Source: Salinispira pacifica (GTDB taxonomy: Bacteria > Spirochaetota > Spirochaetia > DSM-27196 > Salinispiraceae). From it: a DNA stretch of 64,000 bases. The notes below the pieces were generated by a model. That model ran no database searches, was not told where the DNA came from, and saw nothing but the letters and a program-made list of their open reading frames with translations. Both the position numbers and the translations under genes were made by a program. Each line of letters begins with the position of its first letter. Within the stretch, counting starts at the first letter, position 1. Positions 1 to 64,000 of this stretch are shown one piece after another. The stretch spans positions 3,019,570-3,083,569 of the forward strand of contig NC_023035.1 in assembly GCF_000507245.1 (NCBI RefSeq). Reading direction: 5' to 3'.

Positions 1-330
1 GGGAAAAGGAAAAAGATCACAGCGGCGGAGAGGAATATTCTGAAAAACTGATTAACCAGGAACATATATTGAATACATAGTTAATTGTCTCCTGCCGGTC
101 AAGGGAAATTGCGGCGGAATGCAGGGGATATCCGGGACAAGGATATCGCGGAGAAGGGTATCCGGGAGAGGTTTGCCCGGAAACAGTTGGTCAGGGGTCC
201 GGGAATGAATGAATAGGTGGATGAACGAAACGAAAGCTTGCTGACCGGGAATTCAGCTGGTATTCTGCGGGAGCTTGTTTTCATTACAAAAACCCTGAAA
301 GCGGGGGAATTCCCCCCATAAGGAAGGATC
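1..330. other. Intergenic region upstream of the GH13 lipoprotein gene
   Basis: No convincing gene lies here. Two short open frames run in from the left edge on the plus strand and stop at about 51 and 80. One could be the tail of an upstream gene, but neither can be identified. The rest is non-coding and contains a degenerate 15-bp tandem array at 126-185. A good Shine-Dalgarno (AAGGAAGG) sits just before the start codon at 331. No clear promoter was identified. Confidence 0.5.
126..185. repeat. Degenerate 15-bp tandem array, four units
   Basis: Four consecutive 15-base units can be read: GGATATCCGGGACAA, GGATATCGCGGAGAA, GGGTATCCGGGAGAG and a more diverged GTTTGCCCGGAAACA. The first three share most positions. 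The array is one of several intergenic arrays in this window that differ in unit length and sequence. Function unknown. Confidence 0.6.
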
Positions 331-1758
331 ATGAAAAAAAATACTACACTGTTTACCCGGAGAACAATCCCGGGCTGCCGGCCATCTCCGACGGCTTTGC
401 TTTATTCAGTTCTGCTTGCTGCGGTTCTGCTGATATTCAGCGGCTGCGCCACATCCCTGCCCCCCGCAGCAGAGGGCAGCAGGCCATCGGATGTGGTTCA
501 GGAAACACGGCTGGAGCCGGAATGGATTCAGGAAGGCCTGGTCTACGAACTGTTTGTCCGGGATTTCACCCCTGAAGGAACCTTCCGGGCAGTCATTCCC
601 AGGCTTGAGGAAATTCGGGAGCTGGGAGTCGAAACTATATGGCTCATGCCCATCCACCCAATCGGCCAGGAGGAGCGAAAAGGCAGACTCGGTTCGCCCT
701 ACTCCATTCGGGATTACTATGCGGTGGATCCGGCTTACGGCAGCGGCGAGGACTTCCAGGCCCTGGTGGACGCAGTACACGGTCTGAACATGCATATTAT
801 CATAGACCTGGTGGTGAATCACACTGCCTGGGATCATCCCTGGGTGGAGGAACATCCTGAGTGGTACACCCGGGATGCCGACGGCAACATGGTTCCCCCG
901 GTGGAGGACTGGTCCGATGTGGCTGATCTTGATTTTTCCAACCGGGAACTCCGGGAGGAACTCACCCGGGTTATGAAATACTGGGTTGCCGAATATAACA
1001 TTGACGGATACCGGGTGGACACCGCCTCCATGATTCCGGCGGATTTCTGGATGGAAAGCATCCCCCGGGTAAAGGAAGTTAAACCGGTGCTGTTTCTGGG
1101 TGAAACAAATGACCCCGGATTACGTGCGGCGGGATATCAGTTGATCTACAGCTGGGATTCCTACGGATGGCTCAAAAATACCGCCCAGGGAAAAAGTGCA
1201 GGCGTTTTTGTGGCCGGCGCCGAACGTCAGATGGAAAATATTGAAGGGGCATCATATCTTCGATTCATCACAAATCATGATGAGACCGCCTGGGATGCAG
1301 CTCCTCCGGTGCTGTTCGGCTCCCAGGAACGGGCAATGGCCATGGCAGTGGCGCATATGTTCATGCCCGGTGTACCCCTGGTCTATAACGGACAGGAGAT
1401 CGGGAATGAGGAAAGCTGGGCGTTCTTCGATAAATGGAATTATGACTGGAGCATGAATCCCCAGGTCAGGGACTTCTATATCAGACTGGGAGAAATCTGG
1501 CAGAACGAGGATGCGCTGCGTTTCGGTGATATGCGGAGGATTCGTCTGGATAACTCAGAAGATACCGTTGCCTATGTCCGGCGGACCCTGGACAGTGAAC
1601 TTCTCATTCTGGTGAATACCAGGAACGAAACTGCGGTACCGGGCCTTCCGCCGGAGCTCCACGGAAGCTACACCGAACTGTTCAGCGATACCCCGGTTCA
1701 GCTGAACGGGGAAACCCGACTTGAAGCTCTGGAATACGGAGTGTACAGGAAAAACTGA
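331..1758 (+). CDS. GH13 alpha-amylase-family glycosidase, predicted lipoprotein
   Basis: This is a secreted glycoside hydrolase of the alpha-amylase family, probably anchored to a membrane as a lipoprotein. The start follows a strong AAGGAAGG ribosome site. A basic N-terminus is followed by a hydrophobic stretch and a lipobox-like FSGC at about residues 34-37. The four GH13 regions are visible: DLVVNH, DGYRVDTAS with the likely nucleophile Asp230, FLGETND with the likely acid/base Glu258, and ITNHDE with Asp317. The protein has 475 residues, compact for the family, with a TIM barrel and a small C-terminal beta domain. It stands alone and converges with the next gene. The exact substrate (starch, maltodextrin or another alpha-glucan) cannot be read from the sequence. 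Confidence 0.9.
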   Translation: MKKNTTLFTRRTIPGCRPSPTALLYSVLLAAVLLIFSGCATSLPPAAEGSRPSDVVQETRLEPEWIQEGLVYELFVRDFTPEGTFRAVIPRLEEIRELGVETIWLMPIHPIGQEERKGRLGSPYSIRDYYAVDPAYGSGEDFQALVDAVHGLNMHIIIDLVVNHTAWDHPWVEEHPEWYTRDADGNMVPPVEDWSDVADLDFSNRELREELTRVMKYWVAEYNIDGYRVDTASMIPADFWMESIPRVKEVKPVLFLGETNDPGLRAAGYQLIYSWDSYGWLKNTAQGKSAGVFVAGAERQMENIEGASYLRFITNHDETAWDAAPPVLFGSQERAMAMAVAHMFMPGVPLVYNGQEIGNEESWAFFDKWNYDWSMNPQVRDFYIRLGEIWQNEDALRFGDMRRIRLDNSEDTVAYVRRTLDSELLILVNTRNETAVPGLPPELHGSYTELFSDTPVQLNGETRLEALEYGVYRKN

Positions 1759-1770
1759 GCCGGATCCCAC

Positions 1771-1797
1771 GCCGGCGGCCCCCAACAGGCTGCCGGC
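1771..1797. other. Strong hairpin between convergent genes
   Basis: GCCGGCGGCC (1771-1780) can pair with GGCTGCCGGC (1788-1797), including one G-U pair, around a 7-base loop. It lies just after the glycosidase stop and before the end of the convergent HD-like gene. There is no T-run on either side, so it is not a textbook intrinsic terminator. It could still stall polymerase or stabilise the 3' end. Confidence 0.45.
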
Positions 1798-1840
1798 ATC
1801 GGGCACTTACGGGGCTGCAAAAATGCCGGATGGAAAGGAT

Positions 1841-3220
1841 CTATCCGGCGGCACCCTTCGCCGCTTCCCGCGAATCCGCAAATGCGTTGAGAATGGCACG
1901 CCGGGTGAAGGCCATCTCGGCACAGGCCCGTATTACCGGCAAAATGAGATTGGATGGCAGAGTGTCCAGAAAATCTTCAGGACTTCGGATGCCGTCGAAC
2001 ATTTCTTTTAATGTGGCCAGATAATCCTTCAGAGCCGCCGAGCCAATGTGGAGATATATATGTTTTGCCAAGGGGCTGCGGTTAAGATCAAAATTGGTGT
2101 TTGAATTTCTCCCTTCCGCCAAAAGGGAATACACGGTCGAGCCGATGGCAGCTCCTTTCTGCACCTCAGCATGGGGCAGCATGGATTCGAAATGATCGAT
2201 GCTCTGTGCGTCCGATATATCCCCCATTAACAGTGCAATGGGAACATCTCCGCCGGAAATATCCGCAATAGCCTCCAGAACTCCGGTTGTGAGAAGCTTC
2301 ACTCCAAGATAGTCCCTGGCGGCCAATACGTTCCGCTTGGCCCGGTAATTCAGATCTTTCAGATCTTCCTCGCCGGGTACGCCCTTGTATGAGGTGAAGA
2401 TCAGCGACGGGTTGAGAAAGTTCATGAACCCCTCCATCTTCTGGAGGGCGATACGGTAATTTTTCACCGTATACAGTCCTGTGGTTCGAAGGGATGGATT
2501 GGTCTCGGGAAGAAGCTTCCAGGTGTTATCCAGAAATGCGGCTACCTCCCGCTCTGCAAAATTTTCAACATCCGTATTTGCGAAGATCACCGCATGTTGA
2601 ACCATGGAGGTGATATCCGGTTCTTTCAGCCCCATTTTTCTGGCCTTGTTCAGGTCGGCGACTCTGGATGCCAGACGCTGCGGGGGGGTGTTACCGTTCT
2701 CGTCGGGTTTTCTGAAGGGGATGGTGGCCTCAATGCTGCAGATTACCTGCAGCAAATCGATGCGCTTCATGAAGGGTTCCAGCTCATGAACCAGCACCAT
2801 GGCGCTGAGACACTCATTCATCCCTCCGAAGGCGGGCAGATGATCCCCGGGCTGAAAACCGAAAACTGCAAGCACAGCCTGAATACAGGAATGTCCCGGA
2901 TCCAAATCCTCCCGGATTACAATATCACCCTCATCAATATAGACATAGTTGATGAGGATCTCTTCAATCTCGGGTATAAATCCCTGATCAATACTGTAAT
3001 ACACAATATCATGAAATAGAGCAGCCAGAATTTGCAGAGGCTGATCCTGACGGGCGAGATTAAATACATGTTCGGCAGTATGAAAATTCCGCGCCTGAGT
3101 GGACATGGCCTTATTGACCATAATCCCCAGACGCTCTACGTCCTTGAGTTCAACCGGAAGCTCAAGACGGTCTACCGCAGTCTGCATCAGACGAATGGTA
3201 CGTAATAATGTAGCAGCCAC
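1841..3220 (-). CDS. HD-domain-like protein, function unknown
   Basis: The protein has about 460 residues and no signal peptide or membrane segment. Near the N-terminus, a His in NFHTAEHVF followed by the pair in ALFHDIVYY resembles the HD phosphohydrolase metal-binding signature (about residues 48-75), so a metal-dependent phosphohydrolase or nucleotide-binding role is possible. The rest is mostly alpha-helical by appearance and not recognised. GTG at 3220 is chosen because GGGAG lies 7 bases upstream; an in-frame GTG at 3226 is too close to that site. The gene is monocistronic, downstream of the oad cluster on the same strand. The substrate is unknown and the HD assignment rests on the short motif only. 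Confidence 0.6.
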   Translation of the reverse strand: MAATLLRTIRLMQTAVDRLELPVELKDVERLGIMVNKAMSTQARNFHTAEHVFNLARQDQPLQILAALFHDIVYYSIDQGFIPEIEEILINYVYIDEGDIVIREDLDPGHSCIQAVLAVFGFQPGDHLPAFGGMNECLSAMVLVHELEPFMKRIDLLQVICSIEATIPFRKPDENGNTPPQRLASRVADLNKARKMGLKEPDITSMVQHAVIFANTDVENFAEREVAAFLDNTWKLLPETNPSLRTTGLYTVKNYRIALQKMEGFMNFLNPSLIFTSYKGVPGEEDLKDLNYRAKRNVLAARDYLGVKLLTTGVLEAIADISGGDVPIALLMGDISDAQSIDHFESMLPHAEVQKGAAIGSTVYSLLAEGRNSNTNFDLNRSPLAKHIYLHIGSAALKDYLATLKEMFDGIRSPEDFLDTLPSNLILPVIRACAEMAFTRRAILNAFADSREAAKGAAG

Positions 3221-3323
3221 ATACACTCCCTAAAGAGATTGTAATTCAGTCAGAAATATTTTGCCAACCGCAGCTTCATGAAAACATAAAATCTGAAGAA
3301 AAACGGAATTCTGTCGGCATACA

Positions 3324-4502
3324 CTACAGAGGGGAGCTCAGGGCTATGAGAATTCCTGCAGCCACCGCAGAACCGATTACTCCTGCCACGTTGGGGCCCA
3401 TTGCATGCATGAGCAGCATATTCTGATGATTTTCCTCCTGCCCCACCCTGTTGACCACCCGGGCGGCCATGGGTACTGCGGAGACGCCGGCCGCTCCTAT
3501 GAGAGGATTTACCGGTTCCCGGGAAAGCAGATTCATGAGTTTTCCCAGCAACACCCCTGCTGCTGTACCGATGGAGAATGCGATCAGCCCCAATACGATA
3601 ATTCCCAGAGTTTCAGGCATGAGGAATTTATCCGCCTGGAGCTTGCTTCCAACTGCCAGCCCCAGCAATATGGTCACCGAATTAATCAGAGCGTTCTGCA
3701 TGGTATCCGAGAGCCGGTCAACCACTCCGCTTTCCCTTGCCAGATTACCGAACATCAGCGCTCCGATGAGAGGGGTGGCATCGGGAAGAAAAAGAATGCA
3801 AAGTCCCAGCACAAGAATGGGAAAGATCACCTTTTCGGTTCTGGAGACATGACGGAGCTGGGTCATTACAATGTTCCGTTCCGCTGAAGTTGTGAGCGCC
3901 CGCATGATGGGCGGCTGTATGATGGGAACCAGAGCCATATAAGAATAGGCTGCCACCGCAATCGCACCCAGCAGTTCCGGCGCCAGTTTGGTGGATACAT
4001 AAATAGCCGTGGGCCCGTCCGCACCTCCGATGATGCTGATTGCCGACGCCTGTCGTATGCTGAAATTTACCACCGGCAGCAGATCCGAGAGCCCCAGAGC
4101 CGCAAGGAACGTGAAGAAGATTCCGAACTGGGCCGCCGCTCCAAGTAATGCGGTTTTCGGATGGGCCAACAGCGGACCGAAATCCGTCATGGCCCCGACC
4201 CCCATGAAAATGAGCAGGGGGAACAGACCGTTGGAAACACCGAAATTATATATTATTCCCAGAAACCCTTCCGGACCGGCGATTCCCGCAAGGGGAATAT
4301 TCGCCAGAATGCCTCCGAACCCGATGGGCAGGAGGAGAAGGGGCTCGAACTTCTTCACAATCCCCAAATACAGAAGTCCCAGTCCGACCAGGATCATAAT
4401 CAGTTCACCGGGAACCAGTCCGAAAATCAATACTTCAGAGTTGAGAAAACCATACAGTCCGGTGGACTGCCAGAGCTGCTGCATAGACTGAAGAAATTCC
4501 AT
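3324..4502 (-). CDS. oadB: Sodium-pumping decarboxylase beta subunit
   Basis: OadB is the integral-membrane subunit that decarboxylates the carboxybiotin carried by the alpha subunit and exports Na+. The 392-residue product is very hydrophobic, with repeated membrane segments. It carries conserved family stretches such as [24 protein letters not shown] and [10 protein letters not shown], the last being part of the Na+/carboxybiotin site in this family. ATG at 4502 lies one base after the oadA stop and is preceded by a G-rich ribosome site; a longer frame to 4559 would overlap oadA. The gene order oadG-oadA-oadB is a classical decarboxylase pump operon. Confidence 0.93.
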
Positions 4503-4503
4503 G

Positions 4504-6396
4504 TTACCCCCTGGAGATGCCGCTGCAGCGAATCTCCGCCAAGCGGGTTCCCGAAGCAACTTTCTGACCCCGGGCTACGCTCAATGATTCCAGCACACCG
4601 GTTTCCGGGGCTTTCACCTCGTTTTCCATTTTCATGGCTTCCAGCACACAGATTGTCTCCCCGGCGGCAACCTGCTGCCCCGGAGACTTGGCTATGCTTA
4701 CAATGGTACCCGCCAAGGGGGCGTCCAGTGCAACCGTCTTTCCCCCTTCCGGCTGCCGCTTCTCCCCGGAGCCGGAAGCAGAAACCGTCGCACTCCGATC
4801 GTTTCCTGACTCTTCGTCTATCTGCATCCTGAATTTCTGACCGTCCACCTCTGCAGATCCATCGGGGAGAAAGTTCACCAGGAATTCCTGCCCGTCAACC
4901 TGCACCCGCAGCTGCTGAAGCCCGTCGCCTCCGCCGGGTTGCCCGGGCGTTTCTGGGTGAGCTGCAGGGCGGCTTTCGCCGGACTCCCCTGCCTTTTTGC
5001 GGATTCCCAGGACCGCCTCCCCTTTCAGATACTGTATGCCTTTTTCCCTGCAGGTTGCAGCGATAAAAATATTTTCTTCTGTTTCCTCGATTCCCGCTTC
5101 GCTGAGCATCAGAACCGCCGGCTTTCGCCCCTTTGAAGGATCCGCATCGTTCAGCTCCAGCACAGTTTTGGTTGTGGGTTCCAGTCCGAGCTGCTTCGAA
5201 GCCTCGGCAACCACATCCGGGTCCGGGGGAAAGGGAGTTTTTCCGAAATAGCCGAGCACCATCTTTCCATATCCTTGGGCAATCTTTTTCCAGTCGCCGA
5301 AGATGGCATTGTTAAAGGCCTGCTGGAAATAGAACTGGGACACCGGAGTCACCGAGGTGCCGAAGCCTCCCAGCTTCACCACCTCCCGCATCTTTTCGAT
5401 GATCTTCGGATATGAATCCAACATATCGTTGTCCCTGAGCATCTGGGTGTTGGCGGTGAGCGCTCCTCCGGGCATGGGTGAAAACGGGATCAATGGTTCA
5501 ATGGTTTTGGATTCCGGGGGTACGAAGTAATCCTTCATGCAATCCTTGAATACCTCCTCCGCTTCCCGCATTTTCTCAATGTCGATACCCAGATCAAATT
5601 CACTTCCCCGCAGCACATGCCACATGGAGATTACATCGCTCTGGCAGGTTCCTCCGGAGACAGGGGCCATGGATAGATCGATCCCCGTGGCTCCGGCCTC
5701 AATGGCCGCCTGATACTGGGGAATACAGGTTCCCAGGGTATCGTGACTGTGAAAGCGGAGGGGAATTTCCGGGGGAAGAATCTTGCGGGCTTCACGGATG
5801 GACTCATAGACCGTCCGGGGGGTTGATGTTCCCGAGGCATCCTTGTAGCAGACCGAATCGAAAGGAACACCCGAATCAAGAATCCTCTGCAATGTGGCGG
5901 TATAAAATTCCGGAGTGTGTGCGGTATCCGCACCGGGGGTTCCAGGAGGCAGGCTCATAAGAGTAACTGCCACTTCATGCCGCAGTCCGGCTTTGTGAAT
6001 ATAGCTGCCTGAAGGAATAAGGTTATTCACATCATTCAAGGCATCAAAATTCCTGATGGTCGTGATACCGTGTTTTTTGAACAGCCGGGCATGCATTTCT
6101 ATGATATCGCTGGGCTGGGAATCCAGTCCCACCACATTAACCCCCCGGGAAAGGGTTTGAAGATTTGCATCAGGCCCAGCAGCTTCCCGGAACCGATCCA
6201 TCATGGTGAATGCATCTTCATTGCAGTAGAAATAGAGTGCCTGAAATCGGGCTCCTCCACCGGCTTCAAAATGGGTTATTCCCGCCTCCCTGGTGGCTTC
6301 AACCGCCGGAAGAAAATCATCCGTAAGCACCCGCGCCCCATAAGCGGATTGGAACCCGTCCCTGAAGGCAGTGATCATTACATCTATTTTTTTCAT
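4504..6396 (-). CDS. oadA: Oxaloacetate (biotin-dependent) decarboxylase alpha subunit
   Basis: OadA transfers the carboxyl group of oxaloacetate to its own biotin. The N-terminal half is a carboxyltransferase TIM barrel, with metal and carboxybiotin residues visible as Asp in FRDGFQS, Lys in CYKDASG and the two His in FHSHDT. The C-terminal 90 residues are a biotinyl domain with the motif EAMKMEN, biotin on about Lys589. A linker rich in Gly, Glu and Pro joins the two, as usual. The start of the barrel ([16 protein letters not shown]) differs from the common GGATFD form of OadA and PycB, so the substrate is not certain. ATG at 6396 overlaps the oadG stop by four bases. The beta and gamma subunits next door support a Na+ pump. 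Confidence 0.88.
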
Positions 6397-6596
6397 ACGC
6401 CCTTTCCCCTGCTTCGAAAACGATATGCCGCTGCGGCTGCTGCCGCCTTTTTCCGGATGTCCGTTTCAGCCGCCGAATCACCGCCGGCGGCTGCACGTTG
6501 TAACAGCAGCATGGAACCCACCAACAGAAGCAGAAACACAAACACCGCTCCCATTCCAATCAGCATGAAATTCACACCTGTTATTATTCCAGACAT
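6393..6596 (-). CDS. oadG: Sodium-pumping decarboxylase gamma subunit
   Basis: A small protein of 67 residues with one N-terminal membrane helix (GVNFMLIGMGAVFVFLLLL), followed by a charged, Ala-rich cytoplasmic tail. This layout is typical of OadG, which links the alpha and beta subunits and supports assembly. The ATG at 6596 is preferred over a GTG at 6605 because AAGGCGG lies at a workable distance upstream of the ATG. The stop overlaps the oadA start by four bases. Identification rests on size, topology and operon position, since the sequence itself is short and variable in this family. Confidence 0.85.
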   Translation of the reverse strand: MSGIITGVNFMLIGMGAVFVFLLLLVGSMLLLQRAAAGGDSAAETDIRKKAAAAAAAYRFRSRGKGV

Positions 6597-6726
6597 CGTC
6601 GACACCGCCTTTCTCTTCTGTTATGTTCTTTTCTCTGTTCTGTTCTTTTCCGAAAAATTATTTTCCGTAATCCTGTCTGCTGCCATTTTACAACCGAATT
6701 GTGATCCGTGCTCCATATTCCGCTTT

Positions 6727-7485
6727 TCAGCGCACATCGCCTGCCTGAATAGTCCGAAGCTGTCCCTCGGGGCTTCGAACCACAATTTCTCCCGCATCAT
6801 TCACTTCCTCAAACCTGTGCTCCCTGCTGAATCCGTCGCTCTCAATGAAAACCGGCCGGCGGTATTCGGAAAGACCCGCCCGGTACTCCCGGGCGATGGC
6901 ACGGAAGCCTGATTCGAGAAAATTCTCATAGCGTTCCATATAGTGCCGAATCACCGAAGCAGCGAACTCATCCCGTTCGAGCGGCTGTGCCCTGCCGGAT
7001 TCATCACCGGAATCTGCAAAGCTTACTGCGGCGTAGGGAGCATCGGACTGAAGAACCGGAGCTTCCTTCAAATTCACCCCCAGACCGATCACCAGACCGG
7101 CAAAGCTCTGCCCCCGAAACCGTGCCTCACTAAGAATTCCCCCAACTTTCCCGCCTTTCAGCATGAGATCGTTGGGCCACTTAATCCGGAGATCATATCC
7201 CGCTTCCAGGCCCGCCGAACGCACGGATACCGCCATCAGCTGGGTGAAATTTGCGGGATTCAGTTGCCGGGGAACCTGTTTTTCCACCAGGGTCATATAG
7301 AGATTCCCCTGAAACGAGGAATCCCAATGTCTCTGCTGTCTTCCCCGGCCAGCGGTCTGGATATCACTGATAATCAGGCTGTGGTGGGAAAGCTGCCCAA
7401 GACGGGAAACGGCATATGCGTTGGTTGAATCAAGTTCCTGAAAATGCAGAACGCTGATACCGGAGTGAAACATGTAATCGATCAT
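6727..7485 (-). CDS. birA: Biotin-[protein] ligase, minimal form without DNA-binding domain
   Basis: BirA makes biotinyl-AMP and attaches biotin to the carrier Lys of biotin enzymes. The biotinoyl-AMP loop GRGRQQRHWDSS and the strand GNLYMTLV are clear, as is KWPNDLML with the catalytic Lys, and a small C-terminal SH3-like domain follows. There is no N-terminal helix-turn-helix, so this is the non-repressor class. The start is uncertain: ATG at 7485 or 7473 both fit the family, and neither has a good ribosome site. Its position directly behind oadGAB suggests it loads the biotin domain of OadA. It is transcribed divergently from the symporter gene. Confidence 0.88.
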   Translation of the reverse strand: MIDYMFHSGISVLHFQELDSTNAYAVSRLGQLSHHSLIISDIQTAGRGRQQRHWDSSFQGNLYMTLVEKQVPRQLNPANFTQLMAVSVRSAGLEAGYDLRIKWPNDLMLKGGKVGGILSEARFRGQSFAGLVIGLGVNLKEAPVLQSDAPYAAVSFADSGDESGRAQPLERDEFAASVIRHYMERYENFLESGFRAIAREYRAGLSEYRRPVFIESDGFSREHRFEEVNDAGEIVVRSPEGQLRTIQAGDVR

Positions 7486-7502
7486 ATCATGAAGCAGGGC
7501 AA

Positions 7503-7562
7503 TTGTGTAAAAAGTGTCACAAAGTCTGCCATAAAGACTGCCATAAAAACTGCGGGAAGAAC
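7503..7562. repeat. Degenerate 12-bp tandem array, five units, in the birA/symporter divergent region
   Basis: Five 12-base units run without gaps: TTGTGTAAAAAG, TGTCACAAAGTC, TGCCATAAAGAC, TGCCATAAAAAC, TGCGGGAAGAAC. Units 3 and 4 differ at one base. An open frame through them would give a Cys-His-Lys repeat, but it starts with TTG, lacks a convincing ribosome site and fits no known protein, so I regard it as non-coding. The array sits just upstream of birA and could act as a regulator-binding region. Confidence 0.6.
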
Positions 7563-7602
7563 CGGCCGGCTCCCACACAGGAAAAACTGGACAGCTTCGG
7601 GG

Positions 7603-7631
7603 TTTACCTGTTAGTTTTATATGCTTTTATT
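7603..7631 (+). promoter_or_regulatory. Possible promoter of the GltS-like symporter gene
   Basis: TTTACC and TTTATT are separated by 17 bases in an AT-rich patch. This would start transcription near 7638 and give a leader of about 140 nt. Both boxes are only partial matches to the sigma-70 consensus. Confidence 0.3.
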
Positions 7632-7663
7632 GCTTTTTTTCAAACATCAAACGGCTGCCCGAA

Positions 7664-7807
7664 AGAGGAAGTTTCAATCCTCTCCACAGTACCCGACCAG
7701 AGAAGATGAAAAATCCCAGTAAAGGCGAAGTAAAAACAGCGGCGGGGAATCGCCCGCCAGGCGAAAAGGCAGGTACATTATGTTGTTCAACTGGGATTTT
7801 TTCATTC
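7664..7807 (+). promoter_or_regulatory. Structured leader of the symporter mRNA (candidate cis-regulatory RNA)
   Basis: Three nested or successive pairings are possible: AGAGGA/TCCTCT (7664-7669 with 7678-7683), GGCGGG/CCCGCC (7741-7746 with 7753-7758), and a long-range pairing of AAAAATCCCAGT (7709-7720) with ACTGGGATTTTT (7790-7801). The last 3' arm lies inside codons 4-8 and is followed by more T residues. The long-range stem would enclose the ribosome site and start codon in its loop. It resembles no riboswitch class I can name. Regulation, for example by Na+ or glutamate, is speculation. Confidence 0.4.
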
Positions 7808-9198
7808 ATGCAGGGATCATATCCGCTGCACTGCTGCTGGCAAGCTTTATCCGTTCCAGGGTTCGCTTTTTCCAGCGCTTTCTTATCCCCAATTCCATTA
7901 TTGCCGGCTTTATCCTTCTCCCGCTATTCAACTATGTTCTCCCCCTTATCGGAATGAACCAGGATTTTTTGGGTGAGTTTGCCTATCATCTTCTCAGCAT
8001 ATCTTTTATCGCCCTCACCCTCCGGCCTCCCTTCAAGCGCCAGGGTGCCCGGCGGAATATCACCGCAACCGCCATGGGTATTCTGAGCCAGTTCGGTTTA
8101 CAGGCGCTGTTAGGGCTCACCTTCACCTGGATATTCATCCACAGCTTTATGCCCGATCTGTTTCACAGTTTCGGACTGCTGCTTCCCCTGGGATATGCCC
8201 AGGGCCCCGGCCAGGCCTTCGCAATAGGGGAAGGATGGAAGCTGTTCGGTATTGAAAATGCGGGAACCGTGGGCCTCACCTTTGCCGCACTGGGATTTAT
8301 TCTTGCAAGTTTCGGAGGGATATTTCTCATCAACTACGGCGTAAAACGACACTGGATCAGCCCTGAATATATCAGATCCATCAAGGGGCCTGATGTGCGT
8401 ACCGGTATCTACCCCAAAGGAAGCGAACTGCCCGTCGGTTCGTATCAGACCACCCAGCCGGAAGCAATCGATACCCTCACATTCAATGTGGTGACCGTTC
8501 TGTTCACCTATCTCATGACCTATCTCTTCCTTCATGGCCTGGGCTTTCTTCTTGGACTTCTGGGGGAAGCAGGATCCGAACTGGCCACAAACCTATGGGG
8601 TATCAGCTTCATTTTTTGTGCCATGATGGGAATGCTCATGCGGAAAATCTTCGCCCTGTTCAAGGCGGATCATATTCTTGAGTCACGTACCCTCAACCGG
8701 GTTTCGGGGATTTCTGTGGACCTGATGGTAACCAGTTCCATCGCCGCCATCAGCATCGTGATTGTGGCCCAGTACTGGATTCCCATCCTGGTTGTGGGGA
8801 TTGCAGGCGCCGCCATGACCCTTGCCATCATTCCGTGGATGGGATCCAGGGCATTCAGCGACCACCGTTTTCTCCGCACCCTGCTCATATTCGGGGTATC
8901 CACCGGAACGCTGTCCACCGGCCTTGCCCTTCTGAGAGTACTGGATCCGGAGTTTGAAACCCCTGTGGCCTCGGATTACACCTATGCATCGGGCATGACC
9001 TTCGTACTGGCCATTCCGTTTATCCTGTCCATCAATTTCAGCGCCGAAGCCTATAAAACCGGCAACATGATGTGGTTTTTAGCAGCCATAGGCGTTGCCC
9101 TGGCCTATATTATCGGTGCATTTCTCTGGTATCTTGGAATTGCCAAGGGTGACGCCTTCGCGAAATCCACCAAAGTGTGGTTCGAAGGCAAAAGCTGA
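7780..9198 (+). CDS. GltS-like sodium:solute (glutamate) symporter
   Basis: The product is a 472-residue integral membrane protein with about 10-12 hydrophobic segments. The motif GYAQGPGQAFAIGEGW matches the conserved GxGQGPG re-entrant region of the ESS/GltS Na+:glutamate symporters, and the N-terminal half (LIPNSIIAGFILLP) also fits that family. Glutamate is the likely substrate, but related proteins may carry other anions. The start is the first ATG after the structured leader, with a modest AAAAGGCAGG ribosome site. Its place beside the Na+-exporting decarboxylase suggests use of the sodium gradient. Confidence 0.8.
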   Translation: MLFNWDFFIHAGIISAALLLASFIRSRVRFFQRFLIPNSIIAGFILLPLFNYVLPLIGMNQDFLGEFAYHLLSISFIALTLRPPFKRQGARRNITATAMGILSQFGLQALLGLTFTWIFIHSFMPDLFHSFGLLLPLGYAQGPGQAFAIGEGWKLFGIENAGTVGLTFAALGFILASFGGIFLINYGVKRHWISPEYIRSIKGPDVRTGIYPKGSELPVGSYQTTQPEAIDTLTFNVVTVLFTYLMTYLFLHGLGFLLGLLGEAGSELATNLWGISFIFCAMMGMLMRKIFALFKADHILESRTLNRVSGISVDLMVTSSIAAISIVIVAQYWIPILVVGIAGAAMTLAIIPWMGSRAFSDHRFLRTLLIFGVSTGTLSTGLALLRVLDPEFETPVASDYTYASGMTFVLAIPFILSINFSAEAYKTGNMMWFLAAIGVALAYIIGAFLWYLGIAKGDAFAKSTKVWFEGKS

Positions 9199-9243
9199 AC
9201 CGGCCGCCCAGCTCCGGGAAGCCGGCACAACAAGGAGGTGCGT

Positions 9244-10068
9244 ATGCTTTTCGAACTGCTTCTGATCAGTCTGGGGATCAACGGGGTGTTCTTTCTCATT
9301 GCCGCCACCCTCAGAAGTGATCTGTTCACCGACCTGACCTACAGTCTCAGCTTTATCCTTCTGTCCCTGTATCTGGGAATCCAGGCGCCGCTGTTTCATC
9401 CCGTCCAGTACATCAATCTTCTGCTGGTAATCCTCTGGGCGTTGAGACTGGGCGGCTACCTGTTTCGCCGGATCCTTCTTATCAAGGTGGATCACCGGTT
9501 TGACGACCGGCGGGACAGCTTTATCCGCTTCGGTTCATTCTGGCTGCTTCAGGCGTTAACCGTATGGATCGTCATGCTTCCCCTTGCGGGAAGCAGTGTA
9601 CCCCCCTCTCCGGGAGCGCTCCCGCCCTGGGGAATTCTGATTTCGGCTGCGGGCTGGGCAGGCTTTGCCGCCGGTCTGATCATCCAGTGGATCGCCGACC
9701 GGCAGAAGTTCGCGTTTAAGTCCCGGGAGGAAAACTCCGGGAAATTCATGAAGGACGGTCTATGGTCACGGTCCCGGCATCCAAACTACTTTGGAGAAAT
9801 GCTGATCTGGTGGGGGCTTGGAATAGCCTCCGTCCCGTTTTTCCGCTCCCATGAATTCCTGTATTTCGCAGGACCGCTTTTCATTACCCTCATGCTGCGC
9901 TATGTAAGCGGCGTACCTCTCCTGGAAAAGCAGGCGGATAAAAAGTGGGGTGAAAAGCCCGAGTACCGGGACTATAAGGCCCGAACCCCCCTGATCATCC
10001 CCCGAATCCTGCCAGCCTCATCCGGATCTGATTCTCCGGGAGAAAGCAGCAGGGACACAGAACGGTGA
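9244..10068 (+). CDS. DUF1295 family integral membrane protein (steroid 5-alpha-reductase-like)
   Basis: This is a 274-residue membrane protein with about seven hydrophobic segments. The C-terminal part has the DUF1295/isoprenylcysteine-methyltransferase-like signature GLWSRSRHPNYFGEMLIWWG, followed by GPLFITLMLRYVSGVPLLEK. Family members are thought to be lipid or sterol reductases, but no bacterial role is firmly established. ATG at 9244 is chosen over GTG at 9238 because the GTG is part of the AAGGAGGTG ribosome site. The stop overlaps the start of the alpha-galactosidase gene by four bases, so the two are probably cotranscribed. A functional link between them is not obvious. Confidence 0.82.
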   Translation: MLFELLLISLGINGVFFLIAATLRSDLFTDLTYSLSFILLSLYLGIQAPLFHPVQYINLLLVILWALRLGGYLFRRILLIKVDHRFDDRRDSFIRFGSFWLLQALTVWIVMLPLAGSSVPPSPGALPPWGILISAAGWAGFAAGLIIQWIADRQKFAFKSREENSGKFMKDGLWSRSRHPNYFGEMLIWWGLGIASVPFFRSHEFLYFAGPLFITLMLRYVSGVPLLEKQADKKWGEKPEYRDYKARTPLIIPRILPASSGSDSPGESSRDTER

Positions 10069-12551
10069 TTGCCAAACACGGCTCCTATTTCCATCTTGCC
10101 TCACACAATTCCAGTCTGATACTTCATATCCGCGACAGCGGCCATCCGGAACTGCTCCACTTCGGTGCACGGATCCGGGACCGGGAAGACGGCTTCCCCG
10201 GACTCATTCAGGATTTCAGTTTTATCCCCGGAATAGAAACCGCCTACAGCGAAGACGGGGGCTTCAGCCTCCAGACCATCAGTGCACTCATGCCCGGAAG
10301 CGGCAAAGGGGACTACCGCCTGCCTGCCCTGGAGCTGGAATACGATGACGGAAGCTCAATATGCGATTTCCTGTATCACGACCACCGAATATATAGAAAT
10401 TCCGGCCGGGAGCATACCCGTGAACCGTCCCATTCCCATGCAGATTCGCATGCGGATTCGGTTTCCAATTCCGATTCTCAGGCTGCATCGCAGTCCCCGG
10501 AACCGGCGGTTTCTCCCGAACCGGTTCCCGGTGCCCGCGCCCTGCCCATGCCCAGGGCCCCCGGTGAAACGCTGGAACTTATTCTCAAAGAAGCGGTACA
10601 CCAGGTGTTCCTTCACATCAGCTATGATCTGTTCCCGGAAACTGATGTGTTCGCCTGCCGCTGCCGGCTGGTGAACCGGGGGCGGGAGCTTCACATTCAC
10701 CGGATCATGAGCATGAACCTGGATCTATCCGGCGATGATTGGGATTTCATCAGCCTGGAAGGGAAATGGATTCGGGAAAAACACATCCAGCGCAGTCCCG
10801 TACCCCGGGGCAGAACTTCCATTTCATCCCGCCGCTTCGCCTCCGGTGCGGACCACAACCCGTTTCTCATCCTTGCCTCCCCGGGAACCGGGGAAACAGA
10901 AGGTGAATGCATGGGGTTTTCCCTCATGTACAGCGGCAATCATGAAATGAATCTTGAGCGGAGCGAATACGGTCAGGTACGGGTTCAATGCGGCATTCAT
11001 GATCATGATTTTCGCTGGAGGCTTGGAGAGGGGGAACAGTTCAGTGCACCTGCAGCATTTTTCTCCTTCAGCTCGGGGGGCCTGGGAGCCCTGAGTATCC
11101 GGTTCCACCGCTTTATCAGAGAACATGTGATCCCTCCCCGCTGGCGCAACAGGACACGGCCCCTCCTGTTCAACAGCTGGGAGGCTCTCTATTTTGATTT
11201 TGATGAGACCCGGCTGCTCCAGCTGGCCAAAAAGGGAAAAAAGCTGGGAATGGAACTGTTCGTTGTGGATGACGGCTGGTTTCAAGGCAGGAATGACGAT
11301 CACAGCAGTCTGGGGGACTGGGTGGCGGATTCGAAGAAGCTTCCCGGCGGTATTCAGGGACTGAGCCGGAAGGTGCGGAAGCTGGGACTCCAGTTCGGAA
11401 TCTGGATTGAACCGGAGATGATTTCCCCGGACAGCGATCTGTACCGCAGTCATCCCGAATGGGCAATCTCAAGTCCCCTGCGGGAACCCAGCCTGGGCAG
11501 GCATCAGCTCATGCTGGATATGAGCAATCCCCGGGTGGTTGACCACCTTCACCAGACACTCAGAACACTGTTTCTCGACTGCGAACCGGATTATGTAAAA
11601 TGGGATATGAACCGCAGTATTTCCGACCCGGTATCCGCCCATCTGCCGGCTTCCCGGCAAAAGGAACTGGGCCACCGCTACACCCTGGGAGTCTATGAAC
11701 TGCTGAAACGCCTCACCGATGAATTTCCGGATATTCTCCTGGAAACCTGCGCCAGCGGCGGGAACCGCTTCGATGCCGGCATGCTCTTTTACAGCCCTCA
11801 AATCTGGACGAGCGATAATACCGATCCGGGCAGCAGGGTGAAGATCCAGCACGGCAGCAGCCTTCTCTACCCTCAGCATTGCGCCGCAGCACACGTGGGT
11901 TCCGACCCCTCCCATCAGACTCTGCGAAACAGCAGCGTATCCACCCGGTTTCACTGTGCGGCCTTCGCCCCCCTGGGATACGAGCTGGATCTCCAGTCCC
12001 TGTCACCCTTCGATGAAAAAATCATTTCCGGACAGGTGGCCCTGTATAAGGAACACCGTGAACTGTTTCAGTTCGGTACATTCCACCGTCTGGCCTCCCC
12101 GTTTGAGGGAAACACCGCCGTTTGGCAGCTGTACAGCGAAGAAACCGGCACTGGAATAGTGGGATACTTCCAGCTTCACCAGGAAGCGAGCCCGGTGAGA
12201 GAACGGATACGCCTCAGGGGGCTGGACCCCGGAAAAAAATACACCATCCGGACGGCCCCCCATTTCCTGAATATACTGCGCTTCGGAGAACTGATAAACG
12301 GATACCTCCCCTTCAAGGTGAAAGCATCAGGCTTGCGGGGACTGGCTCACAAAGTAATTTCCGATAATTACCTGTTTCCGGCGGAAACCAGGGAAGTTTC
12401 GGCATATGGTGATGAGCTGATGGAGGCAGGATTCCGGCTCTGGCCCCAATTCACCGGCACCGGCTACAATGACCGAGTCCGGATCATGGGTGATGTGAGC
12501 TCCCGCCTGTATATACTCCAGGCGGTTGATGAAGCTGCAGAGCCGGGTTGA
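10065..12551 (+). CDS. Alpha-galactosidase, GH36 family
   Basis: This cytoplasmic enzyme hydrolyses terminal alpha-1,6-galactosides such as melibiose and raffinose. It shows the GH36 signatures: KWDMNR with the nucleophile Asp514, ETCASGGNRFD, and WTSDNTDP with the acid/base Asp584, plus FVVDDGWF in the barrel. At 828 residues it is longer than the usual 700-750. The extra length is a Ser/Ala/Asp/Pro-rich insert at about residues 123-168 in the N-terminal beta domain, encoded by visibly duplicated 12-base units (CATGCAGATTCG, CATGCGGATTCG). GTG is used as start and overlaps the upstream stop. There is no signal peptide and no sugar transporter nearby. Confidence 0.93.
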   Translation: MIAKHGSYFHLASHNSSLILHIRDSGHPELLHFGARIRDREDGFPGLIQDFSFIPGIETAYSEDGGFSLQTISALMPGSGKGDYRLPALELEYDDGSSICDFLYHDHRIYRNSGREHTREPSHSHADSHADSVSNSDSQAASQSPEPAVSPEPVPGARALPMPRAPGETLELILKEAVHQVFLHISYDLFPETDVFACRCRLVNRGRELHIHRIMSMNLDLSGDDWDFISLEGKWIREKHIQRSPVPRGRTSISSRRFASGADHNPFLILASPGTGETEGECMGFSLMYSGNHEMNLERSEYGQVRVQCGIHDHDFRWRLGEGEQFSAPAAFFSFSSGGLGALSIRFHRFIREHVIPPRWRNRTRPLLFNSWEALYFDFDETRLLQLAKKGKKLGMELFVVDDGWFQGRNDDHSSLGDWVADSKKLPGGIQGLSRKVRKLGLQFGIWIEPEMISPDSDLYRSHPEWAISSPLREPSLGRHQLMLDMSNPRVVDHLHQTLRTLFLDCEPDYVKWDMNRSISDPVSAHLPASRQKELGHRYTLGVYELLKRLTDEFPDILLETCASGGNRFDAGMLFYSPQIWTSDNTDPGSRVKIQHGSSLLYPQHCAAAHVGSDPSHQTLRNSSVSTRFHCAAFAPLGYELDLQSLSPFDEKIISGQVALYKEHRELFQFGTFHRLASPFEGNTAVWQLYSEETGTGIVGYFQLHQEASPVRERIRLRGLDPGKKYTIRTAPHFLNILRFGELINGYLPFKVKASGLRGLAHKVISDNYLFPAETREVSAYGDELMEAGFRLWPQFTGTGYNDRVRIMGDVSSRLYILQAVDEAAEPG

Positions 12552-12564
12552 CGATTCCCGATGA

Positions 12565-13545
12565 TCAGCCGAGAAGCTCCTCCACCGCAGCCTGCTCGTT
12601 GAGCAGCTCCTCACGGGTGGCATTCAGCTTGCTGTGACCGAACCCGTTATGTTCCAGTCCCTGAACAATCTCCCAGCCGTCGCCGGTGCTCCGTACCGGA
12701 AAACTGAACATAATGCCTTCGGGAACCCCGTAGCTTCCGTCGGATGATACCGCAACAGAGAAAAACTCCCCTTCGGGGGTGGGCGTGGTCAGGTTCCGAA
12801 CAGTATCCACCACGGCATTGGCGGCGCTGGCAGCGGAGGATGCCCCCCGGGCTTCAATTATTGCGGCGCCACGTTTCTGTACCGTGGTGAGGAATTCCCC
12901 CTGCAGCCAGTCTTCATCATCAATAACCTGGTGGGCGGGCTTACCGTTGATCGTGGCGTGGTAAAAATCCGGATACATGCTGGGAGAATGGTTTCCCCAG
13001 ATTGCCAGGTTTTTCACGGCGGAAACCGGTACCGAAGCTTTCTGGGCAAGCTGGGTGACCGCCCGGTTCTGATCCAGCATGGTCATGGCAAAAAAGTTCC
13101 GCTCATCCATGCCATCGGCCATGGCTTTCGCCACATAGCTGTTGGTATTGCAGGGGTTGCCCACCACAAGGGTTTTACAGCTCTTTTTGGCATGGGCGGC
13201 AATGGCCGTTCCCTGCTCCACGAAAATTCCGCCGTTCTTTTTCAGAAGATCCGCACGTTCCATCCCCTTCTTCCTGGGAATACTGCCCACAAGCAGTGCC
13301 CAGTCTGCATCTTTAAATGCAACACTCATTTCGGATGTGGGGGTAACCGAACTCAACAGCGGGAAGGCGCAATCTTCCAGCTCCATAACAACCCCTTTCA
13401 GAGCCGGAAGAGCCTGCTCAAGCTCGAGCAGCTGAAGGTCCACCTGGGTGTCTTCGCCGAACATCTGACCTGATGCAATCCTGAACAACAATGCGTACCC
13501 GATCTGGCCCGCCGCACCTGTAACTGCAACCCGAACTCTTTTCAT
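12565..13545 (-). CDS. mdh: Malate dehydrogenase
   Basis: An NAD-dependent malate/oxaloacetate dehydrogenase of the cytosolic (type 2) group, 326 residues. The nucleotide-binding loop [10 protein letters not shown], the NAD-contact stretch GNPCNTNSY and the catalytic His region [13 protein letters not shown] are all present. ATG at 13545 follows a good GAGGAAGG ribosome site; the longer frame from 13560 would read through that site. The gene converges with the alpha-galactosidase gene with only 13 bases between the stops. Upstream is a long leader with a 17-bp tandem array. Oxaloacetate from this enzyme could feed the Na+ decarboxylase encoded at 4-6.6 kb. Confidence 0.93.
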
Positions 13546-13616
13546 ACTAACCTTCCTCATGTATTGATATTCCTGATTTCCGCCGTCTCACCGGTTTTCC
13601 AGCCGTACACCTTCGA

Positions 13617-13684
13617 GTCAGACTTTGATGCGAGCCAGACCCTGATGATTGCAAGACCCTGATGATTACCGGACCCTGTGCCAG
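13617..13684. repeat. 17-bp tandem array, four units, in the mdh leader
   Basis: Four exact-length units: GTCAGACTTTGATGCGA, GCCAGACCCTGATGATT, GCAAGACCCTGATGATT and ACCGGACCCTGTGCCAG. The middle two differ by two bases and the outer two are more diverged. On the mdh strand the core reads AATCATCAGGGTC. It lies between the candidate promoter and the mdh start, so it would be transcribed. Confidence 0.65.
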
Positions 13685-13733
13685 CCGGATCCTTAGACTG
13701 CACATACCCGGCGGATCGGGGGTATTTATTAGC

Positions 13734-13762
13734 ATTGTACTCATGAAACCTGGAAAAATAAA
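13734..13762 (-). promoter_or_regulatory. Possible mdh promoter
   Basis: On the minus strand, TACAAT (13739-13734) lies 17 bases downstream of TTTATT (13762-13757). The -10 is a good match and the -35 is weak. It would give an mdh leader of about 180 nt that contains the 17-bp array. Confidence 0.3.
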
Positions 13763-13893
13763 CCTCTTTTTCCCGAACGGCCATTCAGCTCCCGAAATGT
13801 CCTTCAACTCCATCCATACCCGACGTCCCGGCCTGAAATCCGGTTTCACGAATCGGACCCACAAAACGGAGTCAAGAACCCGGCAAAACAGAC

Positions 13894-15258
13894 TCACGAA
13901 CCCGGCGGCAGCGGATGAATATACAGAGCACGAATTCGCTTTCCGCCGTGGGGAAAATCGCGGGAACTGCTCCGGTTAAGAATGGATGAAGGAGGAAGAT
14001 CATCATTGGAGAGAAACGGCCGGCCTGAAGCGTTCAGGGGCATGAGAATAATTCCGTACCAACCCGGCAGAATTTCCCCGAACAAATTCCAGATACGACG
14101 GTACAGGCCCGACTCTGAGCGCACCCGCCAGTTGTAGGGAGGATTGCAGATCAGCAGTCCCGGTTCCCCGGGCATACTCAGGCTGTCGGGGTCCAGCTGA
14201 TCATACAGCCAGATGAAAAAATCCTCGTTGCTCAGTTCGATCTCCGGGACGGCAGTGTCCGTTTGCCCCAGCAGATATGAAAGATGCTGGGAAAATCCGC
14301 CTGTGTTGGTTTGGAGAAGACCGAAAACATTTCCGGCAATTTCAACTCCTTTGAAATTCCCTGCCGGAAGCATCGAGTCCCGATTATCTCCTGTTTCCCG
14401 GCCGGTCCCGGCCGCATTTTCACCCTGAGCGCGGTCTGCAATTTCACGAAGAATCTTTCGCCGCAGAAAATTCTCCGTTTCCCGGCGGTACACCGGCCAT
14501 TCCTGAAATGCAAACTTCCGCCGGGGAAGAGGGGGCAGACCCAGGGCTGAGAGTACCGTTTCAAACAAAAACGTACCGCTGCCGGCCATGGCATCAACGA
14601 TCCGATGGGGAATCCCGAAAGGAGCGGCCTGAATAAGGGCTGCCGCAAGATTCTCACGGAGGGGAGCAAGCCCCTGGGCCGGGGCATATCCCCGCCGATA
14701 CAGCAGATCGCCGCTGGCCTCCAGACTGACTCGTGCCCTGCTGTGTTCTATCTGAATATGAATCACCTGCCGGTCAGGGGATGCGCCCTCTGTGACCGGT
14801 TCAGGATCCCGCCGCCCGCCGGACCGCCATCCGGGATACAGCTCCTGCATTCTGCCCTGAATGGCCTTGTATGCGCTTTCCTCCGCCCGGCCGTCATGCT
14901 GAATCCGGGATGAACTCAGGGACATTTTGATGCGGACGCCGGTTTTCTCCTGTATCCAGTATTCCCACGGAAAACCCCTGAGCCGGGAGAAAAGATCTTC
15001 CCTGCTTCCGCAGCGGAATTCATCCAGCCTGAGTCTGAAAGAGGCGGCTATCCTGCTGGTGAGATGTACACGGTACAGATCCTCAATTCCTCCGCTGAAC
15101 AGCTCAACCCCCGGCGACTCCTGCCGGGACTCAATTCCCATGCCGTGGAGCTCCCGGCGGAGAAGGTCCTGCACAGCAGGATGACAGATTCCTGCAATGG
15201 AATGAGTCCGGGCTTTCACATGCTTCCTGATTCGACGTTCCAGATTAATTTCAGCCAT
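13894..15258 (-). CDS. THUMP-domain RNA methyltransferase, RlmL/YpsC-like
   Basis: A 454-residue protein with an N-terminal ferredoxin-like/THUMP region and a C-terminal Rossmann methyltransferase. The AdoMet loop is VDAMAGSGTFLFE, and the catalytic motif for N2-methylguanosine formation, NPPYNWR, follows about 180 residues later. This is the architecture of the 23S rRNA G2445 methyltransferase family. The central region (about residues 290-310) is a low-conservation insert. ATG at 15258 has GGGGAAG upstream and overlaps the rsmE stop by 8 bases. The exact target nucleotide cannot be assigned from sequence alone. Confidence 0.82.
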   Translation of the reverse strand: MAEINLERRIRKHVKARTHSIAGICHPAVQDLLRRELHGMGIESRQESPGVELFSGGIEDLYRVHLTSRIAASFRLRLDEFRCGSREDLFSRLRGFPWEYWIQEKTGVRIKMSLSSSRIQHDGRAEESAYKAIQGRMQELYPGWRSGGRRDPEPVTEGASPDRQVIHIQIEHSRARVSLEASGDLLYRRGYAPAQGLAPLRENLAAALIQAAPFGIPHRIVDAMAGSGTFLFETVLSALGLPPLPRRKFAFQEWPVYRRETENFLRRKILREIADRAQGENAAGTGRETGDNRDSMLPAGNFKGVEIAGNVFGLLQTNTGGFSQHLSYLLGQTDTAVPEIELSNEDFFIWLYDQLDPDSLSMPGEPGLLICNPPYNWRVRSESGLYRRIWNLFGEILPGWYGIILMPLNASGRPFLSNDDLPPSSILNRSSSRDFPHGGKRIRALYIHPLPPGS

Positions 15259-16183
15259 GGACTTCCCCGGTGTTTTCCTTGTTTGTATTTTTGGCGGTTT
15301 CTGTGGTGTTTTTTGTGATGTTTTTTGTGGCCGGCTCTACAGCATTATCTGTAGCCGGCTCGATTATTGTCGTTTCGGAAGATGCTCCATAATGTGCCGC
15401 AGGACCCTCAAGGGCCGACCTGAGCATACCCGCCGCAATTAGCGCAGCCGTCTCGGTTCGAAGAATGCTTGAGCCCAGTCTCACCCTGGTAAATCCGCTT
15501 CGGGAAAACTGCTGCAATTCGTCTTCCGTCCACCCCCGCTCAGCACCCAGAGCGATGGTTGGAATGCCCGGCTGTTCTGATCCGGAAACAGCACAGAGCA
15601 TATTCATCAGCTCCATGCCGGAGCTTTCGCCGGGCCCCCCTTCCCCGGAGGAAGAATCCCCATCCCCCCGGGGATGAAGGATAATCTTGAGCTGATTCGC
15701 CGATTCGATCTCCCGCAGACATGCGTGAAGGGAGTAGAATTTTTTCACCCCGGGCAGACGGCTGTGCCCGCCCTGTTCCAGCCCCAGGCGGATCTGCTTC
15801 GCCAAGGCTTCCTCATTCCAGGCTTTGCTGGCCAGATAGCTTTTCTCCCCCAGCCGGGGATGAACCCAGAAAATTTCCCATACACCCATGGATGTCAGAT
15901 CCCGGAGAAGCCGCTGAAACACCGGGGGCCGGGGGTGCCCGATTATCAGGCGGAAACGGGGGATCGGCACCGGCTGAAGCTCCCGGGGGAACTCAAGCTT
16001 GAGCTCAATATTGGGGCCGGGGCTGCTGAGAAGCCGGGCCGTGCCCACCCCCTGATTCTCCAGCCCCACTTTCAGGGTATCGCCTTTTTTCAGCTTGAGT
16101 TGTTCGCGAATGTGTTGTTCCCGATAATCCCCCACCGGAAGGGAATGTCCCCATTCTACGGATGAAAATACGGCAATATTCAT
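15251..16183 (-). CDS. rsmE: 16S rRNA (uracil-1498-N3)-methyltransferase
   Basis: RsmE is a SPOUT-class methyltransferase. The knotted C-terminal domain is recognisable from IALGAERGW (usual GPEGG region) and RLGSSILRTETAA. The N-terminal PUA-like domain covers about residues 1-75. The protein has 310 residues against about 245 usually; the excess is mainly a C-terminal tail of about 45 residues rich in Thr, Asn, Lys and Glu. That tail is encoded by visibly duplicated DNA (TTTTTTGTGATG-like units and two copies of GCCGGCTC). A small Gly/Ser-rich insert also lies near residue 180. It is coupled to the RlmL-like gene by overlap. Confidence 0.88.
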   Translation of the reverse strand: MNIAVFSSVEWGHSLPVGDYREQHIREQLKLKKGDTLKVGLENQGVGTARLLSSPGPNIELKLEFPRELQPVPIPRFRLIIGHPRPPVFQRLLRDLTSMGVWEIFWVHPRLGEKSYLASKAWNEEALAKQIRLGLEQGGHSRLPGVKKFYSLHACLREIESANQLKIILHPRGDGDSSSGEGGPGESSGMELMNMLCAVSGSEQPGIPTIALGAERGWTEDELQQFSRSGFTRVRLGSSILRTETAALIAAGMLRSALEGPAAHYGASSETTIIEPATDNAVEPATKNITKNTTETAKNTNKENTGEVHG

Positions 16184-16194
16184 ACTACTACTCC

Positions 16195-16215
16195 ATCCCC
16201 GGGGAACCCGGGGAT
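16195..16215 (-). other. GC-rich hairpin between udk and rsmE
   Basis: ATCCCCGGG and CCCGGGGAT form a perfect 9-bp stem with a 3-base loop, immediately upstream of the GGAG ribosome site of rsmE. There is no T-run. It could modulate rsmE translation or processing of the udk-rsmE transcript. Confidence 0.5.
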
Positions 16216-16231
16216 AATTTGAGGCGGGAAA

Positions 16232-16837
16232 TCAGAACTGTTTGAGAAATGCACTGAGAACCTCAAGAGCCATCTCATTCATGCCGCCTTCCGGAACGAT
16301 CAGATCGGCAAAAGCCTTGGTAGGCTCAATAAACTCATAATGCCCGGGACGAACAACTTCCAGGTATTGGGTAATTACCGATTCCATCGTCCTCCCCCTG
16401 TCATGGATATCCCGGCGCATCCGACGTATAAACCGTATATCATCCGGGGTATCCACAAATATTTTCAGATCGATGAGGTCCCGCACCCGTTTATCGAAAT
16501 ACACCATAATGCCTTCAAAAATTACAACCTTTCGGGGTTCCACAATAATATGATCATCTCCCCGCCGGTGATTCACAAAGTCATACAGAGGCATCTGAAT
16601 GCTTTCTCCCTTCCGAAGCATTTCAAGATGTTCCACGATGAGGTCTGTATCGAATGCTGCGGGATGGTCAAAATTAAATGCCGTGATGTTTTCATTGTTG
16701 ATATATTCCGCGCTGCGGTAGTAATTATCCTGGGGAATACATACAAGATCCGGATGAACTTCCGAAATTTTCTTCACAATTGTGGTCTTCCCTGATCCGG
16801 ACCCCCCCGAAATACCGATAACGGTTACATTATTCAT
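16232..16837 (-). CDS. udk: Uridine kinase
   Basis: The enzyme phosphorylates uridine and cytidine for pyrimidine salvage. The P-loop GGSGSGKTT sits at the N-terminus and is followed by the family motifs IPQDNYYRS and [10 protein letters not shown]. Then come [28 protein letters not shown] and the lid segment [15 protein letters not shown]. Length 201 is normal. ATG at 16837 follows AAGGAG; longer frames to 16978 have no support. It is likely the first gene of a udk-rsmE-rlmL transcript. Confidence 0.93.
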
Positions 16838-17039
16838 TTCAACTCCTTGCGTCTGATCAGTGACTATTGTAGCCTGTACAAGTCCATTCAGGAAGACCGC
16901 AGCGCAAATCAGTTCCGTCGGGAAAGAATTTTTCAAACTTAATATTAGTATTCTAAATATAATCCCTGTAAACGCCACATCACACAGTGAATTTTGTAAT
17001 GTAAAATCCGCAAGTATGGCAGCATTATAATTGAATAGC

Positions 17040-17053
17040 CATATAATTATATG
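17040..17053. promoter_or_regulatory. Perfect 14-bp palindrome, candidate operator
   Basis: CATATAATTATATG reads the same on both strands. It lies about 130 bases upstream of the MarR-family gene, in the shared control region with udk. Such palindromes are typical of dimeric winged-helix regulators, so autoregulation is possible. No second copy was noticed. Confidence 0.35.
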
Positions 17054-17134
17054 TTTTCGCCTTTAATATCTCCAATTAATTTACTACAAAGTCCAGGCAG
17101 AGCCATTTTTTACTTCGTATACTAAACTATAGGG

Positions 17135-17162
17135 TTGTAATTTATTAGATTTTTCATAATAA
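17135..17162 (+). promoter_or_regulatory. Possible promoter of the MarR-family gene
   Basis: TTGTAA and TAATAA are separated by 16 bases, about 25 bases upstream of the start codon. Both boxes are moderate matches to the sigma-70 consensus. Confidence 0.35.
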
Positions 17163-17186
17163 TGGACAGGTAAAACGGAGTATGAT

Positions 17187-17735
17187 ATGAGTTCACTTTG
17201 GGATATACATGTGGAAAATTACAGCGATTTGATACTGGCCACTCTGCGGCAGATCATCAGAGCCATCGATCTGCATTCGAAGAATCTGGCCAAAAAGTAT
17301 GGACTCACAGGCCCTCAGCTTCTGGTGTTGAAGGAACTGCATAAAGACAGCAGCAGGACCATCGGAAGTGTGGCCAAAAATATCAGTCTCAGTCAGGCGA
17401 CAGTGACAAGTATTCTCGACCGTCTGGAGAAGCAGGGATTTGTTACCAGGGTCCGTCAGCAGGCGGACAAGCGAAAGGTGAACCTCCAGCTGTCCGAAAG
17501 GGCTCTGGATATTCTTGCCGCCCATCCATCCATGCTTCAGGAAGATTTTATCCGCCGATTTGATACCCTGGAAGACTGGGAGAAGATGCTGCTGATTTCA
17601 TCTCTGCAGAGAATTGCCTCCATGATGAGTGCCGAGTCCATCAAATCCCCTCCGGTGCTGGTCAGCGGCCCGCTGGATGCAAGTCATTCAGACGTGAAGA
17701 GCTTCTTTGAAACCGACGAAACCCAGTATCACTGA
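17187..17735 (+). CDS. MarR-family transcriptional regulator
   Basis: A 182-residue winged-helix protein. The MarR core is at about residues 30-110, with the recognition-helix region SLSQATVTSILDRLEKQGFVTR and the wing QQADKRKVNLQLSERA. A C-terminal extension of about 40 residues, polar and probably flexible, is longer than usual. CGGAG lies before the ATG. The target genes and ligand are unknown. It converges with a sensor-kinase-like gene and sits upstream of sulfur amino acid genes, but no regulatory link can be shown. A palindrome in its own control region may be its operator. Confidence 0.85.
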   Translation: MSSLWDIHVENYSDLILATLRQIIRAIDLHSKNLAKKYGLTGPQLLVLKELHKDSSRTIGSVAKNISLSQATVTSILDRLEKQGFVTRVRQQADKRKVNLQLSERALDILAAHPSMLQEDFIRRFDTLEDWEKMLLISSLQRIASMMSAESIKSPPVLVSGPLDASHSDVKSFFETDETQYH

Positions 17736-17755
17736 TATCAATACCGGCTCGTGCA

Positions 17756-19267
17756 TCAATCCCTATTCGCCGCCACATGCACGGCCTGAAGCAGCGCATT
17801 ATGCAGATCCGGAAAACGGAACGGTTTTCTAAGAACCGCAGAGAAACCCTCCGCCTTCAGCTCCTCCGGGGTATAGTTCATGGGTGAGGTTGCGGCATAT
17901 ATGGCTGGAAGCCCCGGCTGAAGCCGCTTTAGACGCTTGAGAGTATGGAACACATCGGGGATCTCCTCTCCGTCATCCTCCAGTATTACTAAATAAAAAG
18001 GATAGTCGGATTCCAGGGCGCGCTCGAACTTTTCATACAGCTGTGATGTGCTGGCTGCAAAACTTCCGAATATGCCCAGCTGATATAGCAGACGTTCCCA
18101 CACCTCCTGCACCTCGGCATTATCATCAAGAACCAGAATTTTCAAACCCGGAGGCAGACTGGGCCGCTCAGGCGCCGCAGGTGCATCGGCATTCAGGGGA
18201 AGATAGATATGCACCCGTGTTCCCGCCCCGGGAGAGCTCTCAATATCCAGGCTCCCGTTGTATTCCAACGCAATATTCTTGGCAATAAAGAGTCCCAGCC
18301 CATCGGCATTGTCCCTGGTGGTAAAAAACGGCTGCTGTACCCTGGGAAGGATATCCATGGTCATGCCGGGCCCGTGGTCGGCAATCCCGATGAGCACCGA
18401 ATCCCGCCCCTTTCTTTCCACCAGCTCTGTGGTAATTTCAATTTTATATGCTTCAGTCCCTGCCTGCACCGCATTGAGGAGAATGTTCTGAAACATCTGA
18501 CTGATTTTTTCATAGTTTCCCCGAAACGGCGGAAGATCCGGGGCAAGGCTGAGATCCTGCTGTTTGTTGGATCCCATGAGACTCCGTTCCACGGCATCTC
18601 TCAAACATGATTCCAACGAGAAGCTGTCACCGCTGTTCCGGGAAGCAGTGCTCAGCCCCAGAATAGCATCCAGTTTTCCATTGCTCCGTTCAAGATGCCT
18701 GAGAATTCCGTCCAGGCTTTCATGCATGGAAGCCGTGGATTTCTCATCAGGGGGGTCGGGATTTTTCAGAATTTCACGGATAAAATCCACCGAACCATAG
18801 AGAATCTGAAGACGCTCCTTGAAGTCGTTGGCATAGCCTTTGATCAGCGGAAGCAGCGATTGTATGCGCTGAACCCGCCGGTACTCCTCTTCCATCTGCC
18901 GAAGCAGTGTCACATCTTCAAGAATGAGAAGACAGCCTCCCTCGTCCCGTCTTCGGTGCAGCTCCGCACGATAAATGCTTCGACCTGACCAGCTATTTTT
19001 AAAGGATATGGCATAGTCGGCCCAGGGCCCATGGGATTTTCCACGGGCGGATTGAAGCAGGGCATGAAAACGCTGGGCGTCCCCCGGCTCCCAGGGATGA
19101 AGATACGCATCCAGGCGCTCCCCCTTGATAGATGACACGCCTGCGGGCAGAAGTTCGCGAATGCCGGGATTGTGGTCATCCACCACCCCCGCTTCATCCA
19201 GGATCAAAATAATCTGGGGCAGAACATCAGTGAGATGAAGAACTGTTTCAACGGAACCTTTATCCAC
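17756..19267 (-). CDS. Hybrid histidine-kinase-like protein with both phosphotransfer sites lost
   Basis: A 503-residue soluble protein: PAS-like N-terminus (about 1-120), kinase core (about 130-360), and a receiver-like C-terminus (about 376-495). The ATP site looks intact (NILLNAVQAG, DHGPGM, FFTTRDNADGLGLF). However, the helix that should carry the phospho-His reads GYANDFKERLQ, with Asn147 where AHDF is expected. The receiver keeps the acidic pair LDD and Lys481, but the phospho-Asp position reads VILEDD, with Glu430. It may therefore act as an ATP- or partner-binding signalling scaffold. The GTG start lacks a clear ribosome site, so the start is uncertain. No response regulator lies nearby. 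Confidence 0.8.
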   Translation of the reverse strand: MDKGSVETVLHLTDVLPQIILILDEAGVVDDHNPGIRELLPAGVSSIKGERLDAYLHPWEPGDAQRFHALLQSARGKSHGPWADYAISFKNSWSGRSIYRAELHRRRDEGGCLLILEDVTLLRQMEEEYRRVQRIQSLLPLIKGYANDFKERLQILYGSVDFIREILKNPDPPDEKSTASMHESLDGILRHLERSNGKLDAILGLSTASRNSGDSFSLESCLRDAVERSLMGSNKQQDLSLAPDLPPFRGNYEKISQMFQNILLNAVQAGTEAYKIEITTELVERKGRDSVLIGIADHGPGMTMDILPRVQQPFFTTRDNADGLGLFIAKNIALEYNGSLDIESSPGAGTRVHIYLPLNADAPAAPERPSLPPGLKILVLDDNAEVQEVWERLLYQLGIFGSFAASTSQLYEKFERALESDYPFYLVILEDDGEEIPDVFHTLKRLKRLQPGLPAIYAATSPMNYTPEELKAEGFSAVLRKPFRFPDLHNALLQAVHVAANRD

Positions 19268-19308
19268 GGTATAAATTGTAAGGCAGGATGGTAGGTATTT
19301 CCAGCATC

Positions 19309-19334
19309 CCCGACCCCCGCTTGCAGGAGTCGGG
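19309..19334 (-). other. Hairpin between metY and the kinase-like gene
   Basis: CCCGACTCC and GGGGTCGGG pair over 9 bp (one G-U) around an 8-base loop on the minus strand. No T-run follows, so it is not a standard terminator. It could lower read-through from metY into the kinase-like gene. Confidence 0.4.
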
Positions 19335-19354
19335 ATTCAGCCGAAAAAAAGTGA

Positions 19355-20653
19355 TCAGCCCCCGAGAGCCTGATCCAGGTCTTCAAGTATATCGTCAATA
19401 TGTTCAAGACCCACCGACAGGCGAACAAGCTCTTCACCTATGCCGGCTTCCTTGTGCTGCTGGGCAGACATCTGGCTGTGGGTTGTGCTGGCAGGATGGA
19501 TGGCCAGACTTTTCGCATCACCCACATTAGCCAGCAGGCTGAAAAGCTTCAATTTGTTGATAAAACGTTCGCCGGCTTCCCGGCCGCCTTTAATTCCGAA
19601 CACTACCATTCCGCCCTTCCCCCGGGGAAGCAGCCTCTCGGCATTTTCGCTGCTCAGGGAACCCGCTGCGTTTACTTTGCCGGGAAGTCCCGGATAGGTC
19701 ACCCAGGATACCTGGGGATGTTCGGCGAGATGCCGTGCAACCTTGTCCGCATTTTCGCTGTGGCGCTCCATCCTCAGGCTGAGGGTTTCAAGCCCCTGGA
19801 GGAAGAGCCAGGCATTATCCGGACTCATAGCCGCACCCAGGTTCCTTAACGGCACCAGGCGCATCCTCAGGGCGTAGGCAACCGGCGTGAGTTCGCCCAG
19901 GTCATGAGCATAGCGCAAGCCATGGTAGCTTGAGTCCGGCTCGTTCATGGTGGTGAACTTCGGATACTTGGACCAGGGAAATTTCCCGCTGTCCACCACA
20001 ATACCGCCCAGTCCGGTTCCGTGACCGCCTATCCATTTGGTGAGGCTGTGAACGACAATATCAGCACCATGCTCAATGGGACGGAACAGGTAGGGGGTGG
20101 CAAAGGTGTTATCCACAATCAGGGGAACTTCGGCTTCATGGGCAATTTCCGCCCAGCGGGGGATATCAGATACTCTGAGGGTGGGGTTATCGATGGTTTC
20201 CACAAACAATGCCCGGGTTTTATCATTAATTGCCGAGCGGATGGCGTTTTCATCCAGCGGATCCACCAGATGAACCGTTATGCCGTACTGGGGGAGAATG
20301 TCATTAAACATTGTATAGCTTCCACCGTATAGATTTCTGGAGGCAACGATCTCATCCCCCGCAACGGCGATATTGATAAGGGAATAAAATATTGCACTGG
20401 TTCCTGAAGCGGTGGCCAGGGCGGCTGCACCCCCCTCCAGATCCGCTACGCGTTTTTCCAGAACATCTGTTGTAGGATTCATCAGCCGGGTATAGATATA
20501 CCCAAGCTCTTTTAATGCGAACAGATTTGCGGCATGTTCGGTATTCTTGAACATGTATGCAGCGGTCCGGTGAATGGGTACCGCCCTGGATGGTGAAGTA
20601 TCTTCAATTTCCTGTCCCTGATGCAGGGCCCGCGTCTCAAAATGATGTGCCAT
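19355..20653 (-). CDS. metY: O-acetylhomoserine sulfhydrylase (Cys/Met PLP enzyme)
   Basis: A PLP-dependent enzyme of the Cys/Met metabolism family, 432 residues. It has the family motifs YTRLMNPTTDVLEKR, ASGTSAIFY, VDNTFATPYLFRP and the PLP Lys in HSLTKWIGGHG. The length and the opening MAHHFETRALHQGQ point to O-acetylhomoserine (homocysteine-forming) sulfhydrylase rather than the shorter cystathionine lyases. ATG at 20653 follows GGAGGA; the extra frame to 20683 is not needed. cysK lies directly upstream on the same strand, which supports a sulfide-assimilation role, although the spacer between them is 120 bases and contains repeats. Confidence 0.88.
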   Translation of the reverse strand: MAHHFETRALHQGQEIEDTSPSRAVPIHRTAAYMFKNTEHAANLFALKELGYIYTRLMNPTTDVLEKRVADLEGGAAALATASGTSAIFYSLINIAVAGDEIVASRNLYGGSYTMFNDILPQYGITVHLVDPLDENAIRSAINDKTRALFVETIDNPTLRVSDIPRWAEIAHEAEVPLIVDNTFATPYLFRPIEHGADIVVHSLTKWIGGHGTGLGGIVVDSGKFPWSKYPKFTTMNEPDSSYHGLRYAHDLGELTPVAYALRMRLVPLRNLGAAMSPDNAWLFLQGLETLSLRMERHSENADKVARHLAEHPQVSWVTYPGLPGKVNAAGSLSSENAERLLPRGKGGMVVFGIKGGREAGERFINKLKLFSLLANVGDAKSLAIHPASTTHSQMSAQQHKEAGIGEELVRLSVGLEHIDDILEDLDQALGG

Positions 20654-20687
20654 GATGTCCTCCGTTATATTTTTCGAAAACAAATTT

Positions 20688-20750
20688 ATTCTTCAATGAT
20701 CCATGTATTCTTCAATGCAAATCACAGGGTATCGCAATACAAATCACAGG
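20688..20750. repeat. Degenerate direct repeats between cysK and metY
   Basis: ATTCTTCAATG occurs twice (20688 and 20707), and CAATGCAAATCACAGG and CAATACAAATCACAGG follow 22 bases apart (20713 and 20735). The elements overlap to form an array with a period of about 19-22 bases. Confidence 0.5.
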
Positions 20751-20773
20751 ATGTTGTCGGATGCTCTTGTGTG

Positions 20774-21700
20774 TCAGTCATCAAACAGCCAGGTGCTCAG
20801 ATACCGTTCGCCGCTGTCACAGATCACGGTAACAATGGTTTTGCCCCTGTATTCCTCTCTTGCTGCCATTTCCAGGGCCGCATGAAGGTTCGCTCCGGCA
20901 CTAATCCCCCCGAGAACACCGTGGCCTGAAGCCAGTTTCCGGGCGGCTGCCCCGGCATCCTCACTGCGCACCTTTATCACCTCATCAATGATTTCCGTAT
21001 CCAGAACCTCCGGAATAAATCCCGCCCCGATACCCTGTATCTTGTGCGGGCCGGGCTTGCCGCCGGAAATCACCGGACTTCCATCAGGTTCCACTGCCAC
21101 AAGCCGCAGTTCGGGGTTCAGCTTCTTCAGCTCCCCGCCGGCCCCGGTGAGCGTACCTCCGGTACCCACGCCTGCCAGGAAGACATCCACTTTGCCCTCA
21201 CTGTCTTCCCAAATTTCCTTCGCGGTGGTCAGTCGGTGCACCTCCGGATTGGCGGGATTCGCAAATTGCCGGGTGAGGAGAGCGTCTTCCATCTTCTCCG
21301 CCAGTTCCTCGGCTTTCTTCACCGCTCCGCCCATCCCTTCATTTCCGGGGGTGAGCACGAGCTTGGCACCGAACGCCTTCAGCAGCCTCCGGCGTTCGAT
21401 ACTCATGGTATCCGGCATGGTGAGGTACACAGGATGCCCGGTTGCAGCTGCAATATATGCCAGGGCAATACCGGTATTGCCGCTGGTGGCTTCCACAATG
21501 GGCGCACCCGGAAGCAGACGCCCCTCCTCCTCAGCTCGGCGAATCATGGACAAACCAATCCGATCCTTCACACTGGAGAGGGGATTAAAATTCTCCAGCT
21601 TCAGCAGTACCTCCCCTGCCAGCTGCTCGCCTTTTTCCGGTTGATAGCGCAGCATGGGAGTGTTCCCTATCAGTTCTGTAATTGAGTCATAAATAGGCAT
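20774..21700 (-). CDS. cysK: Cysteine synthase (O-acetylserine sulfhydrylase)
   Basis: A 308-residue PLP enzyme of the cysteine synthase group that makes cysteine from O-acetylserine and sulfide. The PLP Lys lies in NPLSSVKDRIG, the substrate loop is EATSGNTGIAL, and the phosphate-binding Gly-rich loop is GVGTGGTLTGAG. ATG at 21700 follows GGAGAG; a longer frame to 21781 has no ribosome site. A minus-strand promoter with a perfect TTGACA lies about 90 bases upstream. It is probably expressed ahead of metY. Confidence 0.93.
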   Translation of the reverse strand: MPIYDSITELIGNTPMLRYQPEKGEQLAGEVLLKLENFNPLSSVKDRIGLSMIRRAEEEGRLLPGAPIVEATSGNTGIALAYIAAATGHPVYLTMPDTMSIERRRLLKAFGAKLVLTPGNEGMGGAVKKAEELAEKMEDALLTRQFANPANPEVHRLTTAKEIWEDSEGKVDVFLAGVGTGGTLTGAGGELKKLNPELRLVAVEPDGSPVISGGKPGPHKIQGIGAGFIPEVLDTEIIDEVIKVRSEDAGAAARKLASGHGVLGGISAGANLHAALEMAAREEYRGKTIVTVICDSGERYLSTWLFDD

Positions 21701-21765
21701 GGATCCATCTCTCCGGCCTACGGTGGAGTTATCCCCGAAAATCAGCGGATACCGCAGCCAAATCC

Positions 21766-21794
21766 AACTTAACATACCCAATATATATTGTCAA
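21766..21794 (-). promoter_or_regulatory. Likely cysK promoter
   Basis: On the minus strand TTGACA (21794-21789) is followed after 17 bases by TAAGTT (21771-21766). The -35 is perfect and the -10 weak. Confidence 0.4.
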
Positions 21795-21939
21795 CATTAT
21801 TATGAAATTATTGGGGATACGGACTCTGGAGGCAGAGGAATTTGTTTAAGGCCGGGCCCGGGGCTGGGGCCCTGACTGAGGCCGGGGCACAGCATGAAAG
21901 GCGTCCCCGGGTAATTCACCATGCCCGGTGGTCAGATTA

Positions 21940-23153
21940 TCAGTTTTCCAGAATAGTAATTTCAACCCGGCGGTTGCGTCGCATACCATCAGCCGTGTCA
22001 TTATCCGCCACAGGTCTGGTGGCGCCGAAGCCCTGATACATAATGCGACTTCTATCCCGGGCGTCCAGTTCGATGAGAAATTCCACAACTGCCCTGGCCC
22101 GGTCTTCACTCAGCTGCTGCCTTCCTGCTGCAGTTCCTGCAAGAGCAGTGTGTCCGCTGACCAGAATGTCCCGTTGCGGATACGCAGAGAGAATCTCAGC
22201 GATCTTCCGGATCTTGGCCTGCTCCGAGGCCACCAGCCGGGAAGAATCCGGGGGAAACTGAATATTTTCCAGAGAAATGGTAACCCCATCCTCATCATCC
22301 CGGACCGAACTGTCTTCTACACCCAGCTCGTTCAGTCGTTGACGCAGATCATCTTTCAGGGCTTCCCGGTCCAGATCGGGACTCTCGATAACCTCTGCTG
22401 AAGCACTCCCCTCATAGGTTACGGTGCTTCCGTCACTGAGATGCAGCATAATCTCGTAATTCTCGTCATAGGAATGGGGGCGGCCCAGAATATTATCAAA
22501 GTACAGATTCTGATCCGAGTAGCCGGTAATCAGATATGGATACAAAGGATTTCCCGACGGTATATCCTTTCGATGAAATATATTGTATCTGATAACGATA
22601 TGATGCAGTTCCTTTCCATCCCTGTTTACAGGTCCCCGGTACTCGTAACTCACAGGCATGGGAAAAGAGAACACCTCCCGGATATTGAAACCCTGACGCA
22701 GATCATGAACCTCGTATCCTGGAGCGGACCAGGTTTCACCGGGAAGAACATCCCGGTCGGGAAACATGGGAACATCACGCACAGTCGGGACAAAGTACTC
22801 ATCTGAAATATCATACTTGCCCAATGAATTACGCCAGAAATCGGCAGAGTATTCCCGATCCAGCTGATAGGCTTCGCCGCTGTTGCGCCTGGCCTCCACC
22901 GAATGCTGATAGAAAACCTGCTCCCGGCCGGAATCCCCCGGGTCTCCAGCACCTCAACCTGTATCCGATTAAGCAGCTCAGCGCTGTGCTGAAAAATCCC
23001 GTTGAGATATACGTTTTGATCGATTTCAGAAAGGATACGGTAGCGTTCACCATCCCGGAAGCGGTATCGGAACGTCTCTGCATCCATCGACACAGAGACA
23101 AGAGCGACAAGAATAAAAAAAAGCACCGGATACCGGCGATTCATACTGATCAT
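21940..23153 (-). pseudogene. OmpA-family envelope protein, frame broken by an apparent single-base deletion
   Basis: The N-terminal frame (from ATG 23153, behind GGAAGG) encodes a signal peptide (YPVLFFILVALVSVSMDA) and reads to VEVLETRGIPAG. The continuation REQVFYQHSVEARR lies in a different frame and runs to the end. It closes with an OmpA-like peptidoglycan-binding domain (VSGHTALAG, LSEDRARAVVEFL, GFGATRPVADN, RRVEITI). One extra base in the C-run at 22935-22939 would fuse them into one protein of about 405 residues. Three other genes in this window show the same kind of break, so a sequencing error is possible, as is real inactivation. If intact, it would be a periplasmic or outer-membrane protein tied to peptidoglycan. 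Confidence 0.75.
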
Positions 23154-23198
23154 ATGCGCACACCTTCCCATTATTGTATCGGTATTATCACCCATTTC

Positions 23199-23227
23199 TT
23201 GACAAAGAAAATCGGCAAAGCTATTGT
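23199..23227 (+). promoter_or_regulatory. Likely promoter of the DbpA-domain protein gene
   Basis: TTGACA (23199-23204) and TATTGT (23222-23227) are spaced by 17 bases. Transcription would begin near 23234, about 80 bases before the start codon. Confidence 0.5.
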
Positions 23228-23312
23228 TACATAAGATACAGCGGAATACCCGTAGCATCAGTTTTTTCGCCAGTTTTTTTAACAAGGAGGATCAGACAGA
23301 AAACCACAGAAG

Positions 23313-24338
23313 ATGTCACACACACAAACCAGTATGTTATTTTCAGCCCGGGATCACATAATTAATTACAATGACCGGATCCCCTATTATGCCATCATAC
23401 AGTTCTGTGCGTCTGCGTTGCAGAAATCAGAACAGAGAAAACATGCTGAAGCACCCCAGGGTTTGATTGTTGTGCAACGGGAATCAGATATTGACCGCTT
23501 TTTTTCACTGACTGCGGATCATAGACCGGCATGGCAGGTAGTAACCTCCGCCGGTAATACCAGGGATTTACAAATCCCCCAGTCCAGTCCGGAGTTGATC
23601 ATTGGAAGCAGTGCTTCCGTTATCGACCTTATACGAAGACAGGACATTGTTCCCGAAAACATCGGCCTGATGATTATCATCGAGGCAAATCAGGAAAACA
23701 GTTTTTGGATTGATATTGAGTTCATCCTTACAAAAACCTATATGCGAAATATCACGGCGATATTCTCACCTGAACTGCATGAAAATCATTACGGCATTAT
23801 GTCCTATTTGCGCAAGCCCGTTACCCACCAGCTTCAGCAGTGGTTAAACCAACAACAGGAGATGATTATGGCAAAGCGTGATAATCAAATTAATGAAGAA
23901 CAGCTTTCGGATCAGCTGGCAGGTATTTTGAAGGAAATACACGAAAACGAAGACCCTCAGGAACTGGATGAGTTCCGCCGTGTTTTCAAGAAAAATGTAT
24001 CGGTATTTAAACGTGCATACGTTGCAGCATATATGCTGAAATATTTTAACGCCGGCGGGAAGCGTCCCTCAAAACGCCGCAGAGAATCCAATGCAAACAT
24101 GACCTCCGTGTTCATCGGTATCGGAAGAACCCGCAGAGTATACCCGCGGGATATTGTAGGTCTGGTACTGGATAAAACCAGTCTTCAGCGGGAGGATATC
24201 GGGAATATCAAAATTCTTGATAACTATTCCTTTGCTGATATCAACAAGGAAAAAACCGATGAGGTTATTTCTGTGCTCAACGGCATTGAATACCGTGGCC
24301 GCACCCTGAACGTGAACTACGCCAAGAAGAAGAACTAA
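23313..24338 (+). CDS. Degenerate DEAD-box-helicase-like protein with C-terminal DbpA RNA-binding domain
   Basis: The C-terminal 75 residues (TSVFIGIGRTRRVYPRDIV to YRGRTLNVNYAKKKN) look like the DbpA RRM-type domain that binds 23S rRNA. Residues about 25-170 resemble the first RecA lobe of a DEAD-box helicase. In particular, PELIIGSSASVIDLIRRQ aligns with the usual PGRxxDLL region and is followed by IIIEANQ where DEAD is expected. No Walker A motif is visible and the second RecA lobe is missing. It is thus likely an RNA-binding, non-ATPase protein, perhaps a ribosome-assembly or cold-related factor. An AAGGAGG site lies 22 bases from this ATG, which is too far, so the start is uncertain. Confidence 0.72.
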   Translation: MSHTQTSMLFSARDHIINYNDRIPYYAIIQFCASALQKSEQRKHAEAPQGLIVVQRESDIDRFFSLTADHRPAWQVVTSAGNTRDLQIPQSSPELIIGSSASVIDLIRRQDIVPENIGLMIIIEANQENSFWIDIEFILTKTYMRNITAIFSPELHENHYGIMSYLRKPVTHQLQQWLNQQQEMIMAKRDNQINEEQLSDQLAGILKEIHENEDPQELDEFRRVFKKNVSVFKRAYVAAYMLKYFNAGGKRPSKRRRESNANMTSVFIGIGRTRRVYPRDIVGLVLDKTSLQREDIGNIKILDNYSFADINKEKTDEVISVLNGIEYRGRTLNVNYAKKKN

Positions 24339-24345
24339 AAACAAC

Positions 24346-24398
24346 GCCCAAAGAATGTGCCAAAGAATGTGAAAGTCGTCAAATCAATTCTTTGGGGC
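24346..24398. repeat. Inverted repeat between convergent genes, possible bidirectional terminator
   Basis: GCCCAAAGAAT (24346-24356) and ATTCTTTGGGGC (24387-24398) pair with one bulged G. A second AAAGAATGTG copy follows the first arm. It lies between the DbpA-domain gene stop and the end of the convergent membrane-protein gene. The arms resemble the 18-bp inverted repeat near 47.7-47.9 kb. Confidence 0.45.
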
Positions 24399-24402
24399 GC
24401 TA

Positions 24403-25496
24403 TTAAAAGACATAAAGCAAGAAGAGAAGAACCACCAAAAAGAAGTTTATCACCACCCCCAGCCCAAAATAAAACAATGCCAACAACTCGTGAACCACCG
24501 CTTTTCTATGACATTGCTCAGCCAGAACCTCGGGATCCCCCTGAATAGCCACCCGTTCTGCAAAGGGATCGTTACTCTCCCGGGGATAAAAGCACCAAAG
24601 CCGCTCCTGGTCTCCACCCTGAATTACACTGTTTCTCAGACTGAACCTGGGATCATTGAGGATCTCATGCCGGTGGGGAGAACATATCTCCCGTTCATAG
24701 CTTCCGCCGTCGGGGAGTACGCCCCGGGATACCTGAGGGGAAGACGAAGAAGATCCCGCTGTGAGCGGTAATTACGCCCCTGCCTCCATTGGGAGCGGTA
24801 GAGAAAATACAGGAAGATTCCCGGAGGGGCAAGAATGAGACCCGGCAAGAGTGCCAATGGAACCAGGAATATCATGCTGAAATCCTCGCCGCTTTGCTGG
24901 AGGACCTGCAGCAGGAGCAGGAGCTCCAGCATCACTCCGGAGAGCAGGGAGAAGGGCGTAATACTGTTCCAGAATTCATTTCTCTGACGTCCTGTCTGGA
25001 TGGACCGTGAGAGCACCTGCTCGCTTTCCACATCGTGAACAATCACCAGCATCCGGCACAGGGGATCGGTGTAAAAAAGCGGGACAAGAGAAGAATTATC
25101 CACCATGCCGTAGATAAAAAACCGGGTTCCCTCCGGAAGGCTGCTGAGATTTTTCCACCTGGTATATGCCGGAGAGGCATCGCTTCTCTGCAGAACTTCG
25201 GAGTTCAGATCATGCCCCGGAAGCACAAAAATATGCTGAGTGGAGAGATCGACCCTCACCCGATGCCTTCCGTCGCTGAGCCAAATAATATTTTCATCCT
25301 CAATTGCATCAAGACTTCCGAAAAAACGCCGAGCCTGATTTCCGCTGCTGCTTGCGGGATACACAGGAACCATGGATGCCTCGATAAGAGACTTTCGAAA
25401 GCGGCGCCATCGGGTTCTGCTGTAAACCGCACCCAGAAACGGGAGAATTCCGAAGAATATGAGAGCAATCAGCACCGCCAGCAGATTGATATTCAT
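24403..25496 (-). pseudogene. Conserved membrane protein of unknown function, frame broken by an apparent single-base deletion
   Basis: The frame from ATG 25496 encodes an N-terminal membrane helix (LLAVLIALIFFGILPFLG), a soluble domain, and two central membrane helices (LSGVMLELLLLL, LVPLALLPGLILAPPG). It then goes off-frame near RYPG and stops at 24636. Adding one base to the C-run at 24722-24725 restores a continuation of about 110 residues: VLPDGGSYEREI, then NDPFAERVAIQGDPE and a last helix (ALFYFGLGVVINFFLVVLL) ending at 24403. The restored protein has about 365 residues and four membrane segments. No family was recognised. The restored part is too protein-like to be chance. Confidence 0.65.
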
Positions 25497-25541
25497 GATT
25501 TGCTTGCCTCCCGGAGAATGAATGTCTATTCTTTATACTAT

Positions 25542-26225
25542 ATGGTTGAAAGGATAATAACAGGCCCGCTGCATACCAACAGCTTTGTAGTCTCCACAGG
25601 AAGAAAGTCCTGTCTGCTCATCGATCCGGGTGTTGATGCAGAAAAAATCTGGCAGAGTATGGAACGGATCAATCTTACCCCCCACACTATCGTGTTTACT
25701 CACGGACATATTGACCACACCGCTGGTGCCCTGGAAATTATAGAGCATTATCGGGAAAAAGGTGTGGAAATACGGGTGGGAATTCATTCTTCTGATGCGG
25801 ATTATCTGGGATTAAACGGTGAAGAGATCAATCGAAAGCTTCTTCCGGTTAACAATGAAGAAGCGGATGAAGTGTTCACCCAATTATTCAAACCCCGGCC
25901 GCAGGCAGATTTCTATTTTTCCGATGGGGACAGCCTACCGGAATCCGACTTGCAGGTTATTCATACACCAGGCCATACCGAAGGAAGCGTGTGTTTTTAT
26001 TCGGAGGTCAACTCCGCACTGTTCACCGGAGACTCATTGTTTTTCGATGCACTGGGAAGAACCGATTATACCAGCAGCAATAAGGATGATCTTCTGAATG
26101 TACTGAATTCCAAGATTTTTCAACTCCCCCCGGAAACACGGATATATCCCGGACATGGCCCCCTCTCTTCTCTGGAAAGGGAGATCCGGGATGACAGCTT
26201 TAAAACAAATCATGGGATGATTTAG
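25542..26225 (+). CDS. Metallo-beta-lactamase-fold hydrolase (glyoxalase II-like)
   Basis: A 227-residue cytoplasmic protein of the MBL superfamily, closest in layout to small glyoxalase II-like hydrolases (GITGPLHTNSF-type opening, VERIITGPLHTNSF here). Metal ligands are visible in THGHIDHTAG, HTPGHTEGS, TGDSLFFDALGR and YPGHGP. The natural substrate is unknown; a thioester or S-acylglutathione-like compound is typical. ATG at 25542 matches the family N-terminus but has no ribosome site; ATG at 25518 is an alternative. It is divergent from the membrane-protein gene with almost no intergenic space. Confidence 0.85.
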   Translation: MVERIITGPLHTNSFVVSTGRKSCLLIDPGVDAEKIWQSMERINLTPHTIVFTHGHIDHTAGALEIIEHYREKGVEIRVGIHSSDADYLGLNGEEINRKLLPVNNEEADEVFTQLFKPRPQADFYFSDGDSLPESDLQVIHTPGHTEGSVCFYSEVNSALFTGDSLFFDALGRTDYTSSNKDDLLNVLNSKIFQLPPETRIYPGHGPLSSLEREIRDDSFKTNHGMI

Positions 26226-26239
26226 TATTTTTTCGGAAC

Positions 26240-26278
26240 GACAGATGTAAAGGACAGATTTAAAAATCAGTTGTAAAA
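26240..26278. repeat. Degenerate 13-bp tandem array, three units
   Basis: GACAGATGTAAAG, GACAGATTTAAAA and ATCAGTTGTAAAA run consecutively in the short space between two convergent genes. Confidence 0.4.
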
Positions 26279-26289
26279 GATTCAGGGGA

Positions 26290-26736
26290 TCACGCGGTCA
26301 TGTTCAGCAAAAGGGCATTTTCACTGTCGTGCACGCCGAAATTCGCACCAAGATCCCGGGAAATTCCCTGGATCCCCTGGCTCTGAAGGTTTCGGTATTT
26401 TTGTGCATATTCCTGGATCATGGCATCTATGGCTTCGGTACTCAATCCGCTGACATCTTTCTCAGAATCCCGTTCCATTGACCGCTCTTTCATCTGCACA
26501 AGACGGTCTATTAATGTATCCAGCACCCGCAGCCGGGATGACGAATAGCCGCTGGCATTATCAGGGGAAGGTGATACGGTAATGTGCTTAAATTGGGCAT
26601 ACACGGAAAAGTCACGTACATTCACTGCAACCTTGCCCCCCACTGTTCTGGGTCTGAGCATTTGAGAAAGAGGAATGGTGGTTGCTGGAAGCCGCTGCTG
26701 ATTGTGTAGATTGAGGTTGGCTGCACTCAATTCCAT
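26290..26736 (-). CDS. Small conserved-looking protein of unknown function
   Basis: A 148-residue soluble protein with no recognised family. The N-terminal half looks beta-rich (VGGKVAVNVRDFSVYAQFKHITVSP); the middle is a probable helix (RVLDTLIDRLVQMKERSMERDSE), and the end is polar. ATG at 26736 follows AGGAGGACAGT, a near-perfect ribosome site that can be masked by a hairpin with an upstream TCCTCCTG. It lies downstream of the DksA-like gene on the same strand with a spacer of about 140 bases. The good ribosome site and its control hairpin argue that it is real. Confidence 0.6.
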   Translation of the reverse strand: MELSAANLNLHNQQRLPATTIPLSQMLRPRTVGGKVAVNVRDFSVYAQFKHITVSPSPDNASGYSSSRLRVLDTLIDRLVQMKERSMERDSEKDVSGLSTEAIDAMIQEYAQKYRNLQSQGIQGISRDLGANFGVHDSENALLLNMTA

Positions 26737-26741
26737 TACTG

Positions 26742-26775
26742 TCCTCCTGATTACCTTTTCGGCAAAACAGGAGGA
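26742..26775 (-). promoter_or_regulatory. Hairpin that can mask a ribosome-binding site
   Basis: On the minus strand TCCTCCTG (26775-26768) and CAGGAGGA (26749-26742) are perfectly complementary over 8 bp with an 18-base loop. The 3' arm is the Shine-Dalgarno of the gene starting at 26736. This suggests translational control, for example by temperature or a bound factor. Confidence 0.55.
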
Positions 26776-26874
26776 TGTATTAGAGATTAATGCCCACACA
26801 GGGAGAAAACACCCATGCAATGCAATCTATCTGCAGCTCGGCCTTTCTCCCGGAATACTATCTTGGGTCAGGTA

Positions 26875-27231
26875 TCAGCGGTTTCTCCGCTCAAGTTCAT
26901 TCTGATATTCGATTGTATAGAGGGCATACGGAATTGCCTCCAGGCGTTCAGCGGGAATCGGTTTCCCGGTTTTCAGGCAGTATCCGTATTTTCCATTTTC
27001 GATTCTGGAAAGAGCAGCTTCTATGAGATTCAAACGCTTCACTTCCTGTGCAGACAGGGTGCTGAGCAGTTTTTTATCGATATCTGAACTGGCGGCATCC
27101 ACCAGGTCCTTTTTATCGTTTGATGAGGCAAGTTCGAGAAAATCCTCATCTTCGTGTATGAGGTTTTGGATGATTTCAGACTTCATCTGGAGAAGTTTTT
27201 CTTTCATCCTGTCTACGAATTCTCTATCCAT
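26875..27231 (-). CDS. DksA/TraR-family protein lacking the zinc cysteines
   Basis: A 118-residue protein with a coiled-coil N-terminal two-thirds (MDREFVDRMKEKLLQMKSEI, ending in VKRLNLIEAALSRIENGKYG) and a C-terminal YCLKTGKPIPAERLEAIPYA. The last part matches the zinc-finger segment of DksA/TraR proteins, which bind the RNA polymerase secondary channel in the stringent response. Of the four zinc Cys only the first is present (C in YCLKTG); the others are Thr, Thr and Tyr. Cys-poor DksA paralogues that function without zinc are known. ATG at 27231 follows GAGGAG. It is divergent from infA. Confidence 0.85.
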   Translation of the reverse strand: MDREFVDRMKEKLLQMKSEIIQNLIHEDEDFLELASSNDKKDLVDAASSDIDKKLLSTLSAQEVKRLNLIEAALSRIENGKYGYCLKTGKPIPAERLEAIPYALYTIEYQNELERRNR

Positions 27232-27391
27232 GGAGAACTCCTCAAGAACGGGGGTTCTTATTAAAATTTGCGATAAAATGCCTGAAAGCAGGGGAAAAGT
27301 CAACAAGTTGACAAAAAAAAACCAATTTTTTATTATGCACATCTGACCTCTCCGAAGAGAGGCAGTATCAACGAAAACATTTGGAGTATAT

Positions 27392-27610
27392 GTGGCAAAA
27401 GAAGAGGCAATAGAAGTAGAAGGTATCGTAAAGGAAGCTCTGCCAAACACCATGTTCCGCGTGGAGCTGAAAAACGGTCATGTCATTCTCACACATCTTT
27501 CCGGAAAAATGCGGAAGCATTATATCCGAATTGTCCCCGGCGACCGGGTCAAGGTTGCGCTTTCCCCCTACGATCTTACCAGGGGTCGAATTATTTACCG
27601 CGAACGCTAA
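27392..27610 (+). CDS. infA: Translation initiation factor IF-1
   Basis: The product has 72 residues and is a full-length IF-1 with its S1/OB fold: [39 protein letters not shown], and [19 protein letters not shown]. It binds the ribosomal A site and helps IF-2 and IF-3 in initiation. The start is GTG, with TTGGAG upstream. The gene appears to stand alone, divergent from the DksA-like gene. Confidence 0.97.
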
Positions 27611-27674
27611 TCGTCTTTTTACCCGTCTCAGGTCCGGAACCGGAATTAACCACAATTCCAGGCCGGCACCCGGA

Positions 27675-28118
27675 TCATTTGATTACCAGCCAGAGAGCAC
27701 CGCTTCCGCCCAACGACCTGCCGGGTACACCATGACGGCCGGCGTGAGGATGGGCTCGTACAACCTGCATCACCGTATCTTTGAGAACCGGGCCATCCGT
27801 ACTGTGGTTTCCTTTGCCGTGGATGATGAGAACCTTCTTCCATCCGCGGCGATAGGATTCATCAATAAAATGCCGGAGAGAAATCTCGGCGGCCTGCGCC
27901 CGCATACCATGAAGATCCAGAGTGGACTCTATTTTCAGACTGCGGGGATTTACACCGCCATGTTCCGCTTGCTCCCTCTCGTCATCTTTGCTGCGGCTCT
28001 CCTCCATGTCCAGATAGCCGTCCACCATCCGTTCAAAATCCGAGGATGATCTGCCCTCGGACCTTCCCCGGGAACGTATTCCGTCCCATTCTTCCAGAAT
28101 TTTACCGAAGTCAGTCAT
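27675..28118 (-). CDS. Smr-domain protein
   Basis: A 147-residue protein with a charged, helical N-terminus and a C-terminal Smr domain (TLDLHGMRAQAAE, VLIIHGKGNHS, and GGSGALWLVI). Small Smr proteins are found next to MutS2 or alone and are thought to be nucleases or RNA-binding factors acting in ribosome quality control. The family His and Gly motifs LDLHG and HGKG are intact. ATG at 28118 (AGGAGA upstream) overlaps the batD stop by 8 bases, so it is the last gene of the Bat operon. Confidence 0.85.
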   Translation of the reverse strand: MTDFGKILEEWDGIRSRGRSEGRSSSDFERMVDGYLDMEESRSKDDEREQAEHGGVNPRSLKIESTLDLHGMRAQAAEISLRHFIDESYRRGWKKVLIIHGKGNHSTDGPVLKDTVMQVVRAHPHAGRHGVPGRSLGGSGALWLVIK

Positions 28119-30267
28119 TCTCCTGCTCTCCCTGTTCCGCATTTTCCGGGGAGTCCGAACCTGATGATGCCCCAAGATTCAACGGGAGATATGCCCGCTG
28201 ATCAGCTACCCAGGCTTCAATTCCGTAGGCGGTCCGTATCTGGATAAACCCCGATGCGGAAACACCCGGGGAAACAGTGGTACCCTCCGGCAGAAAAATC
28301 CAGTTTTCTGCTTCCTTATCCGGGATTTTCTTCAGCATTACACCGCCCTCCTTGATTACCGCGATATGGCTGTCCACACCTGAGCGGTACATGAACAACA
28401 TGGTGGTACTCAATGCAAGCACTATGATTACCAGTACTGCACCAACTACAAAGGACGCATTCCAGCGGGGCTGAAAATCTTTCTGCACCAGATAGATGCC
28501 GCTGAAAAGAATTGACAGATAAACAAGCAGCAGAGACCAGTCCCCGTGCGGAATTCTGTTGATACTGAATTGTCTGTTTAACTGGAGCTCCTGCTGGAGG
28601 GTGCCCAATGCAGAGCGAAGGAAGGGATCCAGGGGAGAAAGGCTGACTGCCTTCCTCATAAGCATTACCGCCCGGGCATTATTACCTTCCAGATGCTCGA
28701 GCTGTGCCACATGGAAATACAGCTGAGTGTCCCGGGAACGGATTCCCAGCAGACTTTGTCCCTTGAGAAGCAGAACCGGAAGATTATCGTCCTCATTCAC
28801 CTTTTCCACATTTTCAAGATACGACTCAAGCTGCCGGGATACCGGTGCCTGGGGTTCCGCGTTTACCAGAATAATCAAGGCAATACTAATGGAAACCAGC
28901 GTGTATATGAGTACACCGGTTGCGGAAACTGCCGAACGTTTCTTCCCGATTATCCGCTGAAAAATAAGAATAAGGGGAATGAGGGCAAACAACAGAGCGC
29001 CTATCCAATTCATAGCCAGATCCAGGGGAAACCTTTCCGCCAATCCCCGGCGAACGGGATACCGCAATTGTGAAAAACTGGGCTGTTTTTCCGTTATTTC
29101 CTTTTCCTGGATATTAACCCGGTATATTCTCGTTCCGCTGCGCTGAACACCCTCAAGAAATGGATTAAACCACTGAAAATCCGGTACCATAACGGTCATC
29201 TCACCGGGGCTGTCCGCCCTGATTCTGTAGATTTGCCGGCGTGAACCGCTGTATCCGTTTTCCGTTGCCTCATAATCGGCAATCTGATCCCGACCTTCGA
29301 TGGTTCCATTGCGGACCTCTATTTCGGGCATCTGCAGCACTCCCAGACTGCCTTCACCGCTGATGATCAGCTCAAAAACCAGCTCGTCCCCTTCTTCGAG
29401 CTCTTCCGGGAGGGATGAAACTGACAGTTCAAAACGCCCTACAGCCCCGTTTTCTATGCTTGGACTGTCCCTGAGAGGCTGAATCTGAATGACCTGGGAA
29501 GATACGGTACGGCGGTACCCGCTGAAACTCACCTGTGCCGCAGGAATTCGCAGGTTTCCGCTTTCCAGAGGCGTGTAGAGAAACGTCGCCAGGGGGATTC
29601 TATTGAAGGTTTCATTCATGAACTCATAGGTGGTGAGTTCACCCAGACCGGTAACCTCCTCAAGAATACCGTCCCTGGCTGATTCCACCCGAAGGCTTTC
29701 TGGAAAAATGATCTCTTTTGCCCGGTGCATATCCAGGGAGATATACACGGTTTGACCTTCAAATATCGGTCCTGAAGGGAAGCTCCATTCCAGTTCCGGG
29801 GGAACCATGCTGCCGTCGGCGGTTACCGGCACAAGTATTTCCTCAGTTTCCAGACGGAGCTCCGGCCAGATCAGCGTAAAGGGTTCAACTGTCACATAGC
29901 CTGCAACGTCTGCAACGTAGTTATAGCGGTAGCGGATCCGGTCTTCGGGAATATCCGCAGAAAAAGAGCTTTCGTAACTGGGACCGGAGTAATAGCGCAT
30001 TCTCTCAGGAGTCTGAGGCCGCTGGATACGCAGTCCCGGCTGGTATTCCCGGGGTATCTCAATATAGAGATTAAAGCGGCTCCCCTCCTCCACCGGTTCC
30101 TGCTGGAGGTATATGGAGATATCATCCCGGCTCTGGGCATATAGCGAAATAGACACACTGAGCAGCCCAAAGGAGATCAGGAGAAAAATACGGATGACAG
30201 CGGAGATTCTGATTCTCACCAGTCTTTGATCTCCGGAAGCTGCCGGTCCTGGTGCTGCTGAATCCAT
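28111..30267 (-). CDS. batD: BatD-type membrane protein with TPR and SH3-like C-terminal parts
   Basis: A 718-residue envelope protein. A signal peptide/anchor lies at about residues 20-45 and is followed by the long beta-rich BatD region (DISIYLQQEPVEEGSRFNLYIEIP and so on). Two membrane helices then appear (WIGALLFALIPLILIF, LIYTLVSISIALIILV), a short TPR-like stretch (LEGNNARAVMLMRKAVSLSPLDP), two more helices, and a C-terminal SH3-like segment (GFIQIRTAYGIEAWVADQRAYL). Bat proteins form an aerotolerance/envelope-stress complex; BatD is its scaffold by inference. ATG at 30267 follows AAGGAAG and lies inside batC, an overlap of 52 bases. It combines BatD with a BatE-like TPR portion. Confidence 0.82.
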   Translation of the reverse strand: MDSAAPGPAASGDQRLVRIRISAVIRIFLLISFGLLSVSISLYAQSRDDISIYLQQEPVEEGSRFNLYIEIPREYQPGLRIQRPQTPERMRYYSGPSYESSFSADIPEDRIRYRYNYVADVAGYVTVEPFTLIWPELRLETEEILVPVTADGSMVPPELEWSFPSGPIFEGQTVYISLDMHRAKEIIFPESLRVESARDGILEEVTGLGELTTYEFMNETFNRIPLATFLYTPLESGNLRIPAAQVSFSGYRRTVSSQVIQIQPLRDSPSIENGAVGRFELSVSSLPEELEEGDELVFELIISGEGSLGVLQMPEIEVRNGTIEGRDQIADYEATENGYSGSRRQIYRIRADSPGEMTVMVPDFQWFNPFLEGVQRSGTRIYRVNIQEKEITEKQPSFSQLRYPVRRGLAERFPLDLAMNWIGALLFALIPLILIFQRIIGKKRSAVSATGVLIYTLVSISIALIILVNAEPQAPVSRQLESYLENVEKVNEDDNLPVLLLKGQSLLGIRSRDTQLYFHVAQLEHLEGNNARAVMLMRKAVSLSPLDPFLRSALGTLQQELQLNRQFSINRIPHGDWSLLLVYLSILFSGIYLVQKDFQPRWNASFVVGAVLVIIVLALSTTMLFMYRSGVDSHIAVIKEGGVMLKKIPDKEAENWIFLPEGTTVSPGVSASGFIQIRTAYGIEAWVADQRAYLPLNLGASSGSDSPENAEQGEQEND

Positions 30268-30821
30268 AACTGTTCTTCCTTTCGTCTGATATACTCAAAC
30301 ATTCGAATACTGTCCGCGGACAATTCCCCCTGCTGATCTGAAGCCGGCTGGGATCTGAACTGACTTCCGCTTCCTTTGGCACCCTGCAGCTTCAGCAGGG
30401 TGAGTTCGAGATTATATTTTGTGCCAACGTGCTTGGGATCATAGGATAATGCGGCCTTGAAACTGTCAAAGGCCTCCTCATATTTTCCCTGTTCGTAATA
30501 CAGAATTCCCTGATTGAATTTCACCGCAAAAAGCAGTTCAAGATCATCCGTGGCCAGAGATTCTTCCCAGAGCTCGAATGCGGCGTCAAACTCACCCAGG
30601 GAGTGGTATACATTTGCAAGGTTATACTTCACCCATGGCTGGTATTCATCCCTCTCCAGAGCCTCCAGGTACTGCACAGTGGCCTCCTGGTAGTCACCCC
30701 TGCCGTAGGCGTAATTCCCCGCAAGAACCGGTATGTGCGGGCCCTGGAAGTTACAGGAGGTGAATCCGGCCAGCCCTGCCGGAAGCAGAACCAGAAGTAC
30801 GATTCTGAAACGTCGTCTCAT
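30216..30821 (-). CDS. batC: BatC-type TPR lipoprotein
   Basis: A 201-residue predicted lipoprotein (lipobox GFTSC at about residues 19-23) with three or four tetratricopeptide repeats: NYAYGRGDYQEATVQYLEAL, VKYNLANVYHSLGEFDAAFE, and FNQGILYYEQGKYEEAFDSF. Its tail is Gln- and Ser-rich and hydrophilic. TPR proteins of Bat operons act as periplasmic docking partners for the von Willebrand-domain proteins. The start codon overlaps the batB stop as TGATG. Confidence 0.85.
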   Translation of the reverse strand: MRRRFRIVLLVLLPAGLAGFTSCNFQGPHIPVLAGNYAYGRGDYQEATVQYLEALERDEYQPWVKYNLANVYHSLGEFDAAFELWEESLATDDLELLFAVKFNQGILYYEQGKYEEAFDSFKAALSYDPKHVGTKYNLELTLLKLQGAKGSGSQFRSQPASDQQGELSADSIRMFEYIRRKEEQLWIQQHQDRQLPEIKDW

Positions 30822-31804
30822 CAGAACAACCCCCTGAGTTTGATTCTTCGAATTAATATATGACCGATGTAAAACAGGAGGGCAAGGGTCAGAAAGAATC
30901 TGTAGCGGGTAATGCTCACCAGCCGAAACCCGTCAGTCCCCCGCTGCCCGGTGAGTTCCTTAATCCTGGTATCCAGAGAACCCAGCCCCGCTGCGGCTTC
31001 AAAGTAGCTGCCGCGGCTCAGTCTGGCAATCTCTTCCAGGGAGGAGCTGTCCAGCCGTGTCACTACAGGATTATCCTGGGGGTCACGGACGATCCGGCCG
31101 TCCCCCTGGGGGATTGTGGAACCCTCTCTGCTGCCAAGGCCATATGTGAACACCGGTATTCCCAGTCGCCCGGCTTCCAGAGCCGGATCCACAAAATTCC
31201 CGGTTAACTCCTCCCCGTCGCTGAACAGGACAATGATACGGTGCCTGTTGGAACTCTGGGGAAGGGCCGTAAGCGCACTGTTCAACGCCGCTTCAAGATC
31301 GGTTCCCGGACTGGATATCACCTCGGTATTAAGATAATTCAGGGCGTTCTCCAGAGCATAGACATCCTCGGTTGCAGGAAGGAGAACGGTTCCGTCCCCC
31401 TTGAAGGCAACCAGTCCGAAACGGGCACCCGGCAGATTTTCACTCAGTCCGCGTATCACTTCCTTGGCTCTTCCAATCCTGCTGGGAGGAATATCCTCTG
31501 CAAGCATGCTGTAAGAGGCATCCACCACATACATGATATCAAGACCCACCCGGTCCTCTTCAATGGGCTGTTCACCCCAATTGATCCCCGCAAGACTGAA
31601 GGTGAAAAACGTATAGGTGAGGATCAGAAAGAGGGATGAAAGAAACCATTTGATGAAAAATACGGAGCGCACGCCCTCGTTTTCCCAGAACCCGCCGATA
31701 CGGCGAAGGTCTTCCTTGTTTATACTGTACTCCCGAAACTGCATGAGAAGCAGCACGGGAATTCCCAGAAGCAGCAACAGCACCGATGGATATACGAGGG
31801 TCAT
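30821..31804 (-). CDS. batB: BatB-type von Willebrand factor A membrane protein
   Basis: A 327-residue protein with two N-terminal membrane helices, a VWA domain and a C-terminal helix, the standard BatB topology. The metal-ion-dependent adhesion site is seen as YVVDASYSML, with the later Thr in SPGTDLEAAL and Asp in VLFSDGEE. It overlaps batA by 4 bases and presumably pairs with it in the periplasm or membrane. Bat proteins are linked to oxygen tolerance in Bacteroides and to envelope integrity in spirochaetes. Confidence 0.88.
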   Translation of the reverse strand: MTLVYPSVLLLLLGIPVLLLMQFREYSINKEDLRRIGGFWENEGVRSVFFIKWFLSSLFLILTYTFFTFSLAGINWGEQPIEEDRVGLDIMYVVDASYSMLAEDIPPSRIGRAKEVIRGLSENLPGARFGLVAFKGDGTVLLPATEDVYALENALNYLNTEVISSPGTDLEAALNSALTALPQSSNRHRIIVLFSDGEELTGNFVDPALEAGRLGIPVFTYGLGSREGSTIPQGDGRIVRDPQDNPVVTRLDSSSLEEIARLSRGSYFEAAAGLGSLDTRIKELTGQRGTDGFRLVSITRYRFFLTLALLFYIGHILIRRIKLRGLF

Positions 31805-32814
31805 AGCAGCTCCCTGAGAAACATTTTCCGGACAATGTAATCGCTGAAAAGAAAGATAAACGCAAGAATGATCAGCCTGCGGTGAACCGGCTCCTTCCTT
31901 ACCTCAACCTTCAGACGGGTCTCCACCCGTTCCAGACTGTCAATTGCCAGCAGAACCCCTTCAAGGCTCCCGGGATTGGTCACAGCATAATATTCGCCGC
32001 CGGTGCTCCGGGCAATGGTTTGAAGAAGATCCTCCTGAAGTTCACCCCGATAGGTTGCCCGGTAGGGCTTGCCGTTCCGGGGATCCACGAATTCAAGCAG
32101 AACCTCTTTATCGCTTCCGATTCCAATCACATATACCCGTACGCCCGCCTCTGCAGCGATATTGGCTGCGGCTTCGGGCTGAATCTCTCCGGCATTGCTC
32201 TCACCGTCGGTGAGAAGAATCATCACCTTCTCCCGGGCGCTGGATTCCCTGAGATGAAGTGACCCCAATGCAATGCCCATGCCCAGGGCGGTGCCTTCTC
32301 CCAGCTCCATTACCTGGAGTTCGCCCACCGCATCCTTGAGATATCCGTAGTCCAGAGTGGGCGGAACCCGCAGTGCCGCCTGGCTTCCGAATATGGCAAG
32401 TCCCATGGGGTCATTTTTCCGCCTGTCTATGAAGCGCAGGATGGTTTCCTGTGCACTCTCAAGCCGGGAATTATTGGAAAAATCCTGGGCTGCCATGGAA
32501 GGTGAAATATCAATTACAAACATCACATCAATTCCCCGTGACGTGAATACTTTCTCACGGCTCACCAGAGACGGTCCCGCAAGGGCAATAACCGTAAGAA
32601 TGATCCCCGCCCAGGACAAACCCATGGAAATGACATATACCAGACTGGGCAGTGTAAAGGGATTGCCGAACCCCTTGCCCTTCCAGTTGGAAAACGCGAA
32701 GGTCAGCTTTCCGCCCCTCTGCTTCCAAAGATGCCGAATATAGAACAGCGGTATAAGCAGAAGGAATATGAGAAGCATCTCCGGATGATCCAGAGTCCAT
32801 TGTTCGGAACTCAT
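31801..32814 (-). CDS. batA: BatA-type von Willebrand factor A membrane protein
   Basis: A 337-residue paralogue of the downstream batB product: N-terminal helices, a VWA domain with MIDAS motif FVIDISPSMAA, Thr in ELGEGTALG and Asp in ILLTDGESN, then a C-terminal helix. It ends in a four-base overlap with batB. The order DUF58, extra membrane protein, BatA, BatB matches MoxR-type operons in which the AAA+ ATPase remodels VWA proteins. Confidence 0.88.
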   Translation of the reverse strand: MSSEQWTLDHPEMLLIFLLLIPLFYIRHLWKQRGGKLTFAFSNWKGKGFGNPFTLPSLVYVISMGLSWAGIILTVIALAGPSLVSREKVFTSRGIDVMFVIDISPSMAAQDFSNNSRLESAQETILRFIDRRKNDPMGLAIFGSQAALRVPPTLDYGYLKDAVGELQVMELGEGTALGMGIALGSLHLRESSAREKVMILLTDGESNAGEIQPEAAANIAAEAGVRVYVIGIGSDKEVLLEFVDPRNGKPYRATYRGELQEDLLQTIARSTGGEYYAVTNPGSLEGVLLAIDSLERVETRLKVEVRKEPVHRRLIILAFIFLFSDYIVRKMFLRELL

Positions 32815-33785
32815 GCGTTTTGCCTCCCCGGATTCTGCCGGGAGATACCGTTCCGGCCGCCGCTGCGTACCCGTCCCTTGGTCCGGGGCTGGTTTGCACC
32901 CCGTTTCTGGGCAGTTCCCCTGTTGTTTTCAATATGTTCAAGCACTTCCTGAAGCTGGGAAAGATGGTCCATCCGGGATTTCAGGGTGGATGGCTGGGAT
33001 GCAAATTTTACCAGGTCCCCGTGGTGAAATAGGCGGATAATAAAGTTACGGTCGGAGGGATTTTCCACGCCCTTGTTCAAAGCCGCCTCCAGCTCCCGGG
33101 TGGTGGCCGAACGGGCATCAACCTGAATCCTGCCGCTCAAGTACACCCTCACCAGATCCAGCAGCGTGATGTAGAAATTTCGTCCGTCCATGGTCCCTGC
33201 GTTGCTGGTAAGCTCCTTCAGGCTCCGCAGCAGCCGGCGGTAGGGCAACCCCTCCCGGTAACGCTGAATGAGCGTACCGAGATACTGCCGGCCCCATTTG
33301 AAAATGGCCAGCCAGAGCAGTGGAATGCTCAGCAGCAGCAGCGTCCAGAGAATTATAATCATCTGTGTTCCCGGAAGGATAATCTGGCTTTGGCTGGGCA
33401 CAAGATCCTGCTCGTTGGTATCCAGAATGGAGGTTACAAAAATGGAAATATCATTCAATACTATGGGTCCGAGATTGATTGCCGGAAGGGTACGGGTACC
33501 CGGATAATAACTGGTGAACAGAATGCGGATATCCTTTTCATCCCCCCTGTCGATGATCCGGATATCATGGATGTCTCCCCATGAAGGCGTGGGCGGATCC
33601 TGGGGCAGCTGGATCTCATCCAGAAGGGGACTCCGGAGACTCAGTCGAAGTTCCACTCTATCTCCCACATAGTACACAGAGGGCAGAAATACCGTCCGGG
33701 TAATGCTGTATTCCTGGGAACTCAGGCTGCTCACAGATAAAAGCAGGAACAGGACTCCCATTGCAATGCCTTTCAGGATTTTCAT
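32811..33785 (-). CDS. Bat-operon membrane protein of unknown function
   Basis: A 324-residue protein with a signal peptide (GVLFLLLSVSSLSSQ), a beta-rich extracytoplasmic domain of about 120 residues, and one strong membrane helix (IIILWTLLLLSIPLLWLAIF). A cytoplasmic domain of about 110 residues follows (FYITLLDLVRVYLSGRIQVDA), and the protein ends in a basic Arg/Gly/Asn-rich tail. It occupies the position of DUF4381-like proteins between the DUF58 and BatA genes, with 4-base overlaps at both ends. Its role is probably in assembling the VWA complex, but this is inference from context. Confidence 0.7.
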   Translation of the reverse strand: MKILKGIAMGVLFLLLSVSSLSSQEYSITRTVFLPSVYYVGDRVELRLSLRSPLLDEIQLPQDPPTPSWGDIHDIRIIDRGDEKDIRILFTSYYPGTRTLPAINLGPIVLNDISIFVTSILDTNEQDLVPSQSQIILPGTQMIIILWTLLLLSIPLLWLAIFKWGRQYLGTLIQRYREGLPYRRLLRSLKELTSNAGTMDGRNFYITLLDLVRVYLSGRIQVDARSATTRELEAALNKGVENPSDRNFIIRLFHHGDLVKFASQPSTLKSRMDHLSQLQEVLEHIENNRGTAQKRGANQPRTKGRVRSGGRNGISRQNPGRQNA

Positions 33786-34657
33786 CGCCGCCGTTTTCTC
33801 CTCTGGAAGAACTGAAACAGTTTGAGAATCGGATCCTCATTGCTCTGAATCTCGATGGGGCTGACCCCGCGCTTCTGGCACTCCCGGAACCACTGACGGC
33901 GCTGCTGGGCCCAGTATTCCTGGTATTTCTTCCGGAACCGTCTGTTGGATCCCAGACCAAGCAGGGTTCTTCCGGTTTCCGCATCCTGCATTTTAATCAG
34001 ACCGGTGGCGGGAAAGTCCACTTCTTCGGGACTGGTAAGGCGAACGGCGATTACATCGTGACGCTTCGCCAGTATGCTCAGGTCACGCCAATATCCGCTG
34101 GATTTGAAGTCCGAGAGAACCACACAGATTCCCCGGCGTTTCAGCGCTTCTCCGGTGGTTTTTATGGCCAGTCCAAGGTTTGACCCGGTTCCTTTGGGCT
34201 TGTAGCGGATCATATCCTGAATCAGCCGGAGAGCATGCTTTCGGCCCTTCATGGGACTCACCCAGTGTTCAATTTCCTCGGTGAAAAACACCGCTCCCAC
34301 CTGATCATTATTATTGATGGCGGCGAAGGTGAAGATGGTGAACAGCAGATCCGCCGTCTCCCTGAGGGTGTGGCTGCCGGCGGCTGAAAAAACACTGGCG
34401 GAAAGATCAACCAGAAGAAACAGTACGATTTCCCGCTCTTCCCGGAAGGTTTTGGTATACACCTGGTTCATCCTGCTGGTTACGTTCCAGTCGATGAGCC
34501 GGGGATCATCCCCCTCCACATATTCCCGTACCTCGGAAAACTCAATCCCCGGGCCTTTGAACACCGAGCGGTAGTTTCCCGACAGAAGACTTTCCACCAG
34601 TTTGGATGAGAGAAGCTCAAGATTTTTTACCCTGGCAAAAAGCCGTGCAGCATTCAT
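33782..34657 (-). CDS. DUF58 domain protein (MoxR operon)
   Basis: A 291-residue soluble protein with the DUF58 signature GPGIEFSEVREYVEGDDPRLIDWNVT (given here in parts: GIEFSEVREY, GDDPRLIDWN) and a VWA-like continuation (VLFLLVDLSASVF). DUF58 proteins always occur next to MoxR ATPases and are thought to be their substrates or adaptors. It overlaps moxR and the next gene by four bases each. The C-terminal tail is very basic. Confidence 0.85.
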   Translation of the reverse strand: MNAARLFARVKNLELLSSKLVESLLSGNYRSVFKGPGIEFSEVREYVEGDDPRLIDWNVTSRMNQVYTKTFREEREIVLFLLVDLSASVFSAAGSHTLRETADLLFTIFTFAAINNNDQVGAVFFTEEIEHWVSPMKGRKHALRLIQDMIRYKPKGTGSNLGLAIKTTGEALKRRGICVVLSDFKSSGYWRDLSILAKRHDVIAVRLTSPEEVDFPATGLIKMQDAETGRTLLGLGSNRRFRKKYQEYWAQQRRQWFRECQKRGVSPIEIQSNEDPILKLFQFFQRRKRRR

Positions 34658-35649
34658 GGTACAGGCACCGCTGAAAGCAGATAGGAAATAACATCTTCTG
34701 TGGTCATATCTTCGCTTTCCGCCTCATAGCTCAGGTTGATCCGGTGCCGCAGCACCATTGGTGCGACATATTTTACATCTTCCGGCACCACAAAACTCCT
34801 GCCTTCCAGCAGGGCTTTCACCTTGGCGGTGCGGTAAAGATAAATGCTGGCCCGGGGAGATGCGCCGAATTCGATAAACCGGGCAAAACTGTTGAGCCCC
34901 TGATCGTTTTGTCTGCTGGCCGCCACAATATTCACTATGTAGCTTTCAATGCGCTCATCCATGGTGATCCGGGCCGCATTGTCCCTCAGCCGCTTTATAT
35001 CGGCCTTCATGATCTGCCGGGTCAGTCTGATATGCTCGGGATTGCCCATTCTCCGGAGAATCTGAAGCTCCTCCTCCGGAGTGGGATAGTCCACGGTGAG
35101 TTTCAGAATAAAGCGGTCCAGCTGGGCTTCCGGAAGGGGATAGGTGCCTTCCTGTTCGATGGGGTTCTGGGTGGCCAGAACAAAAAAAGGTTCGGGCAGG
35201 GGATATGTGTTGTCCCCGATGGTCACCTGGTTTTCCTCCATGGCCTCCAGCATTGCCGACTGCACCTTGGCGGGTGCCCGGTTCACCTCATCGGCAAGAA
35301 TAATATTGGAAAACACCGGACCCTTTCTGGGAACAAATTCCCCGGTCTGCTGGCGGTAAATCATGGTTCCCACCAGGTCCGCAGGCAGAAGGTCGGGGGT
35401 GAACTGAATCCGTTTGAAGCTGGCATCCACCACTTCCGCCATACTTTTAATGGCGAGAGTTTTGGCCAGTCCCGGCACGCCCTCCAGAAGGACATGTCCC
35501 CCTGCAAGAATTCCCAGAAACATTCCTTCGATCATATCGCTTTGACCCACCACAACATTGGATATCTCATCCATCGCCTTGCGGATCAAATCTCTGGAAC
35601 GCATCACCTGCAGCTCCAGCTCAGAACGTTCGCTTTCCTTTATCTCCAT
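34654..35649 (-). CDS. MoxR-family AAA+ ATPase
   Basis: A 331-residue AAA+ ATPase of the MoxR group. Walker A is GVPGLAKT, Walker B is ILADEVNRAPAK, sensor 1 lies in FVLATQNPIEQEGTYPLPEAQ, and the family arginine-finger region DRFILKL follows. MoxR proteins act as chaperone-like factors that mature VWA-domain partners, here BatA and BatB. ATG at 35649 follows AGAGGAAA; a GTG at 35664 is less likely. It is 20 bases downstream of argJ on the same strand. Confidence 0.92.
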   Translation of the reverse strand: MEIKESERSELELQVMRSRDLIRKAMDEISNVVVGQSDMIEGMFLGILAGGHVLLEGVPGLAKTLAIKSMAEVVDASFKRIQFTPDLLPADLVGTMIYRQQTGEFVPRKGPVFSNIILADEVNRAPAKVQSAMLEAMEENQVTIGDNTYPLPEPFFVLATQNPIEQEGTYPLPEAQLDRFILKLTVDYPTPEEELQILRRMGNPEHIRLTRQIMKADIKRLRDNAARITMDERIESYIVNIVAASRQNDQGLNSFARFIEFGASPRASIYLYRTAKVKALLEGRSFVVPEDVKYVAPMVLRHRINLSYEAESEDMTTEDVISYLLSAVPVP

Positions 35650-35669
35650 GTTTTCCTCTCTCACCAGAA

Positions 35670-37081
35670 TCAGCTGCGGTAATCGGCATTCTCATGAACA
35701 TATTCATGCCCCAGGTCCGAGGCATACACATGCACTCCCCCTGGGGAGGCGGAATTCTCCGATTCGCCGAGATCTATTTTTATGTGAACACAGCGGTCAT
35801 GCTGGGGATACCCGGTAACCCGTGGATTCTGGGACCGTTCCTTCAAATATCCGCTGAGAATTTCCTCTTTTGTTTTATCGAGATGAAACGCTCCTTCATG
35901 GAACACCATCTCATTCCCGATGAAAATGCTCAGTTTGCGGCTGTCCAGGCTGATATCTCTGCTGCCCAGATAATCACCCACCGCAGACAGTATCCGGCCC
36001 ACATTGGGATCGTTGCCGTACACGGCGGTCTTCACAAGGGGCTGTTTGCCACAGCTTTGCCGATTTCCCGGGAAAGACGGGGATCCTGGCTGCCGCACAC
36101 CTCTATATCCATAACATGCGCGGTACCCTCTCCGTTACGGACAATATCCATACTCAGGTCCCTGCACAGTTCAGTAAACTCTCTCTGAAACTCTTCCAAT
36201 TCTACACCGATTTTTCCCGAACTGAAAGCCAATACCATATCGCTTGTGGACTGGTCGGAATCAACAGAAATTCTGTTAAAGCTGCAATCCACGGCCTCTT
36301 TGAGAATTTCCCGAAGAGCATCCCGGGGCACCTGAAGATCGGTAAAAATAAATCCGAGCATGGTGGCCATATCGGGCTCAATCATTCCGGCGCCCTTCAC
36401 CACGCCGACAATTCTGCCCCTGCCCACTTTCCTCACCCGGATTTTCGGATAACTGTCTGTGGTCATGATGGCCCGTGCAAATGCCAGCAGGGAATCGGCG
36501 GATTCGGGACTGGCGCCCGGTTTCCGAGCCGTTTCCGCGGCTGTTTCATTGGCAGGATCCCGAACCGTTTCCGCGGCCGAATCAACGGCGGCGGCACGGC
36601 TTGCATCACTGCCGTGACCCTTCAAAGGTTCAAGCAGCCCAGGCAGGGCTTTGAGCATTTCATCTTCCGGAAGCTGCCAGCCGATGATTCCTGTGGAGCT
36701 GGGAAACAGCGAGCCCGGGTCGATTCCGAGAATTGTTTCCGCAGCAGCAGTGAGGCGCAATGCAGCGGCCTGTCCGTCCCGTGCAGCCACATTGGAAATC
36801 CGGTTGTTCACCAGAATTCCATGCATGGCAGCTTTTTCCAGCCGCTTTCGCCCGATGAGGACAGGAGCTCCGGGTACGGCGTTTTTCGTGAAAACCCCGG
36901 CGAAAGAGCTGCAGGGTTCCGATGCCACCACCGCGGCTATATTCATCCGGTAGGGCTCTTCACTGGGGCGTTCCCGGGGAAGAAAGGTGAGGGAGCTCAC
37001 AGATGCCTTGAACCCCAGAGGAAGGCCGCCAAGAGATCGCAGATAGTCATAATATTCGCTTTGATTGCTGCAGCAGGACAT
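35670..37081 (-). pseudogene. argJ: Bifunctional ornithine acetyltransferase/N-acetylglutamate synthase, frame broken by an apparent single-base deletion
   Basis: ArgJ makes N-acetylglutamate and recycles acetyl from N-acetylornithine in arginine synthesis. The first frame (from 37081) carries the autocleavage region VKGAGMIEPDMATMLGF and reads to GKAVANSPL, then stops at 36032. The expected continuation LVKTAVYGNDPNVGRILSAVGDY lies in the next frame and runs to 35670. One extra base in the G-run at 36038-36041 rejoins them. The protein also has an Ala/Glu/Thr-rich insert near residues 155-190, encoded by duplicated DNA (GTTTCCGCGGC twice). An essential-type enzyme broken by one base in a homopolymer suggests a sequencing error. 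Confidence 0.88.
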
Positions 37082-37090
37082 GGTGTTTCC

Positions 37091-37119
37091 GTTATAAAGT
37101 AAGGCAGAAATAAATGCAA
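37091..37119 (-). promoter_or_regulatory. Likely argJ promoter, almost leaderless
   Basis: On the minus strand TTGCAT (37119-37114) and TATAAC (37096-37091) are spaced by 17 bases. Transcription would start within a few bases of the argJ ATG at 37081. Confidence 0.5.
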
Positions 37120-37120
37120 G

Positions 37121-37130
37121 CTGATATAAT
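37121..37130 (+). promoter_or_regulatory. Extended -10 promoter of polB, almost leaderless
   Basis: TGATATAAT forms an extended -10 (TGN plus a perfect TATAAT) ending at 37130. The polB ATG at 37139 lies about where transcription would start. No Shine-Dalgarno is present and no -35 is obvious. Confidence 0.45.
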
Positions 37131-37138
37131 CCCCGGAC

Positions 37139-39745
37139 ATGAGCAGCACACAGCAGGACTTTTTCGCCAGTCTCATCTATATCCGCTCACGAATACTTCA
37201 GGGCAGGGAACACATTATTCTCCAGGGCAGGCTCTCCGACGGCCGGAATTACGGTACGGTTCAGCCCTACCGCCCCCGCTTTTTTATTCCCGCCGCCTGG
37301 AAAAGTCTTGCGGAGGAACAGGCATCACGATTACAGCTGGATATGACTGCTCATACCGAAGAGGTCTGGCATAATATGGCCGGGACTTCCCTGCTGAGAA
37401 TCAGTTTCCCGCATATCCGTCAGCTCCAGACCATGCACCGCAGTCTGAAACAGGAATCAATCCCCTGCTATGAGGGAGATATTCCCGTCACCCAGCAATT
37501 TCTTATCGATCATCCCATTCCTCTCTTTTATCGTTTCCGCGGAGTTCCGGTTCCGGGAGAACGGGTGGATATCCGGTTCCAGGGGGTGGATTTGGTTGAT
37601 ATCACCCTTGAAGAAGAGCCCGTAGAGGCTATAGACCCCGATTCTGCCCGTCAAAGCGGCGGAGGGCTGCCTGAGATACGCACCCTCTCTCTGGATATTG
37701 AGACAACCCGGGACGGAAAGATTCTCTGCATTTCACTGAGCGGGAAGCCGTGGAACGACTGCGTGCTGATGCTGGACAGGGGACTTGCCACGCTCTATCC
37801 GCCTGATCCGCCCCACAAGGAACCGGGATTCAGCATCCTGTCCTATGCAGATGAAACCGCGCTGCTCAATGGATTCAGGGAAAATCTGCTGACCATGGAT
37901 CCGGACATTATAACCGGCTGGAATGTAATTTCCTTTGATATGGCGGTAATTCTCCGCCGGATGGACCAGCTTGGCGTCCCCGGCGACCTGGGCCGCTCCC
38001 GGGAAGCCGCCCTCTTCACTCCGGGGAGGGATGATTTTCCCGACATGGCCGATCTCCCCGGCCGCCTGGTTATTGATGCCATGAAACTCCAGCGGATGAG
38101 TCCGGGACATTTTGATTCCTACAGCCTGGAACATGTGGCGAACCGCCTGCTTGGTACAGGAAAAACCGAGAAGTTTCAAAGCCACTCCAAGATGCGCGAA
38201 CTGGAGCTCCTCTGGGATGAAAACCCCGGGGAGTTTGCACGCTACTGTATGGAGGATGCACGGCTGGTGCTGAAAATCCTGGATGCCAACGGGCTTCTGG
38301 AAATCACCTTCCAGAGAAGCAGGCTCTGCGGCACCAGCCTGTCCCGGTCATGGGCGAGCATCCACTCCTTTGAGCAGCTCTACATCAACCGTCTCCACAG
38401 GATGGGAATTGCCGCGGCCGATGAGGACAGCGAAAGGCTTGAGATGAATGAAAGCCCCGGGGGCACCATCATCTTCCCCCGCAGCGGTACAGCCCGGCGG
38501 GTTCTGGTACTGGACTTCAAAGGGCTGTATCCGTCCATCATCAGAACCTTTCAAGTGGATCCCCTGGCCCATGCCCAATGGCGCTGTGCTGGTGCAGCCC
38601 TTCCTCAGGGATATGCCTCCTGGAGCGAACATCTCCCGGACACAAGTCCATGGATCATCAGCCCCAACGGGGCGGGATTCAGCAGGACCGGAGGAATCCT
38701 GCCCGAGCTGCTGGACAGATTCTACGAGTACAGGGAAAAAGCCAAAAAGGCCGGCGACGCCAATGCCGCCTATGCCTATAAAATCCTTGCGAACTCATTC
38801 TACGGTGTTCTGGGAAGCCCCGGATGCCGCTTCGCCGGCAGCGATCTTGCCACTTCCATCACCGGGTTCGCCCGGGAGATCCTCTATTGGAGCCGGGACC
38901 GGGCGGAAGAACATGGATTTCAGGTAATATACGGGGACACCGACAGCCTTTTCCTCATTCCGCCGGAAGACACAGCGGATTCTGAACTTGAACCCCGGGG
39001 AAGCAGCTTCGCCCGATGGCTCAACACTGAACTTGCAGATTTCATACGAGAGGAGTACGGCCTGGTCAGCCGTCTGGAAATTGAGTTTGAAAGCATCTTC
39101 GCACCTCTGTTCATCCCCCCGCTGAAATCGGTGTCCGGTCAGGAACTCCGCGATATGCTGGAATCCGCAGGTCTGGACGCTCCCCAGGGAAGGGCCAAGA
39201 GCTATGCGGGCATCGCCCATGAACCGGCGGCGTTCCCTTCCCCGGATGCCCGTCTTGTGATCAAAGGGATGGAGGCGGTTCGAAGAGACTGGACGGGCCT
39301 GGCCCGAAGGGTCCAGGAGGATGTATTGAAACTGATATTCTCATCCGCCTCCCGGGAGGCCATTCTCGGGTATATCCAGAGCACCGTGGAAGGCATGGAG
39401 AAACAGGAAAACTATCAGCAGCTGATAATCAGCCGGAGACTGAGCAAGCCTGCATCCGGCTACCGGGAAAGCGCCCCTCCTCATGTGAGAGCCGCCCGGA
39501 TCGCAGAAGACAGAATTCAACCGGATCGTCCCCTGAAAAAAATCCGCTATGTGATGACCGGCGAGGGTCCCCGGCCGGTATTCCCCGGGGAAAATATCCC
39601 CCTCCCTGTGCCGGACAAACAATGGTATATTCAGAAACAGATTCTGCCGGTACTGGAAAGCATAAGCGCAGCAGTTGACTGGGATCTGCACGGCAGCTGC
39701 ATGCGTCGCTATGATCCGGGAGGACAAATGGATCTATGGCAGTAA
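37139..39745 (+). CDS. polB: Family B DNA polymerase (DNA polymerase II-like)
   Basis: An 868-residue polymerase with both activities intact by motif. Exonuclease: ExoI LDIETTRDGK, ExoII GWNVISFDM, ExoIII YCMEDARLVL. Polymerase: motif A VLDFKGLYPSII, motif B KILANSFYGVLGS, motif C YGDTDSLF. E. coli Pol II is about 780 residues, so this protein is somewhat longer. Such enzymes act in replication restart and translesion synthesis. The gene has no ribosome site and follows an extended -10, suggesting a leaderless message. It is divergent from argJ and upstream of a uracil-DNA glycosylase, hinting at a DNA-repair role. Confidence 0.94.
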   Translation: MSSTQQDFFASLIYIRSRILQGREHIILQGRLSDGRNYGTVQPYRPRFFIPAAWKSLAEEQASRLQLDMTAHTEEVWHNMAGTSLLRISFPHIRQLQTMHRSLKQESIPCYEGDIPVTQQFLIDHPIPLFYRFRGVPVPGERVDIRFQGVDLVDITLEEEPVEAIDPDSARQSGGGLPEIRTLSLDIETTRDGKILCISLSGKPWNDCVLMLDRGLATLYPPDPPHKEPGFSILSYADETALLNGFRENLLTMDPDIITGWNVISFDMAVILRRMDQLGVPGDLGRSREAALFTPGRDDFPDMADLPGRLVIDAMKLQRMSPGHFDSYSLEHVANRLLGTGKTEKFQSHSKMRELELLWDENPGEFARYCMEDARLVLKILDANGLLEITFQRSRLCGTSLSRSWASIHSFEQLYINRLHRMGIAAADEDSERLEMNESPGGTIIFPRSGTARRVLVLDFKGLYPSIIRTFQVDPLAHAQWRCAGAALPQGYASWSEHLPDTSPWIISPNGAGFSRTGGILPELLDRFYEYREKAKKAGDANAAYAYKILANSFYGVLGSPGCRFAGSDLATSITGFAREILYWSRDRAEEHGFQVIYGDTDSLFLIPPEDTADSELEPRGSSFARWLNTELADFIREEYGLVSRLEIEFESIFAPLFIPPLKSVSGQELRDMLESAGLDAPQGRAKSYAGIAHEPAAFPSPDARLVIKGMEAVRRDWTGLARRVQEDVLKLIFSSASREAILGYIQSTVEGMEKQENYQQLIISRRLSKPASGYRESAPPHVRAARIAEDRIQPDRPLKKIRYVMTGEGPRPVFPGENIPLPVPDKQWYIQKQILPVLESISAAVDWDLHGSCMRRYDPGGQMDLWQ

Positions 39746-39760
39746 ACAGGAAAATGCACT

Positions 39761-39817
39761 TATATACGGCCGCCGTACACGTATATACAGCAGCACCCTT
39801 ACATACAACAGTGCAAC
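39761..39817. repeat. Degenerate repeats of about 18-21 bp between polB and the glycosylase gene
   Basis: TATATACGGCCGCCG, TATATACAGCAGCACC and TACATACAACAGTGCAAC are three imperfect copies in the 84-base spacer. The similarity is weaker than in the other arrays. Confidence 0.35.
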
Positions 39818-39829
39818 AGGGAGAACAAT

Positions 39830-40573
39830 ATGTCACATACAGCCGCGGTTGAGCAGGTTTTGGAGTCCACCGGAAATATGAACAACGAGCTTGCCGCTTT
39901 GAAATTCAGCGATCCGGTTCACACGGTGTACAATCCCCTGGAGTACGCCTGGTCTGTACACCGGGAATACGTGGAACGCTTTGCCGGAACAGGTCTGAAG
40001 GCTGTGTTTTTAGGAATGAACCCCGGTCCCTGGGGAATGGCCCAAACCGGCGTACCCTTCGGCGCCATTCCATGGGTAAGAGACTGGATGAACATCAGCA
40101 TGGAAGCCTGGAACGGTATTCACAAACCTTCCCGGGAACATCCCAAACGGCCCATAGAAGGACGGGACTGCAGCCGCGTTGAAGTAAGCGGAGACAGACT
40201 CTGGGGACTGATGGCCCAACGCTTCCCCAGCGCCGAAGCGTTTTTCCGTCAGCATTTTCTGATCAACTACTGTCCGCTGGTGTTCATGGAAGAAAGCGGC
40301 CGGAACCGGACCCCGGACAAGCTCCCCCCGGAGGAAAAGAATCTGCTCTTTCAGATCTGCGACCGTTCTCTCAAGGACATGATTTCAGCCCTGGGGCCGG
40401 AACATCTCATTGGAGTGGGAAAGTTCGCCGAGAATACCCTGAAACGGCTTTTTAATGATTCTGATATTGCAATTCACGGCATTCTCCACCCCAGCCCCGC
40501 CAGCCCCGCCGCAAACAGGGGCTGGGCTCCCCAGGCTGAACAGAAACTGGTGGAAATCGGCATCTGGGAATAA
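39830..40573 (+). CDS. SMUG1-type uracil-DNA glycosylase
   Basis: A 247-residue monofunctional glycosylase that removes uracil (and oxidised pyrimidines) from DNA. Motif 1 is FLGMNPGPWGMAQTGVPFG, the SMUG1 form of the uracil-DNA glycosylase active site; motif 2 is HPSPASPAANRGW near the C-terminus. Bacterial SMUG1 is known but uncommon. A good CAGGGAGAACA ribosome site precedes ATG. The polB gene immediately upstream on the same strand suggests shared repair function, possibly with one transcript. Confidence 0.9.
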   Translation: MSHTAAVEQVLESTGNMNNELAALKFSDPVHTVYNPLEYAWSVHREYVERFAGTGLKAVFLGMNPGPWGMAQTGVPFGAIPWVRDWMNISMEAWNGIHKPSREHPKRPIEGRDCSRVEVSGDRLWGLMAQRFPSAEAFFRQHFLINYCPLVFMEESGRNRTPDKLPPEEKNLLFQICDRSLKDMISALGPEHLIGVGKFAENTLKRLFNDSDIAIHGILHPSPASPAANRGWAPQAEQKLVEIGIWE

Positions 40574-40653
40574 TCACCGGAACCCCGATACCGAGCATCC
40601 CCCATACCGCAGCATATTTCCGGCCGGCCGTGGGGGATGGCACTGTACCCCCG

Positions 40654-41916
40654 CTATTCCCTGAGCACCAGAAGCAGAGGCAGATGGTCGGAATATCCAT
40701 ATCCGTTATGGGATCGATATGCCGCCGGCTCACCGTCTCCATCAAGAAGATACCACAAATTCCCCACCTGAAACTCACAGCGGGAGTATCCGCAGTTTTC
40801 AAGAAGGGTTTCATTCACCGCCAGCTGATCGATCCGCTCCCAGCGACCCGAGTATGCATAGCTGCCGGCCACTTCAGTCCCGGTTTCTTCCAATTGCGCC
40901 CGGGGTTTCCCCCAGAAATGATACATCACCGGAGGATCGCCGCTCTCCAGAAGATATTTCTTCAGCAAAGGATCATCCAGACTCCCCGCTCCTGCCAACA
41001 TCAGGGGCGTACCCGGGAACTGCCGGAGATCCGGGAACTGCATATCAACAGCAACAATACCATGGGGCAGAGGTTCGGCTCCCGAGAATACGTCAACAGG
41101 AAGGAGAGCCCCCGAATAGGGATCACCGCTTACCGGATTGAGAAATCCTTCATGAATATCCTCGTTGGCATCTCCTGCAACAAGCATGGCTGCATGGGGA
41201 AACTCCCGGCGGCGTGTGCTGAGCAGCGAAGCAAGCTGCCGTGACTCGGCACGTCTCAGTTCTGCTGATTCTCCTCCCCGGTCCCCCAGCTTGCTCTTCC
41301 AGTGGAAGGCAAACACGATCAGCGTTCCGCCGCCGGGCAACTCCAGGGACAGCTCCAGAACGGGCCGGCGGGACTCAGCTCCAACCTGTACTCCGTGAAC
41401 TTTGCGGTTCAGCACCTTCAACCTGGTGAGGACTCCCAGAGACAGAGGGGAGGCGGATTCGGAAGATGCAGAAAAGCCGCTGCGGTACCCCAGATCCCGG
41501 AGGTATAGACTATTCAGGTCGGAAAGAACCGAGGCATTTTCTATCTCCTGCAAAATGATAATATCCGGCCCCCCGGGAACCATATCCCGGAGCACTCTTG
41601 AGAGGCGCCGCAGTCTGTTATGATATTTTTTCGAGTTCCAGTCCTGGGGATGGGGAATAAATTCAGGAAATTCTCCGCCGTCATTCACATCATTGAACAG
41701 AGTCTGCACATTGTAGCTGAGAATTCGTAAATGGTCCGCTTCAGGCTGCTGTACCTGGCAGGAGACGAAACACAGGAGTGCACAGACAAGCAGCAGCGGC
41801 CCCGTACCCGGATATGTGCCTGGGTCAGGATCATTTCTGCCGGCGGAATCAATAACGACATTCGGATGCTTCAGAACTGAAGCAAAAAAACGGGTGGAAC
41901 GGCGTTTAGAGAGCAT
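40654..41916 (-). CDS. Endonuclease/exonuclease/phosphatase-fold lipoprotein
   Basis: A 420-residue protein with a long N-terminal region, a hydrophobic segment and a lipobox-like CFVSC (about residues 50-54), so probably an outer- or inner-membrane lipoprotein. The EEP fold is seen in ILSYNVQTLF, IIILQEIEN (metal Glu), FHWKSKLGDRGG, VAGDANED and YSDHLPLLL. The substrate may be DNA, phosphoesters or lipid headgroups. ATG at 41916 follows GGAGGTGTGC. That ribosome site can be paired with an upstream CCTCCGG, so expression may be coupled to purC termination. Confidence 0.82.
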   Translation of the reverse strand: MLSKRRSTRFFASVLKHPNVVIDSAGRNDPDPGTYPGTGPLLLVCALLCFVSCQVQQPEADHLRILSYNVQTLFNDVNDGGEFPEFIPHPQDWNSKKYHNRLRRLSRVLRDMVPGGPDIIILQEIENASVLSDLNSLYLRDLGYRSGFSASSESASPLSLGVLTRLKVLNRKVHGVQVGAESRRPVLELSLELPGGGTLIVFAFHWKSKLGDRGGESAELRRAESRQLASLLSTRRREFPHAAMLVAGDANEDIHEGFLNPVSGDPYSGALLPVDVFSGAEPLPHGIVAVDMQFPDLRQFPGTPLMLAGAGSLDDPLLKKYLLESGDPPVMYHFWGKPRAQLEETGTEVAGSYAYSGRWERIDQLAVNETLLENCGYSRCEFQVGNLWYLLDGDGEPAAYRSHNGYGYSDHLPLLLVLRE

Positions 41917-41920
41917 GCAC

Positions 41921-41953
41921 ACCTCCGGTTCCGGCCGGAGGTTTATTCCGGCC
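41921..41953 (-). promoter_or_regulatory. Mutually exclusive hairpins around a ribosome site
   Basis: On the minus strand, GGCCGGA (41953-41947) pairs with TCCGGCC (41939-41933). Alternatively ACCTCCGG (41942-41935) pairs with CCGGAGGT (41928-41921), which contains the Shine-Dalgarno of the downstream lipoprotein gene. The two stems share bases 41935-41939, so only one can form. The first stem begins two bases from the purC stop and could be melted by a terminating ribosome. Confidence 0.55.
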
Positions 41954-41954
41954 T

Positions 41955-42983
41955 CTACATAAGAGACCGGATATTTTCATATTCTGCTTGGATGTCGGAG
42001 AAATCAGGTTCAAATTCCTCACCGCAGATCTGCTGATATGCCGAGATATACTTCCATGCCAGCTCAAGTTTCACAGCGGCAGGAATTTCCGGCGGAGTTC
42101 CCTGCCCCTGAAAGCCCTGATCCATCAGCCACCGTCTGAGATATTCCTTGTCCAGTTTTTTCTGGGCCCTGCCTGCCTGAAAATCCGAGGCATAGCTTTC
42201 CGAGAACCAGTAGCGGGAACTGTCGGGGGTGTGAATTTCATCCACCAGAATCAGTTTTCCGTCCACCAGACCGAATTCATACTTGGTATCCACAAGGATC
42301 AGACCCCGGGCGGCAGCAAGTTCCCTGCCCCGGGCATACAGTTTTTGGGCGGCCGCTTCAACTTCATTCCAGAGGGACTCTTCCACCAATCCCCGGCGGA
42401 TAATTTCCTCTCTGCTCACCGGTTCATCGTGATCCCCGATCTCAGCTTTGGTTGAAGGGGTTATGAGAGGCTCATCAAATTCCTGATTTTCCTTCATTCC
42501 CCCAGGGAGGGAAATACCCGAAACCGCGTCGCCCTTCAGATAATCCCTCCAGGCGGAACCGGTAAGAAATCCCCGGACCACAACCTCCACCGGCAGAACC
42601 TCTGCGGGCCTTACCTCAAGGCTGCGTCCTCCGGGGCGGCTGATAATATGATTGGGAATAATATCCTCGGTCTGCCGGAACCACCAGGATGAGATACGGT
42701 TCAGCACCTCACCCTTCAGGGGAACAAGATCCAGAATTCTGTCGAAGGCGCTCACCCTGTCGCTGGTTATCATGAGGATGCGCCGGGGAAATATCAGGCT
42801 GTCCCGCACCTTGCCCTGATAAAAGCTGATCTTCCCCGCATCAATTTCCGGCTGCACATGTGAGGGCAGTTCCGGCGCCTGAATTCCATGTACCCGGCGT
42901 TCTCCGGATGCAGCAAAGCCGGGAAATACCCGGTCTTGGAGCTGCCATAGCTGGTCACGGTTCACATTAATCGTCCAGTTCAC
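41955..42983 (-). CDS. purC: SAICAR synthetase
   Basis: PurC joins aspartate to CAIR in purine synthesis. The longer, yeast-like form is recognised from GKVRDSLIFPRRILMITSDRVSAFD (in parts: GKVRDSLI, ITSDRVSAFDRIL), EVVVRGFLTGSAW, and ILVDTKYEFGL with the catalytic DEIHTPDSSRYW. The full 342 residues start at GTG 42983, overlapping the clpP stop by 17 bases; a GTG at 42965 is an alternative, and neither has a good ribosome site. It is cotranscribed with clpP by position. Confidence 0.9.
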   Translation of the reverse strand: MNWTINVNRDQLWQLQDRVFPGFAASGERRVHGIQAPELPSHVQPEIDAGKISFYQGKVRDSLIFPRRILMITSDRVSAFDRILDLVPLKGEVLNRISSWWFRQTEDIIPNHIISRPGGRSLEVRPAEVLPVEVVVRGFLTGSAWRDYLKGDAVSGISLPGGMKENQEFDEPLITPSTKAEIGDHDEPVSREEIIRRGLVEESLWNEVEAAAQKLYARGRELAAARGLILVDTKYEFGLVDGKLILVDEIHTPDSSRYWFSESYASDFQAGRAQKKLDKEYLRRWLMDQGFQGQGTPPEIPAAVKLELAWKYISAYQQICGEEFEPDFSDIQAEYENIRSLM

Positions 42984-43572
42984 TCCGGGAAGTAATCACC
43001 CGGGAAATGAGGCCGTAATCCAGACTTTCCTCGGCATTCAGCCAGTAATCCCGGTCGGTATCTTTTTCTATTACTTCAAGCTTCTTCCCGGTTTCTTCGC
43101 TGATCAGCTTATTGATTTTCGCCTTGGTTTTCTCGATCTCTTTAGCGTGAATCTCGATATCTGTTGCCACGCCCCGCATACCGCTCAGCGGCTGATGGAT
43201 CAGATAATGACTGTTGGGCAGCCCAAGACGATGCTCCTTATCCGCAGCCAGGAGAATGAGTGCTCCCGCACTGGCAACCAGTCCCATGCCGATGGTGTAC
43301 ACCTTGGGTTTCACAAATCGGAGCATATCGAAAATCGCATATCCTGCATCAACGTCCCCTCCAGGACTGTCTATAAACACCTTAATGGGTTCATCACCCG
43401 AAGCTTCGAGTATCAGCAGACTGCGGATCACCCGTTCTGCAAGTTCCTTATTCACTTCTCCGCTGAGCAGAATCGAGCGGGTTTTCATCATCTTCAGGAT
43501 TAACGGATCCTGTCCCTGCTGACTGTTTTCTGATTTTTCTTCTTCCATTCTGATATGTGGCTGTACGTTCAT
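42967..43572 (-). CDS. clpP: ATP-dependent Clp protease proteolytic subunit
   Basis: A 201-residue ClpP-family serine protease. The nucleophile lies in GMGLVASAGALIL (Ser101), the His in LIHQPLSG (His126), and the acid probably in DTDRDYWLNAEESLDYGL. The family structure PGGDVDAGYAIFD and ILLSGEV is present. The N-terminal 25 residues are polar and lack the usual processing pattern, so this could be a secondary ClpP paralogue. ATG at 43572 follows TGGAG. Confidence 0.9.
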   Translation of the reverse strand: MNVQPHIRMEEEKSENSQQGQDPLILKMMKTRSILLSGEVNKELAERVIRSLLILEASGDEPIKVFIDSPGGDVDAGYAIFDMLRFVKPKVYTIGMGLVASAGALILLAADKEHRLGLPNSHYLIHQPLSGMRGVATDIEIHAKEIEKTKAKINKLISEETGKKLEVIEKDTDRDYWLNAEESLDYGLISRVITSRSELDD

Positions 43573-43858
43573 ACACGCTCCAGTAGTATTTTGTGGATTA
43601 CGGCAATTTCAAAAAATGCTGACTTTTGAAAATGTCTCGACTGATGTAATATAGTGAAAATGCGGTGAGTAAACCATACTACATTCAAATGAGTTCCGGC
43701 AATATCAGTTTTTCCGGAGCACTCTTTGGTGCCGCTTAACATACAGCCCACAGCCGAAAAAGTACAGGTGAATCCCGGTCCATGAGAGCCCTCACATGGG
43801 TGTTCCGGCATATCTCACATGGCTGCTCCGGCGTATAAGGATAGTATAAGGATAACAG
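43573..43858. other. Divergent control region, clpP / era
   Basis: No gene is supported. The era-proximal half carries a 23-bp duplication and an 11-bp duplication (43791-43855). A GCACTCTTTGGTGCC stretch at 43723-43737 resembles the arms of the inverted repeat near 47.8 kb. Confidence 0.4.
43791..43855. repeat. Tandem duplications in the era leader (23 bp x2, 11 bp x2)
   Basis: The 23-base units at 43791-43813 and 43814-43836 begin CTCACATGGGTGTTCCGG and CTCACATGGCTGCTCCGG and differ at three positions. They are followed by TATAAGGATAG (43834-43844) and TATAAGGATAA (43845-43855). The last copy supplies the era ribosome site AAGGATAA. Confidence 0.65.
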
Positions 43859-44746
43859 ATGAAAAAATCGGCAATAATCGCCATCGTAGGCAGACCTTCA
43901 GCGGGGAAATCCACCCTGATGAACGCCCTCTGCGGTGAAAAAATATCAATAGTCAGTCCGGTTCCCCAGACTACCCGGAACAAAATCAAAGGCATTATGA
44001 ATGATGAGGCGGGACAGCTGATATTCATGGACACCCCGGGGTTTCATAACTCGGAGAGGAAATACAATCTCGAAATGCGGAATCTGGTGAGCGAATCCCT
44101 GAGTGACTGCGACGGAATTCTCTATGTGCTGGATGCCAGCCGTCCCCCCGGGGAGGAGGAGATGCAGCTCATCGCTCTATTAAGCGGTCAGAAAGCTCCC
44201 CTGGTAATCGCCTTCAATAAAACGGATATTGCTTCACCTGAGAGACTTCGGGAGTTACTGGAGGAATCCCCGGGTTCCCTCCCCCCCGGAATGGAAATTT
44301 CAGCAGCAACCGGCCACGGGCTTGAAGAGCTGAAACAGGCACTTTTCAGCATTTCCCCCGAAGGAGAAGCCCTGTATCCCGAGGATTACTACACCGACCA
44401 GGATCCCGAGTTCCGCATCGCGGAAATAATCCGCGAACGGGCCATGATGAACGCCCGGGATGAACTCCCCCATGCCATGTATGTGGAAATTCACGATATG
44501 GAGATCAATGAACGGGAAGAAGGGAAAATTCCCCAGTTATGGATACGGGCTTCGGTTGTTGTTGAGACAAAAAGCCAGGTTGGACTGGTTGTAGGAAAGG
44601 GAGGCACGGGAATCAAGGAAATACGGGTAAAAAGCCAGAAAGAGATCGGCAGACTTTTTCCCTACCGTATTCATCTTGATCTGCGGGTCAAAACCAATCC
44701 CAAATGGCGCAGAAATGATGCGGTACTCCGCAGGCTGATGAAATAG
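43859..44746 (+). CDS. era: GTPase Era
   Basis: Era is an essential GTPase that binds the 3' end of 16S rRNA and helps assemble the small subunit. G1 is GRPSAGKST, G3 is DTPGFHNSE, G4 is NKTD and G5 lies near SAATGHG. The C-terminal KH domain contains VVGKGGTGIKEIR. Length 295 is typical. The ribosome site AAGGATAA lies within a duplicated 11-base unit. The DUF4139 gene follows on the same strand. Confidence 0.95.
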   Translation: MKKSAIIAIVGRPSAGKSTLMNALCGEKISIVSPVPQTTRNKIKGIMNDEAGQLIFMDTPGFHNSERKYNLEMRNLVSESLSDCDGILYVLDASRPPGEEEMQLIALLSGQKAPLVIAFNKTDIASPERLRELLEESPGSLPPGMEISAATGHGLEELKQALFSISPEGEALYPEDYYTDQDPEFRIAEIIRERAMMNARDELPHAMYVEIHDMEINEREEGKIPQLWIRASVVVETKSQVGLVVGKGGTGIKEIRVKSQKEIGRLFPYRIHLDLRVKTNPKWRRNDAVLRRLMK

Positions 44747-44788
44747 ATTCCGCCCAACGGACGGGAGATCCGCTGATGTTTTCAGCCG

Positions 44789-44830
44789 CATCAGTTGCAT
44801 ATCATCAGTCACATATCAACAGCTACATAT
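44789..44830. repeat. 14-bp tandem array, three units, before the DUF4139 gene
   Basis: CATCAGTTGCATAT, CATCAGTCACATAT and CAACAGCTACATAT run without gaps. The next 14 bases (CAGGAGATATTCAT) contain the ribosome site and start codon of the following gene. Confidence 0.65.
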
Positions 44831-44842
44831 CAGGAGATATTC

Positions 44843-46918
44843 ATGAAACATTGCTTCCCAAGAATTCAGGTGCTTTTCATACTGCTGGTTGCAGGAACAT
44901 ACTCTCTTTGGGCAATGGGGGAACCCGAACCCCGGCCCGAGCCCGAGATCCGGGAAGTCACCATGTTTACCAACGGCACCAGTCTCGTAACCGTGGAATC
45001 GGAAGTGACCGGTTCGGGCATCCTGGAGGTTCCGGTACAGCAGGAGGAACTCCTGGATATCCTCAAGACTCTGGTTGTCAGGGATCTGGACGGCGGCAGA
45101 ATACTCTCCGCAGGATTTCCAGCCAGCGAGCCCCTTCAGCGCAGCCTGAGCCGACTTGCCCTGGATCTGAGCGGAAACCCTGGAATGGAAGAGATGCTCA
45201 GGAGAGCCGCCGGGGAAGAAGTGACCGTACACACCCGTACTGGAAAAGTCCGGGGGGAGATTCTCAGCGTTGAGGCAGCATCTTCAGGAAGCTCCGTCGG
45301 CAACAGGCCCGGCGGAGATTCACCCCTCCGGACTGTAGTGAATCTGAACGGCAGCCGGGGACTCCGGAGAGTGGACATCAGTTCCATCAACCGCCTTGAA
45401 TTCCATTCCGCTGCCATTGAAAACGATCTTGAGACCGCTGCACGGCAGCTCCGTACGTCTTCAGATAATTCAGGGAAAACTCTCAGAATTGCCCATGAGG
45501 GTGAAGGCAGCCGGAGAATCCAACTCACATATCTGCGTCCCGCCCCCAGGTGGAAAAGCAGCTATCGTCTGGTAGTGGATAATCACGAATCCTCCGGCGG
45601 GGAAGCAACGCTGGAGGGATGGTCCATTGTTGATAACACCGGCAGCCGCGACTGGAATAATATCCAGCTGAATCTCTCCACAGCCAACCCCGTTTCGTTT
45701 GTCATGGACCTGTACAGTGCCCGCTACATAGACCGCCCGGAGCTCAGCCTGCCCGGGAACGCTGCTGCAGAACCTCCCAATGAACGGGCCATGAAGCAGG
45801 AGATGTTTGCATCGGCTCCCGCCATGAGCGAATCCGCCATCATGGACAGCCGGTCGGCCGCAGACAGATTTTCCGGCTCATCGGTGGAACCCGGAGCCAT
45901 GGCGACAGATCGCGGCAGCCTGGGAACCCTGGTTGAATATGAGATCACCCGGCCGGTGAGCGTACTCTCCGGCAGTTCTGCGATGGTCCCCATCCTCTCG
46001 GAAACCCTGGCAGTGGACAGCTACCTCAGCTACACCGGAGGACAAAATCAGTCTGTATACCGCGCCGTGGAATTTGAATTGCCGCAAAATCTGCAGCTGG
46101 TCAGCGGACCTCTGGCATTATACGACGGAGACGGTTTTGCCGGAGAGGCCCTGCTTCCCTACACCTCCGGAGGAGAATCTCAATCGGTGGAGTACGCCCT
46201 TGAGCAGGGCCTCGTGGTTTCAGAGGAGCGAAGCAGCGGCGACGGAATTATCAGGACAATCATCATCAGCGACGGATATCTTCGAAGCGAGCTGCTTCAG
46301 ACCCGGACAACGGATTATCACATATCAGCTGAGACGGAGATCGGTACGCCCCTTGTTATCCGGCATCCGGTGAACAGCGGATGGACCCTTCAATCCGGCA
46401 CAGTCATTTCCGGACCGGAAGAGGACGAGCAGAATCTGGAACCGTCAACCCGGGACGAAGCGCAAACCCGCTCCTTCCGTCTGGAGCCGGCACAGCTGAA
46501 TAATTCCTCCCTGTCGACACTCAGAATAAGGGAAGAACAGCTGATCTCCAGAAGATATGAGCTGAACTCTGCACGGCAGGATCTGTTTCTGCAGCTTCTC
46601 AGTTCATCGGCATTGAGCTCCGAACAACGAAGCGTACTGAACAGGCTGCTTGAGTTCCGCAGCACTATAGATTCTCTCAACGATGAAGCCCGGTTGCTGC
46701 GAAACCGCCGCCAACGGATATATGATGAACAGCAGCGGATTTCCAGGAATATGGAGAACCTGGACAGGGAAAGCGAGATTTATCGTCGTTACCTGGAGGA
46801 TTTAAACGATCAGGAAGATAATCTTGTGCAGATACGAAGGGATCTTGACCGGATCGACCGGGAAATTCAGCAAAAGCGAAACCAGCTGGAAAATTTTATC
46901 TCCAATATTCAACTGTGA
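44843..46918 (+). CDS. DUF4139-domain exported protein with C-terminal coiled coil
   Basis: A 691-residue exported protein: signal peptide (VLFILLVAGTYSLWA), a beta-rich N-terminal region, and a DUF4139-type central domain (WKSSYRLVVDNHESSGG, EGWSIVDNTGSRDWNNIQLNLS). It ends with a charged helical region of about 110 residues (RRQRIYDEQQRISRN and so on) likely to form a coiled coil. Ala/Met-rich segments lie near residues 320-350. The family's biochemical role is unknown. ATG at 44843 (AGGAGATA upstream) is preferred to the longer frame. Confidence 0.75.
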   Translation: MKHCFPRIQVLFILLVAGTYSLWAMGEPEPRPEPEIREVTMFTNGTSLVTVESEVTGSGILEVPVQQEELLDILKTLVVRDLDGGRILSAGFPASEPLQRSLSRLALDLSGNPGMEEMLRRAAGEEVTVHTRTGKVRGEILSVEAASSGSSVGNRPGGDSPLRTVVNLNGSRGLRRVDISSINRLEFHSAAIENDLETAARQLRTSSDNSGKTLRIAHEGEGSRRIQLTYLRPAPRWKSSYRLVVDNHESSGGEATLEGWSIVDNTGSRDWNNIQLNLSTANPVSFVMDLYSARYIDRPELSLPGNAAAEPPNERAMKQEMFASAPAMSESAIMDSRSAADRFSGSSVEPGAMATDRGSLGTLVEYEITRPVSVLSGSSAMVPILSETLAVDSYLSYTGGQNQSVYRAVEFELPQNLQLVSGPLALYDGDGFAGEALLPYTSGGESQSVEYALEQGLVVSEERSSGDGIIRTIIISDGYLRSELLQTRTTDYHISAETEIGTPLVIRHPVNSGWTLQSGTVISGPEEDEQNLEPSTRDEAQTRSFRLEPAQLNNSSLSTLRIREEQLISRRYELNSARQDLFLQLLSSSALSSEQRSVLNRLLEFRSTIDSLNDEARLLRNRRQRIYDEQQRISRNMENLDRESEIYRRYLEDLNDQEDNLVQIRRDLDRIDREIQQKRNQLENFISNIQL

Positions 46919-47059
46919 CAGCCACAGGACGTAAAACAGACCAGGGCCCGGGACCGCAACCTATAGTCAAGTTCTTTGGTAAACATAAAGTCCTTGCGTT
47001 TATCCCTTTGAAGGTTCACACTTGACCTGTACCGAAGCCACAAACTACAGGAGGTTTAT

Positions 47060-47635
47060 ATGGCAAGTGTAAAAGGCACAAGGACTGAGAAAAACCTGCT
47101 TACTGCGTTCGCAGGCGAGTCCCAGGCCCGCAATCGATATACCTATTTCGCAATCAAAGCCCGTGAAGAGGGCTATGAGCAGATAGCGGAGATTTTTGAA
47201 GAAACTGCCAACCAGGAACGGGAACATGCAAAACGGTTCTTCAATTTTCTGGAAGGCGGCGAAGTTGAAGTTCAGGCTGCATTCCCTGCAGGGGAAGTTC
47301 TGAGTACCGAAGAAAACCTGAAGGCCGCAGCAGCAGGGGAAAACTACGAATGGACCACCATGTACAAGGAATTTGCAGATGTGGCCAAAGAAGAAGGATT
47401 CCCCCAGATCTCCGCAGTATTTAACGCAGTATGTGTTGCAGAGAAACAGCATGAAAAACGCTACAATGCGCTGAGAAACAACATTCTCAACGAGAAGGTT
47501 TTCAAAAAGGATGAAAAAGTACTTTGGGCCTGTCTTAACTGCGGATACATTTATGAAGGCGAAAAAGCCCCCAATAAATGCCCTGCATGCGGATTTCCCC
47601 AGGCGTACTTCGAACTTATCAGAGAAAACTGGTAG
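47060..47635 (+). CDS. rbr: Rubrerythrin
   Basis: A 191-residue non-haem diiron peroxidase that reduces hydrogen peroxide in anaerobes. The N-terminal four-helix domain supplies the diiron Glu/His ligands ([26 protein letters not shown], and [11 protein letters not shown]). The C-terminal rubredoxin-like domain has the iron-binding Cys pairs in [12 protein letters not shown] and [18 protein letters not shown] precedes ATG and a strong terminator follows. It indicates an anaerobic or microaerobic lifestyle with oxidative-stress defence. Confidence 0.96.
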
Positions 47636-47661
47636 GCAGAGATCCCTGACCAGCCTTTTCC

Positions 47662-47690
47662 GGACCCGTCTCAATGGCGGGTCCTTTTTT
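47662..47690 (+). terminator. Intrinsic terminator of rbr
   Basis: GGACCCG (47662-47668) and CGGGTCC (47678-47684) form a 7-bp stem with a 9-base loop, followed directly by six T residues. Confidence 0.9.
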
Positions 47691-47722
47691 ATTCTGCTTC
47701 AGAGCCGTGAATCCTTAAAACA

Positions 47723-47870
47723 GCCCCAAAGAGTGTGGAATCTGGGCCTGGAGTTACTGGTTGGGTAAAATTCATATTTCCCGGCATCAGTACAGGCCTG
47801 AAAGGCGGCATTTTTCCATCGATATAGCAGTATTCTTCCCATTCTGAGTGCTTTCCACACTCTTTGGGGC
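47723..47870. repeat. 148-bp segment with perfect 18-bp terminal inverted repeats
   Basis: GCCCCAAAGAGTGTGGAA (47723-47740) is the exact reverse complement of TTCCACACTCTTTGGGGC (47853-47870). The interior has no coding sequence. The structure resembles a miniature inverted-repeat element, but no target-site duplication is visible at the ends. It could also form a long-stem RNA. Similar arms occur at 24346-24398. Confidence 0.55.
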
Positions 47871-47986
47871 ACTCTTTAATTTAGACACTCAAGACAAATT
47901 TCTTTACCTTCCCGGGTCTTTTCAATACCTTTGATCCAACAAACACCTCCACGGCGGCAAAGCTGCTGTAATAAAGGAGCACACAG

Positions 47987-48838
47987 ATGAAACATTCAAG
48001 ATTTGGAAAGCCCGCAATTTTCATGGTGCTGATACTGATCATGGCCCTGCCCGTATCAGCTCAAAATGAACCCGGCGAAGGTCTTTCACCGTTTTTCGAA
48101 ACCGAAGCGGGTTTCGTAAAAGTTCTCACGCATGTCTTTCAATCCGGTGACCCGGGAACCAGGTTCAATTTCATTACCCAGGGAGGCCAGGAAATCCTCT
48201 TTCCGTTCAGCAGGTACAGATTGGGCTTCACCCTTAACCGGCGTCACCTTTTTACCGCCCTGTATCAGCCCCTTACCATCAACACATCGGTTACGTTCCG
48301 GGATGATGTGACCATAGACGGAGTCACCTTCCCATCCGGAACTCCCATGGAGCTGAGCTACGGGTTCCCGTTCTGGCGGTTCAGCTACGGCTACGATATT
48401 TTACCTGCCGATGATCTGGATCTGTTCGCCGGCGCTGCGCTGCAGTTCAGGAATGCATCCATCAGCTTCGCTGCACGGGACGGCAGCAGTGCAACCACCA
48501 ACCAGAACCTTGGGCTTGTGCCCAGTCTTTACGCCCATTTCGGTTACACACTGGGATCGGGAATCCGGTTGGAGGCAGAAGCCACGGGTATTTACGCAAG
48601 CTCCGCCATCATCAATGGAGCGAATTTCGAATTCACCGGCAGTCTTCTGGACAGTTCGCTGAGGCTGCTTGTTCCTGTGGAAAACAGGGTGGATACCTTC
48701 CTGAATATCCGCTTTCTGGGAGGAACAAGCGAGGGGATCAGTCAGTTTGAGGATAAATACTGGACCCAGGCGGTTCAGGACTATGGTCTGAATAACCTTG
48801 GCACATTGAGTTTTACAGCAGGTCTCAGGATTCAATAA
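47987..48838 (+). CDS. Putative outer-membrane beta-barrel protein
   Basis: A 283-residue exported protein with a clear signal peptide (LILIMALPVSA, then Q). The mature part consists of alternating hydrophobic strands rich in Phe, Tyr, Gly and Asn (YRLGFTLNRRHLFTALYQ, FWRFSYGYDIL, GLVPSLYAHFGYTLGSG). It ends in aromatic/hydrophobic residues (TAGLRIQ), as outer-membrane barrels do. No specific family is recognised. AAAGGAG precedes the ATG. It is monocistronic or cotranscribed with the next gene. Confidence 0.7.
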   Translation: MKHSRFGKPAIFMVLILIMALPVSAQNEPGEGLSPFFETEAGFVKVLTHVFQSGDPGTRFNFITQGGQEILFPFSRYRLGFTLNRRHLFTALYQPLTINTSVTFRDDVTIDGVTFPSGTPMELSYGFPFWRFSYGYDILPADDLDLFAGAALQFRNASISFAARDGSSATTNQNLGLVPSLYAHFGYTLGSGIRLEAEATGIYASSAIINGANFEFTGSLLDSSLRLLVPVENRVDTFLNIRFLGGTSEGISQFEDKYWTQAVQDYGLNNLGTLSFTAGLRIQ

Positions 48839-48907
48839 CAACAGTGGTATCCGGTACAATGCAGGCTGGTGCCGAATTACAGCCTGCAGGGTATCGGAGG
48901 TTACTAC

Positions 48908-49672
48908 ATGAAAATTGCCGGAACATCCGCAGAGGCGGCATTGCTGGCTGATCAGATTCTCCCCCATCTTGAAGAGATCCTGAAGAACTATCCGGAGGGG
49001 ATTACAGAATATCAGCTTTTAAAACTTCTCCAGGAAAGATTCGCAGGAGTTTTCAATTCAGCTGAAAGCGAACCGCTGGAAATCTACCATTCCCACTTCT
49101 TCCTGTTTCATTGTCTGTATCATCTTCAAAGACAACTCTGGCGCAGCGGACAGGACCTGAATATTTTTTGCCTGGATATCAGAATAGTGAATTACCAGCC
49201 GGCCGCGGAAAGCGGGAAAAGGCCGGTACCGGATCACACCACAGAAAAGCCTGCAGAACAATCACTTGATCCGGCTGACCCGTTGAGAGAATACTATCTG
49301 GACTGGTCAAACTATGAAGAAGCGGATGAAGAATCGGTGGCCGGCATGCTGAGAACCGCATCCCGGCTGCTGAACGCGTACTGGCAGAAAGATGAGGCCA
49401 TGGAAACGCTGGGGCTTACGGAGCCCCTGAATCGGGACGAGCTGAACCGCCGCTTCAGAGAGCTGAGCAAGAAATATCACCCGGATGCCGGTGCTGACGG
49501 GGTGAACCCGCCTCCTGCAGACCATAGCGGCGCCGGCACGGGGCGACGCCCGGGACCTTCAGCCCGTGAGCGGAACTCGGAAAAATTCCGGAAAATTACC
49601 CAAGCCGCCCATACTCTCAGGAGGATTCTCGACATCAGCCCCGGGACTGAATCCCCTCGGGAGTTCCGATAA
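48908..49672 (+). CDS. DnaJ-related protein with C-terminal J-like domain
   Basis: A 254-residue cytoplasmic protein. The N-terminal 95 residues (LLADQILPHLEEILKNYPEG, LEIYHSHFFLFHCLYHLQRQ) match the DNAJ_related N-terminal domain. The C-terminal part has a J-domain with KYHPDAG, interrupted by a Gly/Pro-rich insert of about 25 residues after the HPD. The HPD motif needed for Hsp70 stimulation is intact. ATG at 48908 follows CGGAGG. The 3' end overlaps the convergent rpiA gene by 38 bases. Confidence 0.78.
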   Translation: MKIAGTSAEAALLADQILPHLEEILKNYPEGITEYQLLKLLQERFAGVFNSAESEPLEIYHSHFFLFHCLYHLQRQLWRSGQDLNIFCLDIRIVNYQPAAESGKRPVPDHTTEKPAEQSLDPADPLREYYLDWSNYEEADEESVAGMLRTASRLLNAYWQKDEAMETLGLTEPLNRDELNRRFRELSKKYHPDAGADGVNPPPADHSGAGTGRRPGPSARERNSEKFRKITQAAHTLRRILDISPGTESPREFR

Positions 49673-50357
49673 ACACCCTTGTGACCGGCCGGGTGAACAG
49701 CCCCGATTCCACTACACCGGGAATGGTGCTCAGGAATTTTTCCATATCAACGGGGTCGCATTCGCCCCCGGAAGCCATTCCCTGTCCGTCTGATGTGAAG
49801 ATATCAAGAATCTGGTTGCCGCTGTCGGTTATAATCGGTCCCACCTTCGCCTTCGCCATTCGCAGTTCCACAGAAAAACCGGCTTTTTCCAGGTTTCGAG
49901 TCACCGCCCGTCGGCTCTCGGGGATAATTTCAAGGGGAACAGGGAAGCTGCGGTTGAGTACATCAACAAGTTTGCTTTCATCCACAATTACATAGAAATC
50001 ATCTGCGCTGTACTCCACAATTTTTTCCAGCAGGTGTGCTGCGCCTCCGCCCTTAATGAGCTGATTGGCAGGGTTGACTTCATCGGCCCCGTCAATCGCA
50101 CAATCCAGGCGGCCGTCTATTCTGCTGTCGTTCAGACTGAACACCGGTATTCCCTTTTCCTGACAGAGGGCTTGTGTGGAAAAACTGGTTGCCACAGCCA
50201 CGACATTTTTCAGATCACCGCTTTGGAGACGTTGAGAAAGACGTTCAATGGCATAATAGGCGGTGCTTCCGGTTCCCATCCCCACTTTCATACCGCTGAC
50301 TACACATTGGTCGATCACCGCATATCCGCAGGCTTTCTTCATTTCATTCTGTTCCAT
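49635..50357 (-). CDS. rpiA: Ribose-5-phosphate isomerase A
   Basis: RpiA interconverts ribose-5-phosphate and ribulose-5-phosphate in the pentose phosphate pathway. Motifs are GMGTGSTAYYAIERL, DGADEVNPANQLIKGGGAA (in parts: DGADEVNP, IKGGGAA) and VVDESKLVD. Length 240 is slightly above the usual 220. ATG at 50357 follows GGGGGAA. Its convergent overlap with the DnaJ-related gene is unusual but small. Confidence 0.93.
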   Translation of the reverse strand: MEQNEMKKACGYAVIDQCVVSGMKVGMGTGSTAYYAIERLSQRLQSGDLKNVVAVATSFSTQALCQEKGIPVFSLNDSRIDGRLDCAIDGADEVNPANQLIKGGGAAHLLEKIVEYSADDFYVIVDESKLVDVLNRSFPVPLEIIPESRRAVTRNLEKAGFSVELRMAKAKVGPIITDSGNQILDIFTSDGQGMASGGECDPVDMEKFLSTIPGVVESGLFTRPVTRVFIGTPEGIQSRG

Positions 50358-50403
50358 GATTCCCCCGTATAGCGGACGTGCCCGCCGGTTCATAACCAGG
50401 GCA

Positions 50404-51915
50404 TCATACACTGTTTTCACCCATGCCGTCCAACGCAGAGTTCACCGGGATACGGATGATAAAACGCGCTCCCATACCGGGACTGCTCACACAGTGAAGC
50501 GTGCCGCCCATCTGCTGCACCAGGTTATACACGATATTCAGGCCCAGGCCTGTACCGCCCTCTTCACGGTTTGTGGTGAAAAACGGCTCATAGATCCTTT
50601 CCCTCACAGAACTGCTCATCCCCGCTCCATCATCAGAAAAACTGATTATAAGCTCATTATCACTCACCGACCCGTTTTCCGTATTTTCATCCCACATGGA
50701 ATACACAATTCGGATTGATCCTTTCCCGTCTGAGAGCCCGTGTTTCAGGCTGTTCTGCAGAAAGTTGGTGAGAATTTGCCAGATCATGCCCGGATACCCC
50801 ACAACTTCCAGATCCGGCGGTCCTTCTATATCAATGGTAAGTTCATTCAGCCGTTTAAGAGTGTTTTGATGGGCAACCAGCACATTATCAATTTCATTCC
50901 GGACGTTAAAACGCTGGAGCCGTTCGGAATGCTGATCCGATGATATCCGTTTGAACCGTTCCAGCAGGTCTATTGCCGCCTTAAGATTTCTTTGAATGAT
51001 TTTATGAGACTGATGAATATCTTCTATGCCCGAGGTAAAACCGGATTTGCTCATGCTGCCTGATTGAAATTCTTCCACCAGCCTGTTCAGGATGTTTTCA
51101 CCATGAGTGACTGCAGTGAGGCTGTTTCCCAGGGGAGTGTTGATTTCATGGCTGATACCGCCGACCAGCCCTCCCAGAGCCGCAAGCTTTTCCGACTCAA
51201 CCAGCTGGGCCTTGGAATGTCTCAGCCTGTCCAGGGTTTCCTGTAATTCACTGGTTTGATTCTGAACCTCTGCTTCAAGTTCATTATTCAGCTGATGCAG
51301 TTCGCCGAAGGCCCGTTGAAGCTGCATGTTCAGAAACAGGGAAACAAAGGTCGCCGCAAAAAGTATCAGCATTACCGAAGCGTAGCTGTCGGAAAGCCCG
51401 ATAAACTGTCCAGGCTCGGGGGCTGTGATGTCACTGGACCCCGTCACAGCAGGCACAATGCTGAAAAAGAAAAACCAGCTCCCCAACACCATGGAAGCAA
51501 CTCCGGTGAAGGCACTCTGATGCCAGCTCGTGCCAACCAGTCCTGCTACGAGAATGATAAAAATATAATAGAAGCCCAGGTTGTAAATCTTCAGCACACT
51601 TCTTCCGCTGCTGAGAAAAACTATCAGGCTGAATGCCAGCATGAGGGAAATGATGCTGGAATACACCGCAAGATGCAGCCTGCGGGCTCTGAGCATTACC
51701 AGATTAATAAACACCAGTGCGGCCAGCGAAAGTAAAATTTGTGCATCCTGGGCGAACGCACCGGTAAATATCAGGTTCAATAAAAAAAAGAACAGAAGCA
51801 ATACGAGGAAGAGGAGATTGAGAATGGCAATGGTCTGGGCTTTTCTAAACAGATCCTGCCGCTCACCCGCATAGCTGCGGGTCAGAAAGGCCAGAAGCCG
51901 GGAAAAAAATTTCAC
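50404..51915 (-). CDS. Membrane sensor histidine kinase
   Basis: A 503-residue kinase. The N-terminal 200 residues form five or six membrane helices with little extracytoplasmic sequence. A short coiled coil follows, then the phospho-His box GGISHEINTPLGN, and the ATP domain (NFLQNSLKHG, DDGAGM, FFTTNREEGGTGLGLNI). It shares this core with the kinase at 57.5-59.5 kb. No partner response regulator is found here. The start is GTG, with a G-rich ribosome site that lies inside a strong stem, suggesting tight translational control. Confidence 0.88.
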   Translation of the reverse strand: MKFFSRLLAFLTRSYAGERQDLFRKAQTIAILNLLFLVLLLFFFLLNLIFTGAFAQDAQILLSLAALVFINLVMLRARRLHLAVYSSIISLMLAFSLIVFLSSGRSVLKIYNLGFYYIFIILVAGLVGTSWHQSAFTGVASMVLGSWFFFFSIVPAVTGSSDITAPEPGQFIGLSDSYASVMLILFAATFVSLFLNMQLQRAFGELHQLNNELEAEVQNQTSELQETLDRLRHSKAQLVESEKLAALGGLVGGISHEINTPLGNSLTAVTHGENILNRLVEEFQSGSMSKSGFTSGIEDIHQSHKIIQRNLKAAIDLLERFKRISSDQHSERLQRFNVRNEIDNVLVAHQNTLKRLNELTIDIEGPPDLEVVGYPGMIWQILTNFLQNSLKHGLSDGKGSIRIVYSMWDENTENGSVSDNELIISFSDDGAGMSSSVRERIYEPFFTTNREEGGTGLGLNIVYNLVQQMGGTLHCVSSPGMGARFIIRIPVNSALDGMGENSV

Positions 51916-51917
51916 GG

Positions 51918-51955
51918 TTCCCCCTTATATCATGTTTAAGTATATAAAAGGGGAA
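51918..51955 (-). promoter_or_regulatory. Hairpin that can mask the kinase ribosome site
   Basis: On the minus strand TTCCCCTTTTATAT (51955-51942) and ATATAAGGGGGAA (51930-51918) pair over 13 bp with one bulged T and one G-U, around an 11-base loop. The 3' arm contains the GGGGG ribosome site of the kinase at 51915. Confidence 0.5.
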
Positions 51956-52003
51956 TGCCTATTACAAATCGCCCCGGCTGTACATGGCGGTCACCACCCG
52001 GTG

Positions 52004-53668
52004 TCAGGACGCCGTGTATGGTCTGAGAATGGAAAGCACCCTGTCTTCCCCCAGGGTTTTCAGGAATCCGGCGAGTCTCGGGCCCTTTTCCTTGGAGATA
52101 ACCAGCCTGTATAACAGAGTGAAGAAATCCTTGGGTTCAATACCGGCAGTTCTGGCTATACTATATATTTCATCCTGAAGTTCTTTGTCCTCAAGTCCAC
52201 CGATCCCTTTTTCCAGCAGGGCAACCAGTGCGGAAACCCCTGACGTTTGAGAATCGTCCAGCTCAAGAACCCTTTCGCCCCCCGGGTTCACGGAAAAGCG
52301 GAAATCTTCCGGGGCATACTCCTGAATCCAGTTCCAGGCGCATTGAGCCCTCACCAGGGCATCCTGAAGATCTTCTTCGCTCATGCGGCCGTCGGATACG
52401 GCCTCTTGTATTCCGGGGAACGCCTGAACGGCGGTCTCAATATCCCCGTTATGAATAAGGAGCAGATTGCACAAATGGCGGAACGGAATCTGAAGGAGGC
52501 CGCCCTTCCCTTCCCGCCGGGATTCTTTCCGGCTTACGGCCCGTGGATCCAACTGGCTCAGTTCATAGATCCGGCCTTCTTTCGCCTGCCGTTTTTCGTT
52601 GGCCTCTTCTTCACCGAAATAGATCCGTTCGCAGCGGTCGTAATCCTCATAAATTTTTATTACGTCAAGATCGAAACTGATGGAAAACTCTGCATTTGGA
52701 CGGGTCCCGGCAAAGAGGTAGCGCACGATCTCCGGCTGATATACCTTCAGCACGTCCTCAATGCTCACCACATTTCCCAGGGAGGAGCTGATTTTACCGC
52801 CCTGGCCTTTAATGCTGATAAAATCGTATTTAAAACTTACCGGTGCATCGAAATCATACACTGCCTTTGATATCCGTTTTGCGGTATCAAATGAGCCTCC
52901 GGCTGAATGATGCTCTTTTCCCGCAGGTTCAAAATCCACATGTTCATAATTCCAGCGCATGGGCCAGTCGATCCGCCATGGCAGTTTGACGTTTGAGCTG
53001 GTCCGAAGATCCAGAGTTTCCTCTTTTCCGCTCTCTTCACAGAGGTAGCGGATGCTCCACTCACCGTCCCAGCTTAATACCCTGGTGGTATCTTTATGGG
53101 TGAAACTGCTGAACACGGAAACGGGCCACCAGTCATCCGCCAGGGGTGTGGTGCGATGCTCATTGAGAATATCCATGATTTCACGTCTGTGCTCCAGGGC
53201 TTTGCGGATTCCCTCTGCATAGTCGCTGTGGCGGTATTTTTCCGCCTGATAAATATAATCGGGGCGAATTCCCAGTTTTGGAAGCACTGATTCAACGGCT
53301 GTCTCCATGGCCCTGGCATAGCTTGATTCCTTCGCCCAGGGATCCGGAGCGTCTACTATGGGCCACCTGAGGTATTTTTCCAATTCTTCCTGACGGGGCA
53401 TATTTTTGGGTATTTTACGGAATACATCGTAATCGTCCCAGCTGTAAATAAAGCGGGAATTGACGCCGCGATCGAGAAGAGCCCGGTGCACCAGATCAAC
53501 GGTAATAATTTCCCGAAAATTTCCGATATGTACCGTTCCCGACGGGGTTATCCCCGAGGCACAGGTATATTGTTCCCTGGGACTGCCGTCCTCATTCTTT
53601 CTGCTTCCGGTTATTCGCTGGGCATTCTGATCCGCCCAATGACTGAGATTCTCGTGAAATTTTGCCAT
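52004..53668 (-). CDS. lysS: Lysyl-tRNA synthetase, class I
   Basis: A 554-residue class I LysRS, the form found in spirochaetes, most archaea and alphaproteobacteria. The signature HIGH is SGTVHIGNF and KMSKS is KISSSLGN. The anticodon-binding domain is alpha-helical at the C-terminus. It is unrelated to class II LysRS of most bacteria, making it a good lineage marker. It lies between two sensor kinases and the btu operon on the same strand, but a functional link is not apparent. Confidence 0.94.
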   Translation of the reverse strand: MAKFHENLSHWADQNAQRITGSRKNEDGSPREQYTCASGITPSGTVHIGNFREIITVDLVHRALLDRGVNSRFIYSWDDYDVFRKIPKNMPRQEELEKYLRWPIVDAPDPWAKESSYARAMETAVESVLPKLGIRPDYIYQAEKYRHSDYAEGIRKALEHRREIMDILNEHRTTPLADDWWPVSVFSSFTHKDTTRVLSWDGEWSIRYLCEESGKEETLDLRTSSNVKLPWRIDWPMRWNYEHVDFEPAGKEHHSAGGSFDTAKRISKAVYDFDAPVSFKYDFISIKGQGGKISSSLGNVVSIEDVLKVYQPEIVRYLFAGTRPNAEFSISFDLDVIKIYEDYDRCERIYFGEEEANEKRQAKEGRIYELSQLDPRAVSRKESRREGKGGLLQIPFRHLCNLLLIHNGDIETAVQAFPGIQEAVSDGRMSEEDLQDALVRAQCAWNWIQEYAPEDFRFSVNPGGERVLELDDSQTSGVSALVALLEKGIGGLEDKELQDEIYSIARTAGIEPKDFFTLLYRLVISKEKGPRLAGFLKTLGEDRVLSILRPYTAS

Positions 53669-53701
53669 AGTGGAGGGAGTATATACGGATTTACCGGGAT
53701 C

Positions 53702-55117
53702 TTACAAGAACCCCCCGTCATCCTGGGAGTCCAGAAACCGGCTCAGCCGGGAATAGTTCATGATTACTGCATCTTTTTTCAGCTTCCGGAACAACGCTTC
53801 CCCCCGGGGGTCGTGGAAGCTTCTCACACCGCTCCACCCCGAAGCAGCGCTTCCGTGGGAAACTGTACTCCGGCGCTCCGCAAAATTTTCCGGCTTTCGG
53901 AGGGTCGGCTCCGTTTCGGGGATGTAATCATCCATAATGATCAGCCTTGATGCATGGGAGGCCAGTTCAAGATTCCTCAGATTTCCCCTTCCCACGGGAA
54001 AACTGCAAAGCACCGTGTAATCCGCTTCCCTGCAAAGGGCTTTCGCCCGGGAAAAACTTTCATCATCTATTTCGCTGAAGGGCTCAATTTCCACCAGGGG
54101 GATGTCCAGAGAGTTCCACAGCTCGGCATCGGAATCAAGTCGGTGGGCGATTCCTGCGCTGAACTGTATGCCCCTTCGAATCAGAAGCCGAGTGATATTG
54201 ATACCGCTTCCCGCTCCGCCGATGATGTGAAAGCGCTTTCTTCCCCCCTGAGGATAATTTCTCACCGGATGTACCGAGGGTGCACCGCTGCTTTTATTTC
54301 TCCCGATCATTACCCGGGTTGAATAGGCCGATTCGATATGTTCTCTGGTGAGCACCTCGGACGGCTCCCCCTGGCTGACAATCCGGCCCCTGTCCAGGAG
54401 GATCAGACGGCTGCAGTATTCCGCAGCCAGGTTGAGGTTGTGAATGGCAATCACCGCTCCCCGCCCCTCCCGGGTCAATTCTTCCACCATTTCCAGCAGG
54501 GTGTTTTCGTGTCCGATATCCAGATTTGAGGTGGGTTCATCTAGAAGCAGTACCGGGGTATTCTGCATCAACAGTCTGGCAAAGAGTACCAGCTGGCGTT
54601 CTCCTCCGGAAAGATGGTTGAAATGACGGTGGCGGATATGACGCAGTCCCACATAATCAAGAGCTTTTTCCGCAAGGGCTCTGTCGTCGTCGGAAGACCG
54701 CACACCCCGCCCGATGCCGCGGTACGATCCCATCTCCACCACTTCCAGAGCGGAAAAACTCAGATCCCCCGGGCCGTCCTGGGCAACATATGAAATACGC
54801 TCTGCCCGGCGGCGGTGGCTGAGTTCATCAAGAGAATCCCCCAGAACCCGGATGCTTCCGGAACGGCTGCTGAGAAATCCCAGCATACATTTAAGAAGAG
54901 TGCTCTTCCCCGAGCCGTTTGGACCGATGAGCCCGATTATCTCCCCACGCTGCAGATGGAACGATACCCGGGATAAAATCTGCACATCTCCGATACTGCA
55001 GTTCAGCCCCTGAACATCCAGCAGCGGCGCAGTCCCGGGTTCGCCGGATTCTGATGGGGCGCTTTTCGGGTCCAGGCGTTCCGGTTCAGTATTTCCGTTT
55101 CTTCGTTTCCGGCTCAT
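53702..55117 (-). CDS. btuD: Cobalamin ABC transporter ATPase with extra C-terminal domain
   Basis: A 471-residue ATPase. Residues about 32-275 are a FecE/BtuD-type ABC domain: Walker A GPNGSGKST, signature LSGGERQLV, Walker B LLLDEPTSNLD, and the His switch AIHNLN. Residues about 283-471 form a second domain starting with FHIIGGAGSGINITRLLI, a Gly-rich nucleotide-binding-like turn, then alternating strands and helices. Most BtuD proteins lack this part. The 4-base overlap with btuC and the upstream cobalamin riboswitch indicate a B12 role. Confidence 0.85.
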   Translation of the reverse strand: MSRKRRNGNTEPERLDPKSAPSESGEPGTAPLLDVQGLNCSIGDVQILSRVSFHLQRGEIIGLIGPNGSGKSTLLKCMLGFLSSRSGSIRVLGDSLDELSHRRRAERISYVAQDGPGDLSFSALEVVEMGSYRGIGRGVRSSDDDRALAEKALDYVGLRHIRHRHFNHLSGGERQLVLFARLLMQNTPVLLLDEPTSNLDIGHENTLLEMVEELTREGRGAVIAIHNLNLAAEYCSRLILLDRGRIVSQGEPSEVLTREHIESAYSTRVMIGRNKSSGAPSVHPVRNYPQGGRKRFHIIGGAGSGINITRLLIRRGIQFSAGIAHRLDSDAELWNSLDIPLVEIEPFSEIDDESFSRAKALCREADYTVLCSFPVGRGNLRNLELASHASRLIIMDDYIPETEPTLRKPENFAERRSTVSHGSAASGWSGVRSFHDPRGEALFRKLKKDAVIMNYSRLSRFLDSQDDGGFL

Positions 55118-56133
55118 CCTATCTGTCCTTTTCTCTGATACCGGATAATGAGGTAAATAAAATAGGGTCCCCCGATAATGGATGTGATAATTCCGGTCTT
55201 TATTTCATACGGTGGTATGAGGATTCTTCCGAGGGTGTCGGACAGGAGAAGGAAAACCGCGCCGGCGGCTGCGGAAACCGGTAAAAGCCTTCGGTTGTCC
55301 GCCCCTATGATCATCCGCATAAGGTGGGGAACCATCAGCCCCACAAACCCCACCGGACCGGCCAGGGATATGGCCATTGCGGTAAGCAGGGATGCAAGGC
55401 TGAGAATGCCCAGCTTAACCGCCTCCACCGGTACTCCCAGGCTGTGAGCCTGTTCATCGCCCAGGGCCAGAAGATTCAGGGTGCCGGATAACAGAAATAG
55501 CACGCCTCCTCCGGCTGCAATCACCGGAACAGGCCAGATAAGACGGCTGAACTGCACCCCTTCCAGCCCTCCCATGGTCCAGAACAGAAACTGACTCATT
55601 TCATATCTGTCTGAGAAAAGCAGCAGGGCGGATACCATACCGTTGAGAAAACTGGAGACTGCAAGACCCGCCAGAATGACAAACAGAAGGTGGGATCTTC
55701 CCCGGCTGGATCCGATGAGGTACACGAAAAGAGAAGCAAGCATGGCTCCGGTGAAGGCTGCGGCGGGCAGCACCGATGAATGCATCATATTCACACCCAG
55801 GGCAATTGTGAGGACTGCTCCGAAACTGCTGCCGGCGGAAATGCCCAGAATATCGGGGCTTGCCATGGGGTTACGGAACACTCCCTGGACGGCTGCTCCG
55901 CTCACCGCCAGGGCGGCGCCGGCAAGCAGGGCAGCAAGACTCCTGGGAAGACGGATGTGCCAGACAATTGCCAGATTGGAGGCTGGCAGTTCACGATCCG
56001 GCATAAACAGTTTCCCGGAAATAACTTCCAGCACCTCACCCGGAGAAAGGGACACGGCTCCCAGGGCGATGGATATTACTAAACTCAGAAGCATCATCAG
56101 TATGAGTGCAGGAAGGATTAATGTACGTTTCAT
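55114..56133 (-). CDS. btuC: Cobalamin ABC transporter permease
   Basis: A 339-residue FecCD-family permease with about 10 membrane helices. Family motifs include WHIRLPRSLAALLAGAALAVSG, GISAGSSFGAVL, and VGFVGLMVPHLMRMI (the loop that contacts the ATPase). It forms the channel with the btuD ATPase and receives cobalamin from the binding protein. The riboswitch upstream of the operon makes cobalamin rather than iron-siderophore the likely cargo. Confidence 0.9.
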   Translation of the reverse strand: MKRTLILPALILMMLLSLVISIALGAVSLSPGEVLEVISGKLFMPDRELPASNLAIVWHIRLPRSLAALLAGAALAVSGAAVQGVFRNPMASPDILGISAGSSFGAVLTIALGVNMMHSSVLPAAAFTGAMLASLFVYLIGSSRGRSHLLFVILAGLAVSSFLNGMVSALLLFSDRYEMSQFLFWTMGGLEGVQFSRLIWPVPVIAAGGGVLFLLSGTLNLLALGDEQAHSLGVPVEAVKLGILSLASLLTAMAISLAGPVGFVGLMVPHLMRMIIGADNRRLLPVSAAAGAVFLLLSDTLGRILIPPYEIKTGIITSIIGGPYFIYLIIRYQRKGQIG

Positions 56134-56197
56134 ATCATCCTGTTCTACGAGGCAGGGTGACGGCCTGCAGCCGCCCCCTGATCAGAACACATGCCGA

Positions 56198-57244
56198 TTA
56201 AAACAGGCCCGGATACGCACGCTCTGCAACAAAGCGCACCGAATCGGCAATATACTGACTGTAGGTGGATTTCAGATGTTCCGGAACCATGTAGAGCCTC
56301 CGGTTTTCAACGGCGGGAACGTCCTGCAGGGAAGGATCGCTCTGCACTTCATCTTTGAAGCCCTCTGCCGCCTCCGGTTCGCCCCAGACCCATCCGGGAA
56401 GAAACAGAAGATCCGGCTGCTCCGCAATAAGAAGTTCCTTGGATACCGGTACCTGTCCGTAGTCATCGCTTCCGTATGATGCGGCGATATTGATGAGGCC
56501 CGCATGATCAAGAATGATGTTCCAGGTGGTGTCTCCGCCGCTTGCGCTTCCCCATGTGTTATAGTCCATGGTTCTGAGCTTCTCTTCCGGCTCCAGGTTT
56601 TCCAGGGCCAGAGACACATCTTCCAGAGTCCGGTTCATTTCATCCACTATCCGGCGGGCTTCCTCCGGGGCGTTCAGAATTCTGCCCAGTTTGAGGATTT
56701 CTTCCCGGATTCCATTCATGGTCACCGGAGTTTGAATGCGGTACACGGTGAGCCCGGCCTGTTCCAGCTGCTCCACCTTGGACTGGTCGCTCCAGTTGGC
56801 TACAAACACCATATCAGGATACATTTCGATGAGCAGTTCAACATTGAGGTCGATCTGGCGGGGGACCTCTTCCGCCCGGTCGGCTACATTGGAATACACC
56901 GGATCTGACGCCAGGCTGGTGATTGCCGCAAGCCGCCGGGTGGAGATGAGGTCCATCAGGACCTCATCGCTGAACAGCGTAAGACTGGCAACTGATTCCG
57001 GTTCGCTCTGGATGGTTACCTCATTATTGAGCCCGTCTTTCACGGTCAGAGGATAGCTTGTCCGAACAATCGCATCGGCTGTTTCCGGTGTTGAATCCGA
57101 TGGGGATTCGGATGGGACCGCAGACTCAGCTGCGGCGGACGGGGTTTCCGCCGTCTGTTCACCGCTTCCCGCTGCTGCCAGTGGAAACACCAACACCAGA
57201 GCCAGCAACAGGCCGGCAACAGCCCGTTTCATTGAAAAAATCAT
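56198..57244 (-). CDS. btuF: Cobalamin ABC transporter binding protein
   Basis: A 348-residue exported binding protein of the FepB/BtuF family: signal peptide (GLLLALVLVFPLAAA), a low-complexity Ser/Glu/Pro linker (about 25-60), and the substrate-binding lobes (ELLIEMYPDMVFV, LLIAEQPDLLFLPGWVWGE). It may be lipid-free or linked to the membrane; a lipobox is not clear. ATG at 57244 follows AGGAG. Expression is expected to be repressed by adenosylcobalamin through the riboswitch immediately upstream. Confidence 0.88.
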   Translation of the reverse strand: MIFSMKRAVAGLLLALVLVFPLAAAGSGEQTAETPSAAAESAVPSESPSDSTPETADAIVRTSYPLTVKDGLNNEVTIQSEPESVASLTLFSDEVLMDLISTRRLAAITSLASDPVYSNVADRAEEVPRQIDLNVELLIEMYPDMVFVANWSDQSKVEQLEQAGLTVYRIQTPVTMNGIREEILKLGRILNAPEEARRIVDEMNRTLEDVSLALENLEPEEKLRTMDYNTWGSASGGDTTWNIILDHAGLINIAASYGSDDYGQVPVSKELLIAEQPDLLFLPGWVWGEPEAAEGFKDEVQSDPSLQDVPAVENRRLYMVPEHLKSTYSQYIADSVRFVAERAYPGLF

Positions 57245-57250
57245 AGAGCA

Positions 57251-57266
57251 CTCCTATAAGAATAGG
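57251..57266 (-). promoter_or_regulatory. SD-masking hairpin of the cobalamin riboswitch
   Basis: CCTAT (57266-57262) and ATAGG (57257-57253) form a short stem with a 4-base loop. The 3' arm overlaps the AGGAG ribosome site of btuF, consistent with a translational expression platform. Confidence 0.5.
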
Positions 57267-57289
57267 TTCGCGTACAGGTTGTTTGTATG

Positions 57290-57433
57290 AAGGTTCCCGT
57301 CTCCTGGCTTCCGGATTGGATGGATATCCGTCGGAATCAGCCTTCCCAGTGTCCCAGTGGCAAAACGATTCCGATAATACCGGTTACAGTGGCGCGTCCG
57401 CAGCGGATTTTCACCGCTTTCCGTTAGAACCTT
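57290..57433 (-). promoter_or_regulatory. Cobalamin riboswitch controlling btuFCD
   Basis: On the minus strand the sequence has the cobalamin riboswitch hallmarks in order: AAGGTTC (P1 5' arm), GGTGAAAATCCGCTGCGGAC, CGCCACTGTAA, TTGCCACTGGG, GGGAAGGC, GAAGCCAGGAGAC, and the 3' P1 arm GAACCTT. GCCAGGAGAC is the highly conserved B12-box-type sequence. It precedes btuF by 45 bases. Binding of adenosylcobalamin is known to turn such genes off. Confidence 0.95.
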
Positions 57434-57540
57434 GGTTCTTTGTACAATCCACCGGGGAAATAATCAATAGCAGAGCCGGGGGGTCAGAAAACTCCAGGCT
57501 CATCCCGCAGAAGGCGGCTCAGTATCCGGAAGGAAGCGTA

Positions 57541-59508
57541 TTATCCGGAAGGGATAACGGGAAACACATCCCTGCGACCCTCCGGCGGGGTGCGGGGAAA
57601 ACTGATCCGGAATCCTGCCCCGGCAGGCCCGGTATCTTCAAGAACGATCTCCCCGCCGAAGACTGCCTGGATGATATTCAGAACCAGAAACATTCCCAGT
57701 CCGCTCCCGCCGTCATCCATCTTTGTACTGATATAAGGTTCAAATATGGATGTTCTGACTTCCGTGGAGATGCCCTGACCGTTATCCCGGTAATAGATCC
57801 GGATCGTTCCCTCTTCCCACTCCTGCCCGCTGATGGTGATCCTCCCCGGACCGTCCCCGGGAATGCCGTGGCGGAGGGTATTGCCGATCAGATTGGTAAA
57901 GACCTGTTCCAGCGGTCCGGGATAGGAGTCCAGGACGATATCTCTGTCTATGTTAAGTATCACCTCAACACGTTTCCGTTTCAGCTGAAACCCCATGCTG
58001 GATACCACCCCCTGCACCACCTCAAAGAGATTGAACTCACGCCGGCGCATACTGCCCTGATCAACCGCAAGCTGTTTCAGATTTTTCACCAGATCAGTCG
58101 CCCTGCGCAAATTAATAAAGCTGTGATTCACCGCGTCACTTCCGTAGCTGAGAAAATCCTCAAGCCCGCTGCGGGTGAGTGCAGCGGAATCAACCTGCCG
58201 TTGAATCTCCGAAAATTCCTGTTTCAGATTGCTTATCATGGTAACGGCATTTCCCAGAGGAGTATTCATCTCGTGTGAAAGCCCCCCCACCAGTCCTCCC
58301 AGGGAGGCCAGTTTCTCTGACTGGAGCAGCTGTTCATACATGGTCTGGATTCGCTCATTCTTTTCACGAATGGTGGTGGACATGTGAGCAAGTCTGAGCT
58401 CAAGCTCCGAAAGCTCATTGGTGCTGGAAAATACCGGCCGTATTGTTTCCATATTTTCCTCAAAGTCTGCCACCCGGTCCCGGAGGGAGAGAAGCGGGCG
58501 TATCAGCCTGCGGCTGAGATACAGGTACAGGGCGATAGACAGGATCAGAGAAAAAATAATTCCCGCGGCGATTGTTGTAAGGTTGATATTCCGGATCGGA
58601 CGGTGGAGCTCATACGAATCCACGGTTATTCCCATATACCAGGGGAGTATTCCTGTTTGCACATTCACGTGAAGAGCATCATCAATTTGAACAACCCGGG
58701 AGCCCCCCATTCTGTAGGGAAAGATTTCCTGATCGGTTACAGATCCCGGAGGACGGTATCGTTCGCTGCCGGCTGCAGTATCACCCTGAAAATTCTCCAG
58801 CGGATCCCTGATGATTCCAAGACCGCTGAGAACCTCAATCCGGGTTTTCATTCTCAGATCCGGATCACTGTGAATAATATAACGGTAACTTTCATCGATC
58901 ACATATATCTGCATGTCTTCATCCGGGAGACGGAACGAGAGGAAATCTATTGCGAACCTCTCAATATTGAATATCCCCATGAGTACGGCGATGGTCTCGT
59001 TTTCGTGGATTACCGGGGCTGCAATTCCGATGCTTGGAGCACCGGCCCTGGAAGTAACCGCCCGGGTATCCATCACGGGTTTTCCCGATTCCAGACTTCG
59101 CCGGAAAGACAGATACTGACGCATGGTCTCTCCTTCCATCCTCAGGCTTCCGGAGGCCTCCACGATTCCCCGGGGGTTAATGAGCACGATATCTTCAAGG
59201 TAGGCTGAAGCCTCCCTGGCCAGGGCAAGCATATAGAGGGACTGCCGGGGATCGTCCTGGAGAATGGCGGTTCGGAGACTGTTTTCAAAGGAGTAGGCGT
59301 TCACGATGGACCGGGTCTTATCAACCTGCTGTTCCAGATGCCGGGCATAGGTTTCCACCAGAAGTTCCAGGTACCGGTATTCCCTTTCCAGAATGCTGCT
59401 GCGAAAGAGTACGGAAAGTACCGATCCCAGTATCACAAAACTTCCTAGCACCAGAAGCGTTATAACCAGGACAATTTGAAAATTCAGATTCTGTCTTCTC
59501 AGCTTCAA
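57541..59508 (-). CDS. Cache-domain sensor histidine kinase
   Basis: A 655-residue kinase with an N-terminal membrane helix, an extracytoplasmic double-Cache-like sensor of about 260 residues (ending near DDALHVNVQTGILPWYMGITVD), and a second membrane helix (LTTIAAGIIFSLILSIAL). A linker/HAMP-like segment follows, then the phospho-His box GGLSHEMNTPLGN, and the ATP domain (NLIGNTLRHG, DNGQGI, GGSGLGMFL). It is a paralogue of the kinase at 50.4-51.9 kb. TTG is the start, with a strong GGGGGAGG ribosome site. It lies just upstream of the btu operon on the same strand. Ligand unknown. Confidence 0.88.
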   Translation of the reverse strand: MKLRRQNLNFQIVLVITLLVLGSFVILGSVLSVLFRSSILEREYRYLELLVETYARHLEQQVDKTRSIVNAYSFENSLRTAILQDDPRQSLYMLALAREASAYLEDIVLINPRGIVEASGSLRMEGETMRQYLSFRRSLESGKPVMDTRAVTSRAGAPSIGIAAPVIHENETIAVLMGIFNIERFAIDFLSFRLPDEDMQIYVIDESYRYIIHSDPDLRMKTRIEVLSGLGIIRDPLENFQGDTAAGSERYRPPGSVTDQEIFPYRMGGSRVVQIDDALHVNVQTGILPWYMGITVDSYELHRPIRNINLTTIAAGIIFSLILSIALYLYLSRRLIRPLLSLRDRVADFEENMETIRPVFSSTNELSELELRLAHMSTTIREKNERIQTMYEQLLQSEKLASLGGLVGGLSHEMNTPLGNAVTMISNLKQEFSEIQRQVDSAALTRSGLEDFLSYGSDAVNHSFINLRRATDLVKNLKQLAVDQGSMRRREFNLFEVVQGVVSSMGFQLKRKRVEVILNIDRDIVLDSYPGPLEQVFTNLIGNTLRHGIPGDGPGRITISGQEWEEGTIRIYYRDNGQGISTEVRTSIFEPYISTKMDDGGSGLGMFLVLNIIQAVFGGEIVLEDTGPAGAGFRISFPRTPPEGRRDVFPVIPSG

Positions 59509-59627
59509 AGCCCTCCCCCGGCCCTTTCTACGGAGTCTGGCCCATTTCCAATGGCCCCCATATCTTCAGTATAATATATTCGCATACTCTCTTGATATTG
59601 AAATCCGGGAACGTTACTCTTCAGCTC

Positions 59628-60256
59628 ATGATTAATGAATTTATTCCGGTTTTTCTCACAATGTTTATTCTCATCGATCCACTTGGCGTCTCCATGGTTT
59701 ATCTCAGCCTGGTGAACAGCGCCCACCTGAATAAACATGAAGAGCGGGTTGTGGCATTCAAGGCTCCGGGCATCGCATTTTTTGTACTTACCCTGTTCAT
59801 CTTTTTCGGGCGGCAGCTCATTTCCGCATTGGGAATCCAGCCCGGCAGTCTCTATGTGGCAGGTGGAATTCTTCTGTTTTTTGTTGCAATGGATCTGTTG
59901 TTCGGCAAGGCCAAACGAACGACCAAGACCAACGAGAATGCAGGTGAGTATGACGGCACAGAAATCGCCATTTTTCCCCTGGCGCTGCCGCTGCTTTCCG
60001 GCCCCGGGGCAATCACCGCCATACTGATTTTCACATCCGAACACAGCGAATCCCTGGGCTTCACATTTATTCTGCTGGGAATTGTGGCCCTGGTGCTGTT
60101 CACCGCCATGATCGCCATGCTGGGGGCAGATTCCTGCGAAAAATTCTCAGGCGAACCGGCGTTACGGTGATTGAGCGAATTATGGGGATTCTTCTTTCGG
60201 GTATGAGTGTGCAATTTGTGTACAACGGCATTGAACGCCTGGGACTTATCGGATGA
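59628..60256 (+). pseudogene. marC: MarC-family membrane protein, frame broken by an apparent single-base deletion
   Basis: MarC proteins are integral membrane proteins of unknown function with six helices. The frame reads through helices 1-5 (MINEFIPVFLTMFILIDPLG, GILLFFVAMDLLFG, PLLSGPGAITAILIF, GIVALVLFTAMIAMLG) and then runs out of frame near GADSCEK, stopping at 60170. The expected end (LRKILRRTGVTVIERIMGILLSGMSVQFVYNGIERL, in parts RRTGVTVIERIMG, LSGMSVQFVYNG) is in the next frame and closes at 60256. One extra C near 60133-60134 restores it. The restored stop overlaps the DUF72 start by four bases. Confidence 0.82.
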
Positions 60257-61167
60257 ACAGAGAGGCCGGCTCCTTCCCCCATGGCGAGCTCAGCCTGGGT
60301 ACCTGCAGCTGGAAGTACGACGGCTGGAAAGGTTCGGTCTACCCCGAGAAAGTCGGCGGCAAAAGCGCAGATTACCTCCAGGAGTACGCCCGCAAATTCT
60401 CCAGTGTTGAGATTGACCAGTGGTTCTGGAGCCTGTTCGATAATAATCCCCGGCTGCCGGATCCCGCCACAGCCGGGGAATACGCCGCCCGTACCCCCGA
60501 CAATTTCCGCTTCACCGTCAAGCTGCCGGACAGCCTCAGCCTCACCCACCACAGAAGCAGAAGCAGCATTCAGGGTTCAAACCCCTATTTCCTGTCAACG
60601 GATCTGATGCTTCAGGTGATGAATCACCTCTCCCCCATCCTGCCGAAAACCCGGGTTCTCATGCTCCAGTTCGAATATCTGAATAAGAAGAAAATGCCGG
60701 ATGCTTCCCGTTTGTATGAACTGCTGGGAAGTTTTGCTCATCACAGCCTTTCCCACCCGGCATTCGCTTCCCCCGGGGGCGTCTACCTGGGTGCGGAGAT
60801 ACGAAACCCCGATTATCTTCACCCGGAACACTTCCGTTTTCTCAACAGCCGGGGAATCGTTCCGGTTCTCCTCCACGGATACTATATGCCGCCGGTGTAC
60901 CGCACCCTGCAGGAGCATGCAGGACTGCTGGACCCCAGCCGCCCTGTGGTTATCCGCCTGCACGGTCCTGACCGGAAGCAGATGGATCAGCTCAGTTCAG
61001 GCCGGTGGGACCGCATCCTGCGCCCCATGGATGAGGATCTTGATCTGGTGCTGGGGGAAGTCCGGAAGCTCATGGACCGGGGCATACATGTCATTCTGAA
61101 TGTGAATAATCATTACGAAGGCAGTGCTCCTCTGACTATCGGAAAAATACTCAGCAGGCTGGAGTAG
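60253..61167 (+). CDS. DUF72 family protein
   Basis: A 304-residue protein of the DUF72 family, which has a TIM-barrel fold and is common in bacteria and archaea but of uncertain function. The opening LGTCSWKYDGWKGSVYPE is the family signature, and the middle NFRFTVKLPDSLSLTHH also fits. The start overlaps the end of marC (once its frame is restored) as ATGA. No catalytic role can be assigned. The gene is followed by a promoter for the next gene. Confidence 0.9.
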   Translation: MNREAGSFPHGELSLGTCSWKYDGWKGSVYPEKVGGKSADYLQEYARKFSSVEIDQWFWSLFDNNPRLPDPATAGEYAARTPDNFRFTVKLPDSLSLTHHRSRSSIQGSNPYFLSTDLMLQVMNHLSPILPKTRVLMLQFEYLNKKKMPDASRLYELLGSFAHHSLSHPAFASPGGVYLGAEIRNPDYLHPEHFRFLNSRGIVPVLLHGYYMPPVYRTLQEHAGLLDPSRPVVIRLHGPDRKQMDQLSSGRWDRILRPMDEDLDLVLGEVRKLMDRGIHVILNVNNHYEGSAPLTIGKILSRLE

Positions 61168-61215
61168 CCGGGTTTAATTGCAGAAGCAGAACTCACAGGG
61201 TGCGGATTTTCCTCT

Positions 61216-61244
61216 TTGACGAAGAAGGATCTACGCTCTATAAT
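61216..61244 (+). promoter_or_regulatory. Strong sigma-70-type promoter upstream of a lipoprotein gene
   Basis: TTGACG and a perfect TATAAT are separated by 17 bases. It is the best promoter seen in the window and points to the lipoprotein gene at 61339, giving a leader of about 88 bases. Confidence 0.7.
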
Positions 61245-61338
61245 GCCTTAACTCATATTCGGACCGCCCTGCTTTTTTTCTCCGGATGAAATCATTTCCG
61301 GAATGTCAGGGCATCTTTACCAGGATGGCGTACCACCC

Positions 61339-61923
61339 ATGAAATACAGCTTCAGTACACCCAGGTGTTTTAAAAAGGTTATCAAGGCCCTTTCTCTATC
61401 TGCTCTGCTCATAGGATTCTCACTGATAACGGCATGTTATGACTTCACTTCAGAGAATGAACCTCCGCTGTCGGAAAATCAGCTCCGCCTGGGAATGAGC
61501 GAGAACGCCTTCCAGCAGCTGTATCCCGACGCAAGGGAAACAGGAGAGGACAGGTATGTCCGTAATACCCGTGAGTTCGGGGTACAGGGCAACTGGATCT
61601 ATTCGTTTCACGACGGAACGCTGAACTGGTACATCTTCAACTCCCAGGAAACCGAGATCAGCGAAGAACGGTTTCAGAAGAAATACCGGGCGGTAAATCA
61701 GATGATTGCCGATCTCACCATGGAGTATGGCAATCCCTGGCGGGAAGACAGGGGATACAGCGATTACATCAACCCCGATGTTCAAGCCCACCAGGGATAC
61801 AAGGTTCGTGAAGCTCAATGGAAAACTGAAGACGGGAAGGTTACCGTGGATTTCACATTTTTGGGAGACGGCGGGGTGTACAGCCTGCTTCTGACACTTC
61901 AGGCCACCGGCAGCAACTCCTGA
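61339..61923 (+). CDS. Predicted lipoprotein of unknown function
   Basis: A 194-residue lipoprotein: basic start, hydrophobic segment (ALSLSALLIGFSLITAC) with lipobox Cys at about residue 36 of this start, then a globular region with aromatic, beta-rich segments (VQGNWIYSFHDGTLNWYIFN, VTVDFTFLGDGGVYSLLLTL). It resembles no family I recognise. The start is uncertain (ATG at 61339 or 61303), and neither has a strong ribosome site, but the promoter upstream is excellent. Confidence 0.6.
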   Translation: MKYSFSTPRCFKKVIKALSLSALLIGFSLITACYDFTSENEPPLSENQLRLGMSENAFQQLYPDARETGEDRYVRNTREFGVQGNWIYSFHDGTLNWYIFNSQETEISEERFQKKYRAVNQMIADLTMEYGNPWREDRGYSDYINPDVQAHQGYKVREAQWKTEDGKVTVDFTFLGDGGVYSLLLTLQATGSNS

Positions 61924-62023
61924 TTTTCAGTCATACTGCCTGCCTGGTACCATGCCCACCGTAACAGCGCCGGCGCTTCACTCCAAATGCCCCACTCAGG
62001 AAAGGCAGCGCTGCGGAATCCGG

Positions 62024-62512
62024 CTATTCCTCAAGGCCCAGCAGGGCGGATATTCTCTCCCACGCCTCTTTTCGAAACGTCTGATAGGCAGAACCGTTAT
62101 CGTTTTCATCTTCTATAAAATTCAAGAGGGCACCGGCCATATTGTCCAGGATACCGTAGCTTTCAATCATATCTGATACAACCCTGGCTTCCTCCCGGGC
62201 AATCACCTCACTGTCCAGAAGATCCTGGAGTGCGTCCCGGGAATTCCCGTTCAAAAAAATGGTTTCTCTGGCGATACTTTTCGTGGTTTCCAGATCGTAA
62301 CTGCCGCTGACGTATCCGTCTGCGACGGTGCCCAGGACCAGATAACTCAGGTATAGATTTGAAGCAGATAGAGATCCCACAGCCACCAGACTGGGGTCGC
62401 TGGATGTATCACCGGATTCGCCGTTCCCGGTCTGGGCACTCAGTCCCGCCGGATTGAGAATCAAAAAAATACATAGAGCGGCAAAGACCGCAGGCATTAT
62501 TATTTTTCGCAT
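62024..62512 (-). CDS. Small exported protein of unknown function
   Basis: A 162-residue exported protein with a signal peptide (VFAALCIFLILNPAGLSA, then Q) and a mature part of helical character (SARETIFLNGNSRDALQDLL-like segments, and a C-terminal TFRKEAWERISALLG). No family was recognised. GGAG precedes ATG at 62512. It lies downstream of the M16 peptidase gene on the same strand, about 85 bases away, so the two may share a transcript. Confidence 0.6.
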   Translation of the reverse strand: MRKIIMPAVFAALCIFLILNPAGLSAQTGNGESGDTSSDPSLVAVGSLSASNLYLSYLVLGTVADGYVSGSYDLETTKSIARETIFLNGNSRDALQDLLDSEVIAREEARVVSDMIESYGILDNMAGALLNFIEDENDNGSAYQTFRKEAWERISALLGLEE

Positions 62513-62598
62513 CTGAACTCCATCTGTTAGAATATCGGCCGCTTACGGCCTGTACATAAGGGCCGATATTCATCCTGATCTGAACGGATTGCCATGGA

Positions 62599-64000
62599 CT
62601 ACAGTTTCACGACCTGCAGATCCGGCAGATCCTTCTTAAGTTCCTGCAGGGAGGATTGGTCCCCCAGCACCGCCCGATAGCCGGATTTCATATTCTCCAA
62701 AAGCCGGGCGGCCGCGGCCTGAATATCAGCGGGTGTTGTACGGAGAAGCCATTCCCTTCGCTGCTGCCTCAGCTCATCGGTGATATTGTATTTTTGCCGT
62801 TTGAAACTGATCATCCCTTTCTCCGCCGGGGACATGGGTCTCAGCTCCCTTCCGGCCACCGCAATCTTTGCAAAGTCCAGCTCCTGTTCGCTCAATGCCG
62901 CTCCCGCGAGATGCCGGAGACCATTCTCATAGCTCTTCCAGCTGCTCTGGATCGCCGGATCCCGGTACGAACCGAACATCATGGTTCCTGCCAGGGAATC
63001 ACTCACGCAGAAGGCGCCGTATGCTCCCCCTTCCATGCGGATTTTCTCCCAGAGATATCCGCTGCGGAGAATGTGCGCCAGAAGCTGCTCATGAATTTGG
63101 GTTTCCATGGTAATCCTGGAGGCTTCAAGAGCCATGGCGGTAAAGTTCACCTTGCAGCTGTGGGCTATGCCCTCCAGCCCGGGCTGGACACGGGAGATCC
63201 CGGGGGTAATTTCGTGAATCACTGCGCTGAGAATGGGATTTTCTCCAACCGGGGCGACCGGGGAAGCGGCTTCAAGTTCCCGGATAAAGTCTTCCAGCTG
63301 TCCGGCCAGCACCGCCCGCTGTTCATTCTGACAGGTGATATTTGCAAGGAGGTTCTCTGACTGAAAGATCCTGTAGATCAGGTATTGAAGTATTTCACCC
63401 AGCATTTTTCCGGCCTGATCCTTGCCCAGCTCTTCACCTTTGGAGTGTATCAGCTCAACAAAACTGCCCTGAATCACACCCTTCCACACATCGTCCCGGA
63501 GCGATTGCCGGCTTACTCCTCTCAGTGCGCGAATTGCAGGGAAATTGGTGCCGCTGGGCACAATATGAGACCGGAAATCGTTGCGGAATTCCAGAAAGAG
63601 ATCCCAGAGATATCCGTAATCCTTCATATCAGCTGCGGTCAGCACATCCTTCACCAGCTTCAATCCCGATTCGCTTTTCTCATCAAGGGTCTTGAGCCGC
63701 AGATACGCATACTCAAGATACCTGCCATCCACGCTTTGGGAGTGCTCGCTGTACATGCTGAATCCGCCGGTCTGAAGACCCCACTGCATGTTCATTTCGC
63801 TATAGTCACGGTTTCCGGCCCCGATCTGCGGCAGAATATGGGCGATAAACGGAATAAAGAGCTGAAATTCCTCTTCCAGCCCGGCAATGTCAAATCCCAG
63901 GTCGATGTAACTGATCCCGTTTGTGAATACCTCATGAACATACATGGACCGGTTCGAACCTGGAACCGCATCAAGTTCATTGGGGATGCTGCGCACCTTC
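62599..64000 (-). CDS. M16C (presequence-protease-like) metallopeptidase, C-terminal part
   Basis: The open frame continues past the right edge, so only about 466 C-terminal residues are visible. The sequence matches the C-terminal halves of PreP/M16C peptidases (EVFTNGISYIDLGFDI, YAYLRLKTLDEKSESG, RMEGGAYGAFC, FGSYRDP). The zinc-binding HxxEH of the N-terminal half lies outside the window. Full-length family members have about 970 residues. They degrade peptides inside a closed chamber. Substrate here is unknown. Confidence 0.82.
   Translation of the reverse strand, partial: KVRSIPNELDAVPGSNRSMYVHEVFTNGISYIDLGFDIAGLEEEFQLFIPFIAHILPQIGAGNRDYSEMNMQWGLQTGGFSMYSEHSQSVDGRYLEYAYLRLKTLDEKSESGLKLVKDVLTAADMKDYGYLWDLFLEFRNDFRSHIVPSGTNFPAIRALRGVSRQSLRDDVWKGVIQGSFVELIHSKGEELGKDQAGKMLGEILQYLIYRIFQSENLLANITCQNEQRAVLAGQLEDFIRELEAASPVAPVGENPILSAVIHEITPGISRVQPGLEGIAHSCKVNFTAMALEASRITMETQIHEQLLAHILRSGYLWEKIRMEGGAYGAFCVSDSLAGTMMFGSYRDPAIQSSWKSYENGLRHLAGAALSEQELDFAKIAVAGRELRPMSPAEKGMISFKRQKYNITDELRQQRREWLLRTTPADIQAAAARLLENMKSGYRAVLGDQSSLQELKKDLPDLQVVKL

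Follow-up and report, generated by a model that had tools for sequence, protein, structure and literature searches.

Helicases of the DeaD/CsdA type resemble the protein described here in domain order, in the fold of the first RecA lobe (RecA1), in the RNA-binding domain (RBD) and perhaps, by profile similarity, in the helical domain, whereas our protein has no ATPase motifs, a single lobe and an internal start. DbpA and YxiN have the RBD in common with our protein, which has no helicase core. The yeast pseudohelicase Utp25 has a DEAD-box fold in which the motifs are dispensable or lost (PMC9539457); it differs in being a eukaryotic factor of the SSU processome, and the available excerpt of that paper describes neither a DbpA-type RBD nor an internal start. 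Genes-within-genes include RpnL/RpnS, in which a C-terminal module is made from an in-frame internal start and RpnS has a dimerisation interface (PMC10327210), and the Cascade gene from inside which Cas11 is translated (PMC11899642). Those systems are a nuclease toxin and CRISPR, whereas the long partner in spirochaetes is a dead helicase. Finally, a C-terminal piece of human DDX21, consisting of a dimerisation domain, an RBD (GUCT) and a tail, remodels RNA G-quadruplexes without ATP (PMC7721647); here, too, the tail of a helicase dimerises and binds RNA, although the domain is human and was cut out in the laboratory.

Pseudohelicases (PMC9539457) and genes-within-genes (PMC10327210) were known before, and what is new is a conserved internal start in a pseudohelicase family. 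Our literature search returned few bacterial pseudohelicases, none of them with a conserved internal start, and it did not find the combination of pseudohelicase and gene-within-gene in a spirochaete-wide family.

Table 1. Features of the locus; positions count from the first nucleotide of the window, i.e., the whole 64,000-nucleotide stretch of Salinispira pacifica DNA analysed.
Feature	Position	Strand	Description
Promoter-like element	23199..23227	+	TTGACA (23199-23204), 17-base spacer, TATTGT (23222-23227); consensus match, candidate
AAGGAGG	23284..23290	+	22 bases 5′ of ATG 23313; no in-frame start at working distance
Long ORF	23313..24338	+	341 aa: RecA1-like lobe, helical domain, DbpA RBD
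RecA lobe 1 fold of DEAD-box type, without ATPase motifs	23313..23840	+	residues 1-176; model and fold comparison
Internal Shine-Dalgarno AGGAG	23857..23861	+	6 bases 5′ of ATG 23868; position conserved in the family
Internal ORF, proposed main product	23868..24338	+	156 aa, residues 186-341: helical domain and DbpA RBD
Three-helix domain, DeaD/CsdA dimerisation-like	23895..24050	+	residues 195-246; models and hhalign
DbpA/YxiN-type RNA-binding domain	24108..24317	+	residues 266-335; PF03880 and fold match

A RecA lobe without helicase motifs

From the DNA letters, the sequence-only reading had recognised a good C-terminal DbpA-type domain, preceded by a single worn RecA lobe of helicase derivation with IIIEAN in place of DEAD and no Walker A or other ATPase motif. 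In a Pfam scan of the 341-aa protein, DbpA (PF03880) was indeed the sole match above cut-off (E = 2.3e-20, 72.8 bits, cut-off 25.6), with no match to DEAD or Helicase_C; the NCBIfam model of CshA aligned with residues 83-158 in lobe 1 at E = 8.3e-5, far under its cut-off. The AlphaFold model (47 relatives in the alignment; mean pLDDT 83.9) was compared with lobe 1 of DEAD-box proteins, and a predicted fold unrelated to RecA, which would have spoken against the earlier reading, was not what emerged. VIA-align gave residues 1-176 a Z score of 17.7 to DDX6 (4ct4_B; 170 residues, 2.8 Å) and 17.4 to CshA (5ivl_A), and the top Foldseek row was DbpA (7pli_A, E = 1.5e-9). The second RecA lobe is absent from both alignment and model, at residues 176 to 195.

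None of the P-loop, DEAD, SAT and HRxGR motifs of DEAD-box RNA helicases is present in the sequence. When the translation was read by eye, IIIEAN was found at the DEAD position, FSPE at FSAT and GSSAS at TPGR, and the P-loop was missing. The motif Ib region reads IDLIRR by eye, the preceding TxxR being gone (SSAS); a pattern scan gave only SSASVID there. The opposite strand of 23313-24338 was considered as the coding strand and rejected, as it is interrupted by stops. With a helicase fold minus the catalytic motifs, and with lobes that are under purifying selection in its relatives (see below), the predicted 341-aa protein has the features of a pseudohelicase.

A syntenic family of spirochaete pseudohelicases

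A search with the single 341-aa protein as query yielded 70 stretches, none of which was confirmed. When an alignment of relatives served as the query, 78 loci were confirmed in a public genome collection, every one with a spirochaete title. With the window gene, these make 79 genes: 19 two-lobe, 33 one-lobe, 21 short (no lobe) and six cut by contig ends. The last, open at the 5′ end (L070, L077, L089, L099, L100 and L120), were excluded from class counts, leaving 73. Among the 52 long genes (two-lobe plus one-lobe, window gene counted in), DEAD, SAT and HRxGR occur in none and a strict P-loop in one; helicase paralogues of the same clades have DEAD in 29, SAT in 28, HRxGR in 30 and the P-loop in 28 of 30. 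ID[HFL]xR[RL], a pattern derived from motif Ib, is kept in 50/52 long genes. In a second alignment of 48 members, the DbpA domain was matched in all, Pfam DEAD in 34 and Helicase_C in six (E ≤ 0.001). That an ordinary two-lobe helicase was broken by a sequencing frameshift or an annotation artefact is refuted by these relatives and has a negligible probability, given that the one-lobe layout recurs in 33 genes and that two-lobe relatives lack the motifs as well; nothing was found in its favour.

At least one of the six window neighbours accompanies 66 of the 72 classed relatives (19/19 two-lobe, 31/32 one-lobe and 16/21 short), which indicates that the family members are orthologues at one locus. 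Rather than an isolated oddity, the window gene is a member of a group of orthologous spirochaete pseudohelicases with conserved gene order. The gene order recurrent in many spirochaetes (window 20774-28175; neighbours named by eye from translations) is cysteine synthase-like, OmpA-like, pseudohelicase, membrane protein, metallo-beta-lactamase-like hydrolase, DksA-like zinc finger and Smr-domain gene.

In all 21 close pairs of relatives, dN/dS of the lobe region lies between 0.05 and 0.32, a set outside which the window lineage falls, the rows nearest to it (L050 and L051) having no lobe. The lobes of the relatives are real protein under purifying selection. Elsewhere in the S. pacifica genome (3.78 Mb, one contig), one other DbpA-domain match exceeds the cut-off (C1:564991-565197, minus strand), and it sits in a full DEAD-box helicase of the DeaD type.

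A class-wide census matched 230 of 265 genomes, and another count 56 of 61; both include helicase cross-hits and hence give no family count. Among the match-less genomes listed (20 of 35), all belong to family f25, are 0.9-1.9 Mb in size and in that respect Borreliaceae-like, and the pseudohelicase seems to have been lost there. A metagenome bin titled "Borreliella garinii" (L118) has a short member although Borreliaceae-like genomes are without the family; its title is probably a misnomer.

A conserved start signal within the gene

Every in-frame ATG, GTG and TTG was scored by duplex energy against the anti-Shine-Dalgarno sequence, values of −7 kcal/mol or lower counting as strong. A single sharp peak lies 21-30 codons upstream of the helical-domain anchor, where 73% of 81 start codons are strong; outside it the share is mostly 0-20%, with 37-38% in the adjoining bins (−40 and −20). 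Within a 32-codon zone that offers several start codons, the best one is a strong internal site in 18/19 of the two-lobe genes, 32/33 of the one-lobe genes and 16/21 of the short genes; in the other five short genes the Shine-Dalgarno at the internal place is weaker than the threshold. The best N-terminal start is strong in just 3/19 two-lobe and 8/33 one-lobe genes. Within the zone from −36 to −23, the site is in frame in 45/52 long genes, against 3/52 and 0/52 for the other frames, and the equivalent place in helicase paralogues has it in 1/29. A Shine-Dalgarno core followed 4-10 bases on by an in-frame start was found in 50/52 long genes (misses: L113 and L115). The start codon itself varies (10 ATG, 7 GTG and 2 TTG in two-lobe genes; 20 ATG, 11 GTG and 2 TTG in one-lobe genes). 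A second sample of 20 stretches had the site in 9/10 two-lobe genes (two of these ten stretches duplicate L081 and L083) and 9/10 short genes, the misses being L190 and L187.

Codon usage bears the same mark. At identical residues, synonymous change amounts to 5/69 within the Shine-Dalgarno window versus 1031/3208 outside it (Fisher 1.4e-6; 18 overlapping pairs), and the synonymous rate, about 0.34 in the gene body, falls roughly fourfold at the internal site, with a smooth dip on either side. When the protein was held fixed and codons were resampled in 38 non-redundant genes, the mean energy was −8.70 observed versus −5.33 expected (combined p = 6.8e-7); gene by gene, p is below 0.05 in only 5/38, and for the window gene it is 0.20. 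The control of 495 other in-frame starts showed no shift (−2.45 observed, −2.50 expected).

The TTGACA consensus was looked for inside the gene as well, as a sign that the short product has a promoter of its own; it occurs within 300 bases 5′ of the internal start in only 2/52 genes. Near the 5′ end, TTGACA is present in 47/52 long genes (14/19 two-lobe, 33/33 one-lobe) versus 2/52 in an equal-length control stretch. This box, often TTGACAAA, is an unusually uniform candidate promoter for so diverse a group. In L051 it is 95 bases from the start that follows it, and in the window 669 bases separate the box at 23199 from ATG 23868. No structured leader RNA was matched by Rfam in 22900-24700 at E ≤ 1.

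Collectively, an in-frame Shine-Dalgarno and start codon ahead of the helical domain and RBD is a conserved feature of the family. It is also the point absent from the sequence-only reading, whose helicase origin, lobe, motif loss and RBD have stood and to which the orthologue family, the internal start and the helical domain are now added; on the best reading, an odd helicase fragment becomes a gene-within-gene.

These data bear directly on the possibility that the 341-aa pseudohelicase is the sole functional product, a RecA-lobe adaptor that carries the RBD and acts as a regulator or competitor of the DeaD-like helicase; on this view, Lys/Gln-Glu codons would produce the internal Shine-Dalgarno as a by-product. 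Purifying selection on the lobe region in 21/21 pairs of relatives, the well-predicted RecA1 fold, the helicase with a DbpA domain in the same genome and the equal Shine-Dalgarno strength that chance provides at 11% of the internal start codons of the window are all compatible with such a view. We nevertheless regard it as unlikely, as the site occurs in frame only and in a single position, where synonymous change dips and ATG, GTG and TTG replace one another; paralogues are nearly devoid of it, most short relatives start at it, and ATG 23313 has no Shine-Dalgarno.

Probable loss of the lobes and a proposed role for the remaining module

Of the 18 in-frame starts in the window gene, ATG 23868 has the strongest Shine-Dalgarno (−7.4 kcal/mol); ATG 23313, at −0.1 kcal/mol, has nothing usable, so the 341-aa protein may not be the main product. 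Since 11% of 758 internal start codons in the window reach −7.4, the site is ordinary by itself; its conservation in the family makes it notable and leads us to read residues 186-341 as probably the main product, with the long form predicted to be weak and perhaps on its way out. The AAGGAGG at 23284-23290 may be a relic of a former long-form start, and a related AACAAGGAGGA is present in the leader of the short-form relative L050. In that leader, AACAAGGAGGATTTTTTG precedes four codons that end in a stop codon, possibly a tiny upstream ORF at the former long-form start.

In the family tree (71 rows, with L119 and L062 also left out), the nearest relatives of the window gene are the short forms L050 and L051 (100/99 branch), and the tree calls for several independent switches to the lobe-less form, four or more of them on the starred branches. 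Most short genes (the 16/21 given above) start at the retained internal site; a short member of 234 codons (L181) has its Shine-Dalgarno at the same internal place. A profile search in six frames, frameshifts included, found no lobe remnant 5′ of the short genes at the 21 loci.

In the species of the window, lobe 1 might itself be a relic without function, left behind by a recent loss, so that the gene is in effect a short form whose upstream frame is not made. This is a real possibility, though one we incline against. It accords with the lobe-less nearest relatives, with the absence of a start between AAGGAGG and ATG 23313, 22 bases apart, and with the ID[HFL]xR[RL] signature, counted as lost in the window lobe (by eye IDLIRR); against it, the frame is open through the entire lobe, which still models as RecA1 (in a model that used an alignment of lobe-bearing relatives).

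For a rooted tree (75 rows), more near-copies and long branches were removed and 13 outgroup rows added. Few of the deep forks in this tree are settled, and intact helicases do not form one side of a branch; with the tree soft at depth, the order of the series is not firmly rooted. Outside the class, the phylum also has intact helicases whose C-terminal domains are arranged in the same way (L207-L213 and L220, from other classes) and stand-alone proteins, 162-171 residues long, that consist of the helical domain and DbpA RBD (L214-L218). Internal-start readings of this set were not used, the anchor being misplaced in L207-L209 and unsure in L214-L218. Four genomes of the phylum with such a stand-alone protein also give a longer match of 522-789 aa. 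The distribution of intact and stand-alone forms fits a decayed helicase.

The model of the short product shows three helices and the RBD (pLDDT 84.7). The RBD fold has a Z score of 12.1 to DbpA (7pmq_D) and 10.7 to the YxiN-rRNA complex (3moj_B, a 23S rRNA fragment), and in a fold search with the short model the rows cover the RBD only, none reaching the helical domain. By weak profile similarity, the helical domain resembles the DeaD/CsdA dimerisation domain: hhalign gave a probability of 91 (E = 1.1e-6) against a mixed set of intact DeaD-like and stand-alone proteins and, more weakly, 50.9 (E = 1.6e-4) against DeaD paralogues of the relatives. From the DeaD-like helices, the RBD and the analogy with DDX21, we infer that the short product is probably a dimeric RNA-binding protein that would act without ATP, the DbpA-type RBD suggesting rRNA as a likely target. 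The product of the window gene might also compete with or regulate the DeaD-like helicase with a DbpA domain encoded in the genome, a role akin to that which the sequence-only reading had envisaged.

We consider it probable that the locus is a gene-within-gene derived from a decayed DeaD-type helicase, whose main product in the window is residues 186-341, a dimeric, ATP-free RNA binder. A helicase of the layout RecA1-RecA2-helical domain-DbpA RBD would have lost its ATPase in an ancestor of the Spirochaetia while the C-terminal RNA-binding module was retained. An in-frame Shine-Dalgarno and start at the boundary between lobe and helical domain would then allow one mRNA to yield the helical domain and RBD alone as well (in the window, 156 aa from ATG 23868). 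Working as a dimer, this protein may clamp or chaperone RNA, with rRNA the most plausible substrate, and the long pseudohelicase, where made, would enter into these dimers and bring an inactive RecA surface with it. The lobes would have gone in several lineages, leaving the internally started protein alone, which would make the helical domain and RBD the part that selection needs.

A broader version of this proposal is put forward tentatively, as we expect it rather to fail than to hold in full. On a phylum scale, a bacterial pseudohelicase would provide, from an internal start on the same mRNA, its own dimerising RNA-binding subunit; the ratio of long to short forms would set how often the dimers that assemble on rRNA include a dead RecA lobe (heterodimers) or none (homodimers), and ribosome assembly would be tuned in this way without ATP. 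As lobes were lost again and again, what had been an enzyme would be reduced to a domain that once assisted it, with the species of the window caught midway.

In Treponema pallidum, TPANIC_1029/TP1029, annotated as a DbpA RNA-binding domain protein, appears in one study's table of the mRNAs with the highest expression (PMC8525777), and TP1029 is listed as an uncharacterised 25-kDa protein in a protein-abundance table (PMC5015957). Its size and annotation suggest that it is a member of the pseudohelicase family; if so, the family is abundant and unstudied. Genes of the family have probably been annotated in spirochaetes with starts that hide their main product. Furthermore, the family offers a natural series from a two-lobe dead helicase to a bare RNA-binding module, in which the role of a helicase tail without its motor is open to direct test.

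Follow-up and report, generated by a model that had tools for sequence, protein, structure and literature searches.

The genes and the riboswitch

The stretch of DNA analysed here (the window) comprises 64,000 nucleotides of the genome of Salinispira pacifica L21-RPul-D2 and carries on its minus strand three genes in the order btuF-btuC-btuD. A cobalamin riboswitch aptamer (RF00174; 57299-57422 (-)), one of three that Rfam identifies in this genome, lies directly upstream of btuF and heads the operon, with a gathering match of 69.9 bits over model positions 47-167 which confirms the claim of an earlier sequence-only reading that this BtuD stands under cobalamin riboswitch control. The first gene encodes a btuF-type substrate-binding protein of 348 aa (56198..57244 (-)), a role assigned by gene order and family resemblance, its position and clustering being those of the substrate-binding genes of related loci. 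It is followed by the gene for a btuC-type permease of 339 aa (55114..56133 (-)), which overlaps btuD by four bases. The combination of BtuF, BtuC and cobalamin riboswitch control is that of a BtuD-type operon, and the assignment of the ATPase to a BtuCDF-type corrinoid importer, predicted from sequence, is well supported by operon and riboswitch context in many genomes.

The third gene, btuD (53702-55117, minus strand), is a single uninterrupted open reading frame of 471 aa with an ATG start, so that the extension had been correctly read as translated in one piece with BtuD. The ABC ATPase part spans residues ~32-285 (54263..55024 (-)) and is recognized by PF00005 (ABC_tran; E 4.1e-34, residues 48-197), by the NCBIfam model NF007082 (295 bits) and by heme/FecE ATPase models, the FecE/heme-type models stopping at residues ~280-284. 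Beyond the length of an ordinary BtuD there remain ~185 residues, and these form a real and separate C-terminal domain of predicted Rossmann-like structure (residues 290-471; 53705..54250 (-)), delimited by an AlphaFold2 model, by an alignment of 50 sequences and by NF007082. Its start had been placed at residues 276-280, slightly wide at the ABC end, since the folded part begins at ~290-294. The proposed size of about 190 residues holds for the amount of sequence beyond the ABC models and overstates the ordered part, which is only ~145-150 residues because residues ~403-431 constitute a ~29-residue insertion (53825..53911 (-)) that is modelled at low confidence (pLDDT <50) and corresponds to a gap in all aligned relatives. 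An origin of the extension in misassembly or read-through is ruled out by its conservation across phyla, where homologues share ~20-46% identity together with near-invariant columns.

Fold and family membership of the extension

AlphaFold2 models of the domain, both built from just two sequences (those of the window protein and of L001) because scans of viral contigs for a deeper structure alignment gave no relatives, reached a pTM of 0.70 for the window domain (mean pLDDT 70, falling below 50 only around the insertion and at the C-terminal end) and 0.76 for that of L001. The modelled order of elements is strand-helix-strand-helix-strand-helix-strand-helix-strand, then helix-strand-helix, giving the alternating sheet of a Rossmann domain with a glycine-rich loop, GGAGS, after the first strand. 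Structure comparison with Foldseek and VIA-align 2 returned nucleotide-binding Rossmann domains from dehydrogenases, reductases, formyltransferases and the RCK domain of KtrA. The KtrA match (Z 9.8, 115 aligned residues, 3.2 A, chain of 132 residues) draws attention since the KtrA chain has roughly the length of a single domain, but many other matches tie with it in Z score, and the comparison therefore supports the fold class and not a family. For the same region, formyltransferases and NAD(P) enzymes headed the structural lists with no clear winner and were not accepted as relatives. Together with weak profile matches, the models and structure matches bear out the expected Rossmann-like unit of alternating strands and helices, and a single nucleotide-binding Rossmann fold is the supported prediction for the extension.

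The extension belongs to a catalogued protein family that is, as far as we have found, uncharacterized. NF007082/PRK09536, a corrinoid ABC transporter ATPase model of 402 positions, includes the C-terminal domain, and 49 of the 50 domain homologues match it. The window BtuD has the same architecture of an ABC domain followed by this C-terminal domain: the whole protein aligns through residues 31-388 to profile positions 2-362, and the isolated domain to positions 268-364 (E 1.3e-8). At 295.1 bits the window BtuD lies below the curated cut-off of 537, which none of 14 named control genomes passes either, and it departs from the family model in its insertion and in the divergence of its C-terminal third. 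For the extension itself NF007082 names no role, and our searches of the literature turned up no paper on the domain or its function. A profile search of the extension, suggested at the outset as a check, matched no known unrelated domain in Pfam or the PDB and gave weak NAD(P)-binding Rossmann matches. The window domain has no Pfam match, and PDB searches with the single sequence and with profiles yielded nothing convincing (best E 0.005, partial). Among the 50 members, F420_oxidored (NADP-binding) is matched weakly in six (best E 1.9e-5), while PF02254 is not among the 25 Pfam families listed for them. Profile comparison with hhalign gave probabilities of 57% for F420_oxidored-type rows, a weak 41% for TrkA_N rows, 1.2% for BtuF and 0.6% for BtuC; for CbiZ the value was 0.3%, and with no Pfam match the window domain is not assigned to that family.

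Across the 50 aligned representatives, G301, G303, G322, D328, D330, N379 and N382 (window numbering) are near-invariant. The clostridial consensus reads HVIGGGG...GVLN.GDSDW..A..LGI..VE.PPFS.I...N..AD.VIL..PFG.GN..NLE...RDYTGG.A...Y, of which the window BtuD retains the glycine-rich loop, the two aspartates and the two asparagines; RSF replaces RDY, TGG is absent and the insertion falls just before this motif. The C-terminal ends of the strands are the edge at which Rossmann domains bind nucleotides. Ten of the 20 most conserved core positions lie there, in loops and helix starts, where 6.5 would be expected (p 0.06), so that over all 20 columns the conservation of this edge is only suggestive; of the 11 conserved glycine, proline and polar positions eight lie there (p 0.005), a subset that was selected once the data had been seen.

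Distribution and genomic context

Searches with the domain found relatives in 13 of 61 close genomes, scattered in nine of 296 Spirochaetota genomes, in 96 of 299 genomes of the Clostridia-containing phylum (that of a clostridial homologue), and also on haloarchaeal plasmids. Every match examined, fragments at contig ends aside, is fused to a FecE/BtuD-type ATPase. The sole candidate for a stand-alone domain (G594) proved to be a fusion with an interrupted frame in the sequence record and was rejected as such. The extension probably arose once or on a few occasions and was retained thereafter, because on the ABC-domain tree the label ‘extended’ takes three changes against 15 expected after shuffling, one of the three concerning this interrupted G594 row and the basal resolution of the tree being poor. 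Two short forms of the domain (L014 and L020; genomes G056 and G318) end soon after the conserved core, stand in operons with CbiA, CbiC and CbiD, and may represent the minimal functional unit.

Among the 40 related loci from which the domain gene was recovered, BtuF-type genes adjoin it in 31 and BtuC-type genes in 29. Rfam scans of 38 loci located a cobalamin riboswitch on the same strand ~1.8-5.5 kb upstream in 16 and elsewhere nearby in three more, with none above the gathering score in the other 19; for this purpose the domain gene of L075 was placed from the search of close genomes. Neighbouring genes include CbiZ, BtuR/CobO, CobU, CobS, CobT, CbiA, CbiC, CbiD and CobN, and one haloarchaeal plasmid carries cbiB and cobS beside btuC. 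The genome G528, probably that of Dehalobacter restrictus, has two extended copies in operons matching the operon-2 and operon-4 described for this species, operon-2 having been reported as 346-fold induced under corrinoid starvation (PMC4285132). At one locus of G528 (L100) the extended BtuD has a CbiZ gene on either side, after which come a second substrate-binding protein and CobN. The loci L092 and L083-L086 are situated amid unrelated housekeeping genes; in L083-L086, from four related genomes, the extended BtuD operon stands beside a c-di-AMP riboswitch, a LUD-domain gene and a glycine-cleavage-H-like gene, and no cobalamin riboswitch was found within reach.

The S. pacifica genome contains a second btuF-btuC-btuD operon led by a cobalamin riboswitch (L111 5987-8872; genome G000 C1 ~2204000-2207000). 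Its BtuD, of 269 aa, is an ordinary BtuD/FecE ATPase with the same role, encoded next to a riboswitch-controlled BtuF gene, and, unlike the window BtuD, lacks the C-terminal extension, which rules out that every riboswitch-led BtuD is extended and means that the extension is no general need of BtuD proteins. The operon runs on into cobamide-synthesis genes, a 923-aa gene resembling a CobD-CbiP fusion followed by CbiB-like and CbiA-like genes. Since its btuC frame is interrupted in the sequence record, the extended importer of the window may be the only intact BtuCDF of this genome. The third cobalamin riboswitch (L112 2669-2851; G000 C1:3579669-3579851) lies just before ribonucleotide reductase genes. 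No CbiZ was found in the S. pacifica genome.

Possible roles of the extension

The sequence-only reading had proposed that the domain may sense or modify a corrinoid or nucleotide and in this way couple transport to demand, which is plausible. We favour, at a probability of roughly 0.45, a cytoplasmic, ligand-sensing single Rossmann domain fused to the ATPase of a BtuCDF-type importer, which would tune transport after translation. This preference arises because the domain is permanently linked to the ATPase, is predicted to be a single Rossmann unit, carries a conserved cofactor edge and has no obvious catalytic partner domain. A small molecule would bind at the C-terminal edge of the sheet, the site of most of the conserved glycine, aspartate, proline and asparagine residues, candidate ligands being an adenine nucleotide (ATP/ADP), NAD(P)(H) or the adenosyl/nucleotide part of a corrinoid. 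Binding would alter the coming together of the two ATPase subunits, perhaps by biasing the closing of their dimer as in the analogous cases of MetN, ModC and OpuA, and so turn transport up or down. The importer would then come under rapid post-translational control as well as the slow control that the riboswitch exerts on its operon. Counting against a sensor are the second riboswitch-led BtuD of S. pacifica, which does without the domain, the lack of any structural relative that stands out, the fact that no enzyme fold is commoner than the Rossmann fold, the two-sequence basis of the models and the merely suggestive edge conservation over all top columns.

MetN, ModC and OpuA are importer ATPases with C-terminal regulatory domains of ACT-like, Mop/OB and CBS folds respectively. 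They resemble the window BtuD in having an extension after the ABC domain that is a candidate for transport feedback, but their folds differ from that predicted here and the window domain has no Pfam match to any of them. The RCK domain (TrkA_N) of the potassium-channel regulator KtrA offers a different likeness, being likewise a single Rossmann domain of about this size that is joined to a transport system of the membrane; KtrA, however, acts on channels whereas the domain of the window sits on an ABC importer, and the profile match between them is weak.

The main alternative, which we consider unlikely, is that the domain is an enzyme acting on the incoming corrinoid, for example in NAD(P)H-dependent cobalt reduction or a salvage step, with its substrate channelled from the importer. 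The fold predicted here appears to be of the NAD(P) type, the near-invariant aspartates and asparagines are as expected of an active site, and the corrinoid-processing enzymes CbiZ and the adenosyltransferase BtuR are frequent neighbours. Against this, the Rossmann domain stands alone, with the second catalytic domain usual in dehydrogenases absent, the processing enzymes are already encoded separately alongside, and the domain does not match CbiZ. Next in order, and likewise improbable, is a ligand-free structural module that stabilizes or dimerizes the ATPase. Many ABC ATPases bear C-terminal extensions that pair across the dimer, and in the window copy the RDYTGG motif no longer has its TGG and an insertion has been acquired. 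A glycine-rich loop and Asp/Asn residues common to bacteria and archaea nevertheless go beyond the needs of packing, and an ordinary BtuD, of which there is one in this very genome, functions without the domain. That many members import iron-siderophores or heme, the domain serving a role general to FecE-type importers, is very improbable: FecE, heme and BtuD ATPases are related in sequence, BtuF/BtuC-type clusters by themselves do not define cargo and 19 of the 38 loci scanned lack a cobalamin riboswitch match above the gathering score, but such a riboswitch is present in the other half, the window included, and cob/cbi genes adjoin in several lineages, the haloarchaeal plasmid with cbiB and cobS among them.

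The domain is thus real, widespread and partly catalogued, its function being undescribed in the literature that we found; it occurs in about one-third of the sampled genomes of one large phylum and yet has no Pfam entry. More tentatively than for the sensing role as such, we suggest that a Rossmann sensor shared from Clostridia and spirochaetes to haloarchaea may give direct feedback on corrinoid importers by a cytoplasmic nucleotide or adenosylated corrinoid. Accounts of how B12 uptake is controlled usually centre on the riboswitch. If the domain does sense the cytoplasmic nucleotide or corrinoid state, it would provide Clostridia, spirochaetes and archaea with a fast control point on a scarce and widely traded vitamin, and B12 homeostasis would have, below the riboswitch, a second layer that acts after translation.
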